DNA of 64,000 nucleotides, taken from an uncultured Prevotellaceae bacterium (GTDB lineage: Bacteria > Bacteroidota > Bacteroidia > Bacteroidales > Bacteroidaceae). Numbering within the stretch: position 1 is the first letter of the stretch; every line of letters starts with the position of its first letter. The notes below the pieces were generated by a model. The model worked only from the letters and a program-made list of their open reading frames with translations. It was not told the origin of the DNA and ran no database searches. Shown here piece after piece: positions 1-64,000 of the stretch. The translations under genes were made by a program, and so were the position numbers. The DNA is taken from NCBI GenBank assembly GCA_902800185.1, contig CADCDK010000006.1, positions 5,655 to 69,654 of the forward strand, in the 5' to 3' direction.

Positions 1-19
1 GTCCGAAGTGTATCGGCTT

Positions 20-55
20 TTAACTTCGTTAACTTCCTTAACTTCTTTAACTCCC
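20..55. repeat. 9-bp tandem repeat (TTAACTTCN x4)
   Basis: Four consecutive 9-mers, TTAACTTCG, TTAACTTCC, TTAACTTCT and TTAACTCCC, with no interruption. The same unit recurs at 27362-27415. Function unknown; it lies downstream of ltaE in non-coding DNA. Confidence 0.85.
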
Positions 56-61
56 AAGAAT

Positions 62-104
62 ATTTCGCAGAAATGGGTTTTCACGGTTTTGGTTTATATT
101 GGTT
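62..104 (-). repeat. 43-bp interspersed repeat, copy A
   Basis: Read on the minus strand this segment matches 27136-27178 at 41 of 43 positions. It carries the perfect palindrome ATTTC-TGC-GAAAT at one end. No transposase is near either copy. Confidence 0.8.
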
Positions 105-126
105 TCTATCCTCCGTTTTGTCTGAT

Positions 127-161
127 AAAAAAAGCAAACAGGGGATTCTGTTTGCTTTTTT
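127..161. terminator. Intrinsic terminator downstream of ltaE
   Basis: An 8-bp perfect stem (GCAAACAG 134-141 with CTGTTTGC 148-155) and a 6-nt loop are flanked by an A-run at 127-133 and a T-run at 156-161. It can therefore work in both directions. On the minus strand it closes the proBA-argF'-ltaE transcript. Confidence 0.85.
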
Positions 162-181
162 ATCAAGAGCGAGAAGTCCTA

Positions 182-1222
182 TCAACATTTTGCCGAGGCA
201 AGCGTCTCCCTGAGGAAATCGAGATCTTCGGCGGTGGTGGCCCAGCTGGTGACGAAGCGACAGAGCATGCTGTTGTCGTCGTAGGGCCCCCAGAGGGTGA
301 AATCGACCTGTTTCTTCAGGGCTTGTACCAGGGCGTTGGGGATGATGACAAACTGCTGGTTGGTGGGCGAGTCGAGGTAGAACGTGAAGCCTGCCGCGCG
401 CAGGATGTCCTTCAGCTGTTTCGCCATGTTGATGGCATGGGCGGAGATCTGCAGGTAGAGGTCGTCGGTGAACAGGGCATCGAACTGGATGCCTGCCAAC
501 CGCCCCTTGGCAAGCAGGGCTCCGTGTTGTTTGATGATACTGAAGAAACGGCGGGGGGCTCCACCACGGGGGAAGACAACGGCTTCGCCGCAGAGGGCAC
601 CGACCTTGGTGCCGCCGATGTAGAAGGCATCGCAGTGACGAGATAGCCACGGCAGGGTGATGTCACCGTTGCTGGCGGCGAGGGCATAGCCCAGTCGGGC
701 ACCATCGACATAGAGCTTCAGACCATATGTCTGGCAGACGGCATGGATCTGCTCTATCTCCTGAGCGGTGTAGAGGGTACCGAGCTCGGTGGGCAGGGAG
801 AGATAGACCATGCCGGGCTGTGCCAGGTGGTCACGGCTCTCATCGGCCTCAAACGCCTGCATGAAGGCTCGCAGGTCGGCAGCGTGCATCTTCCCTTCGT
901 GGGAAGGGAGGGTGATGACTTTATGTCCGCTGCGCTCGATGGCACCGCTCTCATGGACACTGATGTGCCCGGTCTCGACACTGATGACAGCTTCCACGGA
1001 TGGAAGCAGACCGTCAATGACGGTGGTGTTGGTCTGCGTGCCCCCGACAAGGAGGAACACGTCAGCCGTCTCGTCCTGACATGCATGGCGGATCTTGGCC
1101 TTGGCCTGTTCAGACCATTCGTCGAAGCCGTAGGTGAGGCTCTGGATGCCGTTGGTCTGCACGAGGTGCTCCAACACCTTGGGGTGTGCTCCGTTGTTGT
1201 AGTCGCATTCGAAGGATATCAT
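182..1222 (-). CDS. ltaE: Low-specificity L-threonine aldolase / beta-eliminating lyase family
   Basis: A PLP-dependent fold-type I enzyme expected to cleave L-threonine or L-allo-threonine into glycine and acetaldehyde in the cytoplasm. The 346-residue length is normal for the family. The PLP Schiff-base lysine is K206 in the FYIGGTK motif, and D173 in YVDGARLG should bind the pyridine nitrogen. It is the last gene of a minus-strand run proB-proA-argF'-ltaE, 12 nt after argF', and is followed by a strong terminator. Substrate specificity within the aldolase/tryptophanase-like group cannot be read from sequence alone. Confidence 0.9.
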   Translation of the reverse strand: MISFECDYNNGAHPKVLEHLVQTNGIQSLTYGFDEWSEQAKAKIRHACQDETADVFLLVGGTQTNTTVIDGLLPSVEAVISVETGHISVHESGAIERSGHKVITLPSHEGKMHAADLRAFMQAFEADESRDHLAQPGMVYLSLPTELGTLYTAQEIEQIHAVCQTYGLKLYVDGARLGYALAASNGDITLPWLSRHCDAFYIGGTKVGALCGEAVVFPRGGAPRRFFSIIKQHGALLAKGRLAGIQFDALFTDDLYLQISAHAINMAKQLKDILRAAGFTFYLDSPTNQQFVIIPNALVQALKKQVDFTLWGPYDDNSMLCRFVTSWATTAEDLDFLRETLASAKC

Positions 1223-1234
1223 GACGATCAGCGG

Positions 1235-2224
1235 TTACAGGGTTTCCAGAACTCTCTTGAGCACGACCTGGGCAGAGATTTCGCGGTTGGCAGCCTCGGG
1301 GATGACGAGAGAGTTGGGGCTCTCGATGACATCGTCGGTGACGATGAGTCCGCGGCGCACGGGCAGGCAGTGCATGAACTTGGCGTTGTCGGTCCACGAC
1401 ATGTGCTCCGTGTCAACGGTCCATGAGCGGTCGTCGCAGGTAATCTTGCCGTAGGCGGCAGGATCGGTCACGCCCGGGTTGGACCAGTTCTTGGCATAGA
1501 TGAAATGGGCACCCTCGAAGGCTTTACGCTGGTCGTACTCCACACGGGCACGGCCGGCGAACTTCGGGTCGAGCTCGTAGCCCTTGGGATGGGTGATGAC
1601 GAAGTCAACATCGGCAGCGTTCATCCACTGGGCGAAGGAGTTGGGCACGGCCTGCGGAAGGGCTCGGCAGTGGGGAGCCCAGGTGAGGACGACCTTGGGG
1701 CGTAGTTGAGAGTTGAGAGCTGAGAGTTGAGAGTTTTTCCACGACTCCTCGATGGTGATCAGGTCGGCAAAGGCCTGCAGGGGGTGTACGGTGGCAGTCT
1801 CCATGGCAACGACGGGCTTGCCGCTGTACTTGACGAACTGGCCGACGATGGTCTCGGCATAGTCGAAGTCGCGGTCTTGCAGGCCGGCAAAGCTGCGCAC
1901 GGCAATGATGTCGCAGTAGCTTCCCATGACGGGGATGGCCTCGAGGAGGTGCTCGCTCTTGTCGCCATCCATGATGACTCCGCGCTCGGTCTCGAGCTTC
2001 CACGCGCCGGCATTGACATCGAGCACGATGACGTTCATGCCGAGGTTCATGGCGGCCTTCTGCGTGGAGAGGCGTGTGCGCAGGGAGTTGTTGAAGAAGA
2101 TCATCAGGAGTGTCTTGTTCTTACCTAAGTGCTGAAAGGCGTAGCGGTCTTTCTTCACTTCTATGGCCTCAGCGACTGCGTCCCGCAAATTGCCGAGGTC
2201 TTCCACATGAAAGAATGTTCTCAT
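1235..2224 (-). CDS. argF': N-succinyl/N-acetyl-ornithine carbamoyltransferase
   Basis: Carbamoylates an N-acylated ornithine in the Bacteroidetes arginine pathway; it closely resembles Bacteroides fragilis SOTCase. The carbamoyl-phosphate loop (FFNNSLRTRLST, residues 43-54) and the late HCLPVRRG motif are present. Two oddities stand out. Residues 164-174 (NSQLSALNSQL) are encoded by a heptamer tandem repeat inserted in frame between IEE and RPKVV, making the protein about 10 residues longer than relatives. The specificity position that is Pro90 in B. fragilis (succinyl) and Glu92 in Xanthomonas (acetyl) is Ser90 here. The gene lies between proA (51 nt) and ltaE (12 nt). Confidence 0.93.
   Translation of the reverse strand: MRTFFHVEDLGNLRDAVAEAIEVKKDRYAFQHLGKNKTLLMIFFNNSLRTRLSTQKAAMNLGMNVIVLDVNAGAWKLETERGVIMDGDKSEHLLEAIPVMGSYCDIIAVRSFAGLQDRDFDYAETIVGQFVKYSGKPVVAMETATVHPLQAFADLITIEESWKNSQLSALNSQLRPKVVLTWAPHCRALPQAVPNSFAQWMNAADVDFVITHPKGYELDPKFAGRARVEYDQRKAFEGAHFIYAKNWSNPGVTDPAAYGKITCDDRSWTVDTEHMSWTDNAKFMHCLPVRRGLIVTDDVIESPNSLVIPEAANREISAQVVLKRVLETL
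1705..1732 (-). repeat. Heptamer tandem repeat inside argF' coding sequence
   Basis: Four 7-bp units on the plus strand: GTTGAGA, GTTGAGA, GCTGAGA, GTTGAGA. In the minus-strand frame of argF' they encode part of NSQLSALNSQL (residues 164-174), which B. fragilis SOTCase lacks. Other period-7 arrays lie in intergenic DNA of this window. Confidence 0.9.
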
Positions 2225-2275
2225 TGTCTATTGTTCTTTGATGATTGTCTGTTGTTGGTTGAGCGACGGGGGAGG

Positions 2276-3514
2276 TTACTCTCTCACCTGCCCTTCGCCC
2301 TCGATGAGCCACTTGTAGGTGGTGATCTCGTCCAGTCCCATCGGGCCGCGCGGTCCGAGCTTCTGTGTGGAGATTCCGATCTCGGCACCGAGTCCGAACT
2401 GGGCACCGTCGGTGAACGAAGTGGGGGCGTTCACATAGACGCAGGCGGCATCCACCTGCTGTTGGAAGATGCGGGCTGCCGACGGGTCATTGGTGATGAT
2501 GCACTCGCTGTGTCCTGAGCCGTGGCGGGCGATGTGAGCCAATGCCGCCTCGAGCGACGGCACAGTCCTGACGTTCATGGCATAGTCCATGAACTCAGTA
2601 TCGTAGCCTTCCTCCGTGGCTCTTTCCAGTTGCGGGCACACACCCTGCAGGACTTCATACGCCTGCTCATCGGCATAGACTCTCACGCTCTGTGCCGTCT
2701 CCCGAAGGAGGGCGGGCAGGTCGCCCAGCCGACTGGCATGAACGAGCAGAGTGTCGAGGGCATTGCAAACCGACACGCGGCGGGTCTTGGCATTCTTGAC
2801 GATGCGCTGCCCTAACGTGAGGTCGCCTTCCGCGTCGAAGTAGGCATGCACGACTCCCGCACCGGTCTCGATGACGGGTACCCGCGCCGTGTCGCGCACG
2901 AACTCGATAAGCCGCTTGCCTCCGCGCGGAATGCAAAGGTCTATATAGCCCACGGCATTCAGCATCTCAGCCGTAGCCTCGTGGGTGGCGGGCAGCAGGG
3001 CTACCGCATGGGGGTCGATACCCTCACGGCGAAGCACTTCGTGGATGAGTTTCACAATGGCCAGGTTGGAGTTCTCGGCATCGCGCCCGCCCTTCAGCAC
3101 GCAGGCGTTGCCGCTCTTGAAGCAGAGGGCGAACACGTCGAAGGATACATTCGGGCGGGCCTCGTAGATGACTCCGATAACACCGAAGGGAACGCTCACC
3201 CGCCGCAGCCGGAGCCCGTTGGGCAGCGTGCGTTGCAGGAGGGTCTTGCCTAAGGGGGTGGGAAGGTCGGCCACGTGGCGCATGTCGGCAGCGATGTCAT
3301 CGAGTCGCTTCGCGGTCAGTTGCAGACGGTCGTAGAGCGGGTTCGCAGGATCCATACGAGCCAGATCAAGGCTGTTGGCCTCGAGCAGTTCCGCCTTGTT
3401 GCGGATGATGGCATCCGCCACGGAACGCAGAATGTCGTTCCGTCGGTCGTCGGTCAGCGTCAGCAGTGACTTGCCGGCTGTCTTCACGCTTTCAAAAGTC
3501 TCTTTCAGTTGCAT
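2276..3514 (-). CDS. proA: Gamma-glutamyl phosphate reductase (glutamate-5-semialdehyde dehydrogenase)
   Basis: NADPH-dependent reduction of gamma-glutamyl phosphate to glutamate-5-semialdehyde, the second step of proline synthesis. The 412-residue aldehyde-dehydrogenase-like fold is intact: the [13 protein letters not shown] signature spans residues 111-123 and the likely catalytic cysteine is C250 in [11 protein letters not shown]. Its start overlaps the proB stop by 10 nt, so translation of the two is probably coupled, fitting their channelled labile intermediate. Confidence 0.96.
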
Positions 3515-4281
3515 GTTGGTTTAAATATGGTATGGGGAATGTCCTGTCGGTTCTCGACGAGGTCGATGAGAATGTTGTCGCGCTTGCCGTTGGCAATGAT
3601 GACACGAATGCCTGCCTGCTGTATCTGGGTGGCGGTAGCGTACTTCGACTGCATGCCACCGCGACCTGCCGAGCTCTTCTCCGTCTGGATGTACTGCGAG
3701 AGGTCGGTGCCCGGGGCCACCTCCCTGATGAGCCGTGAGCCGGGGTCATCGGGATGTCCCGTGTAGATGCCGTCGATATTGGAGAGCAACACCAGCGTGT
3801 CGGCTTCCATCATCCGGGCAATAAGCCCCGAGAGCTCGTCGTTGTCGGTGAACATCAGCTCGGTGACGCTCACCGTGTCGTTCTCGTTGACAATGGGGAT
3901 GACTCCGTTCTCCAGCATTACCCGCATACAGGCCCGCTGGTTGCTGTACTGCTCGCCCGGGCGGAAATTCTCCTTCGTGGTCAGCACCTGCCCCACATGG
4001 ATGTGATACTCGCGGAACAAGTCGTAATAGAGGCCGATGAGCTTGGCTTGTCCCAGCGAGGAGAACAACTGCCGCTGCTCTACCGAGTCGAGACCGTGAT
4101 CCACCTTCAGCTCTCTCCGACCGCATGCCACGGCTCCCGAAGAAACCAGGATGACCTCATACTCATGCTGGCGCAGCCACGCTATCTGATCGACCAGTGA
4201 CGACATGCGCGTCACATCGAGCCGCCCGTCGGGGCGTGTCAGGGCATTGGAGCCTATCTTCACAACGATTCTTCTATGCAT
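3505..4281 (-). CDS. proB: Glutamate 5-kinase, short form without PUA domain
   Basis: Phosphorylates glutamate to gamma-glutamyl phosphate, the first step of proline synthesis. The 258-residue protein consists only of the amino-acid-kinase domain (N-terminal [14 protein letters not shown] in the middle) and lacks the C-terminal PUA domain of the E. coli enzyme. I start it at the Met of [12 protein letters not shown]. The upstream in-frame Met at 4311 adds ten residues with no homology feel and lies almost at the predicted transcription start from the minus-strand promoter at 4321-4328. It overlaps proA by 10 nt. Confidence 0.93.
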
Positions 4282-4320
4282 TGTATCCCTTTTTCTCTCA
4301 ATAATCATCACAATCTACTG

Positions 4321-4328
4321 CAAAAGTA
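4321..4328 (-). promoter_or_regulatory. Bacteroidetes -7 promoter element for proBA
   Basis: Minus-strand TACTTTTG fits TAnnTTTG and sits about 40 nt before the proB start. It is back to back with a plus-strand element at 4342-4349, so proBA and the AEC transporter gene are divergently transcribed from an 85-bp region. Confidence 0.55.
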
Positions 4329-4341
4329 CGAATAAAAATCG

Positions 4342-4349
4342 TAACTTTG
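4342..4349 (+). promoter_or_regulatory. Bacteroidetes -7 promoter element for the AEC transporter gene
   Basis: TAACTTTG, followed by GC, matches TAnnTTTG. Transcription should start near 4356, giving a leader of about 40 nt before the ATG at 4396. Confidence 0.6.
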
Positions 4350-4395
4350 CACCATCCATCAGAAAAGATTGTGAAAGTAGTACTTTTTTCATCGT

Positions 4396-5304
4396 ATGTT
4401 TAATGTCATGATTACCCTCTTTGCCCTTGTCGTAGCAGGCTATGCGGCAGGCAAGATGAAATACATGGGAGCGGAGTTCGACCGAAAGCTATCCAGCCTG
4501 GTCATCAACTGGACGTGTCCGGCGTTGATTCTCTCGTCGTCCATGACAGGCGAGCTGCCCGACCGCCGCTACATTCTCCCGCTGTTGGGCATCAGTGCCT
4601 TCACGTATGTGGTGCTGACCGTTGCGGCATGGGGACTGGCTCCGATGCTGACCCGCAAGGTTGCAGACCGTGGCATCGTGGCCTTCGCCTTGGTGTTCGG
4701 GAATGTGGGGTTCATGGGCTATCCTGTGGTGGCTGCTATCTTCGGCCATCAGGCCGTGTTCTATGCGGCCGTGCTCAATGTCGTCAACACGTTTGCCGTG
4801 TTTACCATCGGCACGATGATGATTACGGGCGGCGAAGGTTCCGACCGCAAGCGTTTCAACAAGAAGGTGCTCTATAGCACACCAATGCTTTCGGCCTATC
4901 TGTCCATGCTCATCGTGGCCTTGGGCATCGACAACATTCCCGAATATATCAGCCAGCCACTCACGATGATGGGCAACATCACGGTACCCGCCGCACTGCT
5001 GATTATCGGTTCGTCCATGTCGCAACTGCCGCTGCGGGCACTGATGGGGAACATGACGGTCTATGCCACCACGGGAATGCGTCTGGCACTGTTGCCCATC
5101 GGCGTTCATTTCCTGTGTCTGGCCTTGGGCTTCGACCCCTTCGTGACGAATATCAACACCGTGGTGATTGGGATGCCCGTAGCGACCTATGGCACCATCC
5201 TCTGTCTGAAATACAACCGTGATACAACACTGATAGCAGAGTTGACATTCATCACAACTCTGCTATCCATGTTAACGATACCATTATTGATTTTGCTGAT
5301 GTAA
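4396..5304 (+). CDS. AEC-family (auxin efflux carrier/malate permease-like) transporter
   Basis: A 302-residue, strongly hydrophobic inner-membrane protein with about ten predicted transmembrane segments. It resembles the AEC family, for example in an N-terminal MITLFALVVAGYAAGK helix and an internal NVGFMGYPVVAAIFG segment around a broken helix. Members move organic acids or amino-acid-like anions; the substrate is not predictable here. It is a single plus-strand gene between divergent proBA and a convergent gene that ends 12 nt away, with no obvious terminator in that gap. Confidence 0.82.
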   Translation: MFNVMITLFALVVAGYAAGKMKYMGAEFDRKLSSLVINWTCPALILSSSMTGELPDRRYILPLLGISAFTYVVLTVAAWGLAPMLTRKVADRGIVAFALVFGNVGFMGYPVVAAIFGHQAVFYAAVLNVVNTFAVFTIGTMMITGGEGSDRKRFNKKVLYSTPMLSAYLSMLIVALGIDNIPEYISQPLTMMGNITVPAALLIIGSSMSQLPLRALMGNMTVYATTGMRLALLPIGVHFLCLALGFDPFVTNINTVVIGMPVATYGTILCLKYNRDTTLIAELTFITTLLSMLTIPLLILLM

Positions 5305-5315
5305 CGGAGAATCTC

Positions 5316-7361
5316 CTATTTGTACAAGGTATATTTGCCCGCAATATCCGTCAGGCCATTGAGACCATTGGGATTATATACTACGATGAGACAGCGGCCA
5401 CCCTCTTCGCATCGCATCCAGATGTTGCCCTGGCTGTCGAAATGGATATTGTCAGCTTTCTGTACGATATAACCACCCATGTAGCGAGGAATCTTGATTT
5501 CGGTATTCATCTGCTTCTGCAAAGTTGGTTTGCTGCTGCCCGTGCTAAACAAGGCAAACTTATTCCCTGCGGCATCAGTTCTTATCCACCCAAAGCCGCC
5601 CTTTCGTTGAGACAGTCCGGCAGTGTTCAATGAGATATTGTTGAACGTGGTTGACGTGGTCCAGTCGAACTTGTCAGCTGCCGTCTTTGCAATTTTGTTC
5701 TCTCCTACAAGGAAGATGCTGTCGCCAATCTGTTCGATTTGCAGTGCCTTCTCCTTGACGAGGTCGGAAAGCTGAGTATCGCCTTGCATATCGTAGCCGT
5801 CATCGCTGCCATTGTTTCTCATCACGGCAGCACGGTAGGCATTGACTCCAAAGAGATCGCCCTTGTCTGTTACGGCGTAGAGTAACCAATCGCCACCGCA
5901 TTTTTTGATTACCTTGTTATTATCTTTCAGGTCGTAAACCGTGATATTCTCGTCACCATAGGCCAGATAACGGCCGTTGGGCGAGATGGCGAAAGGCTTG
6001 GGGATGCCCGTGGAGAGCCACCCGTGTTTCACTTCACCAACAAGTGGTGATGACTCCACGCTCTTTCCATCGAATTTCACGATACCCCGACCGTCAACAT
6101 CGAGATAGAGTGTATGATCGTGTACGGTAAAAGCCTTGATGTTAGGACGGTTACCACTACTCTTTCCTTTGACGACAGCTTTGGTGGCTCCCGTCAGTTT
6201 GTTGACAGCGATGATGCCGTTCTCACCTGACGTATCTTGTATCACATAGACATTGTCGGCATCCTCTGCAAAAGGATAGTCGAAGTAGGCACCGTGCTCA
6301 ATGATAGCGAAGCGAGCATGGTTTTTAACGCCCACAAGTCCATGCTCCTTAGGTTCCCTGGGCTTCTTGGTGATGGAGTCCTCTGGCTCCTTAGGCTTCT
6401 TGGGTATAGAATCCTCTGGGATAATCTTGATGATGCTGTCGCAGAGGTGCAGTTTCATGTCTTTTCCTTTTCCCGTAACGGTGGCAATACAGCCTTTGGG
6501 CGTCTTCTTCAGGTGGAAATGTTTCTTGAAATAGTCTATCATGTCAACACGCTTGAACCGCCCGGCAGCTTCCTTCTGGTACTCCGTGGCATTGGCCCGC
6601 AGTTTATTGGGCGAACCAAAGTGCTGCATCTCTGTCAGGGCTCCCATGACCTTACCCAACGCTGCGACATCGAATGTTGCCGGCTCCTTGGCTTCAGAAT
6701 AGGAGAATACCACCACCACAATCTTGTCATAGTCTTCATCGTAATAGGTGTACAGGTCGTACACCTCTTCAATGTTAACTCCTGTCATCAGTGTCAGCAG
6801 CGAATTGCTCATATCCATCTTCCATACGATATGCCCTCCTTCATGTCCGTTGAACATAAGCTCTTCAGGCTGCGACTGGGAGATATAGTCTTGATATCCG
6901 CCATGCTTGGTATGGGAGATACGAGCATCGTCAAGAGCATTGCCGACCTTGTCGCGCAGTCCTTCCCACATGGCAGCCCAGAGACCAATCTGCGAGCCTG
7001 CATAGCTACCACCTGCCGTCAACGCTCCTCTTGCCGACTCCTTTCCGTCGAATACGAACACTGTAGTGCGGGTCTTTCGAGCGAAGAAGAGGTCGGTGTA
7101 GTATTGCATTTCAGGTGTCATCCCATCAACCTTGGTGTCCGCCAAGACATATTTGCTTGATGAGATCTGCATCATGCGCTGTTCAAGTCCCGGGAAGATG
7201 TATTCTGGATAAGCCTCAATGGTTCCGTCAACATCATCGAAATAGAAATAGGTCGTCTCCAGCGTCTTACGGCTTTTGTTGACCGATGGTTGTGCCCATG
7301 TACCGATGGCAAGGCACAGCACGCTGACAATTAGGCAAGATAAACGTTTCATAGGCTTCAT
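5316..7361 (-). CDS. Secreted protein of unknown function with a C-terminal beta-propeller-like region
   Basis: I do not recognise the family. The 681-residue protein has a signal peptide (about residues 1-23, ending GTWA). The N-terminal region (25-305) is mixed. A charged Pro/Lys/Glu linker with two near-copies of a PEDSI-KKP-EPxxx unit (about 315-340) follows. The C-terminal half has repeated strands such as NGRYLAYGDENITVYDLKDN and DSQGNIWMRCEEGG, which read like propeller blades. An HEGGH pentapeptide at 173-177 matches HExxH literally but lacks other zincin features. It probably acts in the periplasm or at the surface. It precedes nothing in a clear operon and ends 12 nt from the convergent AEC gene. 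Confidence 0.6.
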   Translation of the reverse strand: MKPMKRLSCLIVSVLCLAIGTWAQPSVNKSRKTLETTYFYFDDVDGTIEAYPEYIFPGLEQRMMQISSSKYVLADTKVDGMTPEMQYYTDLFFARKTRTTVFVFDGKESARGALTAGGSYAGSQIGLWAAMWEGLRDKVGNALDDARISHTKHGGYQDYISQSQPEELMFNGHEGGHIVWKMDMSNSLLTLMTGVNIEEVYDLYTYYDEDYDKIVVVVFSYSEAKEPATFDVAALGKVMGALTEMQHFGSPNKLRANATEYQKEAAGRFKRVDMIDYFKKHFHLKKTPKGCIATVTGKGKDMKLHLCDSIIKIIPEDSIPKKPKEPEDSITKKPREPKEHGLVGVKNHARFAIIEHGAYFDYPFAEDADNVYVIQDTSGENGIIAVNKLTGATKAVVKGKSSGNRPNIKAFTVHDHTLYLDVDGRGIVKFDGKSVESSPLVGEVKHGWLSTGIPKPFAISPNGRYLAYGDENITVYDLKDNNKVIKKCGGDWLLYAVTDKGDLFGVNAYRAAVMRNNGSDDGYDMQGDTQLSDLVKEKALQIEQIGDSIFLVGENKIAKTAADKFDWTTSTTFNNISLNTAGLSQRKGGFGWIRTDAAGNKFALFSTGSSKPTLQKQMNTEIKIPRYMGGYIVQKADNIHFDSQGNIWMRCEEGGRCLIVVYNPNGLNGLTDIAGKYTLYK

Positions 7362-7369
7362 AGTTTTTG

Positions 7370-9052
7370 TTATTTTTGGTTGTCTTTCTCTCTGATCTCC
7401 ACGCGGCGTATCTTGCCGCTGATGGTCTTGGGCAACTCATCGACGAACTCGATGATACGGGGGTACTTATAGGGAGCGGTCTCCTTCTTCACGTGCTGTT
7501 GCAGCTCCTTGATGAGGTCGTCGCCCGCCTTGTCCTTCCATTCCTTACCAAGTACGATGGTCGCCTTGACCACCATTCCGCGAATGTCGTCGGGCACACC
7601 GGTGATGGCACATTCCACGACTGCGGGGTGGGTCATCAGGGCACTTTCCACCTCAAACGGGCCGATACGGTAGCCACTGGACTTGATGACATCATCGATA
7701 CGTCCCTCAAACCAGTAGTAGCCGTCCTCGTCGCGCCACGCCACGTCGCCCGTGTGGTAGAGACCGTCGTGCCAGGCCTCGCGCGTCAGCTCAGGGTCGC
7801 GGTAGTACTCCTTGAAGAGTCCGATGGGCTTCTTGTCGCCCACACGTACCACAATCTCACCTTTCTCACCATCCTCACAAGGCGTGCCATCGGGCTTCAA
7901 TAGGTCGATGTCGTATTGTGCGTTGGGAATACCCATGGAACCGGGTTTCGGTTTCATCCACGGGAACGTGCCCAATGTCATGGTGGTCTCGGTCTGTCCG
8001 AAGCCCTCCATCATCTGGATGCCCGTCTTCTCCTTGAACTTGTCGAAGACAGCGGGATTCAGCGCCTCACCTGCCGTTGTGCAATATTCCAGTGAGGACA
8101 GGTCGTACTTCGAGAGATCCTCACGAATCATGAAGCGGTAAATGGTAGGGGGTGCGCAGAACGAGGTGACACGGTATTTCTCAATCTGTCTCAGCAGCGT
8201 GTCGGCATTGAACTTCTCATGGTCGAAGACGAAGACCGTCGCTCCGGCAAACCACTGTCCATAGAACTTTCCCCAGACAGCCTTGCCCCAGCCGGTGTCG
8301 GCCACCGTGAGATGGAGCGACCCTTCGTGCAGGTTGTGCCAGAACACACCTGTCGAGAGGTGTCCCATGGCATAGAGATAGTCGTGTGCCACCATCTTCG
8401 GCTCGCCACTGGTACCACTGGTGAAGTACATCAGCATCGTGTCTTCGTTGGAGTTCACAAAAGCGGGACGCTGGAACTTCGGGGCATTGGCAATCTCCTG
8501 ATGCCAGTCGTGCCATGTCTCCGGAATGTGGAGGGGAGACTGCGCAGCCTCTGCGTCCCTTACCACGATGACACTGCCCACCGTGGGACTCTCGGGCATG
8601 GCGAGCTGAATCTGCTCCATCACGTATGCATCATCGACACAGACAATGGCTTTCACCGATGCCCGCGTGTTGCGATAGACAATATCGTGCTTGGTGAGCA
8701 TGTGGGTTGCAGGAATGACAACGGCACCAATCTTATGCAGGGCCAGCATCACCACCCACCACTCATAGCGGCGCTTCAGAATCAGCATCACGGGGTCGTT
8801 CTTGCCGATGCCCAATGACATCAGGTAGGCCGCTGCCTGATCTGTCTGTGTCTTCAACTGCCCGTAGGTGGTACGGATCTCTTTTCCATGGTCGTTGGTC
8901 CACAGCAAGGCAAGCTTGTCGGGAGCCTCTTCCGCCCATGCGTCCATCACGTCGTAGGCGAAGTTGAAGTTCTCAGGAATGATGAACTCCAGGTTCTTGT
9001 TATAATCCTCTACAGACTCAAAATGCGTCTGTTTCAAAAATCTCTCTACCAT
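7370..9052 (-). CDS. Acyl-CoA synthetase / AMP-dependent ligase
   Basis: An ANL-superfamily enzyme that adenylates a carboxylate and forms its CoA thioester. The 560-residue length is typical. The phosphate-binding loop YFTSGTSGEPK lies at 209-219, the core motif YHTGDVAWRDEDGYYW comes later, and the C-terminal catalytic lysine is K547 in TISGKIRR. It most resembles medium-chain or acetyl-like acyl-CoA synthetases; the acid is not certain. It follows the XRE-cupin regulator by 49 nt, and such regulator-ligase pairs recur in gut Bacteroidales, suggesting the regulator controls it. Confidence 0.9.
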   Translation of the reverse strand: MVERFLKQTHFESVEDYNKNLEFIIPENFNFAYDVMDAWAEEAPDKLALLWTNDHGKEIRTTYGQLKTQTDQAAAYLMSLGIGKNDPVMLILKRRYEWWVVMLALHKIGAVVIPATHMLTKHDIVYRNTRASVKAIVCVDDAYVMEQIQLAMPESPTVGSVIVVRDAEAAQSPLHIPETWHDWHQEIANAPKFQRPAFVNSNEDTMLMYFTSGTSGEPKMVAHDYLYAMGHLSTGVFWHNLHEGSLHLTVADTGWGKAVWGKFYGQWFAGATVFVFDHEKFNADTLLRQIEKYRVTSFCAPPTIYRFMIREDLSKYDLSSLEYCTTAGEALNPAVFDKFKEKTGIQMMEGFGQTETTMTLGTFPWMKPKPGSMGIPNAQYDIDLLKPDGTPCEDGEKGEIVVRVGDKKPIGLFKEYYRDPELTREAWHDGLYHTGDVAWRDEDGYYWFEGRIDDVIKSSGYRIGPFEVESALMTHPAVVECAITGVPDDIRGMVVKATIVLGKEWKDKAGDDLIKELQQHVKKETAPYKYPRIIEFVDELPKTISGKIRRVEIREKDNQK

Positions 9053-9070
9053 AATCTTTATTCTTCAATA

Positions 9071-9098
9071 TTTACTCCCCTCCTCGGGGAAAGGGTGG
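9071..9098. repeat. GC-rich palindromic repeat, copy 1
   Basis: CTCCCCTCCTCGGGGAAAGG followed by a GTGG-type tail. It has the same design (pyrimidine arm, TCGG/TTAGG centre, purine arm, TGG tail) as copies near 12144, 12812, 13138 and 14468. It lies just downstream of the XRE-cupin stop codon. Confidence 0.6.
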
Positions 9099-9101
9099 AC
9101 A

Positions 9102-9659
9102 TTACTCGACGGTGAATGCCAGGAACTTCACGGCTCGGTCACCGATGGCACGCATGCCGTGGGGCTTGGTGGAGTCGAAATAGATGGAGTCGCCAGCTTC
9201 CAGCACAATGGTCTTGCCGCCGATGAACAGTTCCATAGCACCCTCAAGAACCATGTTGAACTCCTGCCCCGGATGACGGTTCTTATAGATGGAGTGCGCT
9301 TCGGGCTTGGGTTCCACCGTCACAATAAACACCTCAGCCTTGCGGTCTGCAAAACCACTGGCAAGGCTCTGATACTTGTAAGCCTTGGTGCGCTCCACAC
9401 TCAGGCCCTGTCCCTTGCGCACAACGGTATAGGAACTCATGTGGGGCTCTTCGGCAAACATCAGCGCGTCTGCCGAGACACCATACTTGCGGGCAATCTT
9501 CATCAGGTTGGAGATGGTGATGTCCACCTCACCGTTTTCTATCTTCTCATAGCGGTCCACGGTGATGCCACAAAGGGCTGCCACCTCTTCCGCAGGAATG
9601 TCGAGGGCATCACGCAGTCCGCGCAGGCGCTCGCCAATTTGTCTCAGTTGTTCGTCCAT
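9102..9659 (-). CDS. XRE-family transcriptional regulator with C-terminal cupin sensor
   Basis: The 185-residue protein has an N-terminal Cro/CI-type helix-turn-helix (about residues 8-62, with EEVAALCGITVDRYEKIENG) and a C-terminal cupin (about 112-182, with the HPGQEFNMVLEGAMEL strand pair and GDSIYFDSTKPHGMRAI). Such proteins bind a small ligand in the cupin and regulate neighbouring metabolic genes. The acyl-CoA ligase 49 nt downstream is the obvious target. proC lies upstream, separated by 57 nt that contain a heptamer array. Confidence 0.93.
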   Translation of the reverse strand: MDEQLRQIGERLRGLRDALDIPAEEVAALCGITVDRYEKIENGEVDITISNLMKIARKYGVSADALMFAEEPHMSSYTVVRKGQGLSVERTKAYKYQSLASGFADRKAEVFIVTVEPKPEAHSIYKNRHPGQEFNMVLEGAMELFIGGKTIVLEAGDSIYFDSTKPHGMRAIGDRAVKFLAFTVE

Positions 9660-9676
9660 AATTTTAAGGTAATAAC

Positions 9677-9697
9677 GAATAGTGAATAGTGAATAAG
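9677..9697. repeat. Heptamer tandem repeat (GAATAGT x3)
   Basis: GAATAGT, GAATAGT, GAATAAG in the proC to XRE-cupin gap. The unit is the reverse complement of the ACTATTC array at 49191-49211, so the same family occurs twice. Confidence 0.75.
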
Positions 9698-9716
9698 TTG
9701 CTTTTCCCTGTACCCC

Positions 9717-10502
9717 TTACTTCGCTCCCGCCTTCAGACCGCGGATAACAGCAGAGGTGAATCCGGCATGTTCCATTTCATTGAGTCCCTTGATGGTCAC
9801 ACCGCCCGGCGTGGTGACAAGGTCGATGGCAGCCTCGGGGTGCATGCCGCTGGCTTGAAGCAGTTCTACGGCTCCCTTCATGGTCTGCATGACAATGCGC
9901 TTGGCATCATCGGCCTTGAAGCCTAACTCCACACCGCCCTCAGAGGCCGCACGGATGTAACGCATAGCGTATGCGATGCCACAGCTGGCAAGGGTCGTTC
10001 CTGCCGCAAGATGCTTTTCGTCGGTGAGGAGTGTCTGTCCCATCTCATTGAAGATGCCCACGATGGTCTGCGTCTGTTCGTTGGTGGCACCAACGGGTAC
10101 GACAAATGTCATGGACGACAGCTGTGCGATGGCAATGTTCGGGATGACAAGGAAAAGCGGCACCATCTTGCCTTCCTTCTGCATCCACTCGGTGATGCTG
10201 GCAGAGGACACTCCAGCCGCAACGACGATGAGCTGTTGCTTCTGATAGTCCATGACATCCTTGATGTCTTTCACGATTTGTTCTACGAGCCAGGGTTTCA
10301 CCACTACGCAGACAATATCGGCTGTCTCGGCTGCCAGACGGTTGTCGGTGGTAACGGAGACACCCATCTTCGCAAACTTGGCAACGACCTGCTGCGAGGG
10401 GTCAGAAACGGTAATGTCCTGTGGGTTGATATATTGGCTTCTTACAAGCCCTTCTACGGTGGCACCGCCCATGGCACCGGCACCGATGACAGATATTTTC
10501 AT
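9717..10502 (-). CDS. proC: Pyrroline-5-carboxylate reductase
   Basis: Reduces 1-pyrroline-5-carboxylate to proline, the last step of proline synthesis. The 261-residue enzyme begins MKISVIGAGAMGG, the dinucleotide-binding loop, which fixes the start at 10502. The open frame continues 48 codons upstream, but that part is repeat-derived and overlaps argD. The conserved C-terminal region with DLVTTPGGVTIKGL is intact. It follows argD by 41 nt of heptamer repeat and may share its transcript. Confidence 0.95.
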   Translation of the reverse strand: MKISVIGAGAMGGATVEGLVRSQYINPQDITVSDPSQQVVAKFAKMGVSVTTDNRLAAETADIVCVVVKPWLVEQIVKDIKDVMDYQKQQLIVVAAGVSSASITEWMQKEGKMVPLFLVIPNIAIAQLSSMTFVVPVGATNEQTQTIVGIFNEMGQTLLTDEKHLAAGTTLASCGIAYAMRYIRAASEGGVELGFKADDAKRIVMQTMKGAVELLQASGMHPEAAIDLVTTPGGVTIKGLNEMEHAGFTSAVIRGLKAGAK

Positions 10503-10510
10503 ATTGTGTG

Positions 10511-10538
10511 GAATGTTAAATGTAGAATGTTCAATGTG
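10511..10538. repeat. Heptamer-period tandem repeat between argD and proC
   Basis: Four 7-bp units, GAATGTT, AAATGTA, GAATGTT, CAATGTG, fill most of the 41-nt gap between the argD stop and the proC start. Confidence 0.75.
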
Positions 10539-10543
10539 GAGGG

Positions 10544-11701
10544 TTAAGTGAAGAGAATCTTTTTGAATTTGGCGATGAAGAGGTCTGCCTCCTCTGTGGT
10601 GAGACAGAGCGGGGGAAGCAGGCGCAGGATATTGGTTCCAGCACAACCCGTGAAGACATGCTCTTCGTGGATGAGACGACTGCGAGGCTCCTTATGGGGC
10701 ATGCTCAGGTCGATACCGATCATCAGACCACGACCGCGCACATCAAGGATGCTACTCGTTCCCTTTGTCTTCTGCTCCTCATCTCTGAGACTGTTCAGTC
10801 CAGCCATCAGGTGTTCGCCCACCTTGCAGGCGTTCTCCACCAGCTGCTCTTGCTCCATCACGTCGAGCACGGCAAGCGCGGCAGCACAAGCAAGATGGTT
10901 GCCCCCGAAGGTGGTACCCAACTGTCCATAGACAGGCTCGAAGCGGGGAGAGATGAGCACGGCACCCATCGGGAAGCCGTTGGCAATGCCCTTGGCAACG
11001 GTAATCATGTCGGGACGGATGCCAAGCCACTGATGGGCAAAGAACTTTCCGCTACGTCCGTAGCCGCATTGGATCTCGTCGCAGATGAACACGGCACCGT
11101 ACTTCTGACAAAGTGCCTGCAAGCCTTGCGCAAACTCGGGTGTGGCAAGCTGGATGCCACCCACTCCTTGAATGCATTCGAGGATGACAGCGCAGACGTC
11201 GCCCTTGCTGAGCTCACGCTCCCATGCCTCCAAGTTGTTCAACGGCAGGTAGGTGGTGTGTCCGTTCTGGTTGACGGGTGCAATAATCTTCGGGTTGTTC
11301 GTTACTTCCACCGCCAGCGACGTCCGGCCGTGAAAGGCTTTCTCACAGGAAAGGATGCGGGTGCGTCCCGTATGGAACGATGCCAGCTTCAGCGCATTCT
11401 CGTTGGCCTCTGCCCCACTATTGATCAGAAACAGCTGGTAGTCATCGTAACCGCTGATGCGACCGAGACGCTCGGCAAGCTCCACCTGCAGCTTATTGAT
11501 AACGGAGTTGCTATAGAATCCGAGCTGCTGCAACTGCTCATATACTTTCTGGATATAATGGGGATGGGCATGACCGATACTGATGACGGCATGACCTCCG
11601 TAAAGGTCAAGATATTCCTGTCCCTGCTCGTCCCAGACACGGCAACCCTTTCCCCGCACGATGTTGATATCGAAAAGCGGATATACGTCGAAAAGTTTCA
11701 T
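10544..11701 (-). CDS. argD: Acyl-ornithine aminotransferase
   Basis: A class-III PLP aminotransferase that converts N-acyl-glutamate semialdehyde and glutamate to N-acyl-ornithine and 2-oxoglutarate. The 385-residue length is typical; D208 in ICDEIQ and the PLP lysine K237 in TVAKGIANG are in place. In this lineage the acyl group is probably succinyl or acetyl. It has its own promoter (11730-11761) and so is not simply part of an argC transcript. Confidence 0.95.
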   Translation of the reverse strand: MKLFDVYPLFDINIVRGKGCRVWDEQGQEYLDLYGGHAVISIGHAHPHYIQKVYEQLQQLGFYSNSVINKLQVELAERLGRISGYDDYQLFLINSGAEANENALKLASFHTGRTRILSCEKAFHGRTSLAVEVTNNPKIIAPVNQNGHTTYLPLNNLEAWERELSKGDVCAVILECIQGVGGIQLATPEFAQGLQALCQKYGAVFICDEIQCGYGRSGKFFAHQWLGIRPDMITVAKGIANGFPMGAVLISPRFEPVYGQLGTTFGGNHLACAAALAVLDVMEQEQLVENACKVGEHLMAGLNSLRDEEQKTKGTSSILDVRGRGLMIGIDLSMPHKEPRSRLIHEEHVFTGCAGTNILRLLPPLCLTTEEADLFIAKFKKILFT

Positions 11702-11712
11702 TTTGTCAGTTC

Positions 11713-11719
11713 TTATGCG
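11713..11719. promoter_or_regulatory. Candidate ArgR operator element at the argD promoter (TTATGCG)
   Basis: TTATGCG lies 8 nt from a TGCAAA that overlaps the argD -7 element. The argR promoter has the same TTATGCG, 9 nt from TGCAAA. The shared word at the start-site region of two arginine promoters suggests a common operator, but this is inference from two sites. Confidence 0.35.
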
Positions 11720-11729
11720 ATTATGGTTG

Positions 11730-11761
11730 CAAAATTACAAAAAGTTGGGGGATAAGCCAAA
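11730..11761 (-). promoter_or_regulatory. Promoter of argD
   Basis: The minus strand shows TTTG at 11761-11758, a 20-nt spacer and TAATTTTG at 11737-11730, an excellent match to the Bacteroidetes -33/-7 consensus. The predicted start is about 20-25 nt before the argD ATG. Confidence 0.75.
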
Positions 11762-11794
11762 TTAATTCAAGCCATCTTTTCCCAACTCCACCAT

Positions 11795-12853
11795 TTAGAA
11801 TGCACTTGCCTTCAAGCGCAGTCCTGCGGTCTCGTCAAGGCCGAACATGAGGTTCATGTTCTGTACCGCCTGACCAACAGCTCCCTTCAGCAGGTTGTCG
11901 ATGCACGAGGTGACAAGTAGCTTGTTGCCATATTTCTCGCAATGAACGAGGCACTTGTTGGTATTCACCACCTGTTTCAAATCGATGGGTTGATCACTGT
12001 AGTGGGTGAAAGCGGCATCGCGATAGAACGCCTTGTAGCCTTCTATGACGTTGTCGATGGAGGCATCGGTCCTGACTACAATGGTAGCGAAGATGCCACG
12101 TGCAAAGTCGCCACGATAAGGGATGAAGTCGATGGAAACAGCTCCTTCCCCACCCTCACCGAGAGGCGAGGAGACACGGGGAGCCTCGGCAGGACGCACA
12201 TGGTTGAGACTATGGCATATCTCATGTAAATGCTGGTGAGTGAACGCCTTGTAGATGCTCATATTGCCCATGCGCCATGAGAAGTGGGTTGTTGCCGACG
12301 GCTTCTGTCCGGCACCCGTGCTACCTGTGATGGCATTGACTGCCACGTCATGAGTGAGAAGTCCCATCTGGGCAGCGGGCAATAGTCCGAGCTGGATGCA
12401 CGTGGCAAAGCAACCAGGATTGGCAAGCCGTTGGGCAGAGACAATCTGCGACCGGTTGATTTCAGGCAAGCCATAGACAAAGCCCGTTCTCTCGTCGGGG
12501 TTGGCACCCCAACGGAAGTCTTGCGCCATGTCGATGATCTTCACCCCCTCGGGAATGGGATGCTCTTTCAGAAACGCTTCGCTCTTGCCGTGACCGAAAC
12601 AGAAAAAGACCACATCGACTTGGTCGAAAGGCATGTCGGAGGTAAACCGCAGATCGGTGTCGCCAACGAGTCCTTCGTGTATGTCGCTGACAAGGTTGCC
12701 CGCATTGCTCTCTGAGTTGGCGAAGACGATTTCGGCTTCAGGATGATTGAGCAACAGGCGGATGAGCTCACCGCCTGTATAGCCGGCTGCACCAAGGATT
12801 CCGACTCGGAGTCCCCCGCCAGTCCTCCCAAGGGGAGACGAATTGATTGTCAT
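11795..12853 (-). CDS. argC: N-acyl-gamma-glutamyl-phosphate reductase, carrying repeat-encoded segments
   Basis: NADPH-dependent reduction of N-acyl-glutamyl phosphate to the semialdehyde in arginine synthesis. The 352-residue protein shows the GAAGYTGGE loop (21-29) and the catalytic C148 in NPGCFATC. Two segments appear to be encoded by GC-rich repeats: the N-terminal extension before LRVGILG (TINSSPLGRTGGG) and a loop at about 221-240 (with SSPLGEGGEG) before IDFIPYRGDFARG. The shared SSPLG sequence in both supports this. The true start could be later, but no nearer Met precedes LRVGILG. Confidence 0.93.
   Translation of the reverse strand: MTINSSPLGRTGGGLRVGILGAAGYTGGELIRLLLNHPEAEIVFANSESNAGNLVSDIHEGLVGDTDLRFTSDMPFDQVDVVFFCFGHGKSEAFLKEHPIPEGVKIIDMAQDFRWGANPDERTGFVYGLPEINRSQIVSAQRLANPGCFATCIQLGLLPAAQMGLLTHDVAVNAITGSTGAGQKPSATTHFSWRMGNMSIYKAFTHQHLHEICHSLNHVRPAEAPRVSSPLGEGGEGAVSIDFIPYRGDFARGIFATIVVRTDASIDNVIEGYKAFYRDAAFTHYSDQPIDLKQVVNTNKCLVHCEKYGNKLLVTSCIDNLLKGAVGQAVQNMNLMFGLDETAGLRLKASAF
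12144..12175 (-). repeat. GC-rich palindromic repeat inside argC, copy 2
   Basis: The minus strand reads TCTCCTCGCC-TCTCGGTGAGG-GTGGGG, similar in design to the other GC-rich palindromes here. In the argC frame it encodes VSSPLGEGGEG. Confidence 0.5.
12812..12843 (-). repeat. GC-rich palindromic repeat at the 5' end of argC, copy 3
   Basis: The minus strand reads TCTCCCCTTGGGAGGACTGG and continues GCGGGGG. It supplies residues 5-14 of the predicted ArgC (SSPLGRTGGG). Confidence 0.55.
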
Positions 12854-12909
12854 AAAGTTAAAGTCTCTATACTATTTTCTATATATTGTTCATTCAAACT
12901 CGTTTCCTG

Positions 12910-13095
12910 TTATCTCTTCGGGGCGAGTAGCCACAGCAAGATATAGGCCCAGAAGCCAGTACCACAGCCAAAGAACAGGACGACGAAAGCGATGCGTACC
13001 AGCAACGGGTCGATGTCGAAGTACTCGGCGATGCCTCCGCAGACACCACCAATCTTTTTGTCGGTTGACGACAGATAGAATCTCTTGTTCATCAT
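12910..13095 (-). CDS. PspC-domain small membrane protein
   Basis: A 61-residue protein made up of one PspC domain: the KKIGGVCGGIAEYFDIDPLLVR signature is followed by one transmembrane helix (about residues 36-57) and a basic tail. PspC proteins belong to envelope-stress responses; here the domain stands alone, as is common in Bacteroidetes. It sits between argG and argC, which is not a functional link I can explain. A second Met at 13092 is an equally possible start. Confidence 0.88.
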   Translation of the reverse strand: MMNKRFYLSSTDKKIGGVCGGIAEYFDIDPLLVRIAFVVLFFGCGTGFWAYILLWLLAPKR

Positions 13096-13137
13096 TACTT
13101 CTATTTTTAGTATTTACAGTTGTATTTTTGACTATTC

Positions 13138-13160
13138 CTATCCCTCTTCCGAGAGGGAGA
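13138..13160. repeat. GC-rich palindromic repeat downstream of argG, copy 4
   Basis: TATCCCTCTTCCGAGAGGGA followed by GAG; the CCCTCTT and AGAGGG arms can pair. It lies just past the argG stop codon and could act as a transcript-end structure. Confidence 0.5.
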
Positions 13161-13167
13161 GCGGCGT

Positions 13168-14397
13168 TTATCTCTCCTCCTCCGGATGGATTCCATAGAA
13201 CACACGCAGCGGGGTGGAGCTAACCTTGATGAAGCCCTTGGCCTCGTCGCTGGTCCATCCGTGCTGCATTTCGCCATACTCTCCGAGCTTTGACTTCAGC
13301 AGGTCATCCTTAGAGTCCACACCCACCGTTTCAAAGCCCAGCGGACGGAGTTTCAGGATGGCAGTGCCGTTGACATGGCGCTGCGAGGAGGTGAGCATAG
13401 CCTCCATATCGGGCATGACAGGCTCCAGATACTGGCTCTCGTGCAGGAACATGCCGTACCAGTTAGCAATCTGGTCTTTCCAGTACTGCTGCCATTTCGA
13501 GAGGGTGTACTTCTCCAGCATGCGGTGAGCCTCGATGATGAGTTTCGGTGCCGCAGCCTCAAAGCCCACACGTCCCTTGATACCGATGATGGTATCGCCA
13601 ACGTTGCAGTCGCGACCGATGCCGTAGGAGGCACCAATCTCCTCTATCTTCTGGATGGCAGCAACCTTATCGGTGAATGGCTCATCATTCACTGCCACAA
13701 TCTCACCCTTTTCAAAGGTGATCTTCAGCTGCGACTCCTCCTCACGGGTGACGTGCTTGAGGTAAGCCTCCTCGGGCAGTCCCTGTGCCGAGTCGAGCAG
13801 TTCGCCACCACAGATGCTGGTGCCCCAGATGCCCACGTTGTAGGAGTATTTCAGTTTGGTGAAGTCTGCAAAGTAGCCATGCTGGTTCAGATAGTCCACC
13901 TCTTCCTGACGTGACAGCTTCTCATCGCGGGTCAGTGTGATAATCTTCACCCCGGGTGCCATCACCAGGAAGGTCATGTCGAAACGAATCTGGTCGTTAC
14001 CGGCACCTGTTGAGCCGTGCGCAATGGCATCGGCATTCACTTCCTTCGCATAGCGGGCAATGGCAATGGCCTGGAAGATGCGCTCGGAAGAAACCGAGAT
14101 GGGGTAGCAGTTATTGCGGAGTACATTTCCGAAAATCATGTACTTCAGCGACTTCTCATAATATTCCTGTGTAACATCGAGTGTCACGTACTTCACGGCA
14201 CCCAGTTTATAGGCATTCTCCTCGTTGGTCTTCAGTTGTTCTGCCGAGAATCCTCCCGTGTTGGCACAGGCGGCATAGACCTCATAGCCTTCGTTGGCAA
14301 GACGCATCACGGTGTAGCTCGTGTCCAGTCCACCGCTGAAGGCAACGACAACGCGGCCCTTTCCTGCCCCCTCCTTGACTTGTTTGTTTGTTTCCAT
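13168..14397 (-). CDS. argG: Argininosuccinate synthase
   Basis: ATP-dependent ligation of citrulline and aspartate to argininosuccinate. The 409-residue protein has the PP-loop AFSGGLDTSY near the N-terminus and conserved family blocks such as IAHGSTGAGNDQIRFD. In this pathway citrulline comes from deacylation of the argF' product. It follows the GNAT gene by 74 nt containing a palindromic repeat and precedes the PspC gene by 72 nt. No argH is in the window. Confidence 0.96.
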   Translation of the reverse strand: METNKQVKEGAGKGRVVVAFSGGLDTSYTVMRLANEGYEVYAACANTGGFSAEQLKTNEENAYKLGAVKYVTLDVTQEYYEKSLKYMIFGNVLRNNCYPISVSSERIFQAIAIARYAKEVNADAIAHGSTGAGNDQIRFDMTFLVMAPGVKIITLTRDEKLSRQEEVDYLNQHGYFADFTKLKYSYNVGIWGTSICGGELLDSAQGLPEEAYLKHVTREEESQLKITFEKGEIVAVNDEPFTDKVAAIQKIEEIGASYGIGRDCNVGDTIIGIKGRVGFEAAAPKLIIEAHRMLEKYTLSKWQQYWKDQIANWYGMFLHESQYLEPVMPDMEAMLTSSQRHVNGTAILKLRPLGFETVGVDSKDDLLKSKLGEYGEMQHGWTSDEAKGFIKVSSTPLRVFYGIHPEEER

Positions 14398-14467
14398 ATT
14401 GTTTCTTTTATTTTTTGTATAACTTTTGCTGTATATTCAATAACCTCCTTCACGAGACAGGATTCCC

Positions 14468-14497
14468 CTCCTTAGGGAAGGGGCTGGAGATGAACGT
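14468..14497. repeat. GC-rich palindromic repeat at the 3' end of the GNAT gene, copy 5
   Basis: TCCCCTCCTTAGGGAAGGGG followed by CTGG. It overlaps the end of the GNAT gene; on the minus strand it supplies the last codons (LQPLP) and the TAA stop. Confidence 0.65.
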
Positions 14498-15098
14498 TGT
14501 CAATCTCCTGAATCCTTCGAATGACATTCTCCGGGATTTTGGCAGGCAGATGCTCTTCGGGATCGAACAGCATGCCGGTACAAATGCAATATTTCCGATT
14601 GGTACGATGCAGCACGTCAACATTGATGCAACCCTCGCAACCGCGCCAGAAAGCCTCATCGTCGGTCAGGTCGGCAAAGGTCACGGGCTTGTAGCCCAGT
14701 GCCGTATTCATGGCCATCACCGCCGCACCACTGGTGAGCGAGAAAATCTTCGCATGGGGCCACCGGATGCGTGCCAGCGTGAATGTCATATCCTTGATTC
14801 GCTTGGCAAGTCCAAGTCCTCGGTAGTCGGGGTGAACGATGAGTCCACTGGTTGTCACATACTCCCTATTTCCCCAGGTCTCAATGTAGCTGAAGCCTGC
14901 AAAGCGGTCACCATGCAGGGCTATGACTGCCTTGGCCTCACGCATCTTGGTAGCCAGATACTCATGGGTACGCTTGGCAATACCGGTTCCGCGCACCTTA
15001 GCTGCCTCTTCTATGGTTTTCAGGATGGTGTCGATATACTGCTCATGCTCTTGATCGGCAACCATTACAACGATGTCTTCTCTTTTAATATTTTCCAT
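14472..15098 (-). CDS. GNAT acyltransferase with cysteine-rich tail, candidate glutamate N-acyltransferase
   Basis: A 208-residue GNAT protein with the acyl-CoA pyrophosphate loop DYRGLGLAKR at 91-100. A C-terminal tail carries C154-x2-C157 and C171-x-C173, a possible metal site. It lies between argR and argG. In Bacteroides a GNAT gene at this place in the arginine cluster has been proposed to supply the missing first step (N-acylation of glutamate), and no argA or argJ is seen here; that assignment is from family and context, not shown by the sequence. Its last residues and stop codon come from a palindromic repeat. Confidence 0.75.
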   Translation of the reverse strand: MENIKREDIVVMVADQEHEQYIDTILKTIEEAAKVRGTGIAKRTHEYLATKMREAKAVIALHGDRFAGFSYIETWGNREYVTTSGLIVHPDYRGLGLAKRIKDMTFTLARIRWPHAKIFSLTSGAAVMAMNTALGYKPVTFADLTDDEAFWRGCEGCINVDVLHRTNRKYCICTGMLFDPEEHLPAKIPENVIRRIQEIDNVHLQPLP

Positions 15099-15157
15099 AA
15101 AAACGATCTATTCTTACCTCTCAACTTTCGTCTCTCATCTGAAAAATAGTAGGGACT

Positions 15158-15637
15158 TTACTTCTCGATCCCCGGCACCACGTTGGCGAGTGCTTCAATG
15201 ACCTGTTCTCGCACGGTGTTTTCTTTCAGCGTGATGAAAATGGTATCATCGCCCGCAATCGTACCGAGAATCTGTGGTATGTCCGCATTGTCTATATTAT
15301 ATGCAATCAGACTGGCATAGCCCGGACGGGTTTTCAGCACTCCCATGTTGCCCGAGAAGTTCAGCGACACATACCCCGGCGTGGCAAGCATTTCGCGGGC
15401 CGACTGTGTAGATGACACCCGTTTATACATGGTCTCGTTGGGAAGCACATAGACATACTTGCCGTTCATCGAAGCTGCCTTGGCAACCTTCAGCTGCTTC
15501 AAGTCGCGGCTCAGAGTAGCCTGCGTCAGCTTGAAACCTTCTTTCTGTAATGCCTTCAACACCTCTTCCTGACTACCCAGCTCCTTACTGGAGATCAGCA
15601 TCTTCAAGGTCTCTATTCGGCTGTTCTTTTCCTTCAT
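15158..15637 (-). CDS. argR: Arginine repressor ArgR
   Basis: The 159-residue regulator has an N-terminal winged helix (about 1-70, with LQKEGFKLTQATLSRDLKQL) and a C-terminal arginine-binding oligomerisation domain (with GTIAGDDTIF). With bound arginine, ArgR hexamers repress arginine synthesis genes. It heads the minus-strand run argR-GNAT-argG. Its own upstream region holds an ARG-box-like site and an inverted repeat around the -7 element, suggesting autoregulation. Confidence 0.95.
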   Translation of the reverse strand: MKEKNSRIETLKMLISSKELGSQEEVLKALQKEGFKLTQATLSRDLKQLKVAKAASMNGKYVYVLPNETMYKRVSSTQSAREMLATPGYVSLNFSGNMGVLKTRPGYASLIAYNIDNADIPQILGTIAGDDTIFITLKENTVREQVIEALANVVPGIEK

Positions 15638-15640
15638 GAA

Positions 15641-15686
15641 TGAATAATTATGCGTTTTGAAACTGCAAATTTACAACGAAACGCAT
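15641..15686. promoter_or_regulatory. Candidate ArgR operators at the argR promoter
   Basis: TGAATAATTATGCG (15641-15654) matches the classical ARG box TGAATwwwwATTCA at 12 of 14 positions. ATGCGTTT (15650-15657) and its exact inverse AAACGCAT (15679-15686) bracket the minus-strand -7 element TAAATTTG at 15673-15666. Binding by ArgR is inferred. Confidence 0.4.
15666..15673 (-). promoter_or_regulatory. -7 promoter element of argR
   Basis: Minus-strand TAAATTTG followed by C matches TAnnTTTG, about 30 nt before the argR start. Confidence 0.55.
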
Positions 15687-15786
15687 AAAACGCCAAACTT
15701 TTTTGCATATTTCTTTCGCTTGTTTGTGAAAAAGTAAAAGAGACAGACACAAAATGAACCAAACAACGATAATTCTCCCAAAACTC

Positions 15787-15817
15787 TTTGCCACTTCAGC
15801 TTTATTTACTAACTTTG
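15787..15817 (+). promoter_or_regulatory. Promoter of the inositol-phosphate synthase operon
   Basis: TTTG at 15787-15790, a 19-nt spacer and TAACTTTG at 15810-15817 match the Bacteroidetes promoter well. The ATG at 15849 follows by about 30 nt. Confidence 0.75.
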
Positions 15818-15848
15818 GGCCGAAAACAAGAAAACCTTTCAAAAACAA

Positions 15849-17171
15849 ATGAATCATACAAACGAAAAACAGATGACAGTGCAGCCTGCCGATGGTAAAT
15901 TAGGCATTCTGGTGGTAGGTTGCGGAGCTGTGGCAACCACTTTCATGACAGGCGTACTGATGGCTCGTAAGGGCTTGGCAAAGCCTGTTGGAGCCATGAC
16001 TCAATATGACAAAATCCGCATCGGACGTGGTGCCGACAAGAAATACCTGCCTTACTCCGAGATTGTGCCACTGGCAAAGCTCGACGACATCGTCTTTGGC
16101 ACATGGGACGTCTATCCTCAGAACGCCTACCAAGCGGCGATGTACGCTGAGGTGTTGAAAGAAAAGGACATCAACCCCGTGCGCGAGGAACTGGAACAGA
16201 TTGTTCCCATGCAGGCTGCTTTCGACAAGAACTATGTGAAACGACTCGACGGCGAGAACGTGAAGACATGCCGCACCCGTTGGGAGATGGTAGAGGCACT
16301 GCGCGAGGATATCCGACGTTTCAAGCAGGAGAAGCAGTGTGCCCGCATCGTGGTACTCTGGGCGGCCTCCACTGAGATCTACGTACCGTATAACGAGAAG
16401 GTGCATGGCACCCTCACGGCACTGGAACAGGCCATGAAGGAGGATGACCGTGAGCATGTGGCTCCGTCCATGTGCTACGCCTATGCAGCCCTGACAGAAG
16501 GGGCTCCCTTCATCATGGGTGCTCCTAACACGACTGTCGATATTCCCGCTATGTGGCAACTGGCAGAGCAGACCCGCATGCCCATTGCCGGCAAGGACTT
16601 CAAGACAGGCCAGACCTTGGTGAAGAGTGGTTTTGCACCCATCATCGGAACCCGTTGCCTCGGGCTGAACGGTTGGTTCTCCACCAACATCCTCGGCAAC
16701 CGAGATGGACTGGTGCTCGACGACCCCGACAACTTCCGCACGAAGGAAGTATCGAAGCTCTCAACCTTAGAGACCATCCTGAAAGCCGACGTGCAACCCG
16801 ACCTCTACACGGGCTACCATCACAAGGTGCGCATCGAGTACTATCCCCCACGCAACGACAACAAGGAGGGATGGGACAACATCGACATCTTCGGTTGGAT
16901 GGGCTATCCCATGCAGATCAAAATCAACTTCCTCTGCCGCGACTCCATTTTAGCGGCACCGCTGTTGCTTGACCTGGCACTGCTCAGCGATCTCGCCGCC
17001 CGTGCCGGACGCTATGGCATACAACGTTTCCTCAGCTTCTACCTGAAGAGTCCCATGCACGACTACACGAAGGGCGAAGAAGCTGTGAACAACCTTTACC
17101 AGCAATACACCATGCTGAAGAACGCCATCCGGGAGATGGGAGGCTATGAAGCCGACGAGGAGATTGACTAA
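15849..17171 (+). CDS. Inositol-3-phosphate synthase
   Basis: NAD-dependent isomerisation of glucose-6-phosphate to myo-inositol-3-phosphate, the entry to inositol lipid synthesis in Bacteroidetes. The 440-residue protein has the N-terminal GILVVGCGAVATTF dinucleotide loop and family blocks such as GAPNTTVDIP, GKDFKTGQT and LGLNGWFSTNILGNRDG. It is transcribed from its own promoter, divergent from argR. No phosphatidylinositol-phosphate synthase or phosphatase gene lies beside it here. Confidence 0.95.
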   Translation: MNHTNEKQMTVQPADGKLGILVVGCGAVATTFMTGVLMARKGLAKPVGAMTQYDKIRIGRGADKKYLPYSEIVPLAKLDDIVFGTWDVYPQNAYQAAMYAEVLKEKDINPVREELEQIVPMQAAFDKNYVKRLDGENVKTCRTRWEMVEALREDIRRFKQEKQCARIVVLWAASTEIYVPYNEKVHGTLTALEQAMKEDDREHVAPSMCYAYAALTEGAPFIMGAPNTTVDIPAMWQLAEQTRMPIAGKDFKTGQTLVKSGFAPIIGTRCLGLNGWFSTNILGNRDGLVLDDPDNFRTKEVSKLSTLETILKADVQPDLYTGYHHKVRIEYYPPRNDNKEGWDNIDIFGWMGYPMQIKINFLCRDSILAAPLLLDLALLSDLAARAGRYGIQRFLSFYLKSPMHDYTKGEEAVNNLYQQYTMLKNAIREMGGYEADEEID

Positions 17172-17219
17172 TCCCACGAAAGAACCTTTTACCTATCATC
17201 ATCAAACGATAACCATCAC

Positions 17220-18797
17220 ATGAGAAGAAACATTTTTTGTCTGGCATTCTTGCTGATCATACCACATATTGGACTGGCACAAGGTCCAAACAACACAGGA
17301 ACATATTACCAAAGTGCCAACGGAAAGAAAGGCGCAGCCCTGAAGAGCGCCCTCTTTCAGATTATCAAGTCGCCCAACGTAACGAGCTACAAAGGACTGA
17401 CTGATGCATACAAGAAAACCGATACACGTCCCGACGGCTACGTGCGCGACTGGTATTCGAAGATCACCAACTATCGGCATGGAATCGACACGGGCTCATA
17501 CAGCAAGGAGGGAGACAGCTACAACAAGGAGCATACAGTCCCGCAAAGCTGGTTCAATGAAGCTTCGCCCATGAAGTCAGATGTCGTACACGTAGTTCCC
17601 ACAGACGGTTATGTGAACAACCGACGCAGCAACTATCCTTTTGGCGAAGTTTCCAACCCCACCTACGAGTCCGCCAACGGTTACTGCAAACTCGGTAAGT
17701 GCGTCACGGATGGCTACACAGGTACTGTCTTTGAACCGAATGACGAGATCAAAGGCGATATAGCCCGCATCTACTTCTACATGGCCACCTGTTATGAGGA
17801 CCGCTGCACCAGCTGGGGCAATGTGTTCACGAGCAGCAAGTATCCGGGGCTGGTGAGCTGGACACTCGACATGATGCTTAGATGGTCCGCACAAGACCCT
17901 GTGGACTCTGTCGAGAATGCCCGGAACAACGCCGTACAAGAGGTACAAGGCAACCGCAATCCCTTTGTGGACTACCCCGGACTGGAGGCCTATGTGTGGG
18001 GTGCCAAGACTGACTCGCTCTTTAACTATGAGAACTTCGATTCGGGCATAGCACCGATACCTAATCCCGACCCGAATCCTGATCCCGATCCAGACCCCAA
18101 CCCGAATCCTGATCCGAACCCCAATCCCGACCCAGATCCATATATTGAACCGACAGACGGCTATATATATAATAAGGTGGCGACTACAGACGAGCTGACC
18201 GTCGGCAGCTACTACATCATTGTCTGCGAAAGCACCAAGAACGGAGCACAGGCTTTGGGAACCTTCCTTTCCAACAGTACGAAAGCCATGGGCGGCGAGA
18301 GCATCACCATCACAGGCACACAGATAGCCACTCAGGTGAACGAAGCCGGCAAGCCCCACGAGATAACGCTGGGCGGAAGCGAGGGAGCCTATACCCTCTA
18401 CGATGCGACCGATGATGCCTACCTCGGAATGAGCAGCGACGAAAATGGATTGCACCACCTTGCTGACGACAGCACCAATGGGGCTAAGTGGAGCATTAGC
18501 TTCGATGCCACCGAGGGAGCCGTCATCAAGAACAACGCATACACTTCACGTACCCTGCGCTACAACAACAGCAGTCCACGCTTTGCCTGTTACAAGAGTG
18601 GACAAGAACCCGTGGAGCTCTACAAGCGTTCCACCCCCACAGCCATCGAAGATACTCGCTATATCACAAACACGACATCCGACACGCTGGACATCTTCGA
18701 CCTACAGGGACGAAAGGTCAGCACTGCCAAGGGAGCGTTGACCCTTCCGAGAGGTATCTATGTCATCAATGGAAAGAAATTCGTGATCAGCAAGTAA
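17220..18797 (+). CDS. Secreted endonuclease I family nuclease with type IX-like C-terminal tail
   Basis: The 525-residue protein has a signal peptide (about 1-21) and an endonuclease I domain (about 22-275) with the catalytic region EHTVPQSWF (H105) and HVVPTDGYVNNRRSNYPFG. An Asp/Asn-Pro linker (281-308), a central beta-rich domain and a C-terminal tail with DIFDLQGRKV and LPRGIYVI follow. The tail resembles Por-secretion sorting domains, and PorU and PorV are encoded at 38.8-43.7 kb. It probably degrades extracellular DNA for nutrients. It follows the inositol gene by 48 nt. Confidence 0.88.
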   Translation: MRRNIFCLAFLLIIPHIGLAQGPNNTGTYYQSANGKKGAALKSALFQIIKSPNVTSYKGLTDAYKKTDTRPDGYVRDWYSKITNYRHGIDTGSYSKEGDSYNKEHTVPQSWFNEASPMKSDVVHVVPTDGYVNNRRSNYPFGEVSNPTYESANGYCKLGKCVTDGYTGTVFEPNDEIKGDIARIYFYMATCYEDRCTSWGNVFTSSKYPGLVSWTLDMMLRWSAQDPVDSVENARNNAVQEVQGNRNPFVDYPGLEAYVWGAKTDSLFNYENFDSGIAPIPNPDPNPDPDPDPNPNPDPNPNPDPDPYIEPTDGYIYNKVATTDELTVGSYYIIVCESTKNGAQALGTFLSNSTKAMGGESITITGTQIATQVNEAGKPHEITLGGSEGAYTLYDATDDAYLGMSSDENGLHHLADDSTNGAKWSISFDATEGAVIKNNAYTSRTLRYNNSSPRFACYKSGQEPVELYKRSTPTAIEDTRYITNTTSDTLDIFDLQGRKVSTAKGALTLPRGIYVINGKKFVISK

Positions 18798-18827
18798 CCG
18801 TATCCTGCATAACAACAATCGAACAGC

Positions 18828-19493
18828 ATGGAGCCTTTGCAAATCAACAAACTCGGAACCCAGCCAACATGTGCACAGGAGATCCCCGCCCTACTCGACC
18901 AATACGGAATCAAGTGGATTCCTATCGCCGAGAACAACTGGGCTGAGAGCTTCCCCTATGAGCCGTCGGTCAGCTTTCGCATGGCACACACGGGACAGCA
19001 CATGCTGCTGCACTACAAGATTGAGGAAACTTGTATCCGAGCCGTTGCCGAGAAAGACAATGACAAGGTGTGCGAGGACTCCTGCTGTGAATTCTTTTTC
19101 CAACAACAAGAAGGTCCCAGCTATTACAACATTGAGTGTAATTGTGCCGGGACCCTTCTTCTGGGTTTTCGGGATAATCCTCTGTCAAGGAAACGTGCGA
19201 CTCCAGAAATACTCCAACTCGTTGACAGATGGAGCTCGCTCGGACGGGAGAAGCGTCTCCTACAGGAGGGTGACTTCCATTGGCAACTGGCATTGCTCAT
19301 TCCCGTTGCCGCCCTTTTCCAGAGCAATATCAGCTGTCTCGACGGCCTCCACGCGCGCTGCAATTTCTACAAATGCGGTGATCAACTGTCGCGACCGCAC
19401 TACCTTTCATGGCAGCCCATCAGAACCGACAAGCCCAACTTCCACGTGCCACAATTCTTCGGGGAATGCCGGTTCGAAGAGCATTGCCTGTAA
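18828..19493 (+). CDS. Carbohydrate-binding family 9-like protein
   Basis: A 221-residue beta-sandwich protein without a signal peptide, related to the CBM9/DOMON-like proteins found in Bacteroidetes (family shapes include CEDSCCEFFFQ and YYNIECNCAGTLLLGFRD). Its ligand and role are unknown. It follows the nuclease gene by 30 nt and converges on the GH43 gene, which ends 12 nt away. Confidence 0.75.
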   Translation: MEPLQINKLGTQPTCAQEIPALLDQYGIKWIPIAENNWAESFPYEPSVSFRMAHTGQHMLLHYKIEETCIRAVAEKDNDKVCEDSCCEFFFQQQEGPSYYNIECNCAGTLLLGFRDNPLSRKRATPEILQLVDRWSSLGREKRLLQEGDFHWQLALLIPVAALFQSNISCLDGLHARCNFYKCGDQLSRPHYLSWQPIRTDKPNFHVPQFFGECRFEEHCL

Positions 19494-19505
19494 GACCAGC
19501 TTGTT

Positions 19506-20537
19506 TTATTTCAGAGCTTTCACACCACGATGTGTGGGAACGACGGGACGGATGGTTCCGTCGGCATTGAACTCCATGCGGTCAATGCAGACCTCACGAT
19601 GGAAGCCCGGGCCTTGATCACGGTCGATGAAGTTCTTGTTGATGCGGTGATAGACGATGTACCACTCGTCGCGCCCAGGAATCTGCAGCACGCTATTGTG
19701 TGCAGGGCCGTAGATTTCCTGTGCCGGATCCTGTATCAATACAATGGGCTGCTCGGCAACCGTGATAGGGCCAAGCGGTGATGTCGAGGTGCCGTAAGCC
19801 ACATGATAGTTAGGAGAACCCGTATCATCTACCGACCAGAGGAAGTAATACAACCCGTTGCGCTTGAACACATAGGGAGCCTCACGATAGGCATAGTCCT
19901 GCAACGAGCCGCCACGCGGGGTCATCCGCACAACAGTCTCCTCCTTGATGCTGAGCATGTCGTCGTTCAGCTCGGCACCTGCCATATAGCCATTGCCCCA
20001 GTAGAGATAGCTCTTGCCCGTCTCGGGGTCGGTGAACACATCCACATCGATCTGCTGACCGTTCTTCTGTCCTTCCGGACGCTTATCGACAATGGGATGC
20101 CCCACTTCCTTGAACGGCCCGACGGGAGTGTCGGCCACAGCCACGCCAATGGCCTTTCCATGTCCTGTCTCGCCGCTGAAATAGAAGAAGTAGCGGTATT
20201 TGCCATCGATCAGTTTCTCTTCGATAGCCGGTGCCCACGCATTGCCACTTGCCCAGCGGGTGTCGCGCGGCAGGTTCAGGCACTGCCCTTCATACTGCCA
20301 AAAGGTCAGGTCGGCAGACGAGAAGCAGGTATAGTAACTTCCGCCCCACCCTGGCACGCCGTCGGTGGTGGAGTAGATGTAATAACGGTTGGTCAGGTGA
20401 GAGTACATCACCTCGGGATCGGCATGGAATCCAGCAAGGATGGGACTGCCGCTCCAGCGCTGCGCCATGGTGGTGAGGCATGAGAAAGCCAACAACCCGG
20501 CAAGCACGCCATGTCTAAGTCTTAGTTTTTTCATCAT
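19506..20537 (-). CDS. Glycoside hydrolase family 43 (arabinofuranosidase/xylosidase type)
   Basis: A 343-residue secreted five-blade propeller enzyme with a signal peptide (1-25). Expected catalytic groups are the base D40 in FHADPEV, the pKa-modulating aspartate in QQIDVDVF (D164 or D166) and the acid E219 in YREAPYV. It should release arabinose or xylose from plant polysaccharide. It is last in the minus-strand run that starts at nusB, 24 nt after aroB; no SusCD pair is beside it. Confidence 0.88.
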   Translation of the reverse strand: MMKKLRLRHGVLAGLLAFSCLTTMAQRWSGSPILAGFHADPEVMYSHLTNRYYIYSTTDGVPGWGGSYYTCFSSADLTFWQYEGQCLNLPRDTRWASGNAWAPAIEEKLIDGKYRYFFYFSGETGHGKAIGVAVADTPVGPFKEVGHPIVDKRPEGQKNGQQIDVDVFTDPETGKSYLYWGNGYMAGAELNDDMLSIKEETVVRMTPRGGSLQDYAYREAPYVFKRNGLYYFLWSVDDTGSPNYHVAYGTSTSPLGPITVAEQPIVLIQDPAQEIYGPAHNSVLQIPGRDEWYIVYHRINKNFIDRDQGPGFHREVCIDRMEFNADGTIRPVVPTHRGVKALK

Positions 20538-20561
20538 CTTTGTTCTCTATTACAGTTTGAA

Positions 20562-21623
20562 TTATTGTCCTTCGCGATAAAAGTCGAGAGCCTCCTCGAT
20601 CTCCGCTTTCGTCGCCGTCTGGTTGATACGAATGTCACCGATGTCACCCAACAAGGTGAAGTTGATGATGCCGGCGGTGTTCTTCTTGTCGTGTGTCATC
20701 AGTTCAAGCAGCACGGGATAGTCGTCACAAGTGAAGGAGAAACGACCATAGTTCTCATGGATGAACCTGACGGTCTGCCGCATCTTGTCAACAGGGAAGC
20801 CCGCTTTCACCGTACTGAGATAAAGCTCGCACACCATTCCAAAGGCCACGGCATAGCCATGGAGAACAGGTCTTCCGCTCTTCATGGCAAACGATTCGAA
20901 GGCATGCCCCATCGTGTGCCCCACGTTCAGTGCCTTGCGGATGCCGTGCTCCAACGGGTCTTCCTCGACAATGCGCTGTTTCACCGCCACGGAGTCTGCC
21001 AACATGCGCTGCAACTGCGCAAGGTCGGGATGCGACAAATCGAAGTTCACCAGTTCAGCCCACATGCTGTCAGTGCTGATGAGTCCATGCTTGAGCATCT
21101 CAGCATAGCCCGAAGCGATGTTCTCCGCATCAAGCGTGTTCAGGAAGAGGGTGCTCAGAATGACACAACGGGAGTTGTTGAACACACCTATCTCGTTCTT
21201 CAATCCGCCGAAGTTAATGCCCGTCTTGCCTCCGACACTGGCATCGACCATCGCCAACAGCGTTGTCGGAATATTGATAAAGTCTATGCCACGCTTAAAG
21301 GTGGAAGCCGCAAAGCCTCCGAGATCCGTCACCATGCCGCCGCCGAGGTTGATCATACAGGAATGACGGGATGCGCCGCCACGTTGCAATGCCTCCCATA
21401 CATGGGCCATGGCATCGAGATCCTTGTGTACGTCGCCAGGCTTGATGGTGATGACCTGTGCGTCATGCAGACATGAGAACCCACTCACCACAGGCAGACA
21501 TAGCGCCCGTGTGGTCTCATCGGTGAGCACAAAAAGACGGTCGTAGCTGCGCTCCGAGACGGCGGCAGCCACATCCTGTTCCAAGCATGCCGATATCAAA
21601 ACCCGTTGTCGGCTTGTCATCAT
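20562..21623 (-). CDS. aroB: 3-dehydroquinate synthase
   Basis: Converts DAHP to 3-dehydroquinate in the shikimate pathway, using NAD and a divalent metal. The 353-residue length is typical. Visible motifs are GGGMVTDLGGFAASTFKRG, the IPTTLLAMVDASVGGKTGIN block and the metal-site region NVGHTMGHAFE. It lies 15 nt after the DUF5606 gene. Confidence 0.95.
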   Translation of the reverse strand: MMTSRQRVLISACLEQDVAAAVSERSYDRLFVLTDETTRALCLPVVSGFSCLHDAQVITIKPGDVHKDLDAMAHVWEALQRGGASRHSCMINLGGGMVTDLGGFAASTFKRGIDFINIPTTLLAMVDASVGGKTGINFGGLKNEIGVFNNSRCVILSTLFLNTLDAENIASGYAEMLKHGLISTDSMWAELVNFDLSHPDLAQLQRMLADSVAVKQRIVEEDPLEHGIRKALNVGHTMGHAFESFAMKSGRPVLHGYAVAFGMVCELYLSTVKAGFPVDKMRQTVRFIHENYGRFSFTCDDYPVLLELMTHDKKNTAGIINFTLLGDIGDIRINQTATKAEIEEALDFYREGQ

Positions 21624-21638
21624 CTTCTTTTAGGGTAT

Positions 21639-22079
21639 TTATGCGTTTTGACGATCTTCCACGTTGTCACCCTCGGTGGGAGCCAGCACAGCCTCGAAAT
21701 CGGTGATGCCGTTCTTGACCAGGATATTGTACCACTGGATGAGCTTCTTGATGTCGCTGTCGTGTACACGGTCGCGGTCGTAGTCGGGCAGCACCTGGGC
21801 GAAATACTCACGCAACTCCTTGCCGGAAGCTTTCTTGTAGTTGAGCGAGCACTCCTTGCTTGCTTCCTTCTCGCCGAGATTCTTCAGGACCTTCCACAGG
21901 GGGATATCCTCAGAATCGGTGAACATGGCTATATCGCCAAGGCTCGTCACGCGGTCGGTAGCAAAAGCTGGCATGCGCTTCTTGGCCTCGTCAAGAGATT
22001 CAACAATAAGGTTCATTTTCCCGCGGCTTACCAGACGATAGAGCCCTGGCTTGCCTGCAATTGAAAGAATTGTTTCCAT
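21639..22079 (-). CDS. DUF5606-family conserved protein
   Basis: A 146-residue cytoplasmic protein conserved in Bacteroidetes, function unknown. The N-terminal ILSIAGKPGLYRLVSRG and the DRVTSLGDIAMFTD segment are the recognisable parts. It sits next to coaE (gap 2 nt), an arrangement often kept in Bacteroidales. Confidence 0.82.
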   Translation of the reverse strand: METILSIAGKPGLYRLVSRGKMNLIVESLDEAKKRMPAFATDRVTSLGDIAMFTDSEDIPLWKVLKNLGEKEASKECSLNYKKASGKELREYFAQVLPDYDRDRVHDSDIKKLIQWYNILVKNGITDFEAVLAPTEGDNVEDRQNA

Positions 22080-22081
22080 TG

Positions 22082-22657
22082 TTATTTCTTTTCTTTATTT
22101 TGAATGATTTGAAAAATTTTGTCTAATTGTCCTGAGACATCGGTCTGTCCGTCATTGACCACCGTGAAGTCGGAGCGTCGGGCCACTTCCTCCTGCGACA
22201 TCTGGCGGTGAATCCACTCCAAAGCCTTCTCCCTACTGATGCCGTCTCGCTGCATGATACGCTGCACCCGTGTCTCCTCGGGGGCTGTCACACACACGAC
22301 GTAGTCGCAATGCACACGACGGTTGAAACCGCTCTCGAAGAGGATGGCACTCTCGAACCACTCGTAGTCTGATGCGAGGAAGTCCTCTGCCACCGCAGGG
22401 TGTACCACATCGTTGACCGCCTGCTTGTTGCTCTCGGAGGAGAGCAGGAACTGTGCCAGCACAGCCTTTTGCAGCAATCCGTCACGATAGAGCTGACGCC
22501 CCACGAGCCGACAAAGCTTCTCCTGCAACTGAACAGAGGTCCGCATGAGCCGCTTGGCAGCCTCATCGCAATCGTAAACCCGAATGCCGCGCATGGCAAG
22601 ACAACGGCACACATACGACTTGCCACTTCCTATTCCTCCTGTGATGGCGATGATCAT
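22082..22657 (-). CDS. coaE: Dephospho-CoA kinase
   Basis: Phosphorylates the 3' hydroxyl of dephospho-CoA, the last step of CoA synthesis. The 191-residue P-loop kinase has GGIGSGKS at 7-14 and the VYDCDEAAKRLM segment. It starts 5 nt after the ybbR-like gene and is likely translated from the same transcript. Confidence 0.94.
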   Translation of the reverse strand: MIIAITGGIGSGKSYVCRCLAMRGIRVYDCDEAAKRLMRTSVQLQEKLCRLVGRQLYRDGLLQKAVLAQFLLSSESNKQAVNDVVHPAVAEDFLASDYEWFESAILFESGFNRRVHCDYVVCVTAPEETRVQRIMQRDGISREKALEWIHRQMSQEEVARRSDFTVVNDGQTDVSGQLDKIFQIIQNKEKK

Positions 22658-22662
22658 GGCAG

Positions 22663-23643
22663 TTACTGCTGTTCAATGAGATAATCTACATTCGTCAGTT
22701 CCAGCCAGGCCTTGAGCACAGCGTGGGGATAGGTGCGCAAATGCAACTCGCACTTCTCAGACGGTCTGGCAGCAAGCTCATTGTAGTCCACTTCCACACG
22801 GAACTGAGAGGGACGAATCTGGCGGAACGTCCGCACGCCACAAGTGAAATGAACCTTCACGCGCGACGGGAATGTACGCAACACACGACCTTCCGGCATA
22901 TTGACGGCAATGATAGGAACCTCCATCGACTCGTCGATCAACACATCGGGATAAAGACCGATGCGCACCTTCTCCGGAACTGTCTTCACGCCACGAAGCT
23001 TCTGCAAGGAAACCTCACGTATCACGGTGTCCTGCAGGTTCACGATTTCCAGTTCCTCCGTATATGCCGCTTTTATGCTGTCAATCATATTCTTGCCAGC
23101 ATAAATGGTGACAGAGTCTGGCCAGAAAGCTGTACGGGCAAGATAAAAGCTCTTACTGGGCTCCACACGGCCAACCAACTTCACAGGAACACGCTTCGAC
23201 TGCCCATAATTGAAATAGAACTCAAGTCGCTCGGGCTTCATCGAAGTGATCTTCGAGGAACTGTATAGCTGGGTGTACAGATGCTTGTAGAAATCTGCTA
23301 CAGGCACAACGCCCCTGCCCGTCTGCTTATTGGCATAGCTTCCGAAGTTCAGGATCACGGGTCGGATCACGTCGCCATACATGTAAGTCATCAGCATGTA
23401 GCCCTTGTCACTGACCGTCACACGGACAGTATCTTCCAATGGCGTGGTGAGAACGACATTCTTCGGCACATTCGTCATCTGCAAGGGCACGTCAATGTCT
23501 TTCTCGTAGGTCTCGTTCAGCGTCAGAATGAGCCAGAACGTGCTGCTCAGCGCAAGGAAAACCAAAAAAACAAGGAAGTCCTTGTTCACGATTGTGAGCA
23601 AGAACCTCCTGATGGTTTCGTATGTGCGCTGGGATTCAAACAT
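22663..23643 (-). CDS. YbbR-like (CdaR-like) membrane-anchored protein
   Basis: A 326-residue protein with one N-terminal transmembrane helix (about 22-43) and several periplasmic YbbR-type beta repeats. In Firmicutes CdaR regulates the CdaA cyclase; a cyclase partner is not visible here, so its role is open. Its start codon overlaps the yajC stop by one nucleotide. Confidence 0.8.
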   Translation of the reverse strand: MFESQRTYETIRRFLLTIVNKDFLVFLVFLALSSTFWLILTLNETYEKDIDVPLQMTNVPKNVVLTTPLEDTVRVTVSDKGYMLMTYMYGDVIRPVILNFGSYANKQTGRGVVPVADFYKHLYTQLYSSSKITSMKPERLEFYFNYGQSKRVPVKLVGRVEPSKSFYLARTAFWPDSVTIYAGKNMIDSIKAAYTEELEIVNLQDTVIREVSLQKLRGVKTVPEKVRIGLYPDVLIDESMEVPIIAVNMPEGRVLRTFPSRVKVHFTCGVRTFRQIRPSQFRVEVDYNELAARPSEKCELHLRTYPHAVLKAWLELTNVDYLIEQQ

Positions 23644-23966
23644 TAGCGAGCTGTGTTTTGAGAAGCTGCCGCATTAGCGAACACGTAGTTCTTATCGACA
23701 GTGATAACGACGCCACGGGCTATCTCCACCTCCACAACATTTTCTGCGAGGTTCACACGACGCACCGTTCCATGCACGCCACCGCCTGTCACAATCTTAT
23801 CACCTTCCTTCAGCGCATTCTGGAAATTGCGGATTTCTTTCTGTTTCTTTTGTTGGGGACGAATCATGAAGAACCACATAATGGCAAAGATGGCAATCAT
23901 CATGATCAGGAATCCCATCGAGCCGCCGCCCTGTGAGGCCTGAGCCGCAAGTAACATTGTTGTCAT
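23643..23966 (-). CDS. yajC: Preprotein translocase subunit YajC
   Basis: A 107-residue accessory subunit of the Sec/SecDF holotranslocon. One transmembrane helix (about 17-36) is followed by the conserved FMIRPQQKKQKE and a cytoplasmic domain with EGDKIVTGGGVHG. Gene order nusB-yajC-ybbR-coaE is typical of Bacteroidales. Confidence 0.94.
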   Translation of the reverse strand: MTTMLLAAQASQGGGSMGFLIMMIAIFAIMWFFMIRPQQKKQKEIRNFQNALKEGDKIVTGGGVHGTVRRVNLAENVVEVEIARGVVITVDKNYVFANAAASQNTAR

Positions 23967-24007
23967 AGTTATATAATGTATTAAAATTTAACAATCGGTT
24001 TGGAATA

Positions 24008-24958
24008 TTATTCTGTGGGTCGCTGTGGAGCAGCCATGGGTTTCAACATCTTGCCGGTACTGACGAGGTGACGGGCAATGGTGTCGAGCATGCCGTTGAT
24101 ATAGCCGCCGCTCTTGAATGTGCTGTAGAGCTTGGCCAAATCTACGTATTCGTTGATGGTGACGTTGACGGGGATATTGGGGAACGTCAACATCTCGGCA
24201 ATGGCAATCTGCATGATCACCACATCCATATAGGCAAGACGGTCGAAGTCCCAGTTGCGCGAAGCCTCGCTCATGTATCGCTGATAGGTATCGGCATTGA
24301 GGATGGTGGCACGGAACAATTTACGGGCAAAATCCTTGTCCTCCTCGTCCTTGTACTCTGGCAACAGCTCCTGATGGGTTCCGTTCTTCGGTTCAAAGCG
24401 CCGAATGGTCTTCAGCACGAAAGTATCAACGATTTCCTTGTCATCATTCCAATACAGGCTTTTCTCTTCCAACAGGGCATCAAGGTCCTCATTCTCCTGA
24501 ATCAGCATTTTGTAGAGCTTGCGCCACAACTCGCGGTCGGCCTCATAACTGTCGTCATCACTGGCCATATAGTCCTTATAGACTGACGTTTCCTCAATCA
24601 TGTTGCACATTTTGCGCACAAACTCCATGTGATCCTCCCAAGTCTGCTTCTGTCCCTGGGTAAACTCGCAAAGCATCTTGTTCTCCTCTAACTGCAAGGC
24701 AAACTTGTTATCCGCGAACTTTCCAGAAGGAGCCTCCGTCCCTTCTCGCTCAGCACGCTGAGTAAGGATCTCCACCCTGTGACGCTCTTCACGGGAGATA
24801 GAAACTATGAGACAAAGCAAATAGTTATACAAATCATAAGCCTTGGAAAGACTAAACAACAACTCCTTCTCCGCATTGTCAATGTTTCTGTTACCGTTTT
24901 GGTAATAAGCGTAGGTTAACTGGACAACTTTAATCCTTATGAGTTCACGATTAATCAT
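24008..24958 (-). CDS. nusB: Transcription antitermination factor NusB, long Bacteroidetes form
   Basis: The 316-residue protein is about twice the length of E. coli NusB. The C-terminal half (about 180-305) carries the all-helical NusB fold with family blocks AEMLTFPNIPVNVTINEYVD and INGMLD. The N-terminal half is helical, with its own NusB-like start MINRELIRIKVVQLTYA. It binds boxA RNA with ribosomal protein S10 during rRNA transcription. A -7 element at 24996-25003 serves it. Confidence 0.92.
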   Translation of the reverse strand: MINRELIRIKVVQLTYAYYQNGNRNIDNAEKELLFSLSKAYDLYNYLLCLIVSISREERHRVEILTQRAEREGTEAPSGKFADNKFALQLEENKMLCEFTQGQKQTWEDHMEFVRKMCNMIEETSVYKDYMASDDDSYEADRELWRKLYKMLIQENEDLDALLEEKSLYWNDDKEIVDTFVLKTIRRFEPKNGTHQELLPEYKDEEDKDFARKLFRATILNADTYQRYMSEASRNWDFDRLAYMDVVIMQIAIAEMLTFPNIPVNVTINEYVDLAKLYSTFKSGGYINGMLDTIARHLVSTGKMLKPMAAPQRPTE

Positions 24959-24995
24959 GCTTCTAAGTCTATTATGTGTTTCTTAAATTCGAATG

Positions 24996-25003
24996 CAAAA
25001 ATA
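24996..25003 (-). promoter_or_regulatory. -7 promoter element of the nusB operon
   Basis: Minus-strand TATTTTTG followed by C matches TAnnTTTG, about 38 nt before the nusB start and divergent from the rplY promoter. Confidence 0.5.
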
Positions 25004-25076
25004 AAAAAAATATGTAGAACACACAAGAAAGACTACCTTTTTCTATGTTATTTTTGTAATTTTTCAGCATTTATCT

Positions 25077-25106
25077 TTTGACTTTCGGCTTTTTTTTATA
25101 CCTTTG
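25077..25106 (+). promoter_or_regulatory. Promoter of rplY-pth-hslR
   Basis: TTTG at 25077-25080, an 18-nt spacer and TACCTTTG at 25099-25106 form a near-consensus Bacteroidetes promoter. The leader before the rplY ATG (25190) is about 75 nt. Confidence 0.75.
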
Positions 25107-25189
25107 CACCGCTTTTTTGAGCACATCGTGTGATGGCGAATTAAGCAAAACGAGATTTACAACTTAATTTAGAGTAACACAAATTTATT

Positions 25190-25786
25190 ATGAAAGAATT
25201 TGCATTGACCGGTAAGAAGCGTGAAACCGTTGGAAAAAAAGCTTCTAAAATGATGCGCAAGGAAGGACTTGTTCCCTGCAACATCTATGGTGAAGAACTT
25301 GTTGAGGGCAAGCCCGTAGCAACAGCATTTGCCATTCCCATGGCAGACCTCCGCAAGGCTATCTACACACCCGAGATCTATCTCATCAACCTCACCATCG
25401 ACGGCAAGGAGCGCAAGGCCATTATCAAGGAACTGCAGTTCCACCCCGTTACAGACGCCCTGCTGCACGTTGACTTCCTCGAAGTAAACGAGACGAAGCC
25501 CATCACCATCGGCATTCCCGTGAAGCTCAATGGTCTGGCTATCGGTGTACGCAATGGTGGTAAGCTGAACCTCTCCATCCGCAAGATCAACGTCACTGCT
25601 CCCTACAAGCAGATTCCTGAGATCCTGAACATCGACGTTACCAAGCTGGAGCTCGGAAAGAGCATCAAGGTGGGCGAGCTGAGCTTCGAGGGTCTTCAGA
25701 TTGCAACATCTCCCGAGGTTGTTGTATGTTCTGTGAAGGCTACACGTGCTTCTCGTTCTGCTGCTGCCGCAGCTACCGAGGCATAA
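25190..25786 (+). CDS. rplY: 50S ribosomal protein L25 (general stress protein Ctc type)
   Basis: The 198-residue two-domain form of L25: an N-terminal 5S rRNA-binding domain (with the KMMRKEGLVPCNIYGE block) and the C-terminal TL5/CTC beta domain. It ends in an Ala-rich tail. It heads a plus-strand operon with pth and hslR, all linked to translation. Confidence 0.95.
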   Translation: MKEFALTGKKRETVGKKASKMMRKEGLVPCNIYGEELVEGKPVATAFAIPMADLRKAIYTPEIYLINLTIDGKERKAIIKELQFHPVTDALLHVDFLEVNETKPITIGIPVKLNGLAIGVRNGGKLNLSIRKINVTAPYKQIPEILNIDVTKLELGKSIKVGELSFEGLQIATSPEVVVCSVKATRASRSAAAAATEA

Positions 25787-25804
25787 ACTGATGAACGATT
25801 TTAC

Positions 25805-26389
25805 ATGGACAAATATTTAATTGTGGGACTGGGAAACCCTGGCGACGAATACGCCGATACCCGCCACAACACTGGATACATGGTATTGGACGCTTTCGCA
25901 AAGGCGTCCAATATTGTTTTCTCAGACAAGCGGTACGGCTATGTGGCAGAGACATCCCTCAAAGGACGGAAAGTCTTCCTGCTGAAGCCCACCACCTACA
26001 TGAACCTCAGCGGGAACGCCGTGCGCTATTGGCTCAACAAAGAGAACATCGACCAAAAGCGGCTGCTCGTCGTCTCTGATGAAGTGGCACTTCCTTTGGG
26101 CGCTTTCCGTCTCAAGGCCAACGGCTCCAACGGTGGACACAACGGATTGGGACATATACAGCAACTCATCGGACAAGACTATGCCCGCCTGCGCATGGGT
26201 ATCGGCAACGACTTCCCCAAGGGGATGCAAATCGACTGGGTGCTGGGTCACTACAGCGAGGAACAACAGAAAATCCTGCAACCCGCCATAGACACAGCCG
26301 TGGAAATCATCAAGAGCTTCGTACTGGCAGGCATAGACATCACGATGAACCAGTTCAACAAATTGGGAAAGGGAGTTCCTCATGAATGA
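25805..26389 (+). CDS. pth: Peptidyl-tRNA hydrolase
   Basis: Releases peptides from prematurely dropped peptidyl-tRNA. The 194-residue enzyme has the N-terminal [20 protein letters not shown] signature, the catalytic histidine H21, and conserved [10 protein letters not shown] and NGGHNGL motifs. It overlaps hslR by 8 nt. Confidence 0.96.
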
Positions 26390-26792
26390 AGCCCGCATAG
26401 ACAAATGGCTATGGGCAGCACGCATTTTCAAGACCCGCTCCATCGCTGCCGATGCCTGCAAGAACGGACGTGTCACCATGGGAGGGGTCAACGTCAAGCC
26501 TTCACGCCCCATCAAAGAAGGCGAAATCATCCATGTCAAGAAACCACCCATCACCTATTCCTTCAAGGTTCTGAAGACCATTGAGCAGCGTGTGGGTGCC
26601 AAACTCATTCCAGAGGTTTACGAGAACGTCACCGACCCGAAGCAATACGAACTGTTAGAGATGAGCCGAATCAGCGGCTTCGTCAACCGCGCCAGAGGAA
26701 CCGGACGCCCCACCAAGAAAGAACGCAGGGCACTCGATGCCTTTGTCGATCCCGCCCTCTTCGGATTCGATGACGAATTCGACGAAGACTGA
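26382..26792 (+). CDS. hslR: S4-domain RNA-binding protein (Hsp15-like)
   Basis: A 136-residue protein with an N-terminal S4 domain ([16 protein letters not shown], residues 5-20, and [19 protein letters not shown]). Hsp15 binds stalled 50S subunits carrying peptidyl-tRNA, which fits its overlap with pth. The acidic C-terminus ends at the boundary of the accessory island; a palindromic repeat begins 2 nt after the stop. Confidence 0.92.
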
Positions 26793-26794
26793 CT

Positions 26795-26843
26795 CAAGGC
26801 AAGCACCGTTCCTTTTGAAGTTTTTCGTTCAAAGGCGTGCTAC
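26795..26843 (+). repeat. 49-bp palindromic repeat, copy A
   Basis: This segment matches 27593-27641 at 41 of 49 positions. It can fold as GCAC...CCTTTTGAA-loop-TTCAAAGG.GTGC. It starts just after the hslR stop and may double as its transcript end. Confidence 0.7.
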
Positions 26844-27030
26844 CACGGCAATGAGCGTTTCACCGATGATGGATATCAAACTCAGCATCTATACGGCTGA
26901 GAAGCGCGACTATCCCAAGGAAGTGACTGGCGGTATAACAGCCCCGCGCAATATGAAGGAGGCCATCACCCGCGAACAGTCGCTGCGTGCCATGACCATC
27001 AACGTGGCCCGTCAGTTCCATCAACAAATG

Positions 27031-27063
27031 AGGGCTGGCACTCAGAATGGTGTCAGCCCTTTT
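27031..27063 (+). terminator. Terminator-like hairpin after the remnant
   Basis: AGGGCTGGCAC (27031-27041) pairs with GTGTCAGCCCT (27050-27060) with one G-U pair, followed by four T. It fits the end of the degraded gene at 26851. Confidence 0.6.
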
Positions 27064-27066
27064 GGT

Positions 27067-27108
27067 TATCTTTGCAACCAAACCCCATTCATGAATAAGA
27101 AAAAGTGA
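27067..27108 (+). other. Promoter-like element and MNKKK micro-ORF
   Basis: TATCTTTG at 27067-27074 matches the -7 consensus and lies inside a 7-bp inverted repeat (TTTGGTT / AACCAAA). Seventeen nt later ATG-AAT-AAG-AAA-AAG-TGA (27091-27108) encodes MNKKK. This may be the orphaned 5' end of a deleted gene or a leader peptide. Confidence 0.3.
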
Positions 27109-27122
27109 TAACAACCGTATTT

Positions 27123-27143
27123 ACCAATAACCAATAACCGATA
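27123..27143 (+). repeat. Heptamer tandem repeat (ACCAATA x3)
   Basis: ACCAATA, ACCAATA, ACCGATA; its last unit runs into the 43-bp interspersed repeat copy B. Confidence 0.75.
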
Positions 27144-27178
27144 TAAACCAAAACCATGAAAACCCATTTCTGCGAAAT
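27136..27178 (+). repeat. 43-bp interspersed repeat, copy B
   Basis: Matches the minus strand of 62-104 at 41 of 43 positions and ends with the palindrome ATTTC-TGC-GAAAT. Confidence 0.8.
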
Positions 27179-27203
27179 GAAAAACCCCGCTACGCTGAAA
27201 AAC

Positions 27204-27253
27204 CTCTATCTTCCTTTGTCTCCCTCTATCTTCCTCTATCTTCTTTTATCTCC
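27204..27253 (+). repeat. 10-bp tandem repeat (CTCTATCTTC x5)
   Basis: Five 10-mers: CTCTATCTTC, CTTTGTCTCC, CTCTATCTTC, CTCTATCTTC, TTTTATCTCC. Function unknown. It is part of a roughly 900-bp stretch (26793-27705) with no intact gene. Confidence 0.75.
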
Positions 27254-27361
27254 ATAGTCTAGAATTTTTCGCGGTTTTTGTCTTCAGGAAGAACGTGCCT
27301 TGTAACTCTTCGGATGCGGTGTGCTTTCATCCTCCCAATTCTACAGCAAAACTATTGTCCT

Positions 27362-27415
27362 TTAACTTCCCCAAGCGAGCATAGCGAGCTAACTTCTTTA
27401 ACTTCATTAACTTCG
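27362..27415 (+). repeat. 9-bp tandem repeat (TTAACTTCN) with an 18-bp insert
   Basis: Units TTAACTTCC, then the 18-bp segment CCAAGCGAGCATAGCGAG (27371-27388), then CTAACTTCT, TTAACTTCA and TTAACTTCG. The insert is exactly two repeat lengths and contains a GCGAG...GCGAG direct repeat. Confidence 0.8.
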
Positions 27416-27464
27416 TCTTTTTCCTTGCATTCTGATGCAAATTAATGGCTTTTCTTTGCAAAAA

Positions 27465-27586
27465 GTCAGTACCAAGTGGGTTGGTACTGACAGTTCCAAG
27501 TTTTCAACACTCGCTGGTACTGAGAATTCCACTGAGTGGTACTCCCAGTACCACGGGCAGGTAACAAGCCTACCGCTTAGTGGTAG
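27465..27586. repeat. Cluster of inverted repeats with TGGTACTG/CAGTACCA cores
   Basis: An 11-bp perfect stem (27465-27475 with 27481-27491, loop GTGGG) is followed by TGGTACTG (27515-27522) pairing with CAGTACCA (27546-27553) and CTACC (27570-27574) pairing with GGTAG (27582-27586). It could be a structured RNA or a protein/recombinase binding array. Confidence 0.7.
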
Positions 27587-27592
27587 TGATGC

Positions 27593-27641
27593 CAAAACAA
27601 GCACCGCGCCTCTTGAAGTTTTTCGCTCAAAGGCATGTTAC
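27593..27641 (+). repeat. 49-bp palindromic repeat, copy B
   Basis: Matches 26795-26843 at 41 of 49 positions in the same orientation, 798 bp downstream. The palindrome is less perfect than in copy A. It ends 16 nt before the -7 element of the XRE gene. Confidence 0.7.
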
Positions 27642-27657
27642 TTCTAAAATTTCTTCG

Positions 27658-27665
27658 TATCTTTG
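27658..27665 (+). promoter_or_regulatory. -7 promoter element of the XRE/peptidase/primase operon
   Basis: TATCTTTG, followed by C, matches TAnnTTTG. The expected start near 27672 gives a 34-nt leader to the ATG at 27706. Confidence 0.55.
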
Positions 27666-27735
27666 CTCACAGAACACCCATGGGCGAGAATAACTAAAAA
27701 CCGATATGGAGAGACAACGCTATAACAGGCTAAAG

Positions 27736-27810
27736 GCTGCGAATGAGCGAGTGCAGAGTGTAGTTCACTTAGACTCTGCCGAGCGGGAGCAGGCTCGAAC
27801 GCAGTTCAAG
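27736..27810 (+). repeat. 75-bp inserted element, family 1 copy A
   Basis: Lies between codons AAG and ATT of the XRE gene and encodes 25 in-frame residues. It shares GCGAGTGCAGAG, GCCGAGCG and TCGAACGCAGTTCAA with copy B at 27871, with diverged spacers. GCAGAG and CTCTGC inside it can pair. Confidence 0.85.
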
Positions 27811-27870
27811 ATTGTTTTGGCTGAGAAAGAAAGAACTGGCACTTGGCTCTCTGAGCAGATGTGCCACAAC

Positions 27871-27945
27871 TTTTTCGATAAGCGAGTGCAGAGCCGAACT
27901 CGTTCGAGCTATGCCGAGCGTAGAAAAAGTCGAACGCAGTTCAAT
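27871..27945 (+). repeat. 75-bp inserted element, family 1 copy B
   Basis: Exactly 75 bp, between AAC and ATT of the XRE gene, in frame. It is the same family as 27736-27810. Confidence 0.85.
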
Positions 27946-27975
27946 ATTTGTACCGTTTCACGTTGGATGACCAAC

Positions 27976-28008
27976 CGCTCGGCCCTCTGGGACGCTTGCC
28001 AAAGCAAG
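27976..28008 (+). repeat. 33-bp inserted element, family 2 copy A
   Basis: Begins CGCTCGGC and ends in GCTTGCCAAAGCAAG; 33 bp, so the reading frame is kept. It is inserted after AAC. Confidence 0.8.
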
Positions 28009-28030
28009 AAGGTGCAGCCATCTGTGGAAC

Positions 28031-28059
28031 CGCTCGGCTTTGCCGCTTGCCAGAGCAAG
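28031..28059 (+). repeat. 29-bp inserted element, family 2 copy B
   Basis: Begins CGCTCGGC and ends GCTTGCCAGAGCAAG, like 27976-28008 but 4 bp shorter, so it shifts the frame of the XRE gene. It is also inserted after AAC. Confidence 0.8.
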
Positions 28060-28203
28060 AACTCTACGAGGTAATACGCCAACTTGACGTTGATGTGAGA
28101 TGCCGACTTCTATTATCGAAATAGTAGAAAAAACGTAAAGAAATAAATAATGGATAATCCTAAGACAGATAGTCTCAAAGAAATACAAGATGACAATTAG
28201 ATT

Positions 28204-28728
28204 ATGGATAGAGAGCAATTAGTTATAAATAGAACAAATATAAGTGCCTTTGATACTTTTAATAGGGAATATGCTTTGAAGGCTATTTCCATCTGCAGTA
28301 TTTTGGGTAAGTTCCAAATTATAGCCGTCGATTATGATGACTCTCTATATGTGGATAAAATAGACCTTAAAGAATATGAAGCATTTGGAAATTACATCAA
28401 CAAAGAAGAATATGATGCATCCTCAACTTATGCAGAGATAATCGTAAATGAAAGTGTGTGCAGTAAACTTAGGTTAAGTGAGCAGGAAATGATGGCTGCA
28501 ATTGCTCACGAAATTGGTCATATTATGTTCTTTTTCAAGTCAGACAAAGAAAAATATGGAGGACAGGCTGAAGAAGTTTATTGCGACCAGTTCGCATGTA
28601 AAATAGGGCTGGCAAAACCTCTCTATACGTTGTTGAATAAACTAGTACTATCTGGTAATTATCAAGAAGAACTAGTTCAACAAATAAAAAATAGACTAAT
28701 TTATATAATGATGTTTTTGATATATTAA
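28204..28728 (+). CDS. ImmA/IrrE-like zinc metallopeptidase, C-terminus frameshifted
   Basis: The 174-residue AT-rich gene product has HEIGH at 102-106 (two zinc histidines and the catalytic E103) and a downstream QAEEVYCDQFAC segment (121-132) that can give the third zinc ligand, as in ImmA/IrrE-type gluzincins. Family members cleave XRE repressors in response to DNA damage or other cues, and a XRE gene lies upstream. Dropping two nucleotides (AT) in the TATAT tract near 28702-28706 lets the frame continue NDVFDILKGLLVDVNN and on to a stop at 28794-28796, 1 nt before the next gene. Confidence 0.7.
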   Translation: MDREQLVINRTNISAFDTFNREYALKAISICSILGKFQIIAVDYDDSLYVDKIDLKEYEAFGNYINKEEYDASSTYAEIIVNESVCSKLRLSEQEMMAAIAHEIGHIMFFFKSDKEKYGGQAEEVYCDQFACKIGLAKPLYTLLNKLVLSGNYQEELVQQIKNRLIYIMMFLIY

Positions 28729-28797
28729 AAGGCTTGTTAGTTGATGTAAATAATATGGAAATTTTGAATAACTTACAACTTATAAAAATAAATTAAA

Positions 28798-31473
28798 ATG
28801 GACAATGTTCTTGTAATTTCGGAAGATGGTTCAACTATTATTTGTTGCGACAAATCGTATTCTGGCGTAATAACTGTTCCAGATGGTATAAATAGTATTG
28901 GAGACAATGCTTTTGAAAATTGTTCTTTAAGCAAAATAGTGTTACCATCATCCTTAAAAAGGATTGGTCGAAGGGCTTTTGCAAATTGTGCTAACTTGGT
29001 AGATGTCGTGCTTTGCGAAGGAATTGTTAAAATATGCCCTTCTGCTTTTTCTGGTTGCATTTCTTTGTCATATATTTATTTGCCAATAAGTCTAAGCGAT
29101 ATTGGAAAGGATAATTATTCAGAAGGAAGTGTTTTTGAGGGATGCATCTCTTTGGAATCAATTGAAATCCCCAAAGGTATTAATGAAATACCGAGAAGAA
29201 CGTTTTCTGGCTGTGTTAACTTATCAAGGATACGCATACCAGAAACGATAAGAACTATTGGCTATGATGCTTTTGATAATTGTGTGAGTTTGCAAAAGGT
29301 GATTATTTCAGATGTAATTAGATGGTGCTATGTAAAAAAGCTGTCTAACCCTTTATCTTATGCCCATCATTTATATATCGATGAAAAAACAGAAATTGTT
29401 AATCTTGAGTTACCAGAAAAAATAGGTTCCATAAGTGCTCATACATTTGAGAATTGTACAGGATTAAAGAGTGTTTGTTTTCCTGACGGCCTTGTGGACG
29501 TTGAGCATGATGCATTTAAAGGGTGTATAGGATTAAGGGAAATTACTTTGAATAGTAAAAATGTAGGAGAAATCTTAAATGCATTTGACGGATGTGATAA
29601 CGTTGAGATAATTAAAATAAAGCATTTTACTCCAAACTTTTGTTTCGGTCTTAGGGGATTTGAGAAGCTGAAGGCTGTCTATTCAATTGGTAAAGATGGT
29701 ACAAAAACTAAAATTGACATTGATAATGTCATAACTTCAAAGCTAAAAGAAATGAAACTTATGTCCATGTACTATCATAACTTGGATATGAATTTAACGA
29801 TGGTACAAGGAAGATACCCAAACAAAGCCTCTTTTAAAGCCCCTATTGTTAAAGATGGAATGCTGTTAGAAGAATTATATAATTCAAAACAAAAAACATC
29901 CACTTTACTTAGGCAAGATTGGATAAATGCATCTGGAATGGGGTTAGTTTTAGGGTGGAATGATCTTAGAGCTCTTGATTTTGACAATTTTACTTCATAT
30001 GTATTTGGAGATTGTGATTATAGCCAAGACGAAATGAGAGATCATATTGCCTCTTGCCTAGTGTTATTAGGATTGCCAAAGGATTATCAATGGGTTGTTT
30101 GGTCTGGTAGTAAAAGGGGTTTTCACATCATAATCCGAGTGAAAGATTTTGAAGAAAGAGAATCATCTCCAACTTCTTATGGCTATTATCCATACTTTTC
30201 AACAAGCAAAAGGATTGAATTACGATGGAAAGGGCATCTGATTTTGCCACCAAGTATTCACAATAGTGGAGAAACATACAACTTTTTCAACGATCAAATT
30301 CCAACAACTGGACCTGCCTATATAGATTTAGGAAAGATAGATAATTTGTTGGATTATTATTGTGGAGAAAACCATTACCATACTTATAATTGGGGAGAGA
30401 GGAGTTTTGAAATAGTTGAAAGAATAAGAAAGAATGCTTACTCTGACAGCCTTGGTGTACACTATGATTCAAAGAAAGAGAAAAGGAACCGCAATTACAT
30501 ACAATGGTTAGAAAATTGCGGAACTTCACAGGCATATAATTCTCTAGCCATAAAATATCTTCTTGGTGAAGATGTTCCTGCCAATAGGTATAAAGCGTTT
30601 GAGTATTTCAAGAAAGCATCATTGCTAACCTCAACATCAATTATCGAAAAGATAACTTTTGGTGAAAAGCCCATTATTCATAGAGTAAATATTGACAACA
30701 GTCATGCTTTATTTAACATTGCTTCTTTGATGTCTATAGGCTATTTTGAAGGAACCCAGCAAGAAATCAATGATTATCTTGAGGAAATAAATATCGAAGA
30801 CCTTTACTTACCTGGTGCTGGAAATGAATATTTTCCGGAAGATGAAATCGAGCCTAAGATTGATAGAATTAGGAAACAATCTGCAAAATACTTACATAAT
30901 ACCACCTACCTTTTCTTCGACACAGAAACGACAGGAGCTCCCGTTGATTATAAGGCACCAAGTTCGGATACAGAGAATTGGCCTCGTATGGTGCAATTAG
31001 CTTGGATTTTGGAAGATGAAAATGGTATTAAAATTGACTCTGGCAATTTAATTATTATTCCAGATGGTTTTATTATACCTGATGAGGCTGTGAAAATTCA
31101 TGGAATTACAAAAGAAAAGGCATTGAAAGAAGGTGTACCATTGGAATATGCAATCAGACAGTTTAAAGCAAATTTGGATGTAGCCACTTGTGTTGTTGGC
31201 CATAATGCTGATTTCGACAAGAAAATTGTTGGTGCAGAAATGATTAGACTTGGAATGAAAGACATTATGGATTCCAAGAAAAGCTATTGCACTATGCAAT
31301 CTTCTATTGATTTCTGCAAGATTCCAGGCAAATATGGCTACAAATATCCTAAACTTCAAGAACTATATAGGAAACTCTTTGAAACAGAGTTTGATAATGC
31401 CCATGATGCAATGAGTGATATCGAAGCAACAGAGAAATGCTTTTGGGAATTAAGAAAACGTAAACTGATATAA
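28798..31473 (+). CDS. LRR / primase-polymerase-like / Sel1 / DEDDh exonuclease fusion protein
   Basis: A cytoplasmic 891-residue protein with no signal peptide. Residues about 1-275 are BspA-like leucine-rich repeats (units such as IGDNAFENCSLSKIVLPSSL). Residues about 365-525 look like an archaeo-eukaryotic primase/polymerase domain: LDFD (393-396, metal aspartates D394 and D396), SGSKRGFH (436-443), RIELRWKG and ILPPSIHNSG (482-491). Sel1-like helices cover about 577-660. Residues 703-886 are a DnaQ-like exonuclease: DTETTG (D708, E710), GHNADFD (H802, D805) and HDAMSD (H869, D874). All key residues are present. It follows the zinc peptidase and is AT-rich, suggesting transfer. I know no described system with this architecture; a defence or replication-conflict role is inference. 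Confidence 0.8.
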   Translation: MDNVLVISEDGSTIICCDKSYSGVITVPDGINSIGDNAFENCSLSKIVLPSSLKRIGRRAFANCANLVDVVLCEGIVKICPSAFSGCISLSYIYLPISLSDIGKDNYSEGSVFEGCISLESIEIPKGINEIPRRTFSGCVNLSRIRIPETIRTIGYDAFDNCVSLQKVIISDVIRWCYVKKLSNPLSYAHHLYIDEKTEIVNLELPEKIGSISAHTFENCTGLKSVCFPDGLVDVEHDAFKGCIGLREITLNSKNVGEILNAFDGCDNVEIIKIKHFTPNFCFGLRGFEKLKAVYSIGKDGTKTKIDIDNVITSKLKEMKLMSMYYHNLDMNLTMVQGRYPNKASFKAPIVKDGMLLEELYNSKQKTSTLLRQDWINASGMGLVLGWNDLRALDFDNFTSYVFGDCDYSQDEMRDHIASCLVLLGLPKDYQWVVWSGSKRGFHIIIRVKDFEERESSPTSYGYYPYFSTSKRIELRWKGHLILPPSIHNSGETYNFFNDQIPTTGPAYIDLGKIDNLLDYYCGENHYHTYNWGERSFEIVERIRKNAYSDSLGVHYDSKKEKRNRNYIQWLENCGTSQAYNSLAIKYLLGEDVPANRYKAFEYFKKASLLTSTSIIEKITFGEKPIIHRVNIDNSHALFNIASLMSIGYFEGTQQEINDYLEEINIEDLYLPGAGNEYFPEDEIEPKIDRIRKQSAKYLHNTTYLFFDTETTGAPVDYKAPSSDTENWPRMVQLAWILEDENGIKIDSGNLIIIPDGFIIPDEAVKIHGITKEKALKEGVPLEYAIRQFKANLDVATCVVGHNADFDKKIVGAEMIRLGMKDIMDSKKSYCTMQSSIDFCKIPGKYGYKYPKLQELYRKLFETEFDNAHDAMSDIEATEKCFWELRKRKLI

Positions 31474-31503
31474 TATTAAAGAAAATAATTCGAGATAATT
31501 GAT

Positions 31504-31511
31504 TAACTTTG
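31504..31511 (+). promoter_or_regulatory. -7 promoter element of the truncated DUF1016 gene
   Basis: TAACTTTG followed by C, 13 nt before the ATG at 31524, leaving almost no leader. It shows the remnant still has its original promoter. Confidence 0.5.
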
Positions 31512-31523
31512 CAAACGATTAAT

Positions 31524-31754
31524 ATGGAACAGAAACAAATAACAGCGACGTATGCTGAGGCTGTAATGGCTATCAAGGAAGCAATATTGGAGAGTCGCTA
31601 TCGTGCAGCACGGTTAGTAAACAAAGAAGTGCTGGCTCTTTACTATGCCATTGGCGGGTATATTTCCGTCCAAAGCAGAGCAGCAAGATGGGGCAGTAAA
31701 AGAATCACGGGGACGGTTCTCCTGATTCACGTAAACAATAGAACAAGGAACTAA
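31524..31754 (+). pseudogene. Truncated DUF1016 / YhcG-type PDDEXK nuclease gene (5' fragment)
   Basis: The 76-residue product keeps only the N-terminal helical domain: TYAEAVMAIKEAILESRYRA and LVNKEVLALYYAIGGYIS, followed by a degenerate WGSKRI where relatives continue into a long helical region and a nuclease domain. The tail after residue 55 looks unrelated. Full-length relatives have roughly 330-380 residues. They often travel with restriction-modification loci, so this is probably debris of such cargo. The start at 31524 fits the promoter just upstream. Confidence 0.72.
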
Positions 31755-31782
31755 AACGTTTTAATTACAAAAACCATAAGAT

Positions 31783-32400
31783 ATGTATCAAGAAAGGAAC
31801 CATATAAAGGTGTTCGTGTCATCAACGGTGTATGACTTTGAGTCACATTTGGACATGGTGTACTCTACACTGGACGGCTATGGGTACGATGTGATGATGT
31901 CGCACAAGGGAACGATTCCACTTGATAGTAAGTTGAGCAATCTGGAGAACTGCCTAAAGGGAGTTGAGGACTGCGATGTATTCCTTGGATTCGTCAGACC
32001 TCTGACTGGTACGGGCATCCTAAAACCTGGAGAGAAATCCATCACGGCACAGGAGTTTGAGGTGGCTTTCAGGGTAAACATGCCACGATTCGTGCTGGCA
32101 GACTATCGCGTGGTTTTTGCACGCCAGTTTACCAATCTAATGAAGATACCGACTGGTGACATACCCAACTCTGTAAAGAGAGAACGAAGTGACGGAAGCA
32201 TCGTAGAGCGTCCCAATAGAGTGGTTCATGCTGAATGTATAGAGCTGTATAATGCTGCCATTCAGAATAATACTCTTCCCAAAAGCAGGAAGGGCAACTG
32301 GGTGCAAGAGTATAGGAACATGCAGGACGTGATGCTGCACGTGGAAGCACAATTTAAGGATGTTGAACGTATAAAGCAATTGATAGGAAGTCATGAGTAA
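31783..32400 (+). CDS. DUF4062-domain protein
   Basis: A 205-residue protein whose N-terminus (IKVFVSSTVYDFESHLDMVY) matches the TIR-like DUF4062 fold often found at the front of STAND-type NTPases and as single genes in defence islands. A CDVFLGFVRPLTGTG segment and an SITAQEFEVAF helix follow. Catalytic activity is not established for the family. Its stop lies inside the start of the next gene (8-nt overlap), so the two products are probably made together and may interact. Confidence 0.8.
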   Translation: MYQERNHIKVFVSSTVYDFESHLDMVYSTLDGYGYDVMMSHKGTIPLDSKLSNLENCLKGVEDCDVFLGFVRPLTGTGILKPGEKSITAQEFEVAFRVNMPRFVLADYRVVFARQFTNLMKIPTGDIPNSVKRERSDGSIVERPNRVVHAECIELYNAAIQNNTLPKSRKGNWVQEYRNMQDVMLHVEAQFKDVERIKQLIGSHE

Positions 32401-33772
32401 CAATGGATTTATAGAGACATTGCTCTCGCAGAAAGACGAGAGTTTTAGGCTTAGACTGCTGGCAGAGTATAATGCCGAAACAGTCATGCGAATAGTGTGT
32501 GCCTTCCTGAATAACGACGGCGGATGGATTGTTATAGGTGCATCTGAAGATGGAGCACGGACGGGTGTAGATGTTGAAGCGGTTGTGGCTGATATACAGC
32601 GAAATACCGTACAGCGAATCAAGCCCCTTCCACTGGTGTACATTCATGCTGAGGATTATCAGGATGGCAAAGTAGTGCTGGTGACAGTGATGAAAGGAGG
32701 TCTGCCTCCCTATTCGTTTGATTCAAGTTATTACACAATGGCTGGCGACCAGGTAGTCAAACCAAATACCGACGAGGTGAACCTGTTGATTCGCCGCTCA
32801 ATGACTTCATCCTCATCTTGGGAGAAAAGTACTTGTCTTGACGCAGAATGGGAGGATCTGAATGTAAATCTCATGCACGAAGTGGTTTGTAAAGGATTGG
32901 AAAGAGGCCGATTAGACGAGCGTAACAACACCCCGGAAAAACTCCTTGGCAATCTACAATTAGTCGATACCCCCAATGTAAAGAATGGAGCAATGGCTTT
33001 GTTTGGACAAGAGACTCCCAGATTTCTTCCGCAGAGCAGGATGCGGATACAAGTGATGCTGGGAGGAAAAGCGGCAAGCCAATATGAAGATACAGTAGTG
33101 ATGGAAGGAAATCTGCTGGAATTGTCGAAACGTGCAAGCGATTACTTTCTAAATCGATTGCCGATGGTCAGTGAATTCCACCATAAGGAATGGGACAGAA
33201 AAGATTACTCGGAATACCCACAGGATGTTTTGGACGAGGCTGTAACGAATGCCCTGATTCACCGGAACATGAGCGACACAACGGGTGAAGTGCTTGTGTT
33301 CATCTACGCAGACAGAATAGAGGTTATCAACCCTGGAACAATGCCTGAAAACCTAATAAAGAAAAAGAATGTGGTGCAGCCTCATGTGTCCACTCCAAGA
33401 AATCCGTTGATGGCAGAAATATTCTATGTCGCCGGGAAAATGGAAAAGACAGGAAGAGGGTTGAAACTGATTCACGACCAGATGAATGACTTGAAGCGTA
33501 AATTGCCCGAATGGGAATGTCTGGACGGAAGAACGAAACTAACCATATATCGCACACCCAATGACGTTAAGTTGAATGCCAGAGTAACCGAATATATAGC
33601 CACAAAGAAGGTAGGAGGCAGTTTCTCTAAGCAAGACTATCTGCAATATTGGAATTATAAGATTTCCGATCCGACAGCCAAAAACGACCTGCAACAGATG
33701 GTGAATGCAGGCCTCTGCCGGAAAGATGGTTCTGGTCCTGCTACGAGGTATGTAGTATTGGCTAACAATTAG
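32393..33772 (+). CDS. AlbA_2 (Schlafen-like) / GHKL-ATPase / winged-helix protein
   Basis: The 459-residue protein starts with a divergent AlbA_2 putative nucleic-acid-binding domain (about 10-135, with FLNNDGGWIVIGASEDG). A GHKL ATPase-like domain (about 250-390) has the N-box EAVTNALIH (N286) and the glycine-rich GKMEKTGRGLKLI. A C-terminal winged helix (about 393-455) may bind DNA. Such proteins are usually annotated as ATP-binding or transcriptional regulators. The 8-nt overlap with the DUF4062 gene makes a two-gene module. Its stop codon lies in one arm of a 12-bp inverted repeat. Confidence 0.82.
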   Translation: MSNNGFIETLLSQKDESFRLRLLAEYNAETVMRIVCAFLNNDGGWIVIGASEDGARTGVDVEAVVADIQRNTVQRIKPLPLVYIHAEDYQDGKVVLVTVMKGGLPPYSFDSSYYTMAGDQVVKPNTDEVNLLIRRSMTSSSSWEKSTCLDAEWEDLNVNLMHEVVCKGLERGRLDERNNTPEKLLGNLQLVDTPNVKNGAMALFGQETPRFLPQSRMRIQVMLGGKAASQYEDTVVMEGNLLELSKRASDYFLNRLPMVSEFHHKEWDRKDYSEYPQDVLDEAVTNALIHRNMSDTTGEVLVFIYADRIEVINPGTMPENLIKKKNVVQPHVSTPRNPLMAEIFYVAGKMEKTGRGLKLIHDQMNDLKRKLPEWECLDGRTKLTIYRTPNDVKLNARVTEYIATKKVGGSFSKQDYLQYWNYKISDPTAKNDLQQMVNAGLCRKDGSGPATRYVVLANN

Positions 33773-33866
33773 CCGATATTTAGCTGATAAAAGGTGTATT
33801 GCTTTGATTATTAATGATTTGTCACAAGCCAGAAGTTATAAATACTCATCCGATTATCGGCTAATT
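33767..33866. repeat. 12-bp perfect inverted repeat around the end of the AlbA/GHKL gene
   Basis: AATTAGCCGATA (33767-33778) is the exact inverse of TATCGGCTAATT (33855-33866), with 76 nt between. The left arm includes the TAG stop. A third partial copy (TTAGCTGATAA) begins at 33780. It may be a large hairpin at the transcript end or an element boundary. Confidence 0.7.
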
Positions 33867-33954
33867 TCTGCATACGACAGCAACAGAATTATGGGGTATC
33901 CCCTGATCCATTTTCATCAACAATAGAGCTGCAAGAACAAAAAGGTTATATAAT

Positions 33955-34242
33955 ATGGCAAAACGTAAAGAAATAAGAAACAGTACAGCCGAGTTCTTGA
34001 TCTTCCAGATAGAGGGAAAAGAACAGGGAATTGAGGTGTACTATAAAGACAAAACAGTTTGGTGTACCCAGAAAGCGATGGGGATGCTGTTTGATTGCAC
34101 TTCTGACAATATAGGTGTACATTTGCAGAATATCTATGATACTCAGAAATTGGATAGGGAGGCAACTACCGAAAAAATTTCGGTAGTTCGGCGTGAGGGT
34201 AATAGAGATGTCAATCGTACGTCTAATTGGAACGACATCTAA
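33955..34242 (+). pseudogene. Truncated RhuM-family gene (5' fragment)
   Basis: The 95-residue product has the N-terminal RhuM domain: AEFLIFQIEGKEQGIEVYYK, TVWCTQKAMGMLF and NIYDTQKLDREAT, then a degraded VNRTSNWNDI where relatives read RTLNFYNLDAIISVGYRVNS. Full RhuM proteins have about 330 residues. The family is typical of mobile and restriction-associated islands. This is the last piece of the island before yraN. Confidence 0.75.
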
Positions 34243-34273
34243 TGTCATAATGTAGAGGTATGTCTGGGATATC

Positions 34274-34654
34274 TCAGTACACTAACATCGGGTCAAAGGC
34301 ACCTTCCCAATGTTCTATGGAAGGGGTGCCCGCCTCCCTGTTCCCGACAACGGTAATAATATCGAAGCGTGTGTTCAGCATGATACGGTTCATCCTTATA
34401 TAAGCATTGGCCGAATAGCCAATGCTTTTGATTTTGTCACGAGTAATCGCATCCTCTGGCAGAGTGACTTCCCGTGAGCTGCGTGTCTTTACCTCGACAA
34501 ATACCAACGTCGTCAAGTCCTCCGTCAGGGCAATGATATCGATGTCACGATGTTTGTATCGCCAATCACGTTCCTTGATCACGTAGCCTTTCCTACGAAG
34601 GAACTCGACAGCAACGTCTTCCCCCCATTTACCCACATCATTATGCTCGGCCAT
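34274..34654 (-). CDS. YraN family protein (UPF0102)
   Basis: A 126-residue protein with a restriction-endonuclease-like fold: GKWGEDVAVEFLRRKGY, the RHRDIDII-like KHRDIDIIAL and LVFVEVKTRSS (the D...ExK nuclease pattern). Its function is unproven. I start it at MAEHNDVGKWGED (34654); the longer frame begins before the predicted transcription start given by the minus-strand -7 element at 34677-34684. It marks the right edge of the island. Confidence 0.9.
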   Translation of the reverse strand: MAEHNDVGKWGEDVAVEFLRRKGYVIKERDWRYKHRDIDIIALTEDLTTLVFVEVKTRSSREVTLPEDAITRDKIKSIGYSANAYIRMNRIMLNTRFDIITVVGNREAGTPSIEHWEGAFDPMLVY

Positions 34655-34676
34655 ATCGCATGATTCTTTACGAGTA

Positions 34677-34684
34677 CAAAAATA
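34677..34684 (-). promoter_or_regulatory. -7 promoter element of yraN
   Basis: Minus-strand TATTTTTG matches TAnnTTTG, 22 nt before the chosen start; it decides against the upstream Met at 34699. Confidence 0.5.
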
Positions 34685-34790
34685 CAAAAAAGGTACCATT
34701 GAAACGTAGAAAATTCAAAAAAACTATAGGAAAAGTGTTAAAAGTATTATAAAAACTGTTATTTATACACTTTATTACAAAAATATTCAT

Positions 34791-34798
34791 TACTTTTG
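34791..34798 (+). promoter_or_regulatory. -7 promoter element of the M23 peptidase gene, with structured leader
   Basis: TACTTTTG followed by C matches the consensus. The 90-nt leader holds a hairpin: CTTCAT (34820-34825) with ATGAAG (34831-34836), extended by TTTTTGC (34806-34812) with GCAAAAA (34836-34842), which partly competes. Confidence 0.55.
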
Positions 34799-34895
34799 CA
34801 GCGGTTTTTTGCTATTGCCCTTCATTTTGCATGAAGCAAAAACAAGTTTTTTAATAGAAGATGAGCTGTAAAGGCCATCTGAAAACCTAAGAATA

Positions 34896-35870
34896 ATGAG
34901 ATTAAGAAAGATTATCAAAGCACTGGCACTGACATCATTGTTTACATTGGCAACCCAACCGGCTGCTGCTCAAGATCTTCTTGCGCGACAGGCTCCTGTT
35001 GACAAGAAAATGAAGAAAGTTGATACGCTGGCTCTGCGTCGCATTATCAATCATGAAAACTTTGAATCTCCTGCCGCAGAACTCTATGCTGATTGGAACA
35101 ACGGTCACGTACACCTGCGCCAGAACACACTGCCAGATAACTATCGGATAGATTTACGAAACTTCTGTATGCCTACACCCAGCCGTGTAGTGACAAGTAA
35201 CTACGGACCACGTTGGGGACGCACCCACGAAGGTCTCGACATCAAGGTTTATACAGGCGACACCATTCGTGCCGCATTCAGCGGAAAGGTTCGCATTGTA
35301 AAATGGGACGGCAGAGGCTACGGCAAGTATGTCGTGATTCGTCATAACAATGGACTGGAGACCGTCTATGGACACCTCTCGAAGCAGTTGGTGGTGGAAG
35401 ACCAGCAGGTTCGTGCAGGCGACGTCATTGGCTTAGGAGGTAACACAGGGCGCAGCCAGGGTTCACACCTGCACTTCGAGACTCTGCTCAATGGCGTACC
35501 CATCAACCCCGCCTTGCTTTTCGACTTCCGTAACCAGGACGTAACAGGCGACTACTACGTTGTACACCATGACACCTATGCCTCTGAGTCATCTGAGGCC
35601 ACAAGACTTCGTGGAAAGATGGGGAACGGTGGCTATACACCCGAGATGGTGTATGGAAACGCTGCGCCAGACTTCAATCCTGCCAAGCAGACGAGCAGTT
35701 CTTCTGTGCGCGAGTCCTCGGCTTCCAAGCAGTATCATAAGGTGAAGAAGGGAGAAACGCTCGCAGCCATTGCCCGCAAGCGCCATACAACGGTTGACAA
35801 GCTGTGCAAGCTGAATCACATCAGCAAGTCCATGCGCATTCGTCCCGGACAGATTATCAGATACTCTTAA
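34896..35870 (+). CDS. Secreted M23 peptidoglycan endopeptidase with LysM domain
   Basis: The 324-residue protein has a signal peptide (1-25, ending PAAA). An M23 lysostaphin-like domain (about 97-210) has zinc ligands H111 and D115 in HEGLDIKV and H193 in SHLHFE, with H160 in YGHL and H191 also in the active site. The C-terminal LysM (about 280-323, YHKVKKGETLAAIARK) binds peptidoglycan. It should cut peptide cross-links during growth or division. Its end overlaps the convergent GT2 gene by 14 nt. Confidence 0.93.
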   Translation: MRLRKIIKALALTSLFTLATQPAAAQDLLARQAPVDKKMKKVDTLALRRIINHENFESPAAELYADWNNGHVHLRQNTLPDNYRIDLRNFCMPTPSRVVTSNYGPRWGRTHEGLDIKVYTGDTIRAAFSGKVRIVKWDGRGYGKYVVIRHNNGLETVYGHLSKQLVVEDQQVRAGDVIGLGGNTGRSQGSHLHFETLLNGVPINPALLFDFRNQDVTGDYYVVHHDTYASESSEATRLRGKMGNGGYTPEMVYGNAAPDFNPAKQTSSSSVRESSASKQYHKVKKGETLAAIARKRHTTVDKLCKLNHISKSMRIRPGQIIRYS

Positions 35871-36648
35871 GGTTTCGGAGTACGAACCATACGTGCATGG
35901 TGAGCGTTGTGAACAGTCCGTAGTGACTGCGCATGACGGCAAACCGCTCCCGCAAGGAAGCACGATGATTCTTGATACTCATCCCCCCCTCAAGATAGTT
36001 TACCAATACAGTCGGCACACGTCTCAATGACATGTGCCGCTGTTCTGTTTGATACATCACCCTTATACACCAATCTACATCGGCACTATAACGGTATTGC
36101 AGGTTGTATGGAATCTCCTTGGCAATTTCTGTACGCGCATAGAAAGCCTGATGGCAAACCAGCATACCCCATTTGAAAGAACGCCAAGAAAGTTTCCGAG
36201 GTGGTTGAAGCTTCCTGTGATAGAGGAAGTTCCCTTCGTTGTCAACCACATCCGTATCACCATACATCACTCCCGGCTCTACCCCATCCTGCTCCACCGC
36301 CTTGGCATAGGTGTCAGCAACAGACTGCAACGTATGTTCTGAAGGCAAGACGTCACCCGCATTCAGAAAGACGATATAGTCACCTGTTGCCAAACGCAAA
36401 GCCTTGTTCATGGCATCGTAGAGTCCGTGGTCGGGTTCTGACAGGATCCTGACCTCATGTCCACCCTCGCCACTATCGCTTTGCTGCTTGTATGCCATGA
36501 CCATTGACAACGTCGCATCCGTCGAAGCACCGTCTATGATTAAATGCTCAATCCCGCTATAGCTTTGTACAAGCACGCTGTCAAGTGTACGCTGCAACAC
36601 CTGGGCTGCATGATAGGTTACGGTCACTATGCTGAATCGTATCTTCAT
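35857..36648 (-). CDS. Family 2 glycosyltransferase
   Basis: A 263-residue GT-A fold enzyme: FSIVTVTYHAAQVLQRTLDS at the N-terminus, EHLIIDGASTDAT, and NKALRLATGDYIVFLNAGD carrying the metal-binding end of the second motif. It uses a nucleotide-sugar to extend a surface glycan; the sugar is unknown. It lies 7 nt after the GT4 gene, forming a two-gene operon. Confidence 0.9.
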   Translation of the reverse strand: MKIRFSIVTVTYHAAQVLQRTLDSVLVQSYSGIEHLIIDGASTDATLSMVMAYKQQSDSGEGGHEVRILSEPDHGLYDAMNKALRLATGDYIVFLNAGDVLPSEHTLQSVADTYAKAVEQDGVEPGVMYGDTDVVDNEGNFLYHRKLQPPRKLSWRSFKWGMLVCHQAFYARTEIAKEIPYNLQYRYSADVDWCIRVMYQTEQRHMSLRRVPTVLVNYLEGGMSIKNHRASLRERFAVMRSHYGLFTTLTMHVWFVLRNLKSI

Positions 36649-36655
36649 GTCACAA

Positions 36656-37906
36656 TCAAGATTTCTGGGTTACTAACTGATAAAGTTGCTGGTATTGGCT
36701 GGCAATAACACTTTCACTGTAGCGTTTGACAACACTCTTCCGCAGCTGCTGCAAAGGAATGTCTGCCGTCAGTCCCCAGGCAATACCCTTGGCAAGGTCA
36801 TCGACAGACAAACGCTCCGCTAAATAGCCCGTTTGCAGGTGCTCAATGATGTCTGCCTGTCCACTTCCCGCGAAAGAGACGGGAATGCTACCACATGCCT
36901 GTGCCTCAATGAGTGTCTGTCCGAAGGTCTCATAGAACGAGGAGGACACCGTCACATTCGATGCTGAATAAATCTGCGACAGCTTCTCCTCATGCTGAAC
37001 ATACCCCAAATATGTATAGGGAACAGGGATTTCCTGCAACAAGTCAGAACGACGAATGCCGCCAAACAACAACAGTCGTACATCAGAAGCCGCAAAGCGC
37101 CCTTCTTCCACAAGCTTTCTCAAGGCATTCACCAAATATTCAAATCCTTTGATGGGGTCATCGATTCGGGCTGCGCCAAACGAAATCACATAACATTCAG
37201 CAATGCCCAATTGTTCACGGGCTGCAGAACGCTCCACAGGGACAAACCGCTCTATGCAGATAGAATTGGGAATGGTCGTTATCGGCCAGCGTCCGATCAA
37301 TGTACTCCTACGCGCACAGTCAGCCAGCCAGTTGCTCACCGCCACAAAATGCAAGCGGCCCGCACGACCATACACATCCTGCTTACGATGGAATACACGA
37401 TGAGCCAAGTCCGTACTCCCCGATCTCTGCAGATAAGGACAATGATGACATTCCGACTCATAGCGGTTGCACTCATAGGCATGGTGACAGATGGCGGTGA
37501 GTTCCCACATGTCATGCATGGTCCATACAACAGGCTTCCCACTCTCAAAGATTTTCTTCAGTGATTGCAAAGAAAGCATGCCCTGATTGATCCAATGCAG
37601 GTGGATGACATCGGCTTCACGAAACTCGCGAAGGCGTGTAATGTCTGATCCTGCGTTGGCAATGTCGATTTTAAAAAGGTTCTTACGACTCAGGCGCTGA
37701 TGACAGAAGATGCTCCATCGTTCCCACAAGAAATGCAACGAATGAAGCCAACGGCTTACAGAGACAACGGAATCATTGTCGGTCTGCCTGATGCCCACCA
37801 ACATTTTTGCCTCTACTCCGTTGTTGTTCAAAGCCTGCATCAGACGGTGGGCTGCAACAGCTGCCCCGCCAGTCTGTTCACTCGTATTCACAATGAGTAT
37901 CTTCAT
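36656..37906 (-). CDS. Family 4 (group 1) glycosyltransferase
   Basis: A 416-residue GT-B retaining enzyme. The N-terminal TSEQTGGAAVAAHRLMQAL loop and the C-terminal SSSFYETFGQTLIEAQACGSIPV (E-x7-E catalytic motif region) are clear. A cysteine cluster with CHHCPYLQ in the middle is seen in some surface-glycan GT4 enzymes. It is cotranscribed with the GT2 gene from the -7 element at 37928-37935. Confidence 0.92.
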   Translation of the reverse strand: MKILIVNTSEQTGGAAVAAHRLMQALNNNGVEAKMLVGIRQTDNDSVVSVSRWLHSLHFLWERWSIFCHQRLSRKNLFKIDIANAGSDITRLREFREADVIHLHWINQGMLSLQSLKKIFESGKPVVWTMHDMWELTAICHHAYECNRYESECHHCPYLQRSGSTDLAHRVFHRKQDVYGRAGRLHFVAVSNWLADCARRSTLIGRWPITTIPNSICIERFVPVERSAAREQLGIAECYVISFGAARIDDPIKGFEYLVNALRKLVEEGRFAASDVRLLLFGGIRRSDLLQEIPVPYTYLGYVQHEEKLSQIYSASNVTVSSSFYETFGQTLIEAQACGSIPVSFAGSGQADIIEHLQTGYLAERLSVDDLAKGIAWGLTADIPLQQLRKSVVKRYSESVIASQYQQLYQLVTQKS

Positions 37907-37927
37907 CGCTTTTCTTCAATTTTGTAA

Positions 37928-37935
37928 CAAAGGTA
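37928..37935 (-). promoter_or_regulatory. -7 promoter element of the glycosyltransferase pair
   Basis: Minus-strand TACCTTTG matches TAnnTTTG, 21 nt before the GT4 start codon. Confidence 0.6.
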
Positions 37936-38048
37936 ATAGAATTCAGGGGAATAACAATAAAAAAGAGGGAAAAATCGCATCAAAAACAGTGGTTTTATGT
38001 TGATTTATGTCAAGAAGCAAAAATAATTGAAAAAAATACACTCAAAAA

Positions 38049-38080
38049 TTTGGAAGTTATCAAAAATCGTCGTACCTTTG
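38049..38080 (+). promoter_or_regulatory. Promoter of a candidate small RNA
   Basis: TTTG at 38049-38052, a 20-nt spacer and TACCTTTG at 38073-38080 followed by CA form a near-perfect promoter with no coding gene downstream on the plus strand. Confidence 0.75.
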
Positions 38081-38086
38081 CAATGT

Positions 38087-38279
38087 CAAAAGGTTAATAG
38101 ATTGTTTAGGTTAGTAGTAATAGATTTAGGTTTTTAGTTATTAGGTTTAAGGTAATTTTAAACGATTGTTTAACAGATAACAATGGCGACCGTGAGGCCT
38201 CCATTCGTTTTGAAAAGGATTTTTAGTTAAACATAGGCTCGTACGTCACTGCTCGTTGAGAGTGGTGGCGTACTTTTTT
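38087..38279 (+). ncRNA. Candidate small non-coding RNA of about 190 nt
   Basis: A strong plus-strand promoter (38049-38080) and an intrinsic terminator (38241-38279) bracket a 190-nt stretch with no open frame worth noting. Pairing segments include AATGG/CCATT around 38182-38205 and TGTTTA (38103-38108) with TAAACA (38228-38233). The 5' part is rich in TTAGGTTT/TTAGTT words. I cannot match it to a named RNA family; 6S RNA or a Bacteroidales-specific RNA are possibilities. It fills most of the 413-nt gap between the GT4 gene and ispF. Confidence 0.55.
38241..38279 (+). terminator. Intrinsic terminator of the candidate small RNA
   Basis: GTACGTCAC (38241-38249) pairs with GTGGCGTAC (38265-38273) with one G-U pair, followed by TTTTTT. 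The loop holds a smaller CTC/GAG pairing. Confidence 0.85.
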
Positions 38280-38319
38280 ATGCAATACTGCCGACTAATA
38301 ACAGAGGGGAATAAGAAGA

Positions 38320-38799
38320 TCAGGAATAAATCAAAGCAACGGCATAAGCGGAGATGCCTTCTTCGCGTCCCGTGAAGCCGAGGCGCTCAGTAGTGGTTGC
38401 CTTGATGGAGATACAATCGGGATCAACACCCATCACCTCGGCCAAGCACGCCTGCATAGCGGGAATATGGGGATTGAGTTTCGGACGTTCTGCGCACACC
38501 GTAACATCGATGTTACCCACCTGATAGCCTTTTGTGGCTATCAGCTCAATGGTCTTGCGAAGAATGATCTTGCTGTCCATGTCAAGGGTTTCAGCAGAGG
38601 TGTCAGGGAAATGATAGCCGATGTCACGCATATTGGCAGCACCCAACAGGGCATCGCAGACAGCATGTATCAACACGTCGGCATCGCTATGACCCAACAA
38701 GCCTAAGGAATGCTCCAACCGGATACCACCCAGCCACAGGGCACGCCCTTCTACCAACTGATGGACATCATAGCCCATTCCAACACGAAAGCTTTTCAT
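38320..38799 (-). CDS. ispF: 2-C-methyl-D-erythritol 2,4-cyclodiphosphate synthase
   Basis: Forms the cyclodiphosphate in the non-mevalonate isoprenoid pathway. The 159-residue length is typical; the N-terminal RVGMGYDVHQL gives the zinc ligands (D, H) and LLGHSDADVLIHAVCDALLGA is the family signature. Its start codon overlaps the porV stop by one nucleotide, so it rides on the porU-porV transcript or is coupled to it. Confidence 0.96.
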   Translation of the reverse strand: MKSFRVGMGYDVHQLVEGRALWLGGIRLEHSLGLLGHSDADVLIHAVCDALLGAANMRDIGYHFPDTSAETLDMDSKIILRKTIELIATKGYQVGNIDVTVCAERPKLNPHIPAMQACLAEVMGVDPDCISIKATTTERLGFTGREEGISAYAVALIYS

Positions 38800-40019
38800 T
38801 ATCTTCTACGGAATAAGTCCTTGATACCATCCATGTCGAAAGACAGGGTGAAGCGCATGGTCTGGTCAAGCGGGTTACTCTTGGCAGTGGCTATAACATA
38901 GCCAGCATCAAGCGAGAAAACATTCATCCGGAAGCCGGCGCCAACTGTGAAGTACTTACGGTTACCCTTATTCTCTGCCTCATGGTGATAACCGGCACGG
39001 AGAGAGAACTTGTCGTGATAGACGTATTCGCCACCGACAGACCACTGAATCTCGTCAAGCTCTTCCTTGAAGCCATTGGGAGCGTCGTGGAAGCTCTTAA
39101 AGATACCACTGATGCTCGAAAGGTCATAGTACTCGCGCTGCACACGCTTGTTGTAGTCCTCGCTCGACTCATCCTCCCTTTGTTGAGGAATGGTAGGAAC
39201 AAGCAGCTTGTTGGCGTCAGCGGCAATCGTAAAGCGGTTATACTCATCCACAGGAATCATCAACGATGCACCAAGACGCATGTTCGTTGGGATAAACTCA
39301 CTGTTGTCATCGCCGCCAAAACTGATCTTAGAACCAATGTTCGATATGTTCAAACCCAAACCCAACTGGCATTCACGGGCACCGATATTCAGGTAATTCT
39401 GATAATATGCGGCAATATCAGCAGCGAAAGCCGAACCAGGTGTCTTGTCATCGCTATAGTCGTAAGTCAGGTCAGAATAAATCCAGCGCACAGCAGCAGC
39501 CAAGGAGAACTTCTCGCTCAGCATGAGCGAGTAAGCCACGTCAATGGACATCTCATAGGGGTTGATGGTAGCAGCATTCGACATGTCGTCGTCCAAAGAG
39601 GTCTCGGAGAAGTTGGTCATCACCTCACCTAATGAAAAATAACGCAAAGAAGCCGACACCGCACTGTAGTTGCCAATGCGATAGTATCCGGAAAGATACG
39701 CCAAGTCGATATCGTTCACCAACTGGCGCAGCCATGGCGTATAGTTAAGGGACACGCCAGCCCTGGAGATGGTAAAGGGATACTTTGCAGGGTTCCAATA
39801 CTGTGAGTTGACATCGGGATCGGTGGCCGCACCCACATCACCCATACCACCCGCACGGGCGTCAGGAGCGATGGTCTGAGAGACCACAGCATGATTCACC
39901 GGATTGAACGTGTTCAGCTTGTCTTGAGCCGACAATGCCCATGGAAGTACTGCCAACAGACAGGCGAACACCATCCGTGCCACCCATATATGTACTTGAT
40001 AACTGGTGCTATTCTTCAT
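38799..40019 (-). CDS. porV: Type IX secretion outer-membrane protein PorV
   Basis: A 406-residue FadL-like beta-barrel with a signal peptide (about 1-31, ending WALSA). The N-terminal plug region TIAPDARAGGMGDVGAATDPD and the YWNPAKYPF segment are characteristic of PorV/LptO. PorV carries type IX cargo to the sortase PorU. porU lies just upstream in the same direction, the usual pair. Confidence 0.9.
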   Translation of the reverse strand: MKNSTSYQVHIWVARMVFACLLAVLPWALSAQDKLNTFNPVNHAVVSQTIAPDARAGGMGDVGAATDPDVNSQYWNPAKYPFTISRAGVSLNYTPWLRQLVNDIDLAYLSGYYRIGNYSAVSASLRYFSLGEVMTNFSETSLDDDMSNAATINPYEMSIDVAYSLMLSEKFSLAAAVRWIYSDLTYDYSDDKTPGSAFAADIAAYYQNYLNIGARECQLGLGLNISNIGSKISFGGDDNSEFIPTNMRLGASLMIPVDEYNRFTIAADANKLLVPTIPQQREDESSEDYNKRVQREYYDLSSISGIFKSFHDAPNGFKEELDEIQWSVGGEYVYHDKFSLRAGYHHEAENKGNRKYFTVGAGFRMNVFSLDAGYVIATAKSNPLDQTMRFTLSFDMDGIKDLFRRR

Positions 40020-40069
40020 CGTTTATTTATGCTTACACTGATATAAATAACGGAATCATTCCAAGTTTA

Positions 40070-43000
40070 TTATAATATAACCAGCTTTTTCGCTTTCGAC
40101 ACCTTGCTACTGCCATCACTGGAGAGGCGTACACGATAGAGATAAACGCCTGTCGGCAGACGGCGTCCACCATCAACGGTCAAGTCCCAATCGATGGTGT
40201 ATGTGCTCGTTGAGGAGGTTCCCGTCTCAGCATGCGACCATAGCATGCGACCACTCATGTCGAAAATCTCCAAGTCCACGTCTATCTGGCTTCCCGCACG
40301 ATCATGAGAAATGACAAAGGTGGTGGAGGTTTTGGCGGGATTCTGCGTGCAATAGATGTTGACAAGCGAAGGGGAAAGCCCGCTGACGACATTGAATGTC
40401 AGCTCGGCTGTTGACGAGTTGTTCAGCACGTCCCAGGCACGGAAAAGCAGTTTATGGGGTCCTGCAGCCAACTCGGGAATGCTATAATAGGTGGTGCCAA
40501 GGGTATAACTGCCAAAGTCGTACTGGAAGTTATCGTTCAGGTTATAGGTGCGCATCATCTCACCGTCGATAATGAGTTCCATGTCGTGACCGATACCACT
40601 ACCAGAGGCATTGATACCATCAGCATCCGAGATCTCCGCAACAAAGAAGGGGGTGGAGTTGACGTTGCTGCCATTGGTGAACGAGGGCGAATTAAGATAA
40701 CAGAAGATAGACGGTCCGATCCCATCAGAATGATTCTCCTCACTGCCTCCGACCATGAACTTGTCGCTCGCACCATGGGCTGTCATCGTCCGGTCGTTGG
40801 TGCGTGCAAAGACATTGACAAGTCCCTGCCCATCGGTGTAATTGATGTCCAAGGGAACCGCAAACTTCAATTCGAACTTCCCGTCCGAAACGCTATCGGT
40901 ACCCGTGTAGATGGTCTTTGTACGGTCTGTGTATTCAAAAGCCTTACTGGCACCATCGGACGAGGTGTCGTTCAACCTGCATAAGATGGTCTCCTCTGTA
41001 TCACGCACCGTAGCCGTAACGATGCCGCGGAAATCGGAAACGCCATCCACATGTCCTTTTATACTGGCAATGGAGCCTGCCTTTAGCACGGGCATGCTGC
41101 CTGTTCCGACAAACTGACCGTTGATGCTGTCGATCACCACCTGATACAACGGAATATTCAAGGCAAGAGCAGGGTCACCCAGCAAGGAGTACTGCAGCTT
41201 ATTGTCACTGATGTCACCATATACAATACTTCCACGGGGAGTGTACTGCGGTGTAACCATATAGTTCTTAGCCAAGCGCTGGGCCTCTCCTATTGTCACC
41301 GGCTTACCATCGACTGTAGAAAGCACATAGCGCAGGAAAGCCTTGTCAATAGAATCGTTTTGCTGTGCATAGACAGTACGTGTAGTTCCAAAGAACGCCA
41401 CTGCACCGCCATTGGTGTTCAGGACTGCCGACTCACCGATGGTGGGTTCCAGCCCATCAAAAGGCATGATATCACACGAGGCCGTGATCCACAGGGGCAG
41501 ATTAGCATTGGAGAACTGTTCGAAGTCGAGCAGACGTAGCACAGCCTCATGGGAGATCTGGTCGGCACGACCATGACCGCAGTAGTTCATCACCAATGCT
41601 CCATTGCTCTGGTATTGCTTGATCAGCTTCTCCACTTCTGGATAGGAATTGCCTGTAGAAGATGTCTCACGCTGATAGGCATCCCACATCACCTTTTTAA
41701 TAATATATCCAGGATGGGCTTTGGCAACAAGGTCGGCAGCTTCATTGGCCGTCTTCATATGCATATTGCTATTTCCGTCGTCGCCCATGAAGACCAGCGT
41801 ATTTTGCCATGCACCGACATTCTTGTTCATCGCATAGTTAATAGTTTTGTCAACCATCGTCTTGGCATCGGCATCGTTCACAACAGGGAAGCGCCCAACC
41901 GCAACATCGCCCTTGCTACGCGCATTGTAACCATCGAGCAACACCTCGTCATCGTCGAGTATGGTGAAGAAGTCGTCGGACACGACACAATGAACCTGAT
42001 TGAAGGAGTTCTCGCTCTCAAAGCAGAGCAGATAGTCATCGGGTGAGGCATTGCGCAAGTTCGACGTATTCATTCTGTTATCCCACATACAGTCGCCAAA
42101 GAGCAAAAGATAACGAGGCATGTCAGCCTCCGACTCCGCACGGTCGTAGAGCATCTTCATGTAGCGTCGGTATGCCGTGGCATCAGGCGTACCGCTGGAG
42201 AACTCGTTGATGATCTCATCTGAAGGAACAATCCTTACACGCAGGCCGTCACGCTGCCGGTGGTGCTCAGCCAAGCGCTCGGCCTGAGTCAGCAGCTTCT
42301 GACTGGTCGGGATGATGATGACCATGTCACAAGCCTCGTGAGCATGAAGGTCCTGATTGGTGATGTTATAGACATATTCGGGCTCGGGCAAGGCTGCCTT
42401 TGACAAGTCGGGGGCTTCCTTGGGCTCAACAAGGGCCAACGCGATATAATCCAGTCTCACTGGGCCACCCGATACCGTTGTTATCTTGATTTCGTTGATA
42501 GAGACAAGCGAGTCTAACTGATAAGTACCGCTGGCGGAGTTTCCTTTGTCATAATTCGAGAGGGTAATACCGAATGACCCCAATGTCTTCCCATTGGCTT
42601 CAATGCGCACCGAACTGTTGCTGCCCGCAGAGACTGCCACACTCAGCTTTCCCCCCTTACTGCTGGCGGGTGCCTCCACCTTGTAGGTCTTGCTACTGCC
42701 GGCAGAGATGGGGCTGTTCTCGAAGAGGTTTCGCCCCCCTTGGAACCAAGCGTAGTTGTCTATCTCATACAGCACATGGTAGTCATCAACCGTTTGATAG
42801 AACGATGACATAAACGTGGCAGAGTCCACCTTGGCAGGTTCATCGTTTCCTTGGGTAATGAAGTAATAGCCATAGTCGGAGTAAGGATTGCGTGTGCGAA
42901 CCGTGGCGGTCTCATTCTTCCAGCTGACGGGTCCCTGTGCATAAAAAACTCTTCGTCCGCCGACCTCACAGGTAGGCACTTCCTTCAAGTCATCATGAGC

Positions 43001-43681
43001 AACGAGATAGTCTTCCGTTAACACCTCCGACTGCAAAGCACCGCCATAGCCATAGATTTTCACCTTATTGATATCGGAGAAGCCTGCACGGGACACCACA
43101 TCGGGCGACAACTGATAGACTCCTGATGAGGGCACCCTTATCTTGGCCCATTTACCTTCGGACAGGACAGAATGGGCAGCATAGCGGGAGCTCTTCCCTG
43201 CCTCCACACGGGCATTGGCCATTCGCACGGAACGCCGTTTCGCCTTGGCCGTCACCTTCAACATGAAACTGACCAATATCTGGTATTTCCCTTCACGATA
43301 GACCAAAGGACAGAAGCCTAATTCCAGGATTCCCTTTCCACGATCAACGCTGATGTGCTGGTCTATCGCCGGCAAATCCGCAAGAGGTTGATCCGTTATA
43401 GAATGATAACGGGCAACATCTGTCGAACTCATGTCAATAAACTCCGGATAGACCAAGACGGGGGTGTACACCGAATCTCGATAGTTTCCTGTCAGTGGAA
43501 CAGAGCAACGGAAATAAGGCAACAAAGAATCAATCCTCACTTCTCCCGTTGTCAGGTTGTAGAAACGCTGGGCTCCAACAGACAACAGGCTCCATGGTAA
43601 AAAGAAAAGAATTAAAAGGACAAAAAGCCGCATGCTCCTTTCCATTCCTGTCTTTTGCTTTGTTTTATCGTTCCTCATCAT
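40070..43681 (-). CDS. porU: Type IX secretion sortase PorU (gingipain-like C25 family)
   Basis: A 1203-residue secreted protein that removes the C-terminal signal of type IX cargo and attaches it to lipopolysaccharide. It has a signal peptide, an N-terminal beta region, a C25 caspase-like domain with the catalytic histidine in MNYCGHGRADQ and cysteine in WITASCDIMPFDG, and its own C-terminal domain ending in PTGVYLYRVRL...KKLVIL. With PorV it shows a working type IX system, fitting the sorting-tail nuclease at 17.2 kb. It starts upstream of porV with a 50-nt gap. Confidence 0.93.
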   Translation of the reverse strand: MMRNDKTKQKTGMERSMRLFVLLILFFLPWSLLSVGAQRFYNLTTGEVRIDSLLPYFRCSVPLTGNYRDSVYTPVLVYPEFIDMSSTDVARYHSITDQPLADLPAIDQHISVDRGKGILELGFCPLVYREGKYQILVSFMLKVTAKAKRRSVRMANARVEAGKSSRYAAHSVLSEGKWAKIRVPSSGVYQLSPDVVSRAGFSDINKVKIYGYGGALQSEVLTEDYLVAHDDLKEVPTCEVGGRRVFYAQGPVSWKNETATVRTRNPYSDYGYYFITQGNDEPAKVDSATFMSSFYQTVDDYHVLYEIDNYAWFQGGRNLFENSPISAGSSKTYKVEAPASSKGGKLSVAVSAGSNSSVRIEANGKTLGSFGITLSNYDKGNSASGTYQLDSLVSINEIKITTVSGGPVRLDYIALALVEPKEAPDLSKAALPEPEYVYNITNQDLHAHEACDMVIIIPTSQKLLTQAERLAEHHRQRDGLRVRIVPSDEIINEFSSGTPDATAYRRYMKMLYDRAESEADMPRYLLLFGDCMWDNRMNTSNLRNASPDDYLLCFESENSFNQVHCVVSDDFFTILDDDEVLLDGYNARSKGDVAVGRFPVVNDADAKTMVDKTINYAMNKNVGAWQNTLVFMGDDGNSNMHMKTANEAADLVAKAHPGYIIKKVMWDAYQRETSSTGNSYPEVEKLIKQYQSNGALVMNYCGHGRADQISHEAVLRLLDFEQFSNANLPLWITASCDIMPFDGLEPTIGESAVLNTNGGAVAFFGTTRTVYAQQNDSIDKAFLRYVLSTVDGKPVTIGEAQRLAKNYMVTPQYTPRGSIVYGDISDNKLQYSLLGDPALALNIPLYQVVIDSINGQFVGTGSMPVLKAGSIASIKGHVDGVSDFRGIVTATVRDTEETILCRLNDTSSDGASKAFEYTDRTKTIYTGTDSVSDGKFELKFAVPLDINYTDGQGLVNVFARTNDRTMTAHGASDKFMVGGSEENHSDGIGPSIFCYLNSPSFTNGSNVNSTPFFVAEISDADGINASGSGIGHDMELIIDGEMMRTYNLNDNFQYDFGSYTLGTTYYSIPELAAGPHKLLFRAWDVLNNSSTAELTFNVVSGLSPSLVNIYCTQNPAKTSTTFVISHDRAGSQIDVDLEIFDMSGRMLWSHAETGTSSTSTYTIDWDLTVDGGRRLPTGVYLYRVRLSSDGSSKVSKAKKLVIL

Positions 43682-43720
43682 CCTTTGCTCTTTACTTTTG
43701 CTTTCTTACTTCCCGAACCA

Positions 43721-44338
43721 TTACTTGCAATTGAGTTCCAGCACCTTTCGCTCTTCAAGATAACCTTCCAAATGGTCATCAATGTGCACCGGCCCCACGC
43801 CTGCAGGAGTTCCCGTATAGAGAAGATCGCCCGTCTTCAGAGTAAAGAACTGACTGATATAGGCAATGATCTCATCCACTTTGTAAAGCATGTCACTTGT
43901 ACAGCCCTCTTGAACAGTTTTCCCATTGATGTCGAGATGAAAATGTATTGCCTGAATGTCACGGAATTTCTCTATATCCACCCATTCACCGATGGCTGCC
44001 GCGCCATCGAATCCCTTGCAGAGATCCCAAGGCTGTCCGGCCTGACTGAGCTTGCGCTGTAAGTCGCGCGCGGTGAAATCTATTCCTACGGTTATCGCAT
44101 CGTAGTAGCGATGGGCATAGCGTTGCGGGATGCTCTTCCCCAAACGACAGATGCGAACCACCACCTCCGTCTCATAGTCTATACGTCCGAGATGGTCGGG
44201 CACAAAGAACGGTTTGCGATCTTTCAGCAAGGCCGAGTCGGCCTTTGTGAAAATCACTGGTTCCTCTGTCTTTAATAACGTATCGTGCAACTCTTTATTG
44301 TGCAACGCATAGTTCATTCCAATGGCAAATATCTTCAT
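43721..44338 (-). CDS. Fumarylacetoacetate hydrolase family protein
   Basis: A 205-residue single-domain FAH-fold hydrolase/decarboxylase. Metal-binding residues are expected in DYETEVVVRI and in GIDFTARDLQ; the late LLYTGTPAGVGPV motif is clear. Family members act on acylpyruvates or oxaloacetate; the substrate here is not known. It has its own -7 element (44361-44368). Confidence 0.88.
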   Translation of the reverse strand: MKIFAIGMNYALHNKELHDTLLKTEEPVIFTKADSALLKDRKPFFVPDHLGRIDYETEVVVRICRLGKSIPQRYAHRYYDAITVGIDFTARDLQRKLSQAGQPWDLCKGFDGAAAIGEWVDIEKFRDIQAIHFHLDINGKTVQEGCTSDMLYKVDEIIAYISQFFTLKTGDLLYTGTPAGVGPVHIDDHLEGYLEERKVLELNCK

Positions 44339-44360
44339 TCTTCCTGATTCTGCATTGGTG

Positions 44361-44368
44361 CAAAGGTA
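44361..44368 (-). promoter_or_regulatory. -7 promoter element of the FAH-family gene
   Basis: Minus-strand TACCTTTG followed by C, 22 nt before the start codon. Confidence 0.55.
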
Positions 44369-44388
44369 CTAAGAATAATTGGATTAGA

Positions 44389-44428
44389 GAAAAAAAAAGC
44401 GTCAGCCTTTTTCTCAAGAGACTGACGC
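44389..44428 (-). terminator. Terminator of the rplM-rpsI-rpsB-tsf operon
   Basis: GCGTCAG (44399-44405) pairs with CTGACGC (44422-44428); the A-run 44389-44398 becomes a U-tract on the minus-strand transcript. Confidence 0.88.
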
Positions 44429-44494
44429 AAACAAATAAAATTATGAAAAATTATCTATTACTCATATTTTCCATTCTTTTTCGAACCTTGTGCT

Positions 44495-45493
44495 TTACTC
44501 AGCAACGAGTGTGAAGCGCTGGAAAGCAACAATCTTCAGCTCCTTGTCCTGCTGACCGAGCCACATGGTAACAGTGGCCTTGTCACCGTCACCGAACTGG
44601 AACTCCTGATCTACGAGGCAGTTCTCCTTCAGGAACTTCTGCACACGGCCCTTAGCAATGTTCTCAACCATCTGAGCAGGAAGGTTGGCACTCTTCTCAG
44701 CAGTAGCCTTCTCCTTCAGCTGACGAGCTTCGTCAGCCTGCTCCTGTGTGAGCCAGCCTTTCTTCATGTTAGACTCGATGTGGTCCTCACTGTCAACGAG
44801 GTTGGGGTTGATACCAGCCTTCTTCAGCACTGACTCCACATACTTCTCAACCTGCTCGAGCTTAGTCTTTTCAACAGCGGTTTTGTACTCCTCGTCAAGA
44901 ATTGCCTGAGGAACGCTGTCGGCATCCAGAGCCACGGGTTTCATGGCAGCAACCTGCATGGCAAGCTTGTGACCTACCTCTGCATTCTCCTTGTTCAGCT
45001 GCACCATGGTGCACAGGGTGTGCTTACCCATGTGGTCATAGACCTCAATGTTATCACCAGTCAGTGTGAGGTAGCCATCGAGCTCCATCTTCTCACCAGT
45101 GATACCAGAGCGCTGTGTTACGGCATCCTGAACCTTCTGTCCATCAGCCAAGGTCAGCTCCTTCACTTCGTCCAGAGTCTGGCACTTGTTGGCGATAGCG
45201 GCATCAAGGATGGTACGAGTCAGTGCAATGAAGTCTGCTCCGTTGGCAACGAAGTCGGTCTCACACTTCAGGGCAATCGTAGCAGCAAAGCCATCGGCAG
45301 CCTTGACGAGAACACAACCGTTAGAAGTCTCGCGGTCGCTACGCTTTGCAGCAATAGCCAGACCACGCTCGCGGAGCAACTCCTTAGCCTTGTCGAAATC
45401 GCCCTCTGCCTCAGTGAGAGCCTTCTTCACGTCAGCCAGACCAGCACCGGTCATGGCGCGAAGCTTTTTGATATCTTCTATTGAAATAGCCAT
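44495..45493 (-). CDS. tsf: Elongation factor Ts
   Basis: The nucleotide exchange factor for EF-Tu. The 332-residue protein has the N-terminal UBA-like domain (IEDIKKLRAMTGAGLADVKK) and the ALKCETDFVA core motif. It is the last gene of rplM-rpsI-rpsB-tsf, 59 nt after rpsB and followed by a strong terminator. Confidence 0.96.
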   Translation of the reverse strand: MAISIEDIKKLRAMTGAGLADVKKALTEAEGDFDKAKELLRERGLAIAAKRSDRETSNGCVLVKAADGFAATIALKCETDFVANGADFIALTRTILDAAIANKCQTLDEVKELTLADGQKVQDAVTQRSGITGEKMELDGYLTLTGDNIEVYDHMGKHTLCTMVQLNKENAEVGHKLAMQVAAMKPVALDADSVPQAILDEEYKTAVEKTKLEQVEKYVESVLKKAGINPNLVDSEDHIESNMKKGWLTQEQADEARQLKEKATAEKSANLPAQMVENIAKGRVQKFLKENCLVDQEFQFGDGDKATVTMWLGQQDKELKIVAFQRFTLVAE

Positions 45494-45552
45494 TTTCTTT
45501 GATTTTTCTTTAAATCCTATTTACTTTTTCTTTTTCTTACCCTTGGTAAAGA

Positions 45553-46395
45553 TTACTCTGCAGCGGGAGCTTCCTCCTCGGCCTCAGCAGCAGGAGCAGC
45601 CTCCTCTACGGGAGCCTCTTCCTTACGAGCCTTGCGAGCACGCTTGGGCTTAGCCTCTGCAGCCTCCTCAGCCTGTTCAGAAGCAGCCTTCTCGTCAGCC
45701 TTCTCAGCCTTACGCTCTGCTATTCCCTCTGCAATAGCCTGACAGCATGCGGTCAGAACGATGTCGATAGAGTCCTTAGCATCATCGTTAGCAGGAATAA
45801 CGAAGTCAACGTTCTTCGGGTCAGAGTTGGTGTCAACCATAGCGAATACGGGAATACCCAAACGATTGGCCTCACGCACGGCAATGTTCTCCTTCATAAC
45901 ATCTACTACGAAGAGAGCAGATGGCAGACGGGTCAGTTCAGCGATAGAGCCGAGGTTCTTCTCGAGCTTAGCACGCTGACGGGTAACCTGCAACAACTCG
46001 CGCTTTGAGAGGTTTGAGAAGGTACCATCAGACATCAGACGGTCGATGTTCGCCATTTTCTTGACGGCCTTACGGATGGTGGGGAAGTTGGTGAGCATAC
46101 CGCCCGGCCAACGCTCGATAACGTAGGGCATGTTGACAGACGTAGCTTTCTCAGCCACGATGTCCTTAGCTTGTTTTTTAGTAGCGACGAACAGGACTTT
46201 CTTTCCTGACTTTGCAATCTGCTTCAAAGCCTCTGCAGCATCGTCGATCTTAGCGACGGTCTTGTGCAGGTCAATGATATGGATACCATTGCGCTCCATG
46301 AAGATATAAGGAGCCATTGCGGGATTCCACTTGCGCTTGAGGTGACCGAAATGACATCCGGCCTCGAGTAACTGGTCAAAATTTGTTCTTGACAT
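45553..46395 (-). CDS. rpsB: 30S ribosomal protein S2
   Basis: The 280-residue protein has the family start NFDQLLEAGCHFGHLKRKWNP and the FVIPANDDA segment, plus an Ala/Glu/Lys-rich low-complexity C-terminal extension (about 235-280) common in Bacteroidetes S2. A possible structured leader precedes it (46455-46508). Confidence 0.97.
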   Translation of the reverse strand: MSRTNFDQLLEAGCHFGHLKRKWNPAMAPYIFMERNGIHIIDLHKTVAKIDDAAEALKQIAKSGKKVLFVATKKQAKDIVAEKATSVNMPYVIERWPGGMLTNFPTIRKAVKKMANIDRLMSDGTFSNLSKRELLQVTRQRAKLEKNLGSIAELTRLPSALFVVDVMKENIAVREANRLGIPVFAMVDTNSDPKNVDFVIPANDDAKDSIDIVLTACCQAIAEGIAERKAEKADEKAASEQAEEAAEAKPKRARKARKEEAPVEEAAPAAEAEEEAPAAE

Positions 46396-46454
46396 TTTTC
46401 TTTTCTTTTAAATGATTTGTTTACTTTCTTTTTAATTCTGTTTGTTAGAATCAG

Positions 46455-46508
46455 CCACTGAGTAATTGATAACTGGCAAATAAGAACTGCCCAATCAAGT
46501 CTCAGTGG
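46455..46508 (-). promoter_or_regulatory. Candidate structured leader between rpsI and rpsB
   Basis: CCACTGAG (46455-46462) is the exact inverse of CTCAGTGG (46501-46508), and TTGAT (46465-46469) pairs with ATCAA (46494-46498) inside it. The 141-nt gap has no gene. Autoregulation by S2, known for rpsB leaders elsewhere, is a reasonable guess. Confidence 0.5.
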
Positions 46509-46536
46509 TTTAGATACTAAACGCGTCCAGTATTTT

Positions 46537-46923
46537 TTAACGCTTACTGAACTGGAAGCGGCGACGGGCCTTGGGCTGACCGGGCTTCTTACGCTCAACA
46601 GCACGAGAGTCACGTGTCAGGAAGCCTTCCTTCTTCAGGGCCTTCTTGTCTTCGGCATTCACTTTCACCAGTGCGCGGGCGATACCCATGCGCAGAGCCT
46701 GGCTCTGACCAGTGAAACCACCGCCATCGAGATTGGCCTTGATGTCATACTTCTCTTCAACACCGAGCAACTGCAGGGGCTGCTTCACAACATACTGCAG
46801 GATGGCAGAGGGGAAGTACTTCTCCAGTTCTACTTTATTAATAATGATCTTGCCTGTTCCTTCTGTGAGGTAAACACGAGCTATAGCGCTCTTGCGGCGA
46901 CCAATTGCATTAATCTGTTCCAT
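46537..46923 (-). CDS. rpsI: 30S ribosomal protein S9
   Basis: The 128-residue protein has the family start AIGRRKSAIARVYL and the conserved basic C-terminus ending in FSKR, which reaches the P-site tRNA. It follows rplM by 19 nt. Confidence 0.97.
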   Translation of the reverse strand: MEQINAIGRRKSAIARVYLTEGTGKIIINKVELEKYFPSAILQYVVKQPLQLLGVEEKYDIKANLDGGGFTGQSQALRMGIARALVKVNAEDKKALKKEGFLTRDSRAVERKKPGQPKARRRFQFSKR

Positions 46924-46942
46924 GTTTTATTTCTTTTTACCC

Positions 46943-47404
46943 TTATTTATACTGATTAATATCGATTGCCTTCGGTTGCTGAGCAGCATGGGGATGCTCT
47001 GTACCTGTGTACACATAGAGGTTGTCCAACAGATGACGACCGAGGGGGCCTTTGGGCAGCATACCCTTTACAGCGTGACGGATGATGCGGTCAGCACCAA
47101 AGGGACGCTTGCGGAGCTCTGCGGGCGTATTGAAACGCTGTCCGCCGGGGTAACCAGTATAACGTGTGTAGATTTTGTCGGTTTCCTTCTTACCAGTGAA
47201 GTAAGCCTTGTCTGCGTTAATGATAATAACGTTGTCGCCGCAATCTACGTGCGGAGTGAATGTAGGTTTGTACTTTCCGCGAATCAGCTTGGCTACTTTT
47301 GAGCAGAGACGACCAACAACCTGGTCTGTGGCATCGATAACCACCCACTCCTTCTTTGCTGTTTCCTTGTTGACGGAAAGAGTCTTGTAACTTAAAGTGT
47401 CCAT
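46943..47404 (-). CDS. rplM: 50S ribosomal protein L13
   Basis: The 153-residue protein has the blocks VVIDATDQVVGRLCSKVAKL and AVKGMLPKGPLGR. It is first in the operon and is preceded by a leader of about 170 nt with hairpins. Confidence 0.97.
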   Translation of the reverse strand: MDTLSYKTLSVNKETAKKEWVVIDATDQVVGRLCSKVAKLIRGKYKPTFTPHVDCGDNVIIINADKAYFTGKKETDKIYTRYTGYPGGQRFNTPAELRKRPFGADRIIRHAVKGMLPKGPLGRHLLDNLYVYTGTEHPHAAQQPKAIDINQYK

Positions 47405-47575
47405 TTTTAATTTTAAATTTTACTACTAAAAAACATTTTCCCTTGGGCTCACAACAGGGTCAAACCTGCTGAAAGCTTGCTTTGTACGATCGATTCACTA
47501 ACCATGGGGCACGGCCAAATGCACCACTATTAACACTACCGCACGGGGGACTCTAAGTGTATCCCCGAAATAATC
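47405..47575 (-). promoter_or_regulatory. Long 5' leader of rplM, candidate L13 autoregulatory leader
   Basis: From the predicted start near 47575 to the rplM ATG there are about 170 nt. On the minus strand CGGGGA and TCCCCCG (47544-47567) form a hairpin close to the start, overlapping an alternative CCGA/TCGG pairing (47565-47577). The length and the ribosomal gene suggest feedback control by L13; ribosomal leaders of this type have been proposed in Bacteroidia. Confidence 0.45.
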
Positions 47576-47581
47576 GGACTG

Positions 47582-47589
47582 CAAAGGTA
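47582..47589 (-). promoter_or_regulatory. -7 promoter element of the rplM operon
   Basis: Minus-strand TACCTTTG followed by CA matches the consensus; it is divergent from the flippase promoter about 120 bp away. Confidence 0.6.
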
Positions 47590-47705
47590 CATATTTTATT
47601 TATTTTGTTCATCGACATCAGCTTTCAAAGTTGTCACTTTTACGATTTATTAACTATTTTAGAGATAATTATCAGACAGAAACCAAGAGATAAAAACATT
47701 TTTAG

Positions 47706-47713
47706 TACCTTTG
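47706..47713 (+). promoter_or_regulatory. -7 promoter element of the flippase operon
   Basis: TACCTTTG followed by CGGG. The ATG at 47722 is only 8 nt further, so the mRNA would be nearly leaderless; it also argues against the upstream frame from 47557. Confidence 0.6.
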
Positions 47714-47721
47714 CGGGAACA

Positions 47722-49158
47722 ATGGCAGAGAATCTAAAAGAAAAAACAGCAAAGGGTCTCTTCTGGGGATTCACCAACAACAGCGTCCAGCAACTCGTTG
47801 GGGTGGTCTTCGGCATCATACTCGGTCGCTTGCTCGACAAAGAGGAATATGGTGTCATGGCCATGATTGCCATTTTTCCATTGATTGCCAAGGAATTGCA
47901 GCAAAGCGGCTTCACGGCTGCGCTGGTCAACCTGAAACAGCCCACCCACCGCGACTTCAACTCTGTTTTCTGGTTCAATATCATTGTGGGGTTCTCACTC
48001 TATGCCATTTTGTTTCTGTGTTCGCCACTCATTGCCCGCTTTTATCACGAACCAGCCCTGACGCTACTCTGCCGCTACGCATTCCTCACCATTCCTCTCT
48101 CTGCGCTCTGCACGGCACAGAATGCCTGGCTCTTCAAGAACCTGCGCGTCAAGCAGCAGGCCAAGGCTGGTATGACAGCCGTTCTGCTGTCGAGCATCAT
48201 TGGCGCAACGATGGCATGGTTAGGCTGTAGCTACTGGTCTCTCGCCACACAAAGCATTGTCTATATCGGAGTCAACACGCTGCTCCTTTGGCACTATTCG
48301 CCCTGGCGTCCTACGTGGCAACTTGATTTCGGTCCTGTGCGGCAGATGTTCCGTTTCTCATGCAAGCTACTCGCCACGAATATAGCCATCCATATTAATA
48401 ATAATGTACTGAACATCCTCTTGGGACGCTACTTCACCAAATCCGTTGCAGGCACCTACTCGCAAGCCAATGCCTGGAGCTCAAAAGTGGCCTATATGGT
48501 ACAGGGCATGGTGCAACAAGTGGCTCAGCCCGTTCTGGCAGATTTGAACGACGAGCGTGAGCGGCAACTGAAGGTTCTGCGCAAGATGGTTCGCTTTACA
48601 GCCTTTCTGGTATTTCCCATGATGGCTGGTCTGGCACTTGTTGCACGCGAGTTCATCGTATTGGCCATCACCGAGAAATGGCTGGCCTCTGCCTTTCTCA
48701 TGCAACTCCTCTGTATCTCATGGGCATGCGCCCCCATCGTCACCTTGCTCTCCAATGCCATCATCTCCCGCGGCCGCTCTGACGTTTACTTCTGGTGCAA
48801 CGTCGTGCTCGCTGCTTTGCAGGTGTCATTGATGATGATACTTGCACCCATGGGAATGCACCAGATGGTAGTGGGATTCGTAACACTGAGCGCTGGCTGG
48901 ACCTTCGTGTGGCTCTTCTTTACACGACAGCTCACAGGCTACAAGCTATGGATGTTCCTCATGGACACATTGCCTTTCCTGCTGGCTTCCATCAGTGTCA
49001 TGGCTGTCACCTATCTCGCCACGCGCACCCTCACCTCACTATGGCCGCTACTGCTCGCACGCATCCTGCTGGCCTCACTGCTATACTTCCTTGTCATGCG
49101 ACTGGCCCACGCCAAAATCCTCGATGAGGTTCTTGCATTCGCCAAAAGGAAAAAATAA
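47722..49158 (+). CDS. Oligosaccharide flippase (MOP superfamily, Wzx-like)
   Basis: A 478-residue inner-membrane protein with 12 or more predicted helices and the polysaccharide-flippase start ENLKEKTAKGLFWGFTNNSV. It moves lipid-linked glycan units across the inner membrane. I start it at MAENLKEK rather than the 55-codon upstream extension, which overlaps the promoter. It is first in a plus-strand run with cytidylyltransferase, SDR, LicD and sulfatase genes, suggesting export and modification of a surface glycan. Confidence 0.9.
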   Translation: MAENLKEKTAKGLFWGFTNNSVQQLVGVVFGIILGRLLDKEEYGVMAMIAIFPLIAKELQQSGFTAALVNLKQPTHRDFNSVFWFNIIVGFSLYAILFLCSPLIARFYHEPALTLLCRYAFLTIPLSALCTAQNAWLFKNLRVKQQAKAGMTAVLLSSIIGATMAWLGCSYWSLATQSIVYIGVNTLLLWHYSPWRPTWQLDFGPVRQMFRFSCKLLATNIAIHINNNVLNILLGRYFTKSVAGTYSQANAWSSKVAYMVQGMVQQVAQPVLADLNDERERQLKVLRKMVRFTAFLVFPMMAGLALVAREFIVLAITEKWLASAFLMQLLCISWACAPIVTLLSNAIISRGRSDVYFWCNVVLAALQVSLMMILAPMGMHQMVVGFVTLSAGWTFVWLFFTRQLTGYKLWMFLMDTLPFLLASISVMAVTYLATRTLTSLWPLLLARILLASLLYFLVMRLAHAKILDEVLAFAKRKK

Positions 49159-49190
49159 AAACAGGAACAAAGGATCAAATAATAATCAAA

Positions 49191-49211
49191 ACTATTCACT
49201 ATCAACTATTA
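49191..49211 (+). repeat. Heptamer tandem repeat (ACTATTC x3)
   Basis: ACTATTC, ACTATCA, ACTATTA directly before the cytidylyltransferase start codon, so it lies in the ribosome-binding region. It is the inverse of the array at 9677-9697. Confidence 0.75.
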
Positions 49212-49213
49212 AT

Positions 49214-49666
49214 ATGTACAAAGACAGAGTCGTCGTTTACACATCAGGAACTTTCGACATGTTCCACAGCAACCATCTGAAGATGATTGAATATGCCCGA
49301 GGTCTGGGCGACACACTCATCGTCGGCGTAAGTACCGATGAGCTGGTTTGTTCTTACAAGCGCCCTCCCATCATACCCTTCGAAGAGCGCATCTCCATCA
49401 TCAAGGCACTCAAATATCCCGACATTGTCATTCCGCAACGCACCCTCGACCACACAGACATCGTGCGCAAGCTGAACATTGACGTTTTCGTCGTTGGCGA
49501 TGACTGGACGGGCAAGTACGACTATCTGAAAGAGCTCGGTGTCACCGTCTTCTACTTCCCTTACGGAGACGGACTCTCCACCACCAGCATCAAGAAGGAG
49601 ATTGTGGAACGCTACGACGAGATCAAGGGAAAGATCGACCACCAACCCAACCCCGACATCAAATGA
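49214..49666 (+). CDS. Glycerol-3-phosphate cytidylyltransferase-like nucleotidyltransferase
   Basis: A 150-residue TagD-like enzyme that should join CMP to a phosphorylated alcohol or phosphocholine-type head group. The first motif reads TSGTFDMFHSNHLKMI: the usual HxGH is H18-S-N-H21. The second motif GLSTTSIK (120-127) is normal. I start it at MYKDRVVVY (49214); the longer frame lies inside the flippase gene. It overlaps the SDR start by 4 nt. The product would feed the LicD transferase two genes on. Confidence 0.85.
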   Translation: MYKDRVVVYTSGTFDMFHSNHLKMIEYARGLGDTLIVGVSTDELVCSYKRPPIIPFEERISIIKALKYPDIVIPQRTLDHTDIVRKLNIDVFVVGDDWTGKYDYLKELGVTVFYFPYGDGLSTTSIKKEIVERYDEIKGKIDHQPNPDIK

Positions 49667-50376
49667 AGACAGCTGTTATCACCGCCGCTTCACGGGGCAT
49701 CGGGCGAGGTGTGGCCCGCATGCTGGCGCAGAGAGGCTACCGTGTCATTGCTTCCTATGCCCATAACGACAAGGCGGCACACGAAGCACAGGAAGAGCTG
49801 GGGGGCGAGACGTTCTACTGTCGAGCCGACCACAGCGACCGCTCGCAGACCTACCGCTTCATCGCCTTCGTACGCGCACATACCGACCGCGTGGACTGCA
49901 TCGTCTGCAACGCCGGAACCACCGTCCGACATCCTTTCAGCGAGACAACCGATGCCGACTGGGACACCATGATGGAGGTGGCGCTGAACGCCCACATGAT
50001 ACTCCTGCGCGAACTCATGCCTTTGGTGCAGCCCCACTCGCGCGTCATCTTCACAGGCTCCGCCATGGGCAACCACCCCCATGCCACCATTCTGGGCTAC
50101 GGCGTTGTCAAAGCCGCCGTACACGCCATGGTGAAAAACCTCGTGAAGGTGTTCGAGCCTCTGCAGACCACCGTCAACGCCGTAGCCCCCGGCTTCGTTG
50201 AGACTGACTGGCAGAAGGAGAAGCCAGAGAACATCCGGCAGAATATATGCCACAAGACAGCCATCCACCGCTTTGCCAGCATCGAGGAGGTGGTGCAGGC
50301 CTACGCCTTCTGTCTTGACAACGAGTTCGTCAACGGAGCCGTCATCAACATCGACGGCGGCTACAGCTACACATAG
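49663..50376 (+). CDS. SDR-family oxidoreductase
   Basis: A 237-residue Rossmann reductase with the cofactor loop TAASRGIGRGVA (residues 6-17), NAG at about 85-87, and Y-x3-K as GYGVVKAA. The catalytic serine position is in FTGSAMG. It resembles FabG-type ketoreductases, but its place between a cytidylyltransferase and LicD suggests it reduces a sugar or ketose-phosphate to the polyol partner of the CDP-alcohol. Confidence 0.85.
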   Translation: MKTAVITAASRGIGRGVARMLAQRGYRVIASYAHNDKAAHEAQEELGGETFYCRADHSDRSQTYRFIAFVRAHTDRVDCIVCNAGTTVRHPFSETTDADWDTMMEVALNAHMILLRELMPLVQPHSRVIFTGSAMGNHPHATILGYGVVKAAVHAMVKNLVKVFEPLQTTVNAVAPGFVETDWQKEKPENIRQNICHKTAIHRFASIEEVVQAYAFCLDNEFVNGAVINIDGGYSYT

Positions 50377-50402
50377 TACCCTTCATCTATCATCTCTCAA
50401 AT

Positions 50403-51233
50403 ATGGACTGCTCTCCCCTTTCCCTTCGCCAACGTTTCAATCCCGACGGCTCACTTCTGCGCCGCCAACAAATGCGCATGCTCGAAATACTCATCGAAGT
50501 AGATCGCATTTGCAAGAAACACAACATCCAATACTGGCTCAGTAGCGGCACACTCATCGGAGCCGCACGTCACAAGGGCTTCATCCCCTGGGATGACGAC
50601 CTCGACATCGAGATGCTATGGCCCGACTACAAGCGTCTCATGAAGGTTTTGCCAAAGGAACTTCCACCCACCATGGCACTACAGTCACTGGAAACCGATC
50701 CAAACTATTTCTTTTTCTATGCCAAGGTGCGCGACCGTCGCTCACACCTCGAAGAAATCAACCGCTACGACCGAGTGTGGCGCGAACAGGGCATCTATAT
50801 CGACATCTTTCCCTTTTACAAACAACCGCTTTGGATTCACATGCTCTCAGAGCATGCACAAGGGCACGTCTATAAAATCATGAACCGAGGGGCAAAGGGC
50901 AAGAAGCAAGGGGATGACACACCTGAAATGTGGAAAGTGCGTCTCATCACCCGCTTCAACCGTTTCATCCTCCACCCCATCCTACGGTTCTTCTGCCGAC
51001 TCAGCAATGCAAGGGAGACCTACGGCCTCGGCATCCCCTACCACGACCCGCGCCACATGGAAGACACCTTCCCCCTTACCGAGGCAGAGTTCGAGGGACA
51101 TCTCTTCCCCGTTCCGAAAGACATGCACGCCGCCCTCACCCTGAAGTATGGCGACTACATGCGCATGCCCGACATCGACAAGATCAATCTACACGTTGGC
51201 AAACTCGACTTCTACGACGAAGGTAAGGGGTAA
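50403..51233 (+). CDS. LicD-family phosphotransferase
   Basis: A 276-residue protein of the LicD nucleotidyltransferase-fold family: YWLSSGTLIGAARHKGFIPW followed by DDDLDIEM, the metal-binding aspartates. LicD enzymes transfer phosphocholine, phosphoribitol or phosphoglycerol from a CDP donor to glycans. The cytidylyltransferase in the same operon is the likely source of the donor. Confidence 0.92.
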   Translation: MDCSPLSLRQRFNPDGSLLRRQQMRMLEILIEVDRICKKHNIQYWLSSGTLIGAARHKGFIPWDDDLDIEMLWPDYKRLMKVLPKELPPTMALQSLETDPNYFFFYAKVRDRRSHLEEINRYDRVWREQGIYIDIFPFYKQPLWIHMLSEHAQGHVYKIMNRGAKGKKQGDDTPEMWKVRLITRFNRFILHPILRFFCRLSNARETYGLGIPYHDPRHMEDTFPLTEAEFEGHLFPVPKDMHAALTLKYGDYMRMPDIDKINLHVGKLDFYDEGKG

Positions 51234-51252
51234 ACCGTAAAGACACAGCAAC

Positions 51253-52671
51253 ATGGGTTTACATTTAACACTTTTAGGACTGGCGGCCGTCAGTAGCCAA
51301 ATGGCAGAGGCACAGGACACGCCTAAGCAAGAGGCGACTCCCGAGCACCCTAACATTGTGTTCATCCTGGCGGATGACATGGGATATGGCGACCTTGCCT
51401 GCTATGGGAATGAGTACATCAAAACGCCCAACATTGACAGGCTCTATGCTACGGGCACTCATTTCACACAAGCATACGCAGGAAGCGGCATCAGCTCACC
51501 CTCGCGCTGTGCGCTGATGACAGGCAAGAACAATGGCAACGCACGCATCCGCGACAACCAATGCTACGCTGGGGGCATGACGGGACTGAAGATTTCACCC
51601 AATGGTGACACAACCATCGTGCGACGTGCCAATCTGCTGCCCGAGGATGTCACCTTGGGAACGGTTTTGGGAGCGGCTGGCTATCGCACCTGTCTGGTCA
51701 ACAAGTGGCACTTGGACGGCTACGACATAGGAGCGGCACCTAACCATCGGGGCTTCGACGAGTTCTATGGATGGACCATTGCTACCGTACACAGCAACTC
51801 ACCTTATTATTATCCATACTACCGCTTTCACGGCGACAGTCTGATTCACATCCAAGAGAACGAACACGATGCGCATGTGCGACATAACACGGAAATCTCT
51901 ACCGACGATGCCATCAGCTTCATCCATCGCAACAAGGAACGACCGTTCTTTCTCTTCTTAGGCTACGACGCTCCTCACGAACCCTACAACATAGATGATA
52001 CTTCGTGGTATGACGAGCAGGGTGACTGGTCAATGAACACCAAACGCTATGCCGCCTTGGTTACTCACATGGACTACAACATCGGCAGATTGCTGAAGAC
52101 ACTTGATGTTCTCGGCCTCCGGGAGAAAACGCTGGTCATCTTTGCATCGGACAACGGTGCCGCCGTGCAAGCACCTCTGAAGGAGCTGAACTGTGGGGCA
52201 GGCCTGAAAGGACGGAAGGGACAGCTCTACGAGGGAGGAATCAAGGTTCCGCTCATTGTCAACCAGCCTGGACGTGTCCCTGTCCGACAAGTGGACAACT
52301 TGGTCTATTTCCCCGACTTCATGCCCACACTGGCTCGACTGGCAGGCAGCGAGAAGGCGTTGCCAACACAGACAGACGGCATGGACATCTCTCCATTGTT
52401 CTTCGGCGGGAATGCGGATACCGACAACCGCTACCTATACTGGGAATTTCCCGGCAAGCAACGTGCCATCCGACATGGAGAGTGGAAATGTGTGACGGTG
52501 AAGAAGGATGCACCACTGGAACTATACCGCATCAGCAAAGACAAGAACGAACAGCAGAACCTGGCCGAAGAATACCCAGAACTGGTAAAGGAGTTGGACG
52601 AACAAATGCAACGTATGCACCACTATTCCCCCAACTACCCACTGCCAGAAGAGCCCCAACCGCAAGAATGA
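51253..52671 (+). CDS. Sulfatase, serine-type formylglycine enzyme
   Basis: A 472-residue alkaline-phosphatase-fold sulfatase with a short signal peptide (about 1-20). Metal-binding DDMGYGD starts at 41. The maturation motif is S81-S-P-S-R85 with TG following, so S81 would become formylglycine through an anaerobic radical-SAM maturase. Related enzymes desulfate glycans or act as other esterases. It is last in the flippase/LicD run, 19 nt after licD, and shares a bidirectional terminator with rpoC. Confidence 0.9.
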   Translation: MGLHLTLLGLAAVSSQMAEAQDTPKQEATPEHPNIVFILADDMGYGDLACYGNEYIKTPNIDRLYATGTHFTQAYAGSGISSPSRCALMTGKNNGNARIRDNQCYAGGMTGLKISPNGDTTIVRRANLLPEDVTLGTVLGAAGYRTCLVNKWHLDGYDIGAAPNHRGFDEFYGWTIATVHSNSPYYYPYYRFHGDSLIHIQENEHDAHVRHNTEISTDDAISFIHRNKERPFFLFLGYDAPHEPYNIDDTSWYDEQGDWSMNTKRYAALVTHMDYNIGRLLKTLDVLGLREKTLVIFASDNGAAVQAPLKELNCGAGLKGRKGQLYEGGIKVPLIVNQPGRVPVRQVDNLVYFPDFMPTLARLAGSEKALPTQTDGMDISPLFFGGNADTDNRYLYWEFPGKQRAIRHGEWKCVTVKKDAPLELYRISKDKNEQQNLAEEYPELVKELDEQMQRMHHYSPNYPLPEEPQPQE

Positions 52672-52674
52672 CAT

Positions 52675-52716
52675 AAAAAAAGCATCCGCCCCACAACGGG
52701 AGCGGATGCTTCTCTT
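52675..52716. terminator. Bidirectional terminator between sulfatase and rpoC
   Basis: AGCATCCGC (52681-52689) pairs perfectly with GCGGATGCT (52702-52710); an A-run precedes and a TCTCTTTTT tract follows, so it serves both converging operons. Confidence 0.85.
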
Positions 52717-52760
52717 TTTGTATCAGGAGGAACGTGCTGCATGAGAGCAGCACGTTTCCT

Positions 52761-55700
52761 TTATTCCTCAACGTTCTCCTGATTGGCGAAATCAAGAACA
52801 TTCTTCTTGTTGGCCTGGATACGCTCGTAGTCCTCACGAGAACCCACGACGAGCTTGTCCCACTGGCGAAGACCTGTACCGGCAGGGATGAGGTGACCGC
52901 AAATAACGTTCTCCTTCATACCCTCGAGTAAGTCTTGCTTACCGCGGATGGCAGCCTCGTTGAGCACCTTCGTGGTCTCCTGGAACGATGCGGCCGACAT
53001 GAAGCTCTTGGTCTGAAGAGCGGCACGCGTGATACCCTGAAGAATCTGGGTTGACGTGGCGGGCACGGCATCACGAACCTGTACGGGACGGAGGTCGCGG
53101 CGCTTCAAGCTGGAGTTCTCGTCACGCAACTTGCGGGCGGTGACAATCTGACCGGCCTTGAGGTTATCAGAGTCACCGGCATCGGTGACAACCTTCTTAC
53201 CCCAAATGCGGTCGTTCTCCTCTGCGAAGTCGAGCTTATCGACAAGTTCCTGCTCCAGGAACGTGGTGTCTCCGGGCTCATTGATCATCACCTTGCGCAT
53301 CATCTGACGAACGATAATCTCGAAGTGCTTGTCATTAATCTTCACACCCTGCAGACGATAAACGTCCTGCACCTCGTTCACGATGTACTCCTGTACAGCG
53401 GTGGGACCCTTGATGGCAAGGATATCGCCAGGAGTAATAACACCATCGGAAAGCGGAGTTCCGGCACGCACGGCATCGTGCTCCTGTACCAGAATCTGCT
53501 TGGACAGCGAGACGAGATACTTCTTCTGGTCACCAGTCTTGGAAGTAACGATAATCTCACGGTTACCGCGCTTCACCTTACCCATGGTTACCTCACCGTC
53601 AATCTCGGAGACAACTGCAGGGTTAGACGGATTACGGGCCTCAAAGAGCTCAGTCACACGAGGCAGACCGCCCGTGATGTCACCAGCACCACCCACAGCA
53701 CGCGGAATCTTCACAAGTGTCTCACCAGTAGAGATGCTTGCGCCATCCTCTACTACGACGTGACCGCCTACTGGGAAGTTATAGGTTCCGATAACCTCTC
53801 CATGAGCATCAAGGATGTCACAGGTAGGAACCTTGGTGTGGTCCTTGGAGTCGGTGATGATCTTCTCGGTAAGACCGGTGGTCTCATCGGTCTCTGCACG
53901 GAAGGTTGTACCCTCAATAACGTCACGGAAACGCAGCGTACCAGCATACTCTGTCACGATGACGGCGTTGAACGGATCCCAACGGGCAACAAGCTCGCCT
54001 TTCTTCACCACGTCACCGTGCTTGAAGTAGAGGGATGAACCGTAAGGAACGTTCAGGGTAGAGAGGACAATATTCGTGTTCGGATCGACGAAGCGGATTT
54101 CGGCCAGACGGCTGACGACCATCTGACACTTACGCTCCTCCTCACCCATCTTCTCTACGAAGGAAACGGTGCGGAGCTCGTCGAACTCAATCTTGGAATC
54201 ATTCTTGGCAACAATGCTGGCATTGGCAGCAGCGTTACCGGCAACACCACCGGCGTGGAACGTACGGAGCGTCAGCTGAGTACCCGGCTCACCGATAGCC
54301 TGTGCAGCAATCACACCGACAGCCTCACCCTTCTGCACCATGCGCTGGGTGGCAAGGTTACGTCCGTAACACTTCATGCAGACGCCCTTCTTTGACTCAC
54401 AGGTGAGCACGGAACGAATCTCGACGCTCTCGATGGGTGACTCCTCAATGATACGTGCCTTCTCTTCATTGATCTCCTCACCAGCAGCACAGATCAGGTC
54501 GCCAGTCGTGGGATGGATGATATCATGAACAGACACACGGCCAAGGATGCGCTCATAGAGTGAAGAGATAGTCTCGTCGCCATTCTTCAGGGCGGTGCAG
54601 ACAAGTCCGCGAAGCGTACCACAGTCTTCCTCGTTGATAATCACGTCGTGAGAAACGTCAACAAGACGACGGGTAAGATAACCGGCATCGGCTGTCTTCA
54701 TGGCGGTATCGGCAAGACCCTTACGGGCACCGTGAGAGGAGATGAAGTACTCCAGCACCGACATACCCTCCTTGAAGTTAGACAGAATCGGGTTCTCGAT
54801 AATCTGTTGTCCCTCGGCACCAGCTTTCTGCGGCTTCGCCATCAGACCACGCATACCAGAGAGCTGTTTAATCTGGTCCTTAGAACCACGGGCACCGGAG
54901 TCAAGCATCATATAGACTGCATTGAAGCCCTGGTCGGCCTCGGTCATCTCTTTCAAGAGGATGTCACCCAGCTCGTTGTTCACGTGTGTCCAAGCATCAA
55001 TAACCTGATTGTAACGCTCATTATCGGTGATGAAACCCATATCGTAGTTTGCCTGAATCTCATCGACTTCCTTCTGCCCCTTGCTGACAATTGCCTCCTT
55101 CTCAGGCGGTACAATGATGTCATCGAGGTTGAAGGACAGACCTGCTTCGTATGCCATGCGGTAACCGAGGTTCTTGATACCATCCAGGAACTCACAGGCG
55201 CGAGCCATACCAACGTTCTTGATGACGTCGGCAATCATGCCACGCAGGGTTTTCTTGGAAATGATGTCATTGAAGAAGCCAACCTCATCGGGAACGATGC
55301 CATTGACAATGACACGGCCGACAGATGTCTCCACCATGTGGCGGACGGGGTGACCGTCAATAATATCATCAACAAGCACCTTCACCGGGGCATGGAGGTC
55401 GCACTTGCCTTCGTTGTGGGCAATGATGGCCTCTTCTGGTCCATAGAAAGTGAGACCAGAGCCCTTGGCACCAGGACGAAGCTTGGTGATATAATAGAGA
55501 CCGAGCACCATGTCCTGAGAAGGAACGGTGATAGGAGCACCATTGGCAGGGTTCAGAATATTGTGACTCTGAAGCATCAGGATCTGTGCCTCGAGAATAG
55601 CCTCATTGCTCAAGGGAAGGTGTACAGCCATCTGGTCACCGTCGAAGTCAGCATTAAAGGCGGTACATGCCAGCGGATGAAGCTGAATAGCCTTACCCTC

Positions 55701-57092
55701 GATGAGCTTCGGCTGGAAGGCCTGAATACCCAAACGGTGAAGTGTCGGAGCACGGTTGAGGAGGACAGGATGTCCCTTCATCACATTCTCCAAAATATCC
55801 CAGATGACGGGCTCACGACGGTCCACAATCTTCTTGGCGCTCTTTACAGTCTTCACAATACCGCGCTCAATGAGCTTGCGGATGATGAACGGCTTATACA
55901 GCTCGGCTGCCATCAGCTTGGGAAGACCGCACTCGCCCATCTTCAACTCAGGACCGACAACGATAACGGAACGTGCGGAATAGTCAACACGCTTACCGAG
56001 CAGGTTCTGACGGAAACGTCCCTGCTTACCTTTCAGTGAGTCAGAGAGAGACTTCAACGGACGGTTACTCTCGCTCTTCACGGCCGAAGACTTGCGGGAG
56101 TTGTCGAACAGAGAATCGACAGCCTCCTGCAGCATACGCTTCTCATTGCGCAGGATGACCTCGGGAGCCTTGATCTCCATGAGTCTCTTCAGACGGTTGT
56201 TACGGATGATAACACGACGATAGAGATCGTTGAGGTCGGAGGTTGCGAAGCGACCACCATCCAGCGGAACCAAAGGACGCAGTTCAGGCGGGATTACAGG
56301 AACAATCTTCAGTACCATCCACTCGGGATGGTTGATTTCCTTGCTGGCACGGAATGCCTCGACGACCTGCAGACGCTTCAAAGCCTCAGTCTTGCGCTGC
56401 TGGGAAGAGTCGTTGTTAGCACGGTCGCGCAGTTCATAAGACATGGAGTCGAGATCGAGAGCAGAGAGCAAGTCGTAAATGGCCTCTGCACCCATCTTGG
56501 CAATAAACTTATTGGGGTCTGAATCCTCCAGATAATCATTGTTGGCATCGAGATGATTCTCAACAATGTCCATATACTCCTCCTCGGAGAGCAGGTCGTA
56601 CTTCCGGGAACCGTTCAGCTCCATACCTTCTGCATCTTTCTTTCCTTCAAGAGCACCCGGCTTAATGACCACGTACTTCTCGTAGTAGATGATTGCATCC
56701 AGTTTCTTTGTCGGCATTCCGAGCAGGTAGCCAATCTTATTGGGCAGGCTGCGGAAGTACCAGATGTGGGCAACGGGAACTACCAGTTCGATGTGACCAC
56801 TACGCTCACGGCGCACTTTCTTCTCAGTGACCTCAACACCACAACGGTCGCAGACAATACCCTTGTAACGGATGCGCTTGTACTTTCCGCAAGCACACTC
56901 GTAATCACGGGTCGGACCAAAGATGCGCTCACAGAACAAACCGTCGCGCTCGGGCTTGTAGGTTCGGTAATTGATGGTCTCAGGCTTAGTGACCTCACCA
57001 TACGAATTTTCCAGGATCTCTTCAGGAGAAGCAAGACCAATGGTAATCTTCGTGAAATTATTCTTAACCTTTATATCTTTCTTAAAAGCCAT
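52761..57092 (-). CDS. rpoC: DNA-directed RNA polymerase subunit beta'
   Basis: The 1443-residue catalytic subunit has the N-terminal zinc site ([15 protein letters not shown]...CDRCGVEVT), the active-site [12 protein letters not shown] motif with the Mg-binding aspartates, and the C-terminal zinc-cysteine region ([19 protein letters not shown]). It follows rpoB by 43 nt. Confidence 0.98.
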
Positions 57093-57135
57093 AATTCAAA
57101 GTTCTTAATTGATGAAGGAATGTCTTCCTAAAACT

Positions 57136-60100
57136 TTAGTCGAGTTTCACACTAAGTCCAAGACCACGAAGCTCGTGGAGCAGCACATTGAGAGACTCAG
57201 GCAGTCCGGGAGTCGGCATGGTGTCGCCCTTGACGATTGCCTCGTAAGCCTTAGAACGGCCGACGGTATCATCAGACTTGACTGTCAGGATCTCTTGTAG
57301 CACGTGACTTGCGCCGAATGCCTCAAGAGCCCAGACCTCCATCTCACCGAAACGCTGTCCACCGAACTGAGCCTTACCACCGAGCGGCTGCTGGGTAATG
57401 AGACTGTACGGACCAATGGAACGGGCGTGCATCTTGTCCTCGACCATGTGACCAAGCTTCAAGAAGTAAGTGACACCAACGGTTGCAGGCTGGTCAAACT
57501 GTTCACCTGTCTCACCATCGTACAGACGGGTTGAACACAGGCGAGGCAGTCCTGCCTTGTCAGTCCACTCAGAAAGGTCATCAAGCTTTGCACCATCGAA
57601 GATTGGTGTGGCGAACTTCACGCCCAGCTTACGACCGGCAGCACCAAGAATGGCCTCGAATATCTGACCAAGGTTCATACGTGAAGGTACACCCAGCGGG
57701 TTCAGCACCAGATCTACAGGGCGACCGTCCTCCAGGAACGGCATGTCTTCCATGCGCACTACCTTAGATACAATACCCTTGTTACCGTGACGACCGGCGA
57801 GCTTGTCACCAACGCTAATCTTACGTTTCTTGGCAACATAAACCTTAGCCATCTGCAGAATGCCTGAAGGCAACTCGTCACCAATGGTGATGGCGAACTT
57901 ACGACGTTTCAGCTCTGCATCAAGGAGTTTGTACTTACGGATATAATTCATGATGAGCTTCTGGATAAGCATGTCGGTATGCTCGTCACCAGTCCAGTCA
58001 TTAGACTGTATGCCATCATATTCCAGATTCTTCAGTACGGCAGCTGTGAACTTGCTACCTTTGGTGATAATCTCCGCACCCGTGTAGTCCTTCACGCCCT
58101 GACTGGTCTTACGACGAGTCAGCTTCATGAGCTTCTCAACGAGAATATCTTTCAGGTCATTGTTCTTTGCCTCATATTCCTCGTCAATCTTGGCAAGAAT
58201 GATCTTATCCTGCTTCTTTGATTCACGGGTCTTCACAGCACGAGAGAACAACTTTTTGTCAATAACAATACCGCTGAGCGAAGGATTTGCCTTCAGCGAA
58301 GAGTCCTTCACGTCGCCGGCCTTGTCACCAAAGATGGCACGGAGCAACTTCTCTTCAGGTGAAGGATCGCTCTCTCCCTTCGGAGAAATCTTACCAATCA
58401 GGATGTCGCCTGGCTCAACACGTGCACCAACACGGATAACACCATTGTCATCCAGGTCCTTGGTTGCTTCCTCACTTACGTTAGGAATGTCTGCCGTGAA
58501 CTCTTCCATACCACGCTTGGTCTCACGAACATCAAGAGAATACTCATCAACATGAACGGAAGTAAGCACATCGTCACGAACAAGACGCTCACTCAGCACA
58601 ATGGCATCCTCATAGTTATAACCCTTCCACGGCATGTAAGCCACCAAAAGGTTACGACCCAAAGCCAGCTCACCATTTTCTGTAGCATAGCCTTCTGTAA
58701 GGATATCACCTTTGCTGACACGCTGTCCTTTCACGCAGATAGGACGCAAGTCAATCGTCATGTTCTGGTTCGTGCGGCGGAACTTCGGAATGCGATATTC
58801 CTTGAGTGCGGGCTCAAAGCTGACGAATTCCTCATCCTCAGTACGATCGTAAAGGATACGGATGGTGGTAGCATCAACGTATTCGATAACACCGTCGCCT
58901 TCGGCAACAATCATGGTACGGGAATCCTCGCACACCTGCTTTTCCAAACCTGTACCAACGATAGGAGCATCGTTGTGGAGCAGGGGTACTGCCTGACGCA
59001 TCATGTTACATCCCATCAACGCACGGTGACCATCGTCATGCTCCAAGAACGGAATCAGGCCAGCTGAAACGGATGCAATCTGCTGCGGTGAAACGTCCAT
59101 CAAATCAACCTGTGCGGGCGGAACAACGGGGAAGTCGGCATCCTGACGGCACTTGACATAAGTACGGATGAACGAACCATCCTCGCGCAGCGGTGCATTA
59201 CCCTGTCCGATGATATGCTCGGTTTCCTCCTCGGCTGTCAGATAGACAACATCCTCGTTCTTCAGATCCACCATGCTGTTGGCAACCTTACGATAAGGAG
59301 TTTCGATGAAGCCTAACTCATTGATGGTTGCATATACACAGAGAGACGAAATCAGACCGATATTCGGACCTTCAGGGCTCTCAATCGGACAAAGACGACC
59401 ATAGTGAGTATAGTGTACGTCACGCACCTCGAAACCTGCACGCTCACGAGACAGACCACCAGGACCGAGAGCAGAGAGACGACGCTTGTGCGTAACCTCT
59501 GCCAACGGGTTCGTCTGATCCATGAACTGACTGAGCGGGTTGGTTCCAAAGAATGAGTTGATAACACTCGAAATGGTCTTGGCGTTAATCAGGTCGGTCG
59601 GTGTGAACACCTCGTTGTCACGTACATTCATACGCTCACGAATGGTGCGGCTCATACGTGCCAAACCGATGGAGAACTGATTGGACAGCTGCTCACCTAC
59701 TGTGCGTACACGACGGTTCGACAAGTGGTCGATGTCATCGACGGTAGCATTGGAGTTCACCAGCTGAATCAGATATTTGATAATCTCGATGATATCGTCC
59801 TTTGTCAAGACACGGACATCCATATCTGTCTCGAGACCCAATTTCTTATTGATACGATAGCGGCCTACCTCACCCAAGTCATAACGCTTGTCAGAGAAGA
59901 AGAGGTTCTGGAAAACCTCACGAGCACTTGCATCATCAGCAGGATCAGCATTTCTCAGCTGACGGTAGATGTGAAGCACAGCCTCTTTCTCCGAGTTACT
60001 GGGATCCTTTGCCAAAGTGTTGAAGATGATGCTGTAGCGGTTGGCCATCTCTGCATCCTTGTGCAACAGCACAGAAGCAGTACCACTGTCAAGAATCTCA

Positions 60101-60948
60101 ACAATGTTTTCAGCCGTGAGCTCTGTCTCACGCTCCATGATGACCTTGTTACGCTCGATGGAAACAACCTCACCCGTATCTTCGTCAACAAAGTCCTCGT
60201 TCCAGCTCTTCAACACACGTGCGGCCAATTTACGGCCAATAGCTTCCTTCATATTCTTCTTGTTCACCTTCACCTCTTCTGCGAGGTCAAAGATCTGAAG
60301 AATATCCTTGTCTTGTTCGAATCCAATTGCACGAAGCAGCGTTGTTACAGGCAACTTCTTCTTACGGTCGATGTAAGCATACATCACATTGTTGATGTCG
60401 GTGGCGAACTCTATCCATGAGCCCTTGAACGGAATGATACGAGCAGAATAGAGCACAGTACCATTGGCATGAACACCCTGACCGAAGAAAACACCGGGAG
60501 AACGATGCAACTGAGACACGACAACACGCTCGGCACCATTGATAATGAAAGTACCGTTGGATGTCATGTAAGGAATCGTTCCCAGGAATACGTCAGAGGT
60601 TACAGTCCCGAAGTCCTCATGGTCAGGATCGGTGCAGTACAGTTTCATCTTAGCCTTCAAGGGTACGCTATAAGTCAGTCCGCGCTCAAGACACTCGTCA
60701 ATGGTGTAACGCGGCGGATCGATAAAGTAATCCAGGAACTCAAGAACGAAGTTATTACGCGTGTCGGTGATAGGGAAATTCTCGGCGAATACCTTATACA
60801 AGCCGTCATTCTTGCGTTCCTCAGGCGGAGTGTCCAACTGTAGGAAGTCTTTAAAGGACTTCAGCTGCACATCCAGGAAATCCGGATAGGGCATCGGATT
60901 ATGGACGCTGGCAAAATTAATTCTGTTATCAACAAGTTTTGAAGCCAT
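57136..60948 (-). CDS. rpoB: DNA-directed RNA polymerase subunit beta
   Basis: The 1270-residue subunit carries the rifampicin-pocket region [33 protein letters not shown], with the usual D, H and S residues that give rifampicin sensitivity. The late [20 protein letters not shown] block is intact. It starts after an attenuator-like hairpin in the rplL-rpoB gap. Confidence 0.98.
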
Positions 60949-61002
60949 TATATTAATATAAGTATCTTACAGGGCTTACACCCAATTAGTAATTAAAGAC
61001 AC

Positions 61003-61040
61003 AAAAAGGTTAGGACCAACCGACTGGGAAGATCCTAACC
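61003..61040 (-). terminator. Attenuator-like terminator between rplL and rpoB
   Basis: GGTTAGGA (61008-61015) pairs perfectly with TCCTAACC (61033-61040); five A at 61003-61007 form the U-tract on the minus transcript. It should lower rpoBC expression relative to rplJL, as the E. coli attenuator does. Confidence 0.8.
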
Positions 61041-61064
61041 ATAATCTTATAAAATTTTACTCAA

Positions 61065-61442
61065 TTACTTGAGCTCTACCTTGGCACCAGCCTCTTCGAT
61101 AGCCTTCTTCAGGTTCTCGGCCTCTTCCTTAGAAAGACCTTCCTTGATTGTAGCAGGAGCGCCATCTACGAGATCCTTAGCCTCTTTCAGACCAAGACCG
61201 CAAGCCTCCTTAACAGCCTTAACTACCTGAAGCTTAGCAGCGCCAACCTCAGCGAGAACAACATCGAAAGATGTCTTCTCTTCAGCAGCGGCTGCACCAG
61301 CAGCAGCAGGACCAGCAGCTACAGCAACAGCTGCAGCAGCGGGCTCAATACCATACTCGTCCTTCAGGACTGTTGCCAACTCGTTAACTTCTTTCACAGT
61401 AAGGTTTACCAACTCTTCTGCAATAGCTTTAATGTCTGCCAT
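61065..61442 (-). CDS. rplL: 50S ribosomal protein L7/L12
   Basis: The 125-residue stalk protein has the N-terminal dimerisation helices, an Ala-rich hinge (about 35-55) and the factor-binding C-terminal domain ([20 protein letters not shown]). It lies 51 nt after rplJ. Confidence 0.97.
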
Positions 61443-61493
61443 TTTATTTAAAATTTAATTGTTTTTAATATTAATGTTTATGACTTTATTGAT

Positions 61494-62018
61494 TTATTCA
61501 GGACGCTCGCCTAAAGTCTTGAGCACACCATGGATGGTGTTTGCGCCTGACTGAAGAGCAGAAACAACGTTCTTTGCGGGAGACTGCAGCAGAGCCACAA
61601 CGTCTGCAATAAGTTCTGTCTTGCTCTTGATAGCACAAAGTTCGTCCAGCTTGTCTGCACCTACGAAGATACCCTCTTCAGCGTATGCAGCCTTCAATGC
61701 GGGAGTTTCCTTTTTCTTATCCTTGTACTCTTTCAGCAGTTTTGCAGGAACATTGGCTGCGTTGGTAAACATCAGCGCAGTGTTTCCTTTCAGGGTGCCA
61801 TATAGAGGTTCAAAATCAATCTCGCTTGCTTCAAATGCCTTGTGGAGAAGCGTATTCTTCACAACCAGCATCTTCACTTCGCGCTGGAAGCACTTGCGAC
61901 GCAGGTCGCTTGTATCAGCAGCATTCAATCCGGTAACGTCAACCAGATAGAAATGTTGATACTGCTTCAGCATCTCGCCAAGCTCAACAATGATAGTATC
62001 TTTTACTTCTTTTTTCAT
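61494..62018 (-). CDS. rplJ: 50S ribosomal protein L10
   Basis: The 174-residue stalk base has an N-terminal rRNA-binding domain (FYLVDVTGLNAADTSDLRRK) and a C-terminal helix that binds L7/L12 dimers. It starts 18 nt after rplA. Confidence 0.96.
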   Translation of the reverse strand: MKKEVKDTIIVELGEMLKQYQHFYLVDVTGLNAADTSDLRRKCFQREVKMLVVKNTLLHKAFEASEIDFEPLYGTLKGNTALMFTNAANVPAKLLKEYKDKKKETPALKAAYAEEGIFVGADKLDELCAIKSKTELIADVVALLQSPAKNVVSALQSGANTIHGVLKTLGERPE

Positions 62019-62036
62019 TTTACAAAACTTTTAGAG

Positions 62037-62729
62037 TTACTCAACTGATTTCGGATCAACCTTGATACCCTTACTCATCGTGCTCGAAATAAAGATACTC
62101 TTGATGTATGTACCTTTAGCAGCAGCAGGCTTGAGCTTGATGACGGTAGCAATGAATTCTTTTGCATTACCGAAAATCTGCTCAGGAGTCATCGTGACCT
62201 TACCGATTGAGGTGTGGATAATACCAGCCTTGTCAACCTTGAAGTCAATCTTACCCTGCTTAACTTCCTTCACTGCCTTAGCAACGTCCATAGTTACAGT
62301 ACCGCTCTTGGGGTTAGGCATCAGTCCACGAGGACCGAGGATACGACCGATAGGTCCTACCTTACCCATGCAAGAGGGCATCGTGATGATAACATCAATA
62401 TCTGTCCATCCACCTTTGATCTTCTCGATATACTCGTCAAGACCAACGTAATCAGCGCCAGCTGCCTTGGCAGCCTCTTCCTGATCAGGGGTACAGAGAG
62501 CCAACACGCGAGTAACCTTACCAGTTCCGTTAGGCAGCGAAACAACGCCACGGACCATCTGGTTAGCTTTACGCGGGTCAACACCCAGACGTACATCCAT
62601 ATCCACTGAAGCCTCGAACTTTGTGGTGGTAATTTCCTTTACCAGCTCGGCGGCCTCTTTCAGTGTATATGCCTTCCCTGCTTCAATCTTATCAGCGACT
62701 GATTTCTGATTTTTTGTCAGTTTACTCAT
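62037..62729 (-). CDS. rplA: 50S ribosomal protein L1
   Basis: The 230-residue protein carries the L1 signature [18 protein letters not shown] and the [17 protein letters not shown] start region. It forms the L1 stalk at the E site and follows rplK by 24 nt. Confidence 0.97.
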
Positions 62730-62753
62730 TTTCTTAATTGAAGTTTATAGTTA

Positions 62754-63191
62754 TTACCCAGGGAAGTCCCCTTTTACTGTGATACCCATACTGCGAGCAG
62801 TACCGGCAACAAGCTTCATGGCTGATTCAACGGTGAAGCAGTTCAAGTCCTTCATCTTGTCCTCGGCAATAGCGCGAACCTGATCCCAGGTTACCGAAGC
62901 AACCTTCTGGCGGTTGGGCTGTGCTGAGCCGCTCTTCACTTTGGCAGCCTCCTTCAGCTGTACAGCTGCGGGAGGAGTTTTCAGTTCAAAGCTGAATGAC
63001 TTATCGGTGTAGTATGTGATAACAACAGGAATTACCTTACCTGCCTTATCCTGAGTTCTGGCGTTGAACTCCTTGCAGAATCCCATGATGTTGATACCCT
63101 TCGAACCAAGAGCAGGTCCTACGGGAGGAGAAGGATTCGCAGCGCCACCTTTAATCTGTAATTTGATTAATCCAGCAACTTCTTTAGCCAT
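62754..63191 (-). CDS. rplK: 50S ribosomal protein L11
   Basis: The 145-residue protein has the Pro-rich N-terminal domain ([20 protein letters not shown]) and the C-terminal rRNA-binding domain. It sits at the GTPase-associated centre. It is 65 nt after nusG. Confidence 0.97.
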
Positions 63192-63256
63192 TTCTTCTTT
63201 GTTAATATTAAATTGTTGTTGTTATAAAAAGACCTCAGAGCGTCCGTAACTACGCA

Positions 63257-63802
63257 TCATCCTTCTTTTTCTACTTGCATAAAACTAAGCTCTAACGGAG
63301 TTTTACGTCCGAAGATCTTGACCATTACCTTCAGTTTACGCTTCTCGGCATTGACCTCTTCGATAACACCGCTAAAGCCACTGAAAGGACCATCGGTAAC
63401 CTTGACTGTCTCGTCAACCATGTAGGGGATTGTAACTTCGTCCACCAACTCGGTCTCCTCGGCATTTCCAAGCATCCGATTAATGTCTGCCTGTGGCACA
63501 GGTGAGGGATTATCCAATCCTCCAAGGAATCCGAGGACGTTGGGAGTGAAGCGCAACGTGTGTGCCACGTCGCCAACCAACGATGCCTCTACAAAGACGT
63601 AGCCCGGGAGACTGATTTTCTCCTTGACCACTCTTTTGCCATTACGCAAAGAAGCATGCTTCTCCATCGGTATCAAAACCTGAGAAACATGAGCCTGCAG
63701 CAACGCGTTGTGCTTAATTTCAGCTTCAAGGTATTCTTTTACCTTGGCTTCTTTTCCACTGACAGCGCGGAGTACATACCAGTTCTTTTTTGTTTCTGAC
63801 AT
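63257..63802 (-). CDS. nusG: Transcription termination/antitermination protein NusG
   Basis: The 181-residue protein has the NGN domain ([28 protein letters not shown]) and a C-terminal KOW domain ([17 protein letters not shown]). It links RNA polymerase with the ribosome or Rho. It follows secE by 12 nt. Confidence 0.97.
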
Positions 63803-63814
63803 CTCCTTTTCGAA

Positions 63815-64000
63815 TTAACCTGGATAAATCACACTCATGAGGCTATTGAAGACAGTATCCATTGCGAACACCACAAGTGCAATGACAAGGGAAGCAGATA
63901 ATACAACCACTGCACTGTGAGTAAGTTCACGGCCTGTCGGCCAAGTAGTCTTATGCGCAAGTTCGTCGTAACAAGCCTTGCAATAATTTACAAATTTCTT
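63815..64000 (-). CDS. secE: Protein translocase subunit SecE, cut by the window edge
   Basis: The 61 visible residues include YDELAHKTTWPTGRELTHSA followed by one transmembrane helix (about VVVLSASLVIALVVFAM) and end in VIYPG before TAA at 63815-63817. This is the conserved amphipathic helix plus membrane anchor of single-helix SecE. The start lies a few codons beyond position 64000. Confidence 0.93.
   Translation of the reverse strand, partial: KKFVNYCKACYDELAHKTTWPTGRELTHSAVVVLSASLVIALVVFAMDTVFNSLMSVIYPG

Follow-up and report, generated by a model that had tools for sequence, protein, structure and literature searches.

The window analysed here, a stretch of 64,000 nucleotides, carries one open reading frame whose product joins leucine-rich repeats (LRR), a primase-polymerase (Prim-Pol) domain, a Sel1-like region and a DEDDh exonuclease (Table 1). 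This combination had been proposed in the original prediction, and the Pfam searches bore it out, with Sel1 scoring below its cut-off. BspA-like repeats had been expected at about residues 1-275, and the Pfam LRR matches do fall within about 25-274. The Prim-Pol profile PF09250 matched residues 370-500 (E 1.1e-7; 32.8 bits, above the curated cut-off of 22.8), and Sel1 matched residues 578-610 (E 2.6e-4; 21.9 bits, below the curated cut-off of 30.7). The Sel1-like region was also weakly matched by Pfam in two relatives, L110 and L134. RNase_T matched residues 706-880 (E 1.4e-13), the PADLOC DEDDh model agreed with the exonuclease call (4.2e-26), and phrog_192, annotated as 'DNA polymerase exonuclease subunit', matched the same domain at 3.2e-34. 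Sequence searches of the PDB found no AEP chain; the DEDDh domain matched TREX1 weakly (best E 0.0011), and the DEDDh profile gave no PDB match at E 0.001. Within the 891 residues Pfam gave no match to PriCT or a helicase. In PADLOC-DB 2.0 the protein matched DEDDh and PDC-S48 exonuclease models only and none of the defined systems. An ordinary BspA surface protein was set aside in view of the two nucleic-acid enzyme domains; by eye there is no signal peptide.

Table 1. Coordinates (window numbering) of the genes and domains at the locus
Feature	Position	Strand	Basis
LRR - PrimPol - Sel1-like - DEDDh coding sequence, 891 aa	28798..31473	+	exact ORF, ATG start
BspA-type leucine-rich repeats, residues about 25-274	28870..29619	+	Pfam LRR_5 E 1.1e-50, LRR_8 2.8e-9
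Prim-Pol (AEP) domain, residues about 320-516; D394, D396, H443, E474	29755..30345	+	PF09250
Sel1-like helical region, residues about 578-652	30529..30753	+	Pfam Sel1 578-610; remainder by eye
DEDDh 3'-5' exonuclease domain, residues about 700-891; D708, E710, D807, H869, D874	30895..31470	+	profiles and alignment
XRE regulator gene of the cassette	27706..28101	+	blastn pieces to relatives' XRE genes; alignment to L277
Zincin (HEIGH) metalloprotease-like gene, variable slot	28204..28728	+	SprT/M48/M78 sub-threshold; phrog_2767 2.9e-11
DUF1016_N/YhcG fragment, truncated; remnant of the cassette's right anchor	31509..31754	+	Pfam, PADLOC, DNA identity
DUF4062 gene and Schlafen/AlbA_2-HATPase gene adjoining the cassette	31783..33772	+	Pfam

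In eleven proteins, the window protein included, this Prim-Pol type is fused to a DEDDh half, intact or degenerate, and we aligned all 11. The DxD (394/396), the SGSKRGFH block (436-443) and the ILPPSIH block (482-488) lie at the predicted positions, together with E474. The roles of the DxD, the motif-II histidine and the third acidic residue are presumably those usual in Prim-Pol domains. Both aspartates and the histidine are retained in 10 of the 11 aligned proteins, and the glutamate in all; the one dead Prim-Pol is that of L134. Of the predicted complete DEDDh set, D708, E710, H869 and D874 stood. D805 did not: position 805 varies among the aligned proteins (D, G, A, Y, E, S, K), and the second aspartate is D807 (GHNADFDKK), present in 8/11. 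The exonuclease half is degenerate in three of the 11 fusions.

Two relatives outside the family have neither the DxD nor the motif histidine: in L280 the domain is joined to WG-like repeats (hhalign probability 89.6%, E 1.9e-6) and in L289 to hydrophobic helices (E 1.6e-7). Such dead relatives, with L134 inside the family, would suit a Prim-Pol domain that is a non-catalytic sensor of nucleic acid or nucleotides, with a DEDDh domain acting on RNA or short oligonucleotides and not on invader DNA ends. The active residues are, however, kept in 10 of 11 fusions spanning several bacterial families, and we regard this alternative as unlikely, if a serious one.

The order LRR-PrimPol-Sel1-DEDDh recurs in L110 and L238, which makes three genomes with the window, one of them of another genus. 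Homologues with the same domain order, which the original prediction had suggested looking for, were thus found. They are 38% (L110) and 35% (L238) identical to the window protein; in L238 the Sel1 region is visible by alignment only. A chance fusion or an assembly error was set aside in view of this recurrence. Nine of the 11 fusions (all except L096 and L098) were scanned with Pfam. PF09250 scored above its cut-off in L110 (29.4 bits), L238 (27.7), L095 (39.9), L097 (37.1), L239 (30.6) and L241 (44.9), just under it in L112 (21.3), and had no match in L134. Neither PriCT nor a helicase was seen in these nine. In the tree, the Prim-Pol domains of the 11 fusions form one group against 18 replication-type domains (support 100/99).

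The neighbourhoods of the fusions differ. L239 adjoins HsdR and an IetS-like subtilase; L241 is plasmid-borne and flanked by a sacsin/AAA helicase gene (TmtA/MkoA matches) and a DinG helicase gene; L097 adjoins a PLD gene among phage genes. L095 and L096 share, by eye, one chromosomal place among housekeeping genes, which counts against a defence reading, as does the lack of a recognised defence neighbour at L112 and L134. The scan of genome contigs was filled by LRR proteins (80 loci, L009-L088), none of which matched the Prim-Pol, Sel1 or DEDDh parts (tblastn, E 0.01). Viral scans with the Prim-Pol part gave nothing or replication-type proteins only (L138, whose contig was found again as L242, and L243), and a phage collection had no match for residues 300-701. 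Among the literature matches listed, no title or abstract opening has a Prim-Pol-DEDDh fusion as its subject, and 'exonuclease' has 0 occurrences in the main text of PMC5862659.

The XRE regulator gene predicted upstream is present, as an interrupted copy: alignment to L277 shows four short insertions, and the open frame ends at 28074. An XRE search of the window's own genome gave no match at E <= 1e-15. The predicted ImmA-like protease has the zincin HEIGH motif, and its Pfam matches are all sub-threshold; the frame appears by eye to be broken near the 3' end, and phrog_2767 is annotated as of unknown function. On the right, the YhcG fragment matched DUF1016_N (5.8e-7, slightly under the cut-off) and PDC-S02 (1.8e-14), with 87-96% DNA identity to YhcG of the relatives. 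The two genes beyond it (DUF4062 2.8e-16, HATPase_c_4 1.4e-16, SLFN_AlbA_2 4.8e-13) share the island with the cassette and may possibly belong to it. Since the XRE, companion and YhcG genes of the window all look damaged, regulation of this copy may be abnormal. The interrupted or truncated look of the XRE, zincin, YhcG and RhuM-like neighbours also fits a decaying island gene that no longer has a function, its architecture a by-product of chance recombination. Such decay is opposed by the 891 codons, which read through without interruption and have lost none of the catalytic residues, and by the conserved domain order at the identities given for L110 and L238; we consider this explanation improbable.

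The DEDDh gene of three same-genus relatives sits in a cassette hotspot with an XRE gene on the left, a YhcG (DUF1016) nuclease gene on the right and varying cargo. A conserved XRE gene followed by differing cargo was found in L109, L110, L111 and L274-L283, with XRE DNA identities to L109 of 71.6-90.7%; that gene was the criterion by which the loci were picked, and its presence in them is therefore built in. Eight of the 14 distinct loci have YhcG on their right side, if the window's fragment is counted; at the remaining six the contig ends before that point. The cargo scan, which covered selected cargo proteins, identified Shango in L282 (SngB 1.6e-164, SngA 4.3e-27), a TmtA match to the N-terminal part of the L278 cargo (8.1e-48), AbiH in L111 (1.6e-53) and a trypsin-like protein in L109 with an RT-Protease_XI match (2e-14); the L275 and L277 cargo had no PADLOC match. 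The locus type fits a cassette-type defence hotspot, with constant flanks, exchanged cargo and known defence systems (Shango, AbiH, TmtA-like), and the predicted defence-rich setting is supported by this cargo in the relatives. The companion slot holds a trypsin-like gene in L109, AbiH in L111 and, in L110, a gene that neither Pfam nor PADLOC matched, so the ImmA-like gene named in the earlier proposal is not a fixed partner. The intact L110-type cassette consists of XRE, the companion, LRR-PrimPol-DEDDh, a 110-aa gene and YhcG. Cassette hotspots of E. coli and Pseudomonas reportedly have fixed flanking genes. Their defence cargo changes, as here, in the excerpted texts of PMC10121019 and PMC10250203; unlike in those accounts, the exchange boundary in our hotspot also lies inside a protein, at the DEDDh start.

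The comparison of L110 and L111 places this boundary. Their DNA is 93.8% identical over 1819 bp, a match that opens exactly where the DEDDh coding sequence does, at L110 residue 645 (the first of YLFFDTETTG). Their XRE genes are 86% identical, and from XRE to the DEDDh start there was no blastn match; the stretch encodes LRR-PrimPol in L110 and WG repeats in L111. As the two loci are alike from the DEDDh domain onward and unlike before it, they have the exonuclease in common, and what has been exchanged is the arm. The DEDDh tree pairs the window with L109 (96/82) and L110 with L111 (100/99), and rejects a single clade of Prim-Pol-linked DEDDh domains (p-AU 2.7e-132), whereas the Prim-Pol domains form one group. 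The DEDDh tree thereby rejects joint inheritance of the two domains as a proofreading polymerase. DEDDh domains of the same clade are also found alone (L131-L133); an arm is therefore not a necessary partner of the exonuclease, a point against the defence-cassette reading given below. The self-contained synthesising and proofreading unit originally predicted lacks support as worded, given the independent exchange of the DEDDh domain, the degenerate exonuclease halves and the dead Prim-Pol; an enzyme that synthesises and proofreads is possible.

These data bear on whether the protein is a polymerase of a mobile element or of repair that carries its own proofreading activity, in which the Prim-Pol would prime and extend DNA, the DEDDh domain edit it, and LRR and Sel1 tether the protein to a replisome. 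The Prim-Pol residues are intact in nearly all members, the DEDDh domain matches a phage polymerase-subunit family, and the nearest relatives found outside the family include mobile-element replication proteins of the same Prim-Pol type with shared motif residues (PF09250 + PriCT-2; L138, L240, L243), one of which, L240, adjoins a phage integrase. The window Prim-Pol domain is 33% identical to L138 and 35% to L243. Unlike the window protein, these three have PriCT-2 as well as an extended C-terminal region (a helicase by eye, with no Pfam match); they have no DEDDh, LRR or Sel1 match, and the fusions group apart from them in the tree. Proteins of viral contigs resemble the window DEDDh domain (up to 59% identity), but nearly all of them stand alone (of 74 matched ORFs, 71 are 272 aa or shorter), whereas that of the window is fused. 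A plasmid or phage replication protein was set aside for the lack of PriCT and a recognised helicase in the scanned fusions. This lack also speaks against the polymerase explanation, as do the exchange of DEDDh independently of Prim-Pol and the sister cassettes with DEDDh on LRR or WG repeats and no Prim-Pol match (Pfam). We judge that explanation rather doubtful.

CRISPR-associated Prim-Pols (CAPP) have been described, and one characterised member has a TPR region (excerpted text of PMC8211822). Like the window protein as read here, these place a Prim-Pol in a conflict setting, and PADLOC labels its DEDDh model CRISPR-associated, which would suit a protein of this type in spacer acquisition. 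The window protein differs from the CAPP of that text in its DEDDh half and LRR arm. Cas1 (PF01867) was not found in its own genome (83.6% complete), while the control was positive in 9 of 14 genomes, and no cas genes were recognised by eye at related loci. A CRISPR Prim-Pol was set aside for lack of Cas1, and we give the explanation hardly any credence.

We consider it moderately likely that the window protein is cargo of an exchangeable defence cassette, a sensor-exonuclease with a swappable recognition arm; judged from sequence, a hitherto undescribed role in defence is probable. From the domains, catalytic residues, repeated architecture, module exchange and hotspot with known defence cargo we infer a defence function, domain roles and a substrate as follows. 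The C-terminal DEDDh exonuclease, common to the cassettes, would be the effector. The N-terminal half would be the recognition arm (LRR, Prim-Pol and Sel1 here; LRR alone or WG repeats in sister cassettes), swapped jointly with the small companion gene. LRR and Sel1 repeats would most likely bind a phage protein or the companion protein. The Prim-Pol, akin to mobile-element primases, may dock on the DNA of an invader during its replication, where this is single-stranded or primed, and so bring the DEDDh domain to 3' ends for degradation. The loss of exonuclease residues in 3/11 members and of Prim-Pol residues in 1/11 counts against this reading.

Only tentatively, we also propose an immune enzyme of synthesis and erasure. 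The arm would release the Prim-Pol on infection, DNA would be made or extended on invader or host 3' ends, the DEDDh domain would trim the product, and the balance would block phage replication. It would parallel defence reverse transcriptases as polymerase-based immunity, but with a primase fold. With equal reserve, this proposal has the XRE-YhcG hotspot as the route by which a common exonuclease receives different sensors.

The window protein unites a primase-polymerase and a proofreading-type exonuclease in one apparent immune protein; if this is true, primase folds outside CRISPR join bacterial immunity. At the XRE-YhcG hotspot, different protein sensors appear to be joined by exchange to one common effector domain, with the junction lying exactly at a domain boundary. 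The hotspot is also a ready source of further candidates, because three of the fetched loci carry cargo without a Pfam match at E 0.01, namely L275 (655 aa), L277 (1127 aa) and L280 (371 aa).

Domain searches of the window protein matched the four-part make-up claimed in the original prediction (leucine-rich repeats, primase/polymerase, Sel1 and DEDDh exonuclease) for an ORF whose boundaries proved exact, with the Sel1 match under its cut-off. PADLOC and PHROGs concurred on the exonuclease call. The motifs lay where they had been placed, with one correction: the alignment identifies D807, not D805, as the second aspartate of the exonuclease. The gene is A+T-rich, with a GC content of 34.3% vs. 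45-54% in 1-kb windows from 25000 to 27999.

Coordinates of features in the window and at other loci (L-numbers, loci or proteins from other genomes or viral contigs)
Place	Coordinates	Feature	Evidence or remark
Window	28798-31473 (+)	PrimPol-DEDDh gene	891 aa
Window protein		LRR_5	Pfam E 1.1e-50
Window protein	residues 370-500	Prim-Pol PF09250	Pfam E 1.1e-7, exceeds its cut-off
Window protein		Sel1	Pfam E 2.6e-4
Window protein	residues 706-880	RNase_T	Pfam E 1.4e-13
Window	27706-28101	XRE gene	interrupted by short insertions of two types, two of ~75 bp and two of ~30 bp
G000:C6	3016-3092	second copy of ~75-bp insertion	77% identical
Window	28204-28794	zincin gene	ends 28728; other frame runs to just before PrimPol gene start (by eye)
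Window	33955-34242	RhuM-like fragment, 95 aa	PDC-S05 4.7e-27
L132	6170-6754	stand-alone DEDDh, same clade	C5 DNA methyltransferase-like and HNH endonuclease-like genes nearby (by eye)
L134	5687-9027	PrimPol(dead)-DEDDh gene	flanked by apparent transposase pieces, as if inserted into transposase (by eye)
L280	5160-6275	dead PrimPol-like protein, 371 aa	WG-like repeats (by eye); hhalign 89.6%, E 1.9e-6
L289	5960-6712	dead PrimPol-like protein, 250 aa	hydrophobic helices (by eye)
L275	1292-3259	XRE-hotspot cargo, 655 aa	no Pfam or PADLOC match
L277	2143-5526	XRE-hotspot cargo, 1127 aa	no Pfam or PADLOC match

At the level of the order, a search with the PrimPol part matched 5 of 393 genomes, among them the one carrying the window. 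A profile built from five PrimPol domains matched 4/200 genomes of the genus (the window genome, G426, G457 and G575, the last a dead relative), 2/301 of the family (the window genome and G920) and 15/395 of the phylum. These 15 were the window genome, one further fusion (G1164) and 13 genomes with replication-protein-like frames of 699-813 aa. Prim-Pol and PriCT-2 occurred together in all three proteins checked with Pfam, namely one of these 13 (L240, adjoined by a phage integrase) and two viral proteins (L138 and L243). Eleven proteins (window, L110, L238, L095, L096, L112, L134, L097, L098, L239 and L241) couple this type of PrimPol with a DEDDh or DEDDh-like half; in L239 and L241 the exonuclease gave no Pfam match and the C-terminal half is known from alignment alone.

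The order LRR-PrimPol-Sel1-DEDDh, for which a homologue search had been proposed, recurs by Pfam in L110 (38% identity to the window protein over the whole length) and in L238 from another genus of the same family (35% over 859 positions), the Sel1 region of L238 resting on alignment only. An FGE-sulfatase domain follows PrimPol-DEDDh in L095 (Pfam 3e-29) and, from similarity, in L096; L112 has extra regions at both termini, and L097 (473 aa) and L098 (461 aa, on a contig of 5.6 kb) are nearly bare PrimPol-DEDDh proteins. PrimPol residues D394, D396 and H443 were present in 10 of the 11 aligned fusions (exception L134) and E474 in all. The five DEDDh residues (D708, E710, D807, H869, D874) were all intact in eight; L098 lacks two, L239 three and L241 four. 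Both sites are therefore intact in most fusions, yet each is dispensable in some lineage. Outside the fusions, the dead proteins L280 and L289 are a pseudo-primase family, one of the two in the same XRE hotspot (described below).

The DEDDh domain groups with phage 'DNA polymerase exonuclease subunits' in PHROGs. Its relatives are encoded on 312 viral stretches, with identity up to 59% among the matches listed (best 80 of 312), and 71 of the 74 viral ORFs matched among those listed are 272 aa or shorter. The nearest non-fusion PrimPol domains found belong to replication-type proteins with PriCT-2. Given these two kinships, the fusion looks as if it was built from parts of invaders. Among the papers listed, titles and abstract openings revealed none on a PrimPol-DEDDh fusion, an earlier mention being possible in the AEP survey of Iyer et al. 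(2005). The main text of PMC5862659, which surveys the PrimPol families of mobile elements, does not contain the word 'exonuclease'.

With a threshold of E <= 1e-20, a profile from six DEDDh domains matched 15 of the 398 genomes searched in the genus, that of the window included, and the loci of most of the 15 were inspected. Apart from the fusions, these held stand-alone DEDDh genes of 190-212 aa (L131, L132, L133), a DEDDh protein with a hydrophobic helix at the C-terminus (L135) and remoter proteins (L113, L137). DNA of L110 and L111 is 93.8% identical across 1819 bp. This block begins at L110 position 9736, in residue 645, the first of YLFFDTETTG, and extends to where the L110 contig stops. 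The XRE genes of the two loci share 86% DNA identity; between them and residue 645 blastn gave no match at E 1e-5, and weaker protein similarity extends back to residue 608. In the DEDDh tree (56 rows; three degenerate halves and lower-ranked viral rows excluded), the window paired with L109 (branch support 96/82) and L110 with L111 (100/99), and the stand-alone L132 and L131/L133 adjoin these pairs. Monophyly of the eight DEDDh domains linked to PrimPol was rejected (p-AU 2.7e-132), the branches of L097 and L113 being long. The PrimPol tree (29 rows) placed all 11 fusions on one side vs. 18 replication-type proteins (100/99). The identity boundary and the two trees indicate that the exonuclease is a shared tail onto which arms have been exchanged, at least within this genus.

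In L109, L110 and L111 the genes follow one order: XRE, a companion that varies, an [arm]-DEDDh gene (the arm being the part N-terminal to DEDDh) and the YhcG (DUF1016) nuclease; L130, 99.9% identical to L111, was merged with it in counts. A 110-aa gene precedes YhcG in L110 and L111. The companion is trypsin-like in L109 (Trypsin_2, RT-Protease_XI) and AbiH in L111 (1.6e-53); that of L110 has 335 aa and matched nothing in Pfam or PADLOC, and the window has a zincin in this slot. These proteins have no real similarity among them (best E 0.12). The arm consists of LRR+PrimPol+Sel1 in the window and L110, LRR in L109 and WG repeats in L111; L109 and L111 have an extra N-terminal stretch in common (34.6%, 133 positions). 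The neighbours of the window gene are damaged, and a dying gene is an alternative reading of it. The zincin frame looks broken near its 3' end. The insertions in the XRE gene are perhaps a small dispersed repeat entering genes; the XRE gene of L283 seemingly carries the ~30-bp kind at the same place.

At E <= 1e-15, 105 of the 200 genomes searched in the genus carried an XRE gene like that of L109, with three copies of 93-100% identity in G424; the window genome, whose copy is interrupted, gave no match at this threshold. We sampled ten of the many XRE places listed (L274-L283, copies 76-99% identical), where XRE is present by construction, and the cargo beside it differs. YhcG was found in 8 of 14 distinct loci (window and L283 as fragments, L109, L110, L111, L274, L279, L280), and in the other six (L275-L278, L281, L282) the contig ends before YhcG could appear, in L281 ~0.4 kb from XRE. 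Selected proteins from L109, L110, L111, L274, L275, L277, L278, L280 and L282 were compared with PADLOC, which recognized parts of named systems besides YhcG at four loci: Shango in L282 (SngB 1.6e-164, SngA 4.3e-27), TmtA in L278 (8.1e-48, matched over the N-terminal part), AbiH in L111 and an RT-Protease-type trypsin in L109. L274 gave a single weak PtuA match (3.3e-4); among these selected proteins the L110 companion, L275, L277 and the 371-aa protein of L280 gave none. In L276 a full-length RhuM (338 aa, Pfam 1.6e-106) follows XRE.

In the proposed mechanism, XRE would hold the cassette off, the arm (LRR, Sel1) may sense a protein, PrimPol, its sites intact, would dock on DNA that is single-stranded or primed and might also synthesise there, and DEDDh, judging from its residues, would degrade 3' ends. 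Alternatively, the protein may be a proofreading replicase, or PrimPol may be a sensor only. A CRISPR role for the window protein, a further alternative, is weakened by the absence of Cas1 from the window genome (83.6% complete).

The common neighbourhood of housekeeping genes around L095/L096 counts against a defence setting, as do L112 and L134, at whose loci no defence neighbour was recognized. L238 is adjoined by a DUF1016_N fragment (2e-9). The neighbours of L239 include a subunit of type I restriction (HSDR_N 4.9e-50) and a subtilase resembling IetS (1.4e-40). L097 has an adjoining PLD gene, with phage genes on the opposite strand (head maturation protease, phrog_53, 1.5e-46). L241, on Hymenobacter swuensis plasmid pHsw1, lies between a sacsin-domain AAA helicase (TmtA 1.4e-35, MkoA 2.7e-25) and a DinG-type helicase (1.4e-76).
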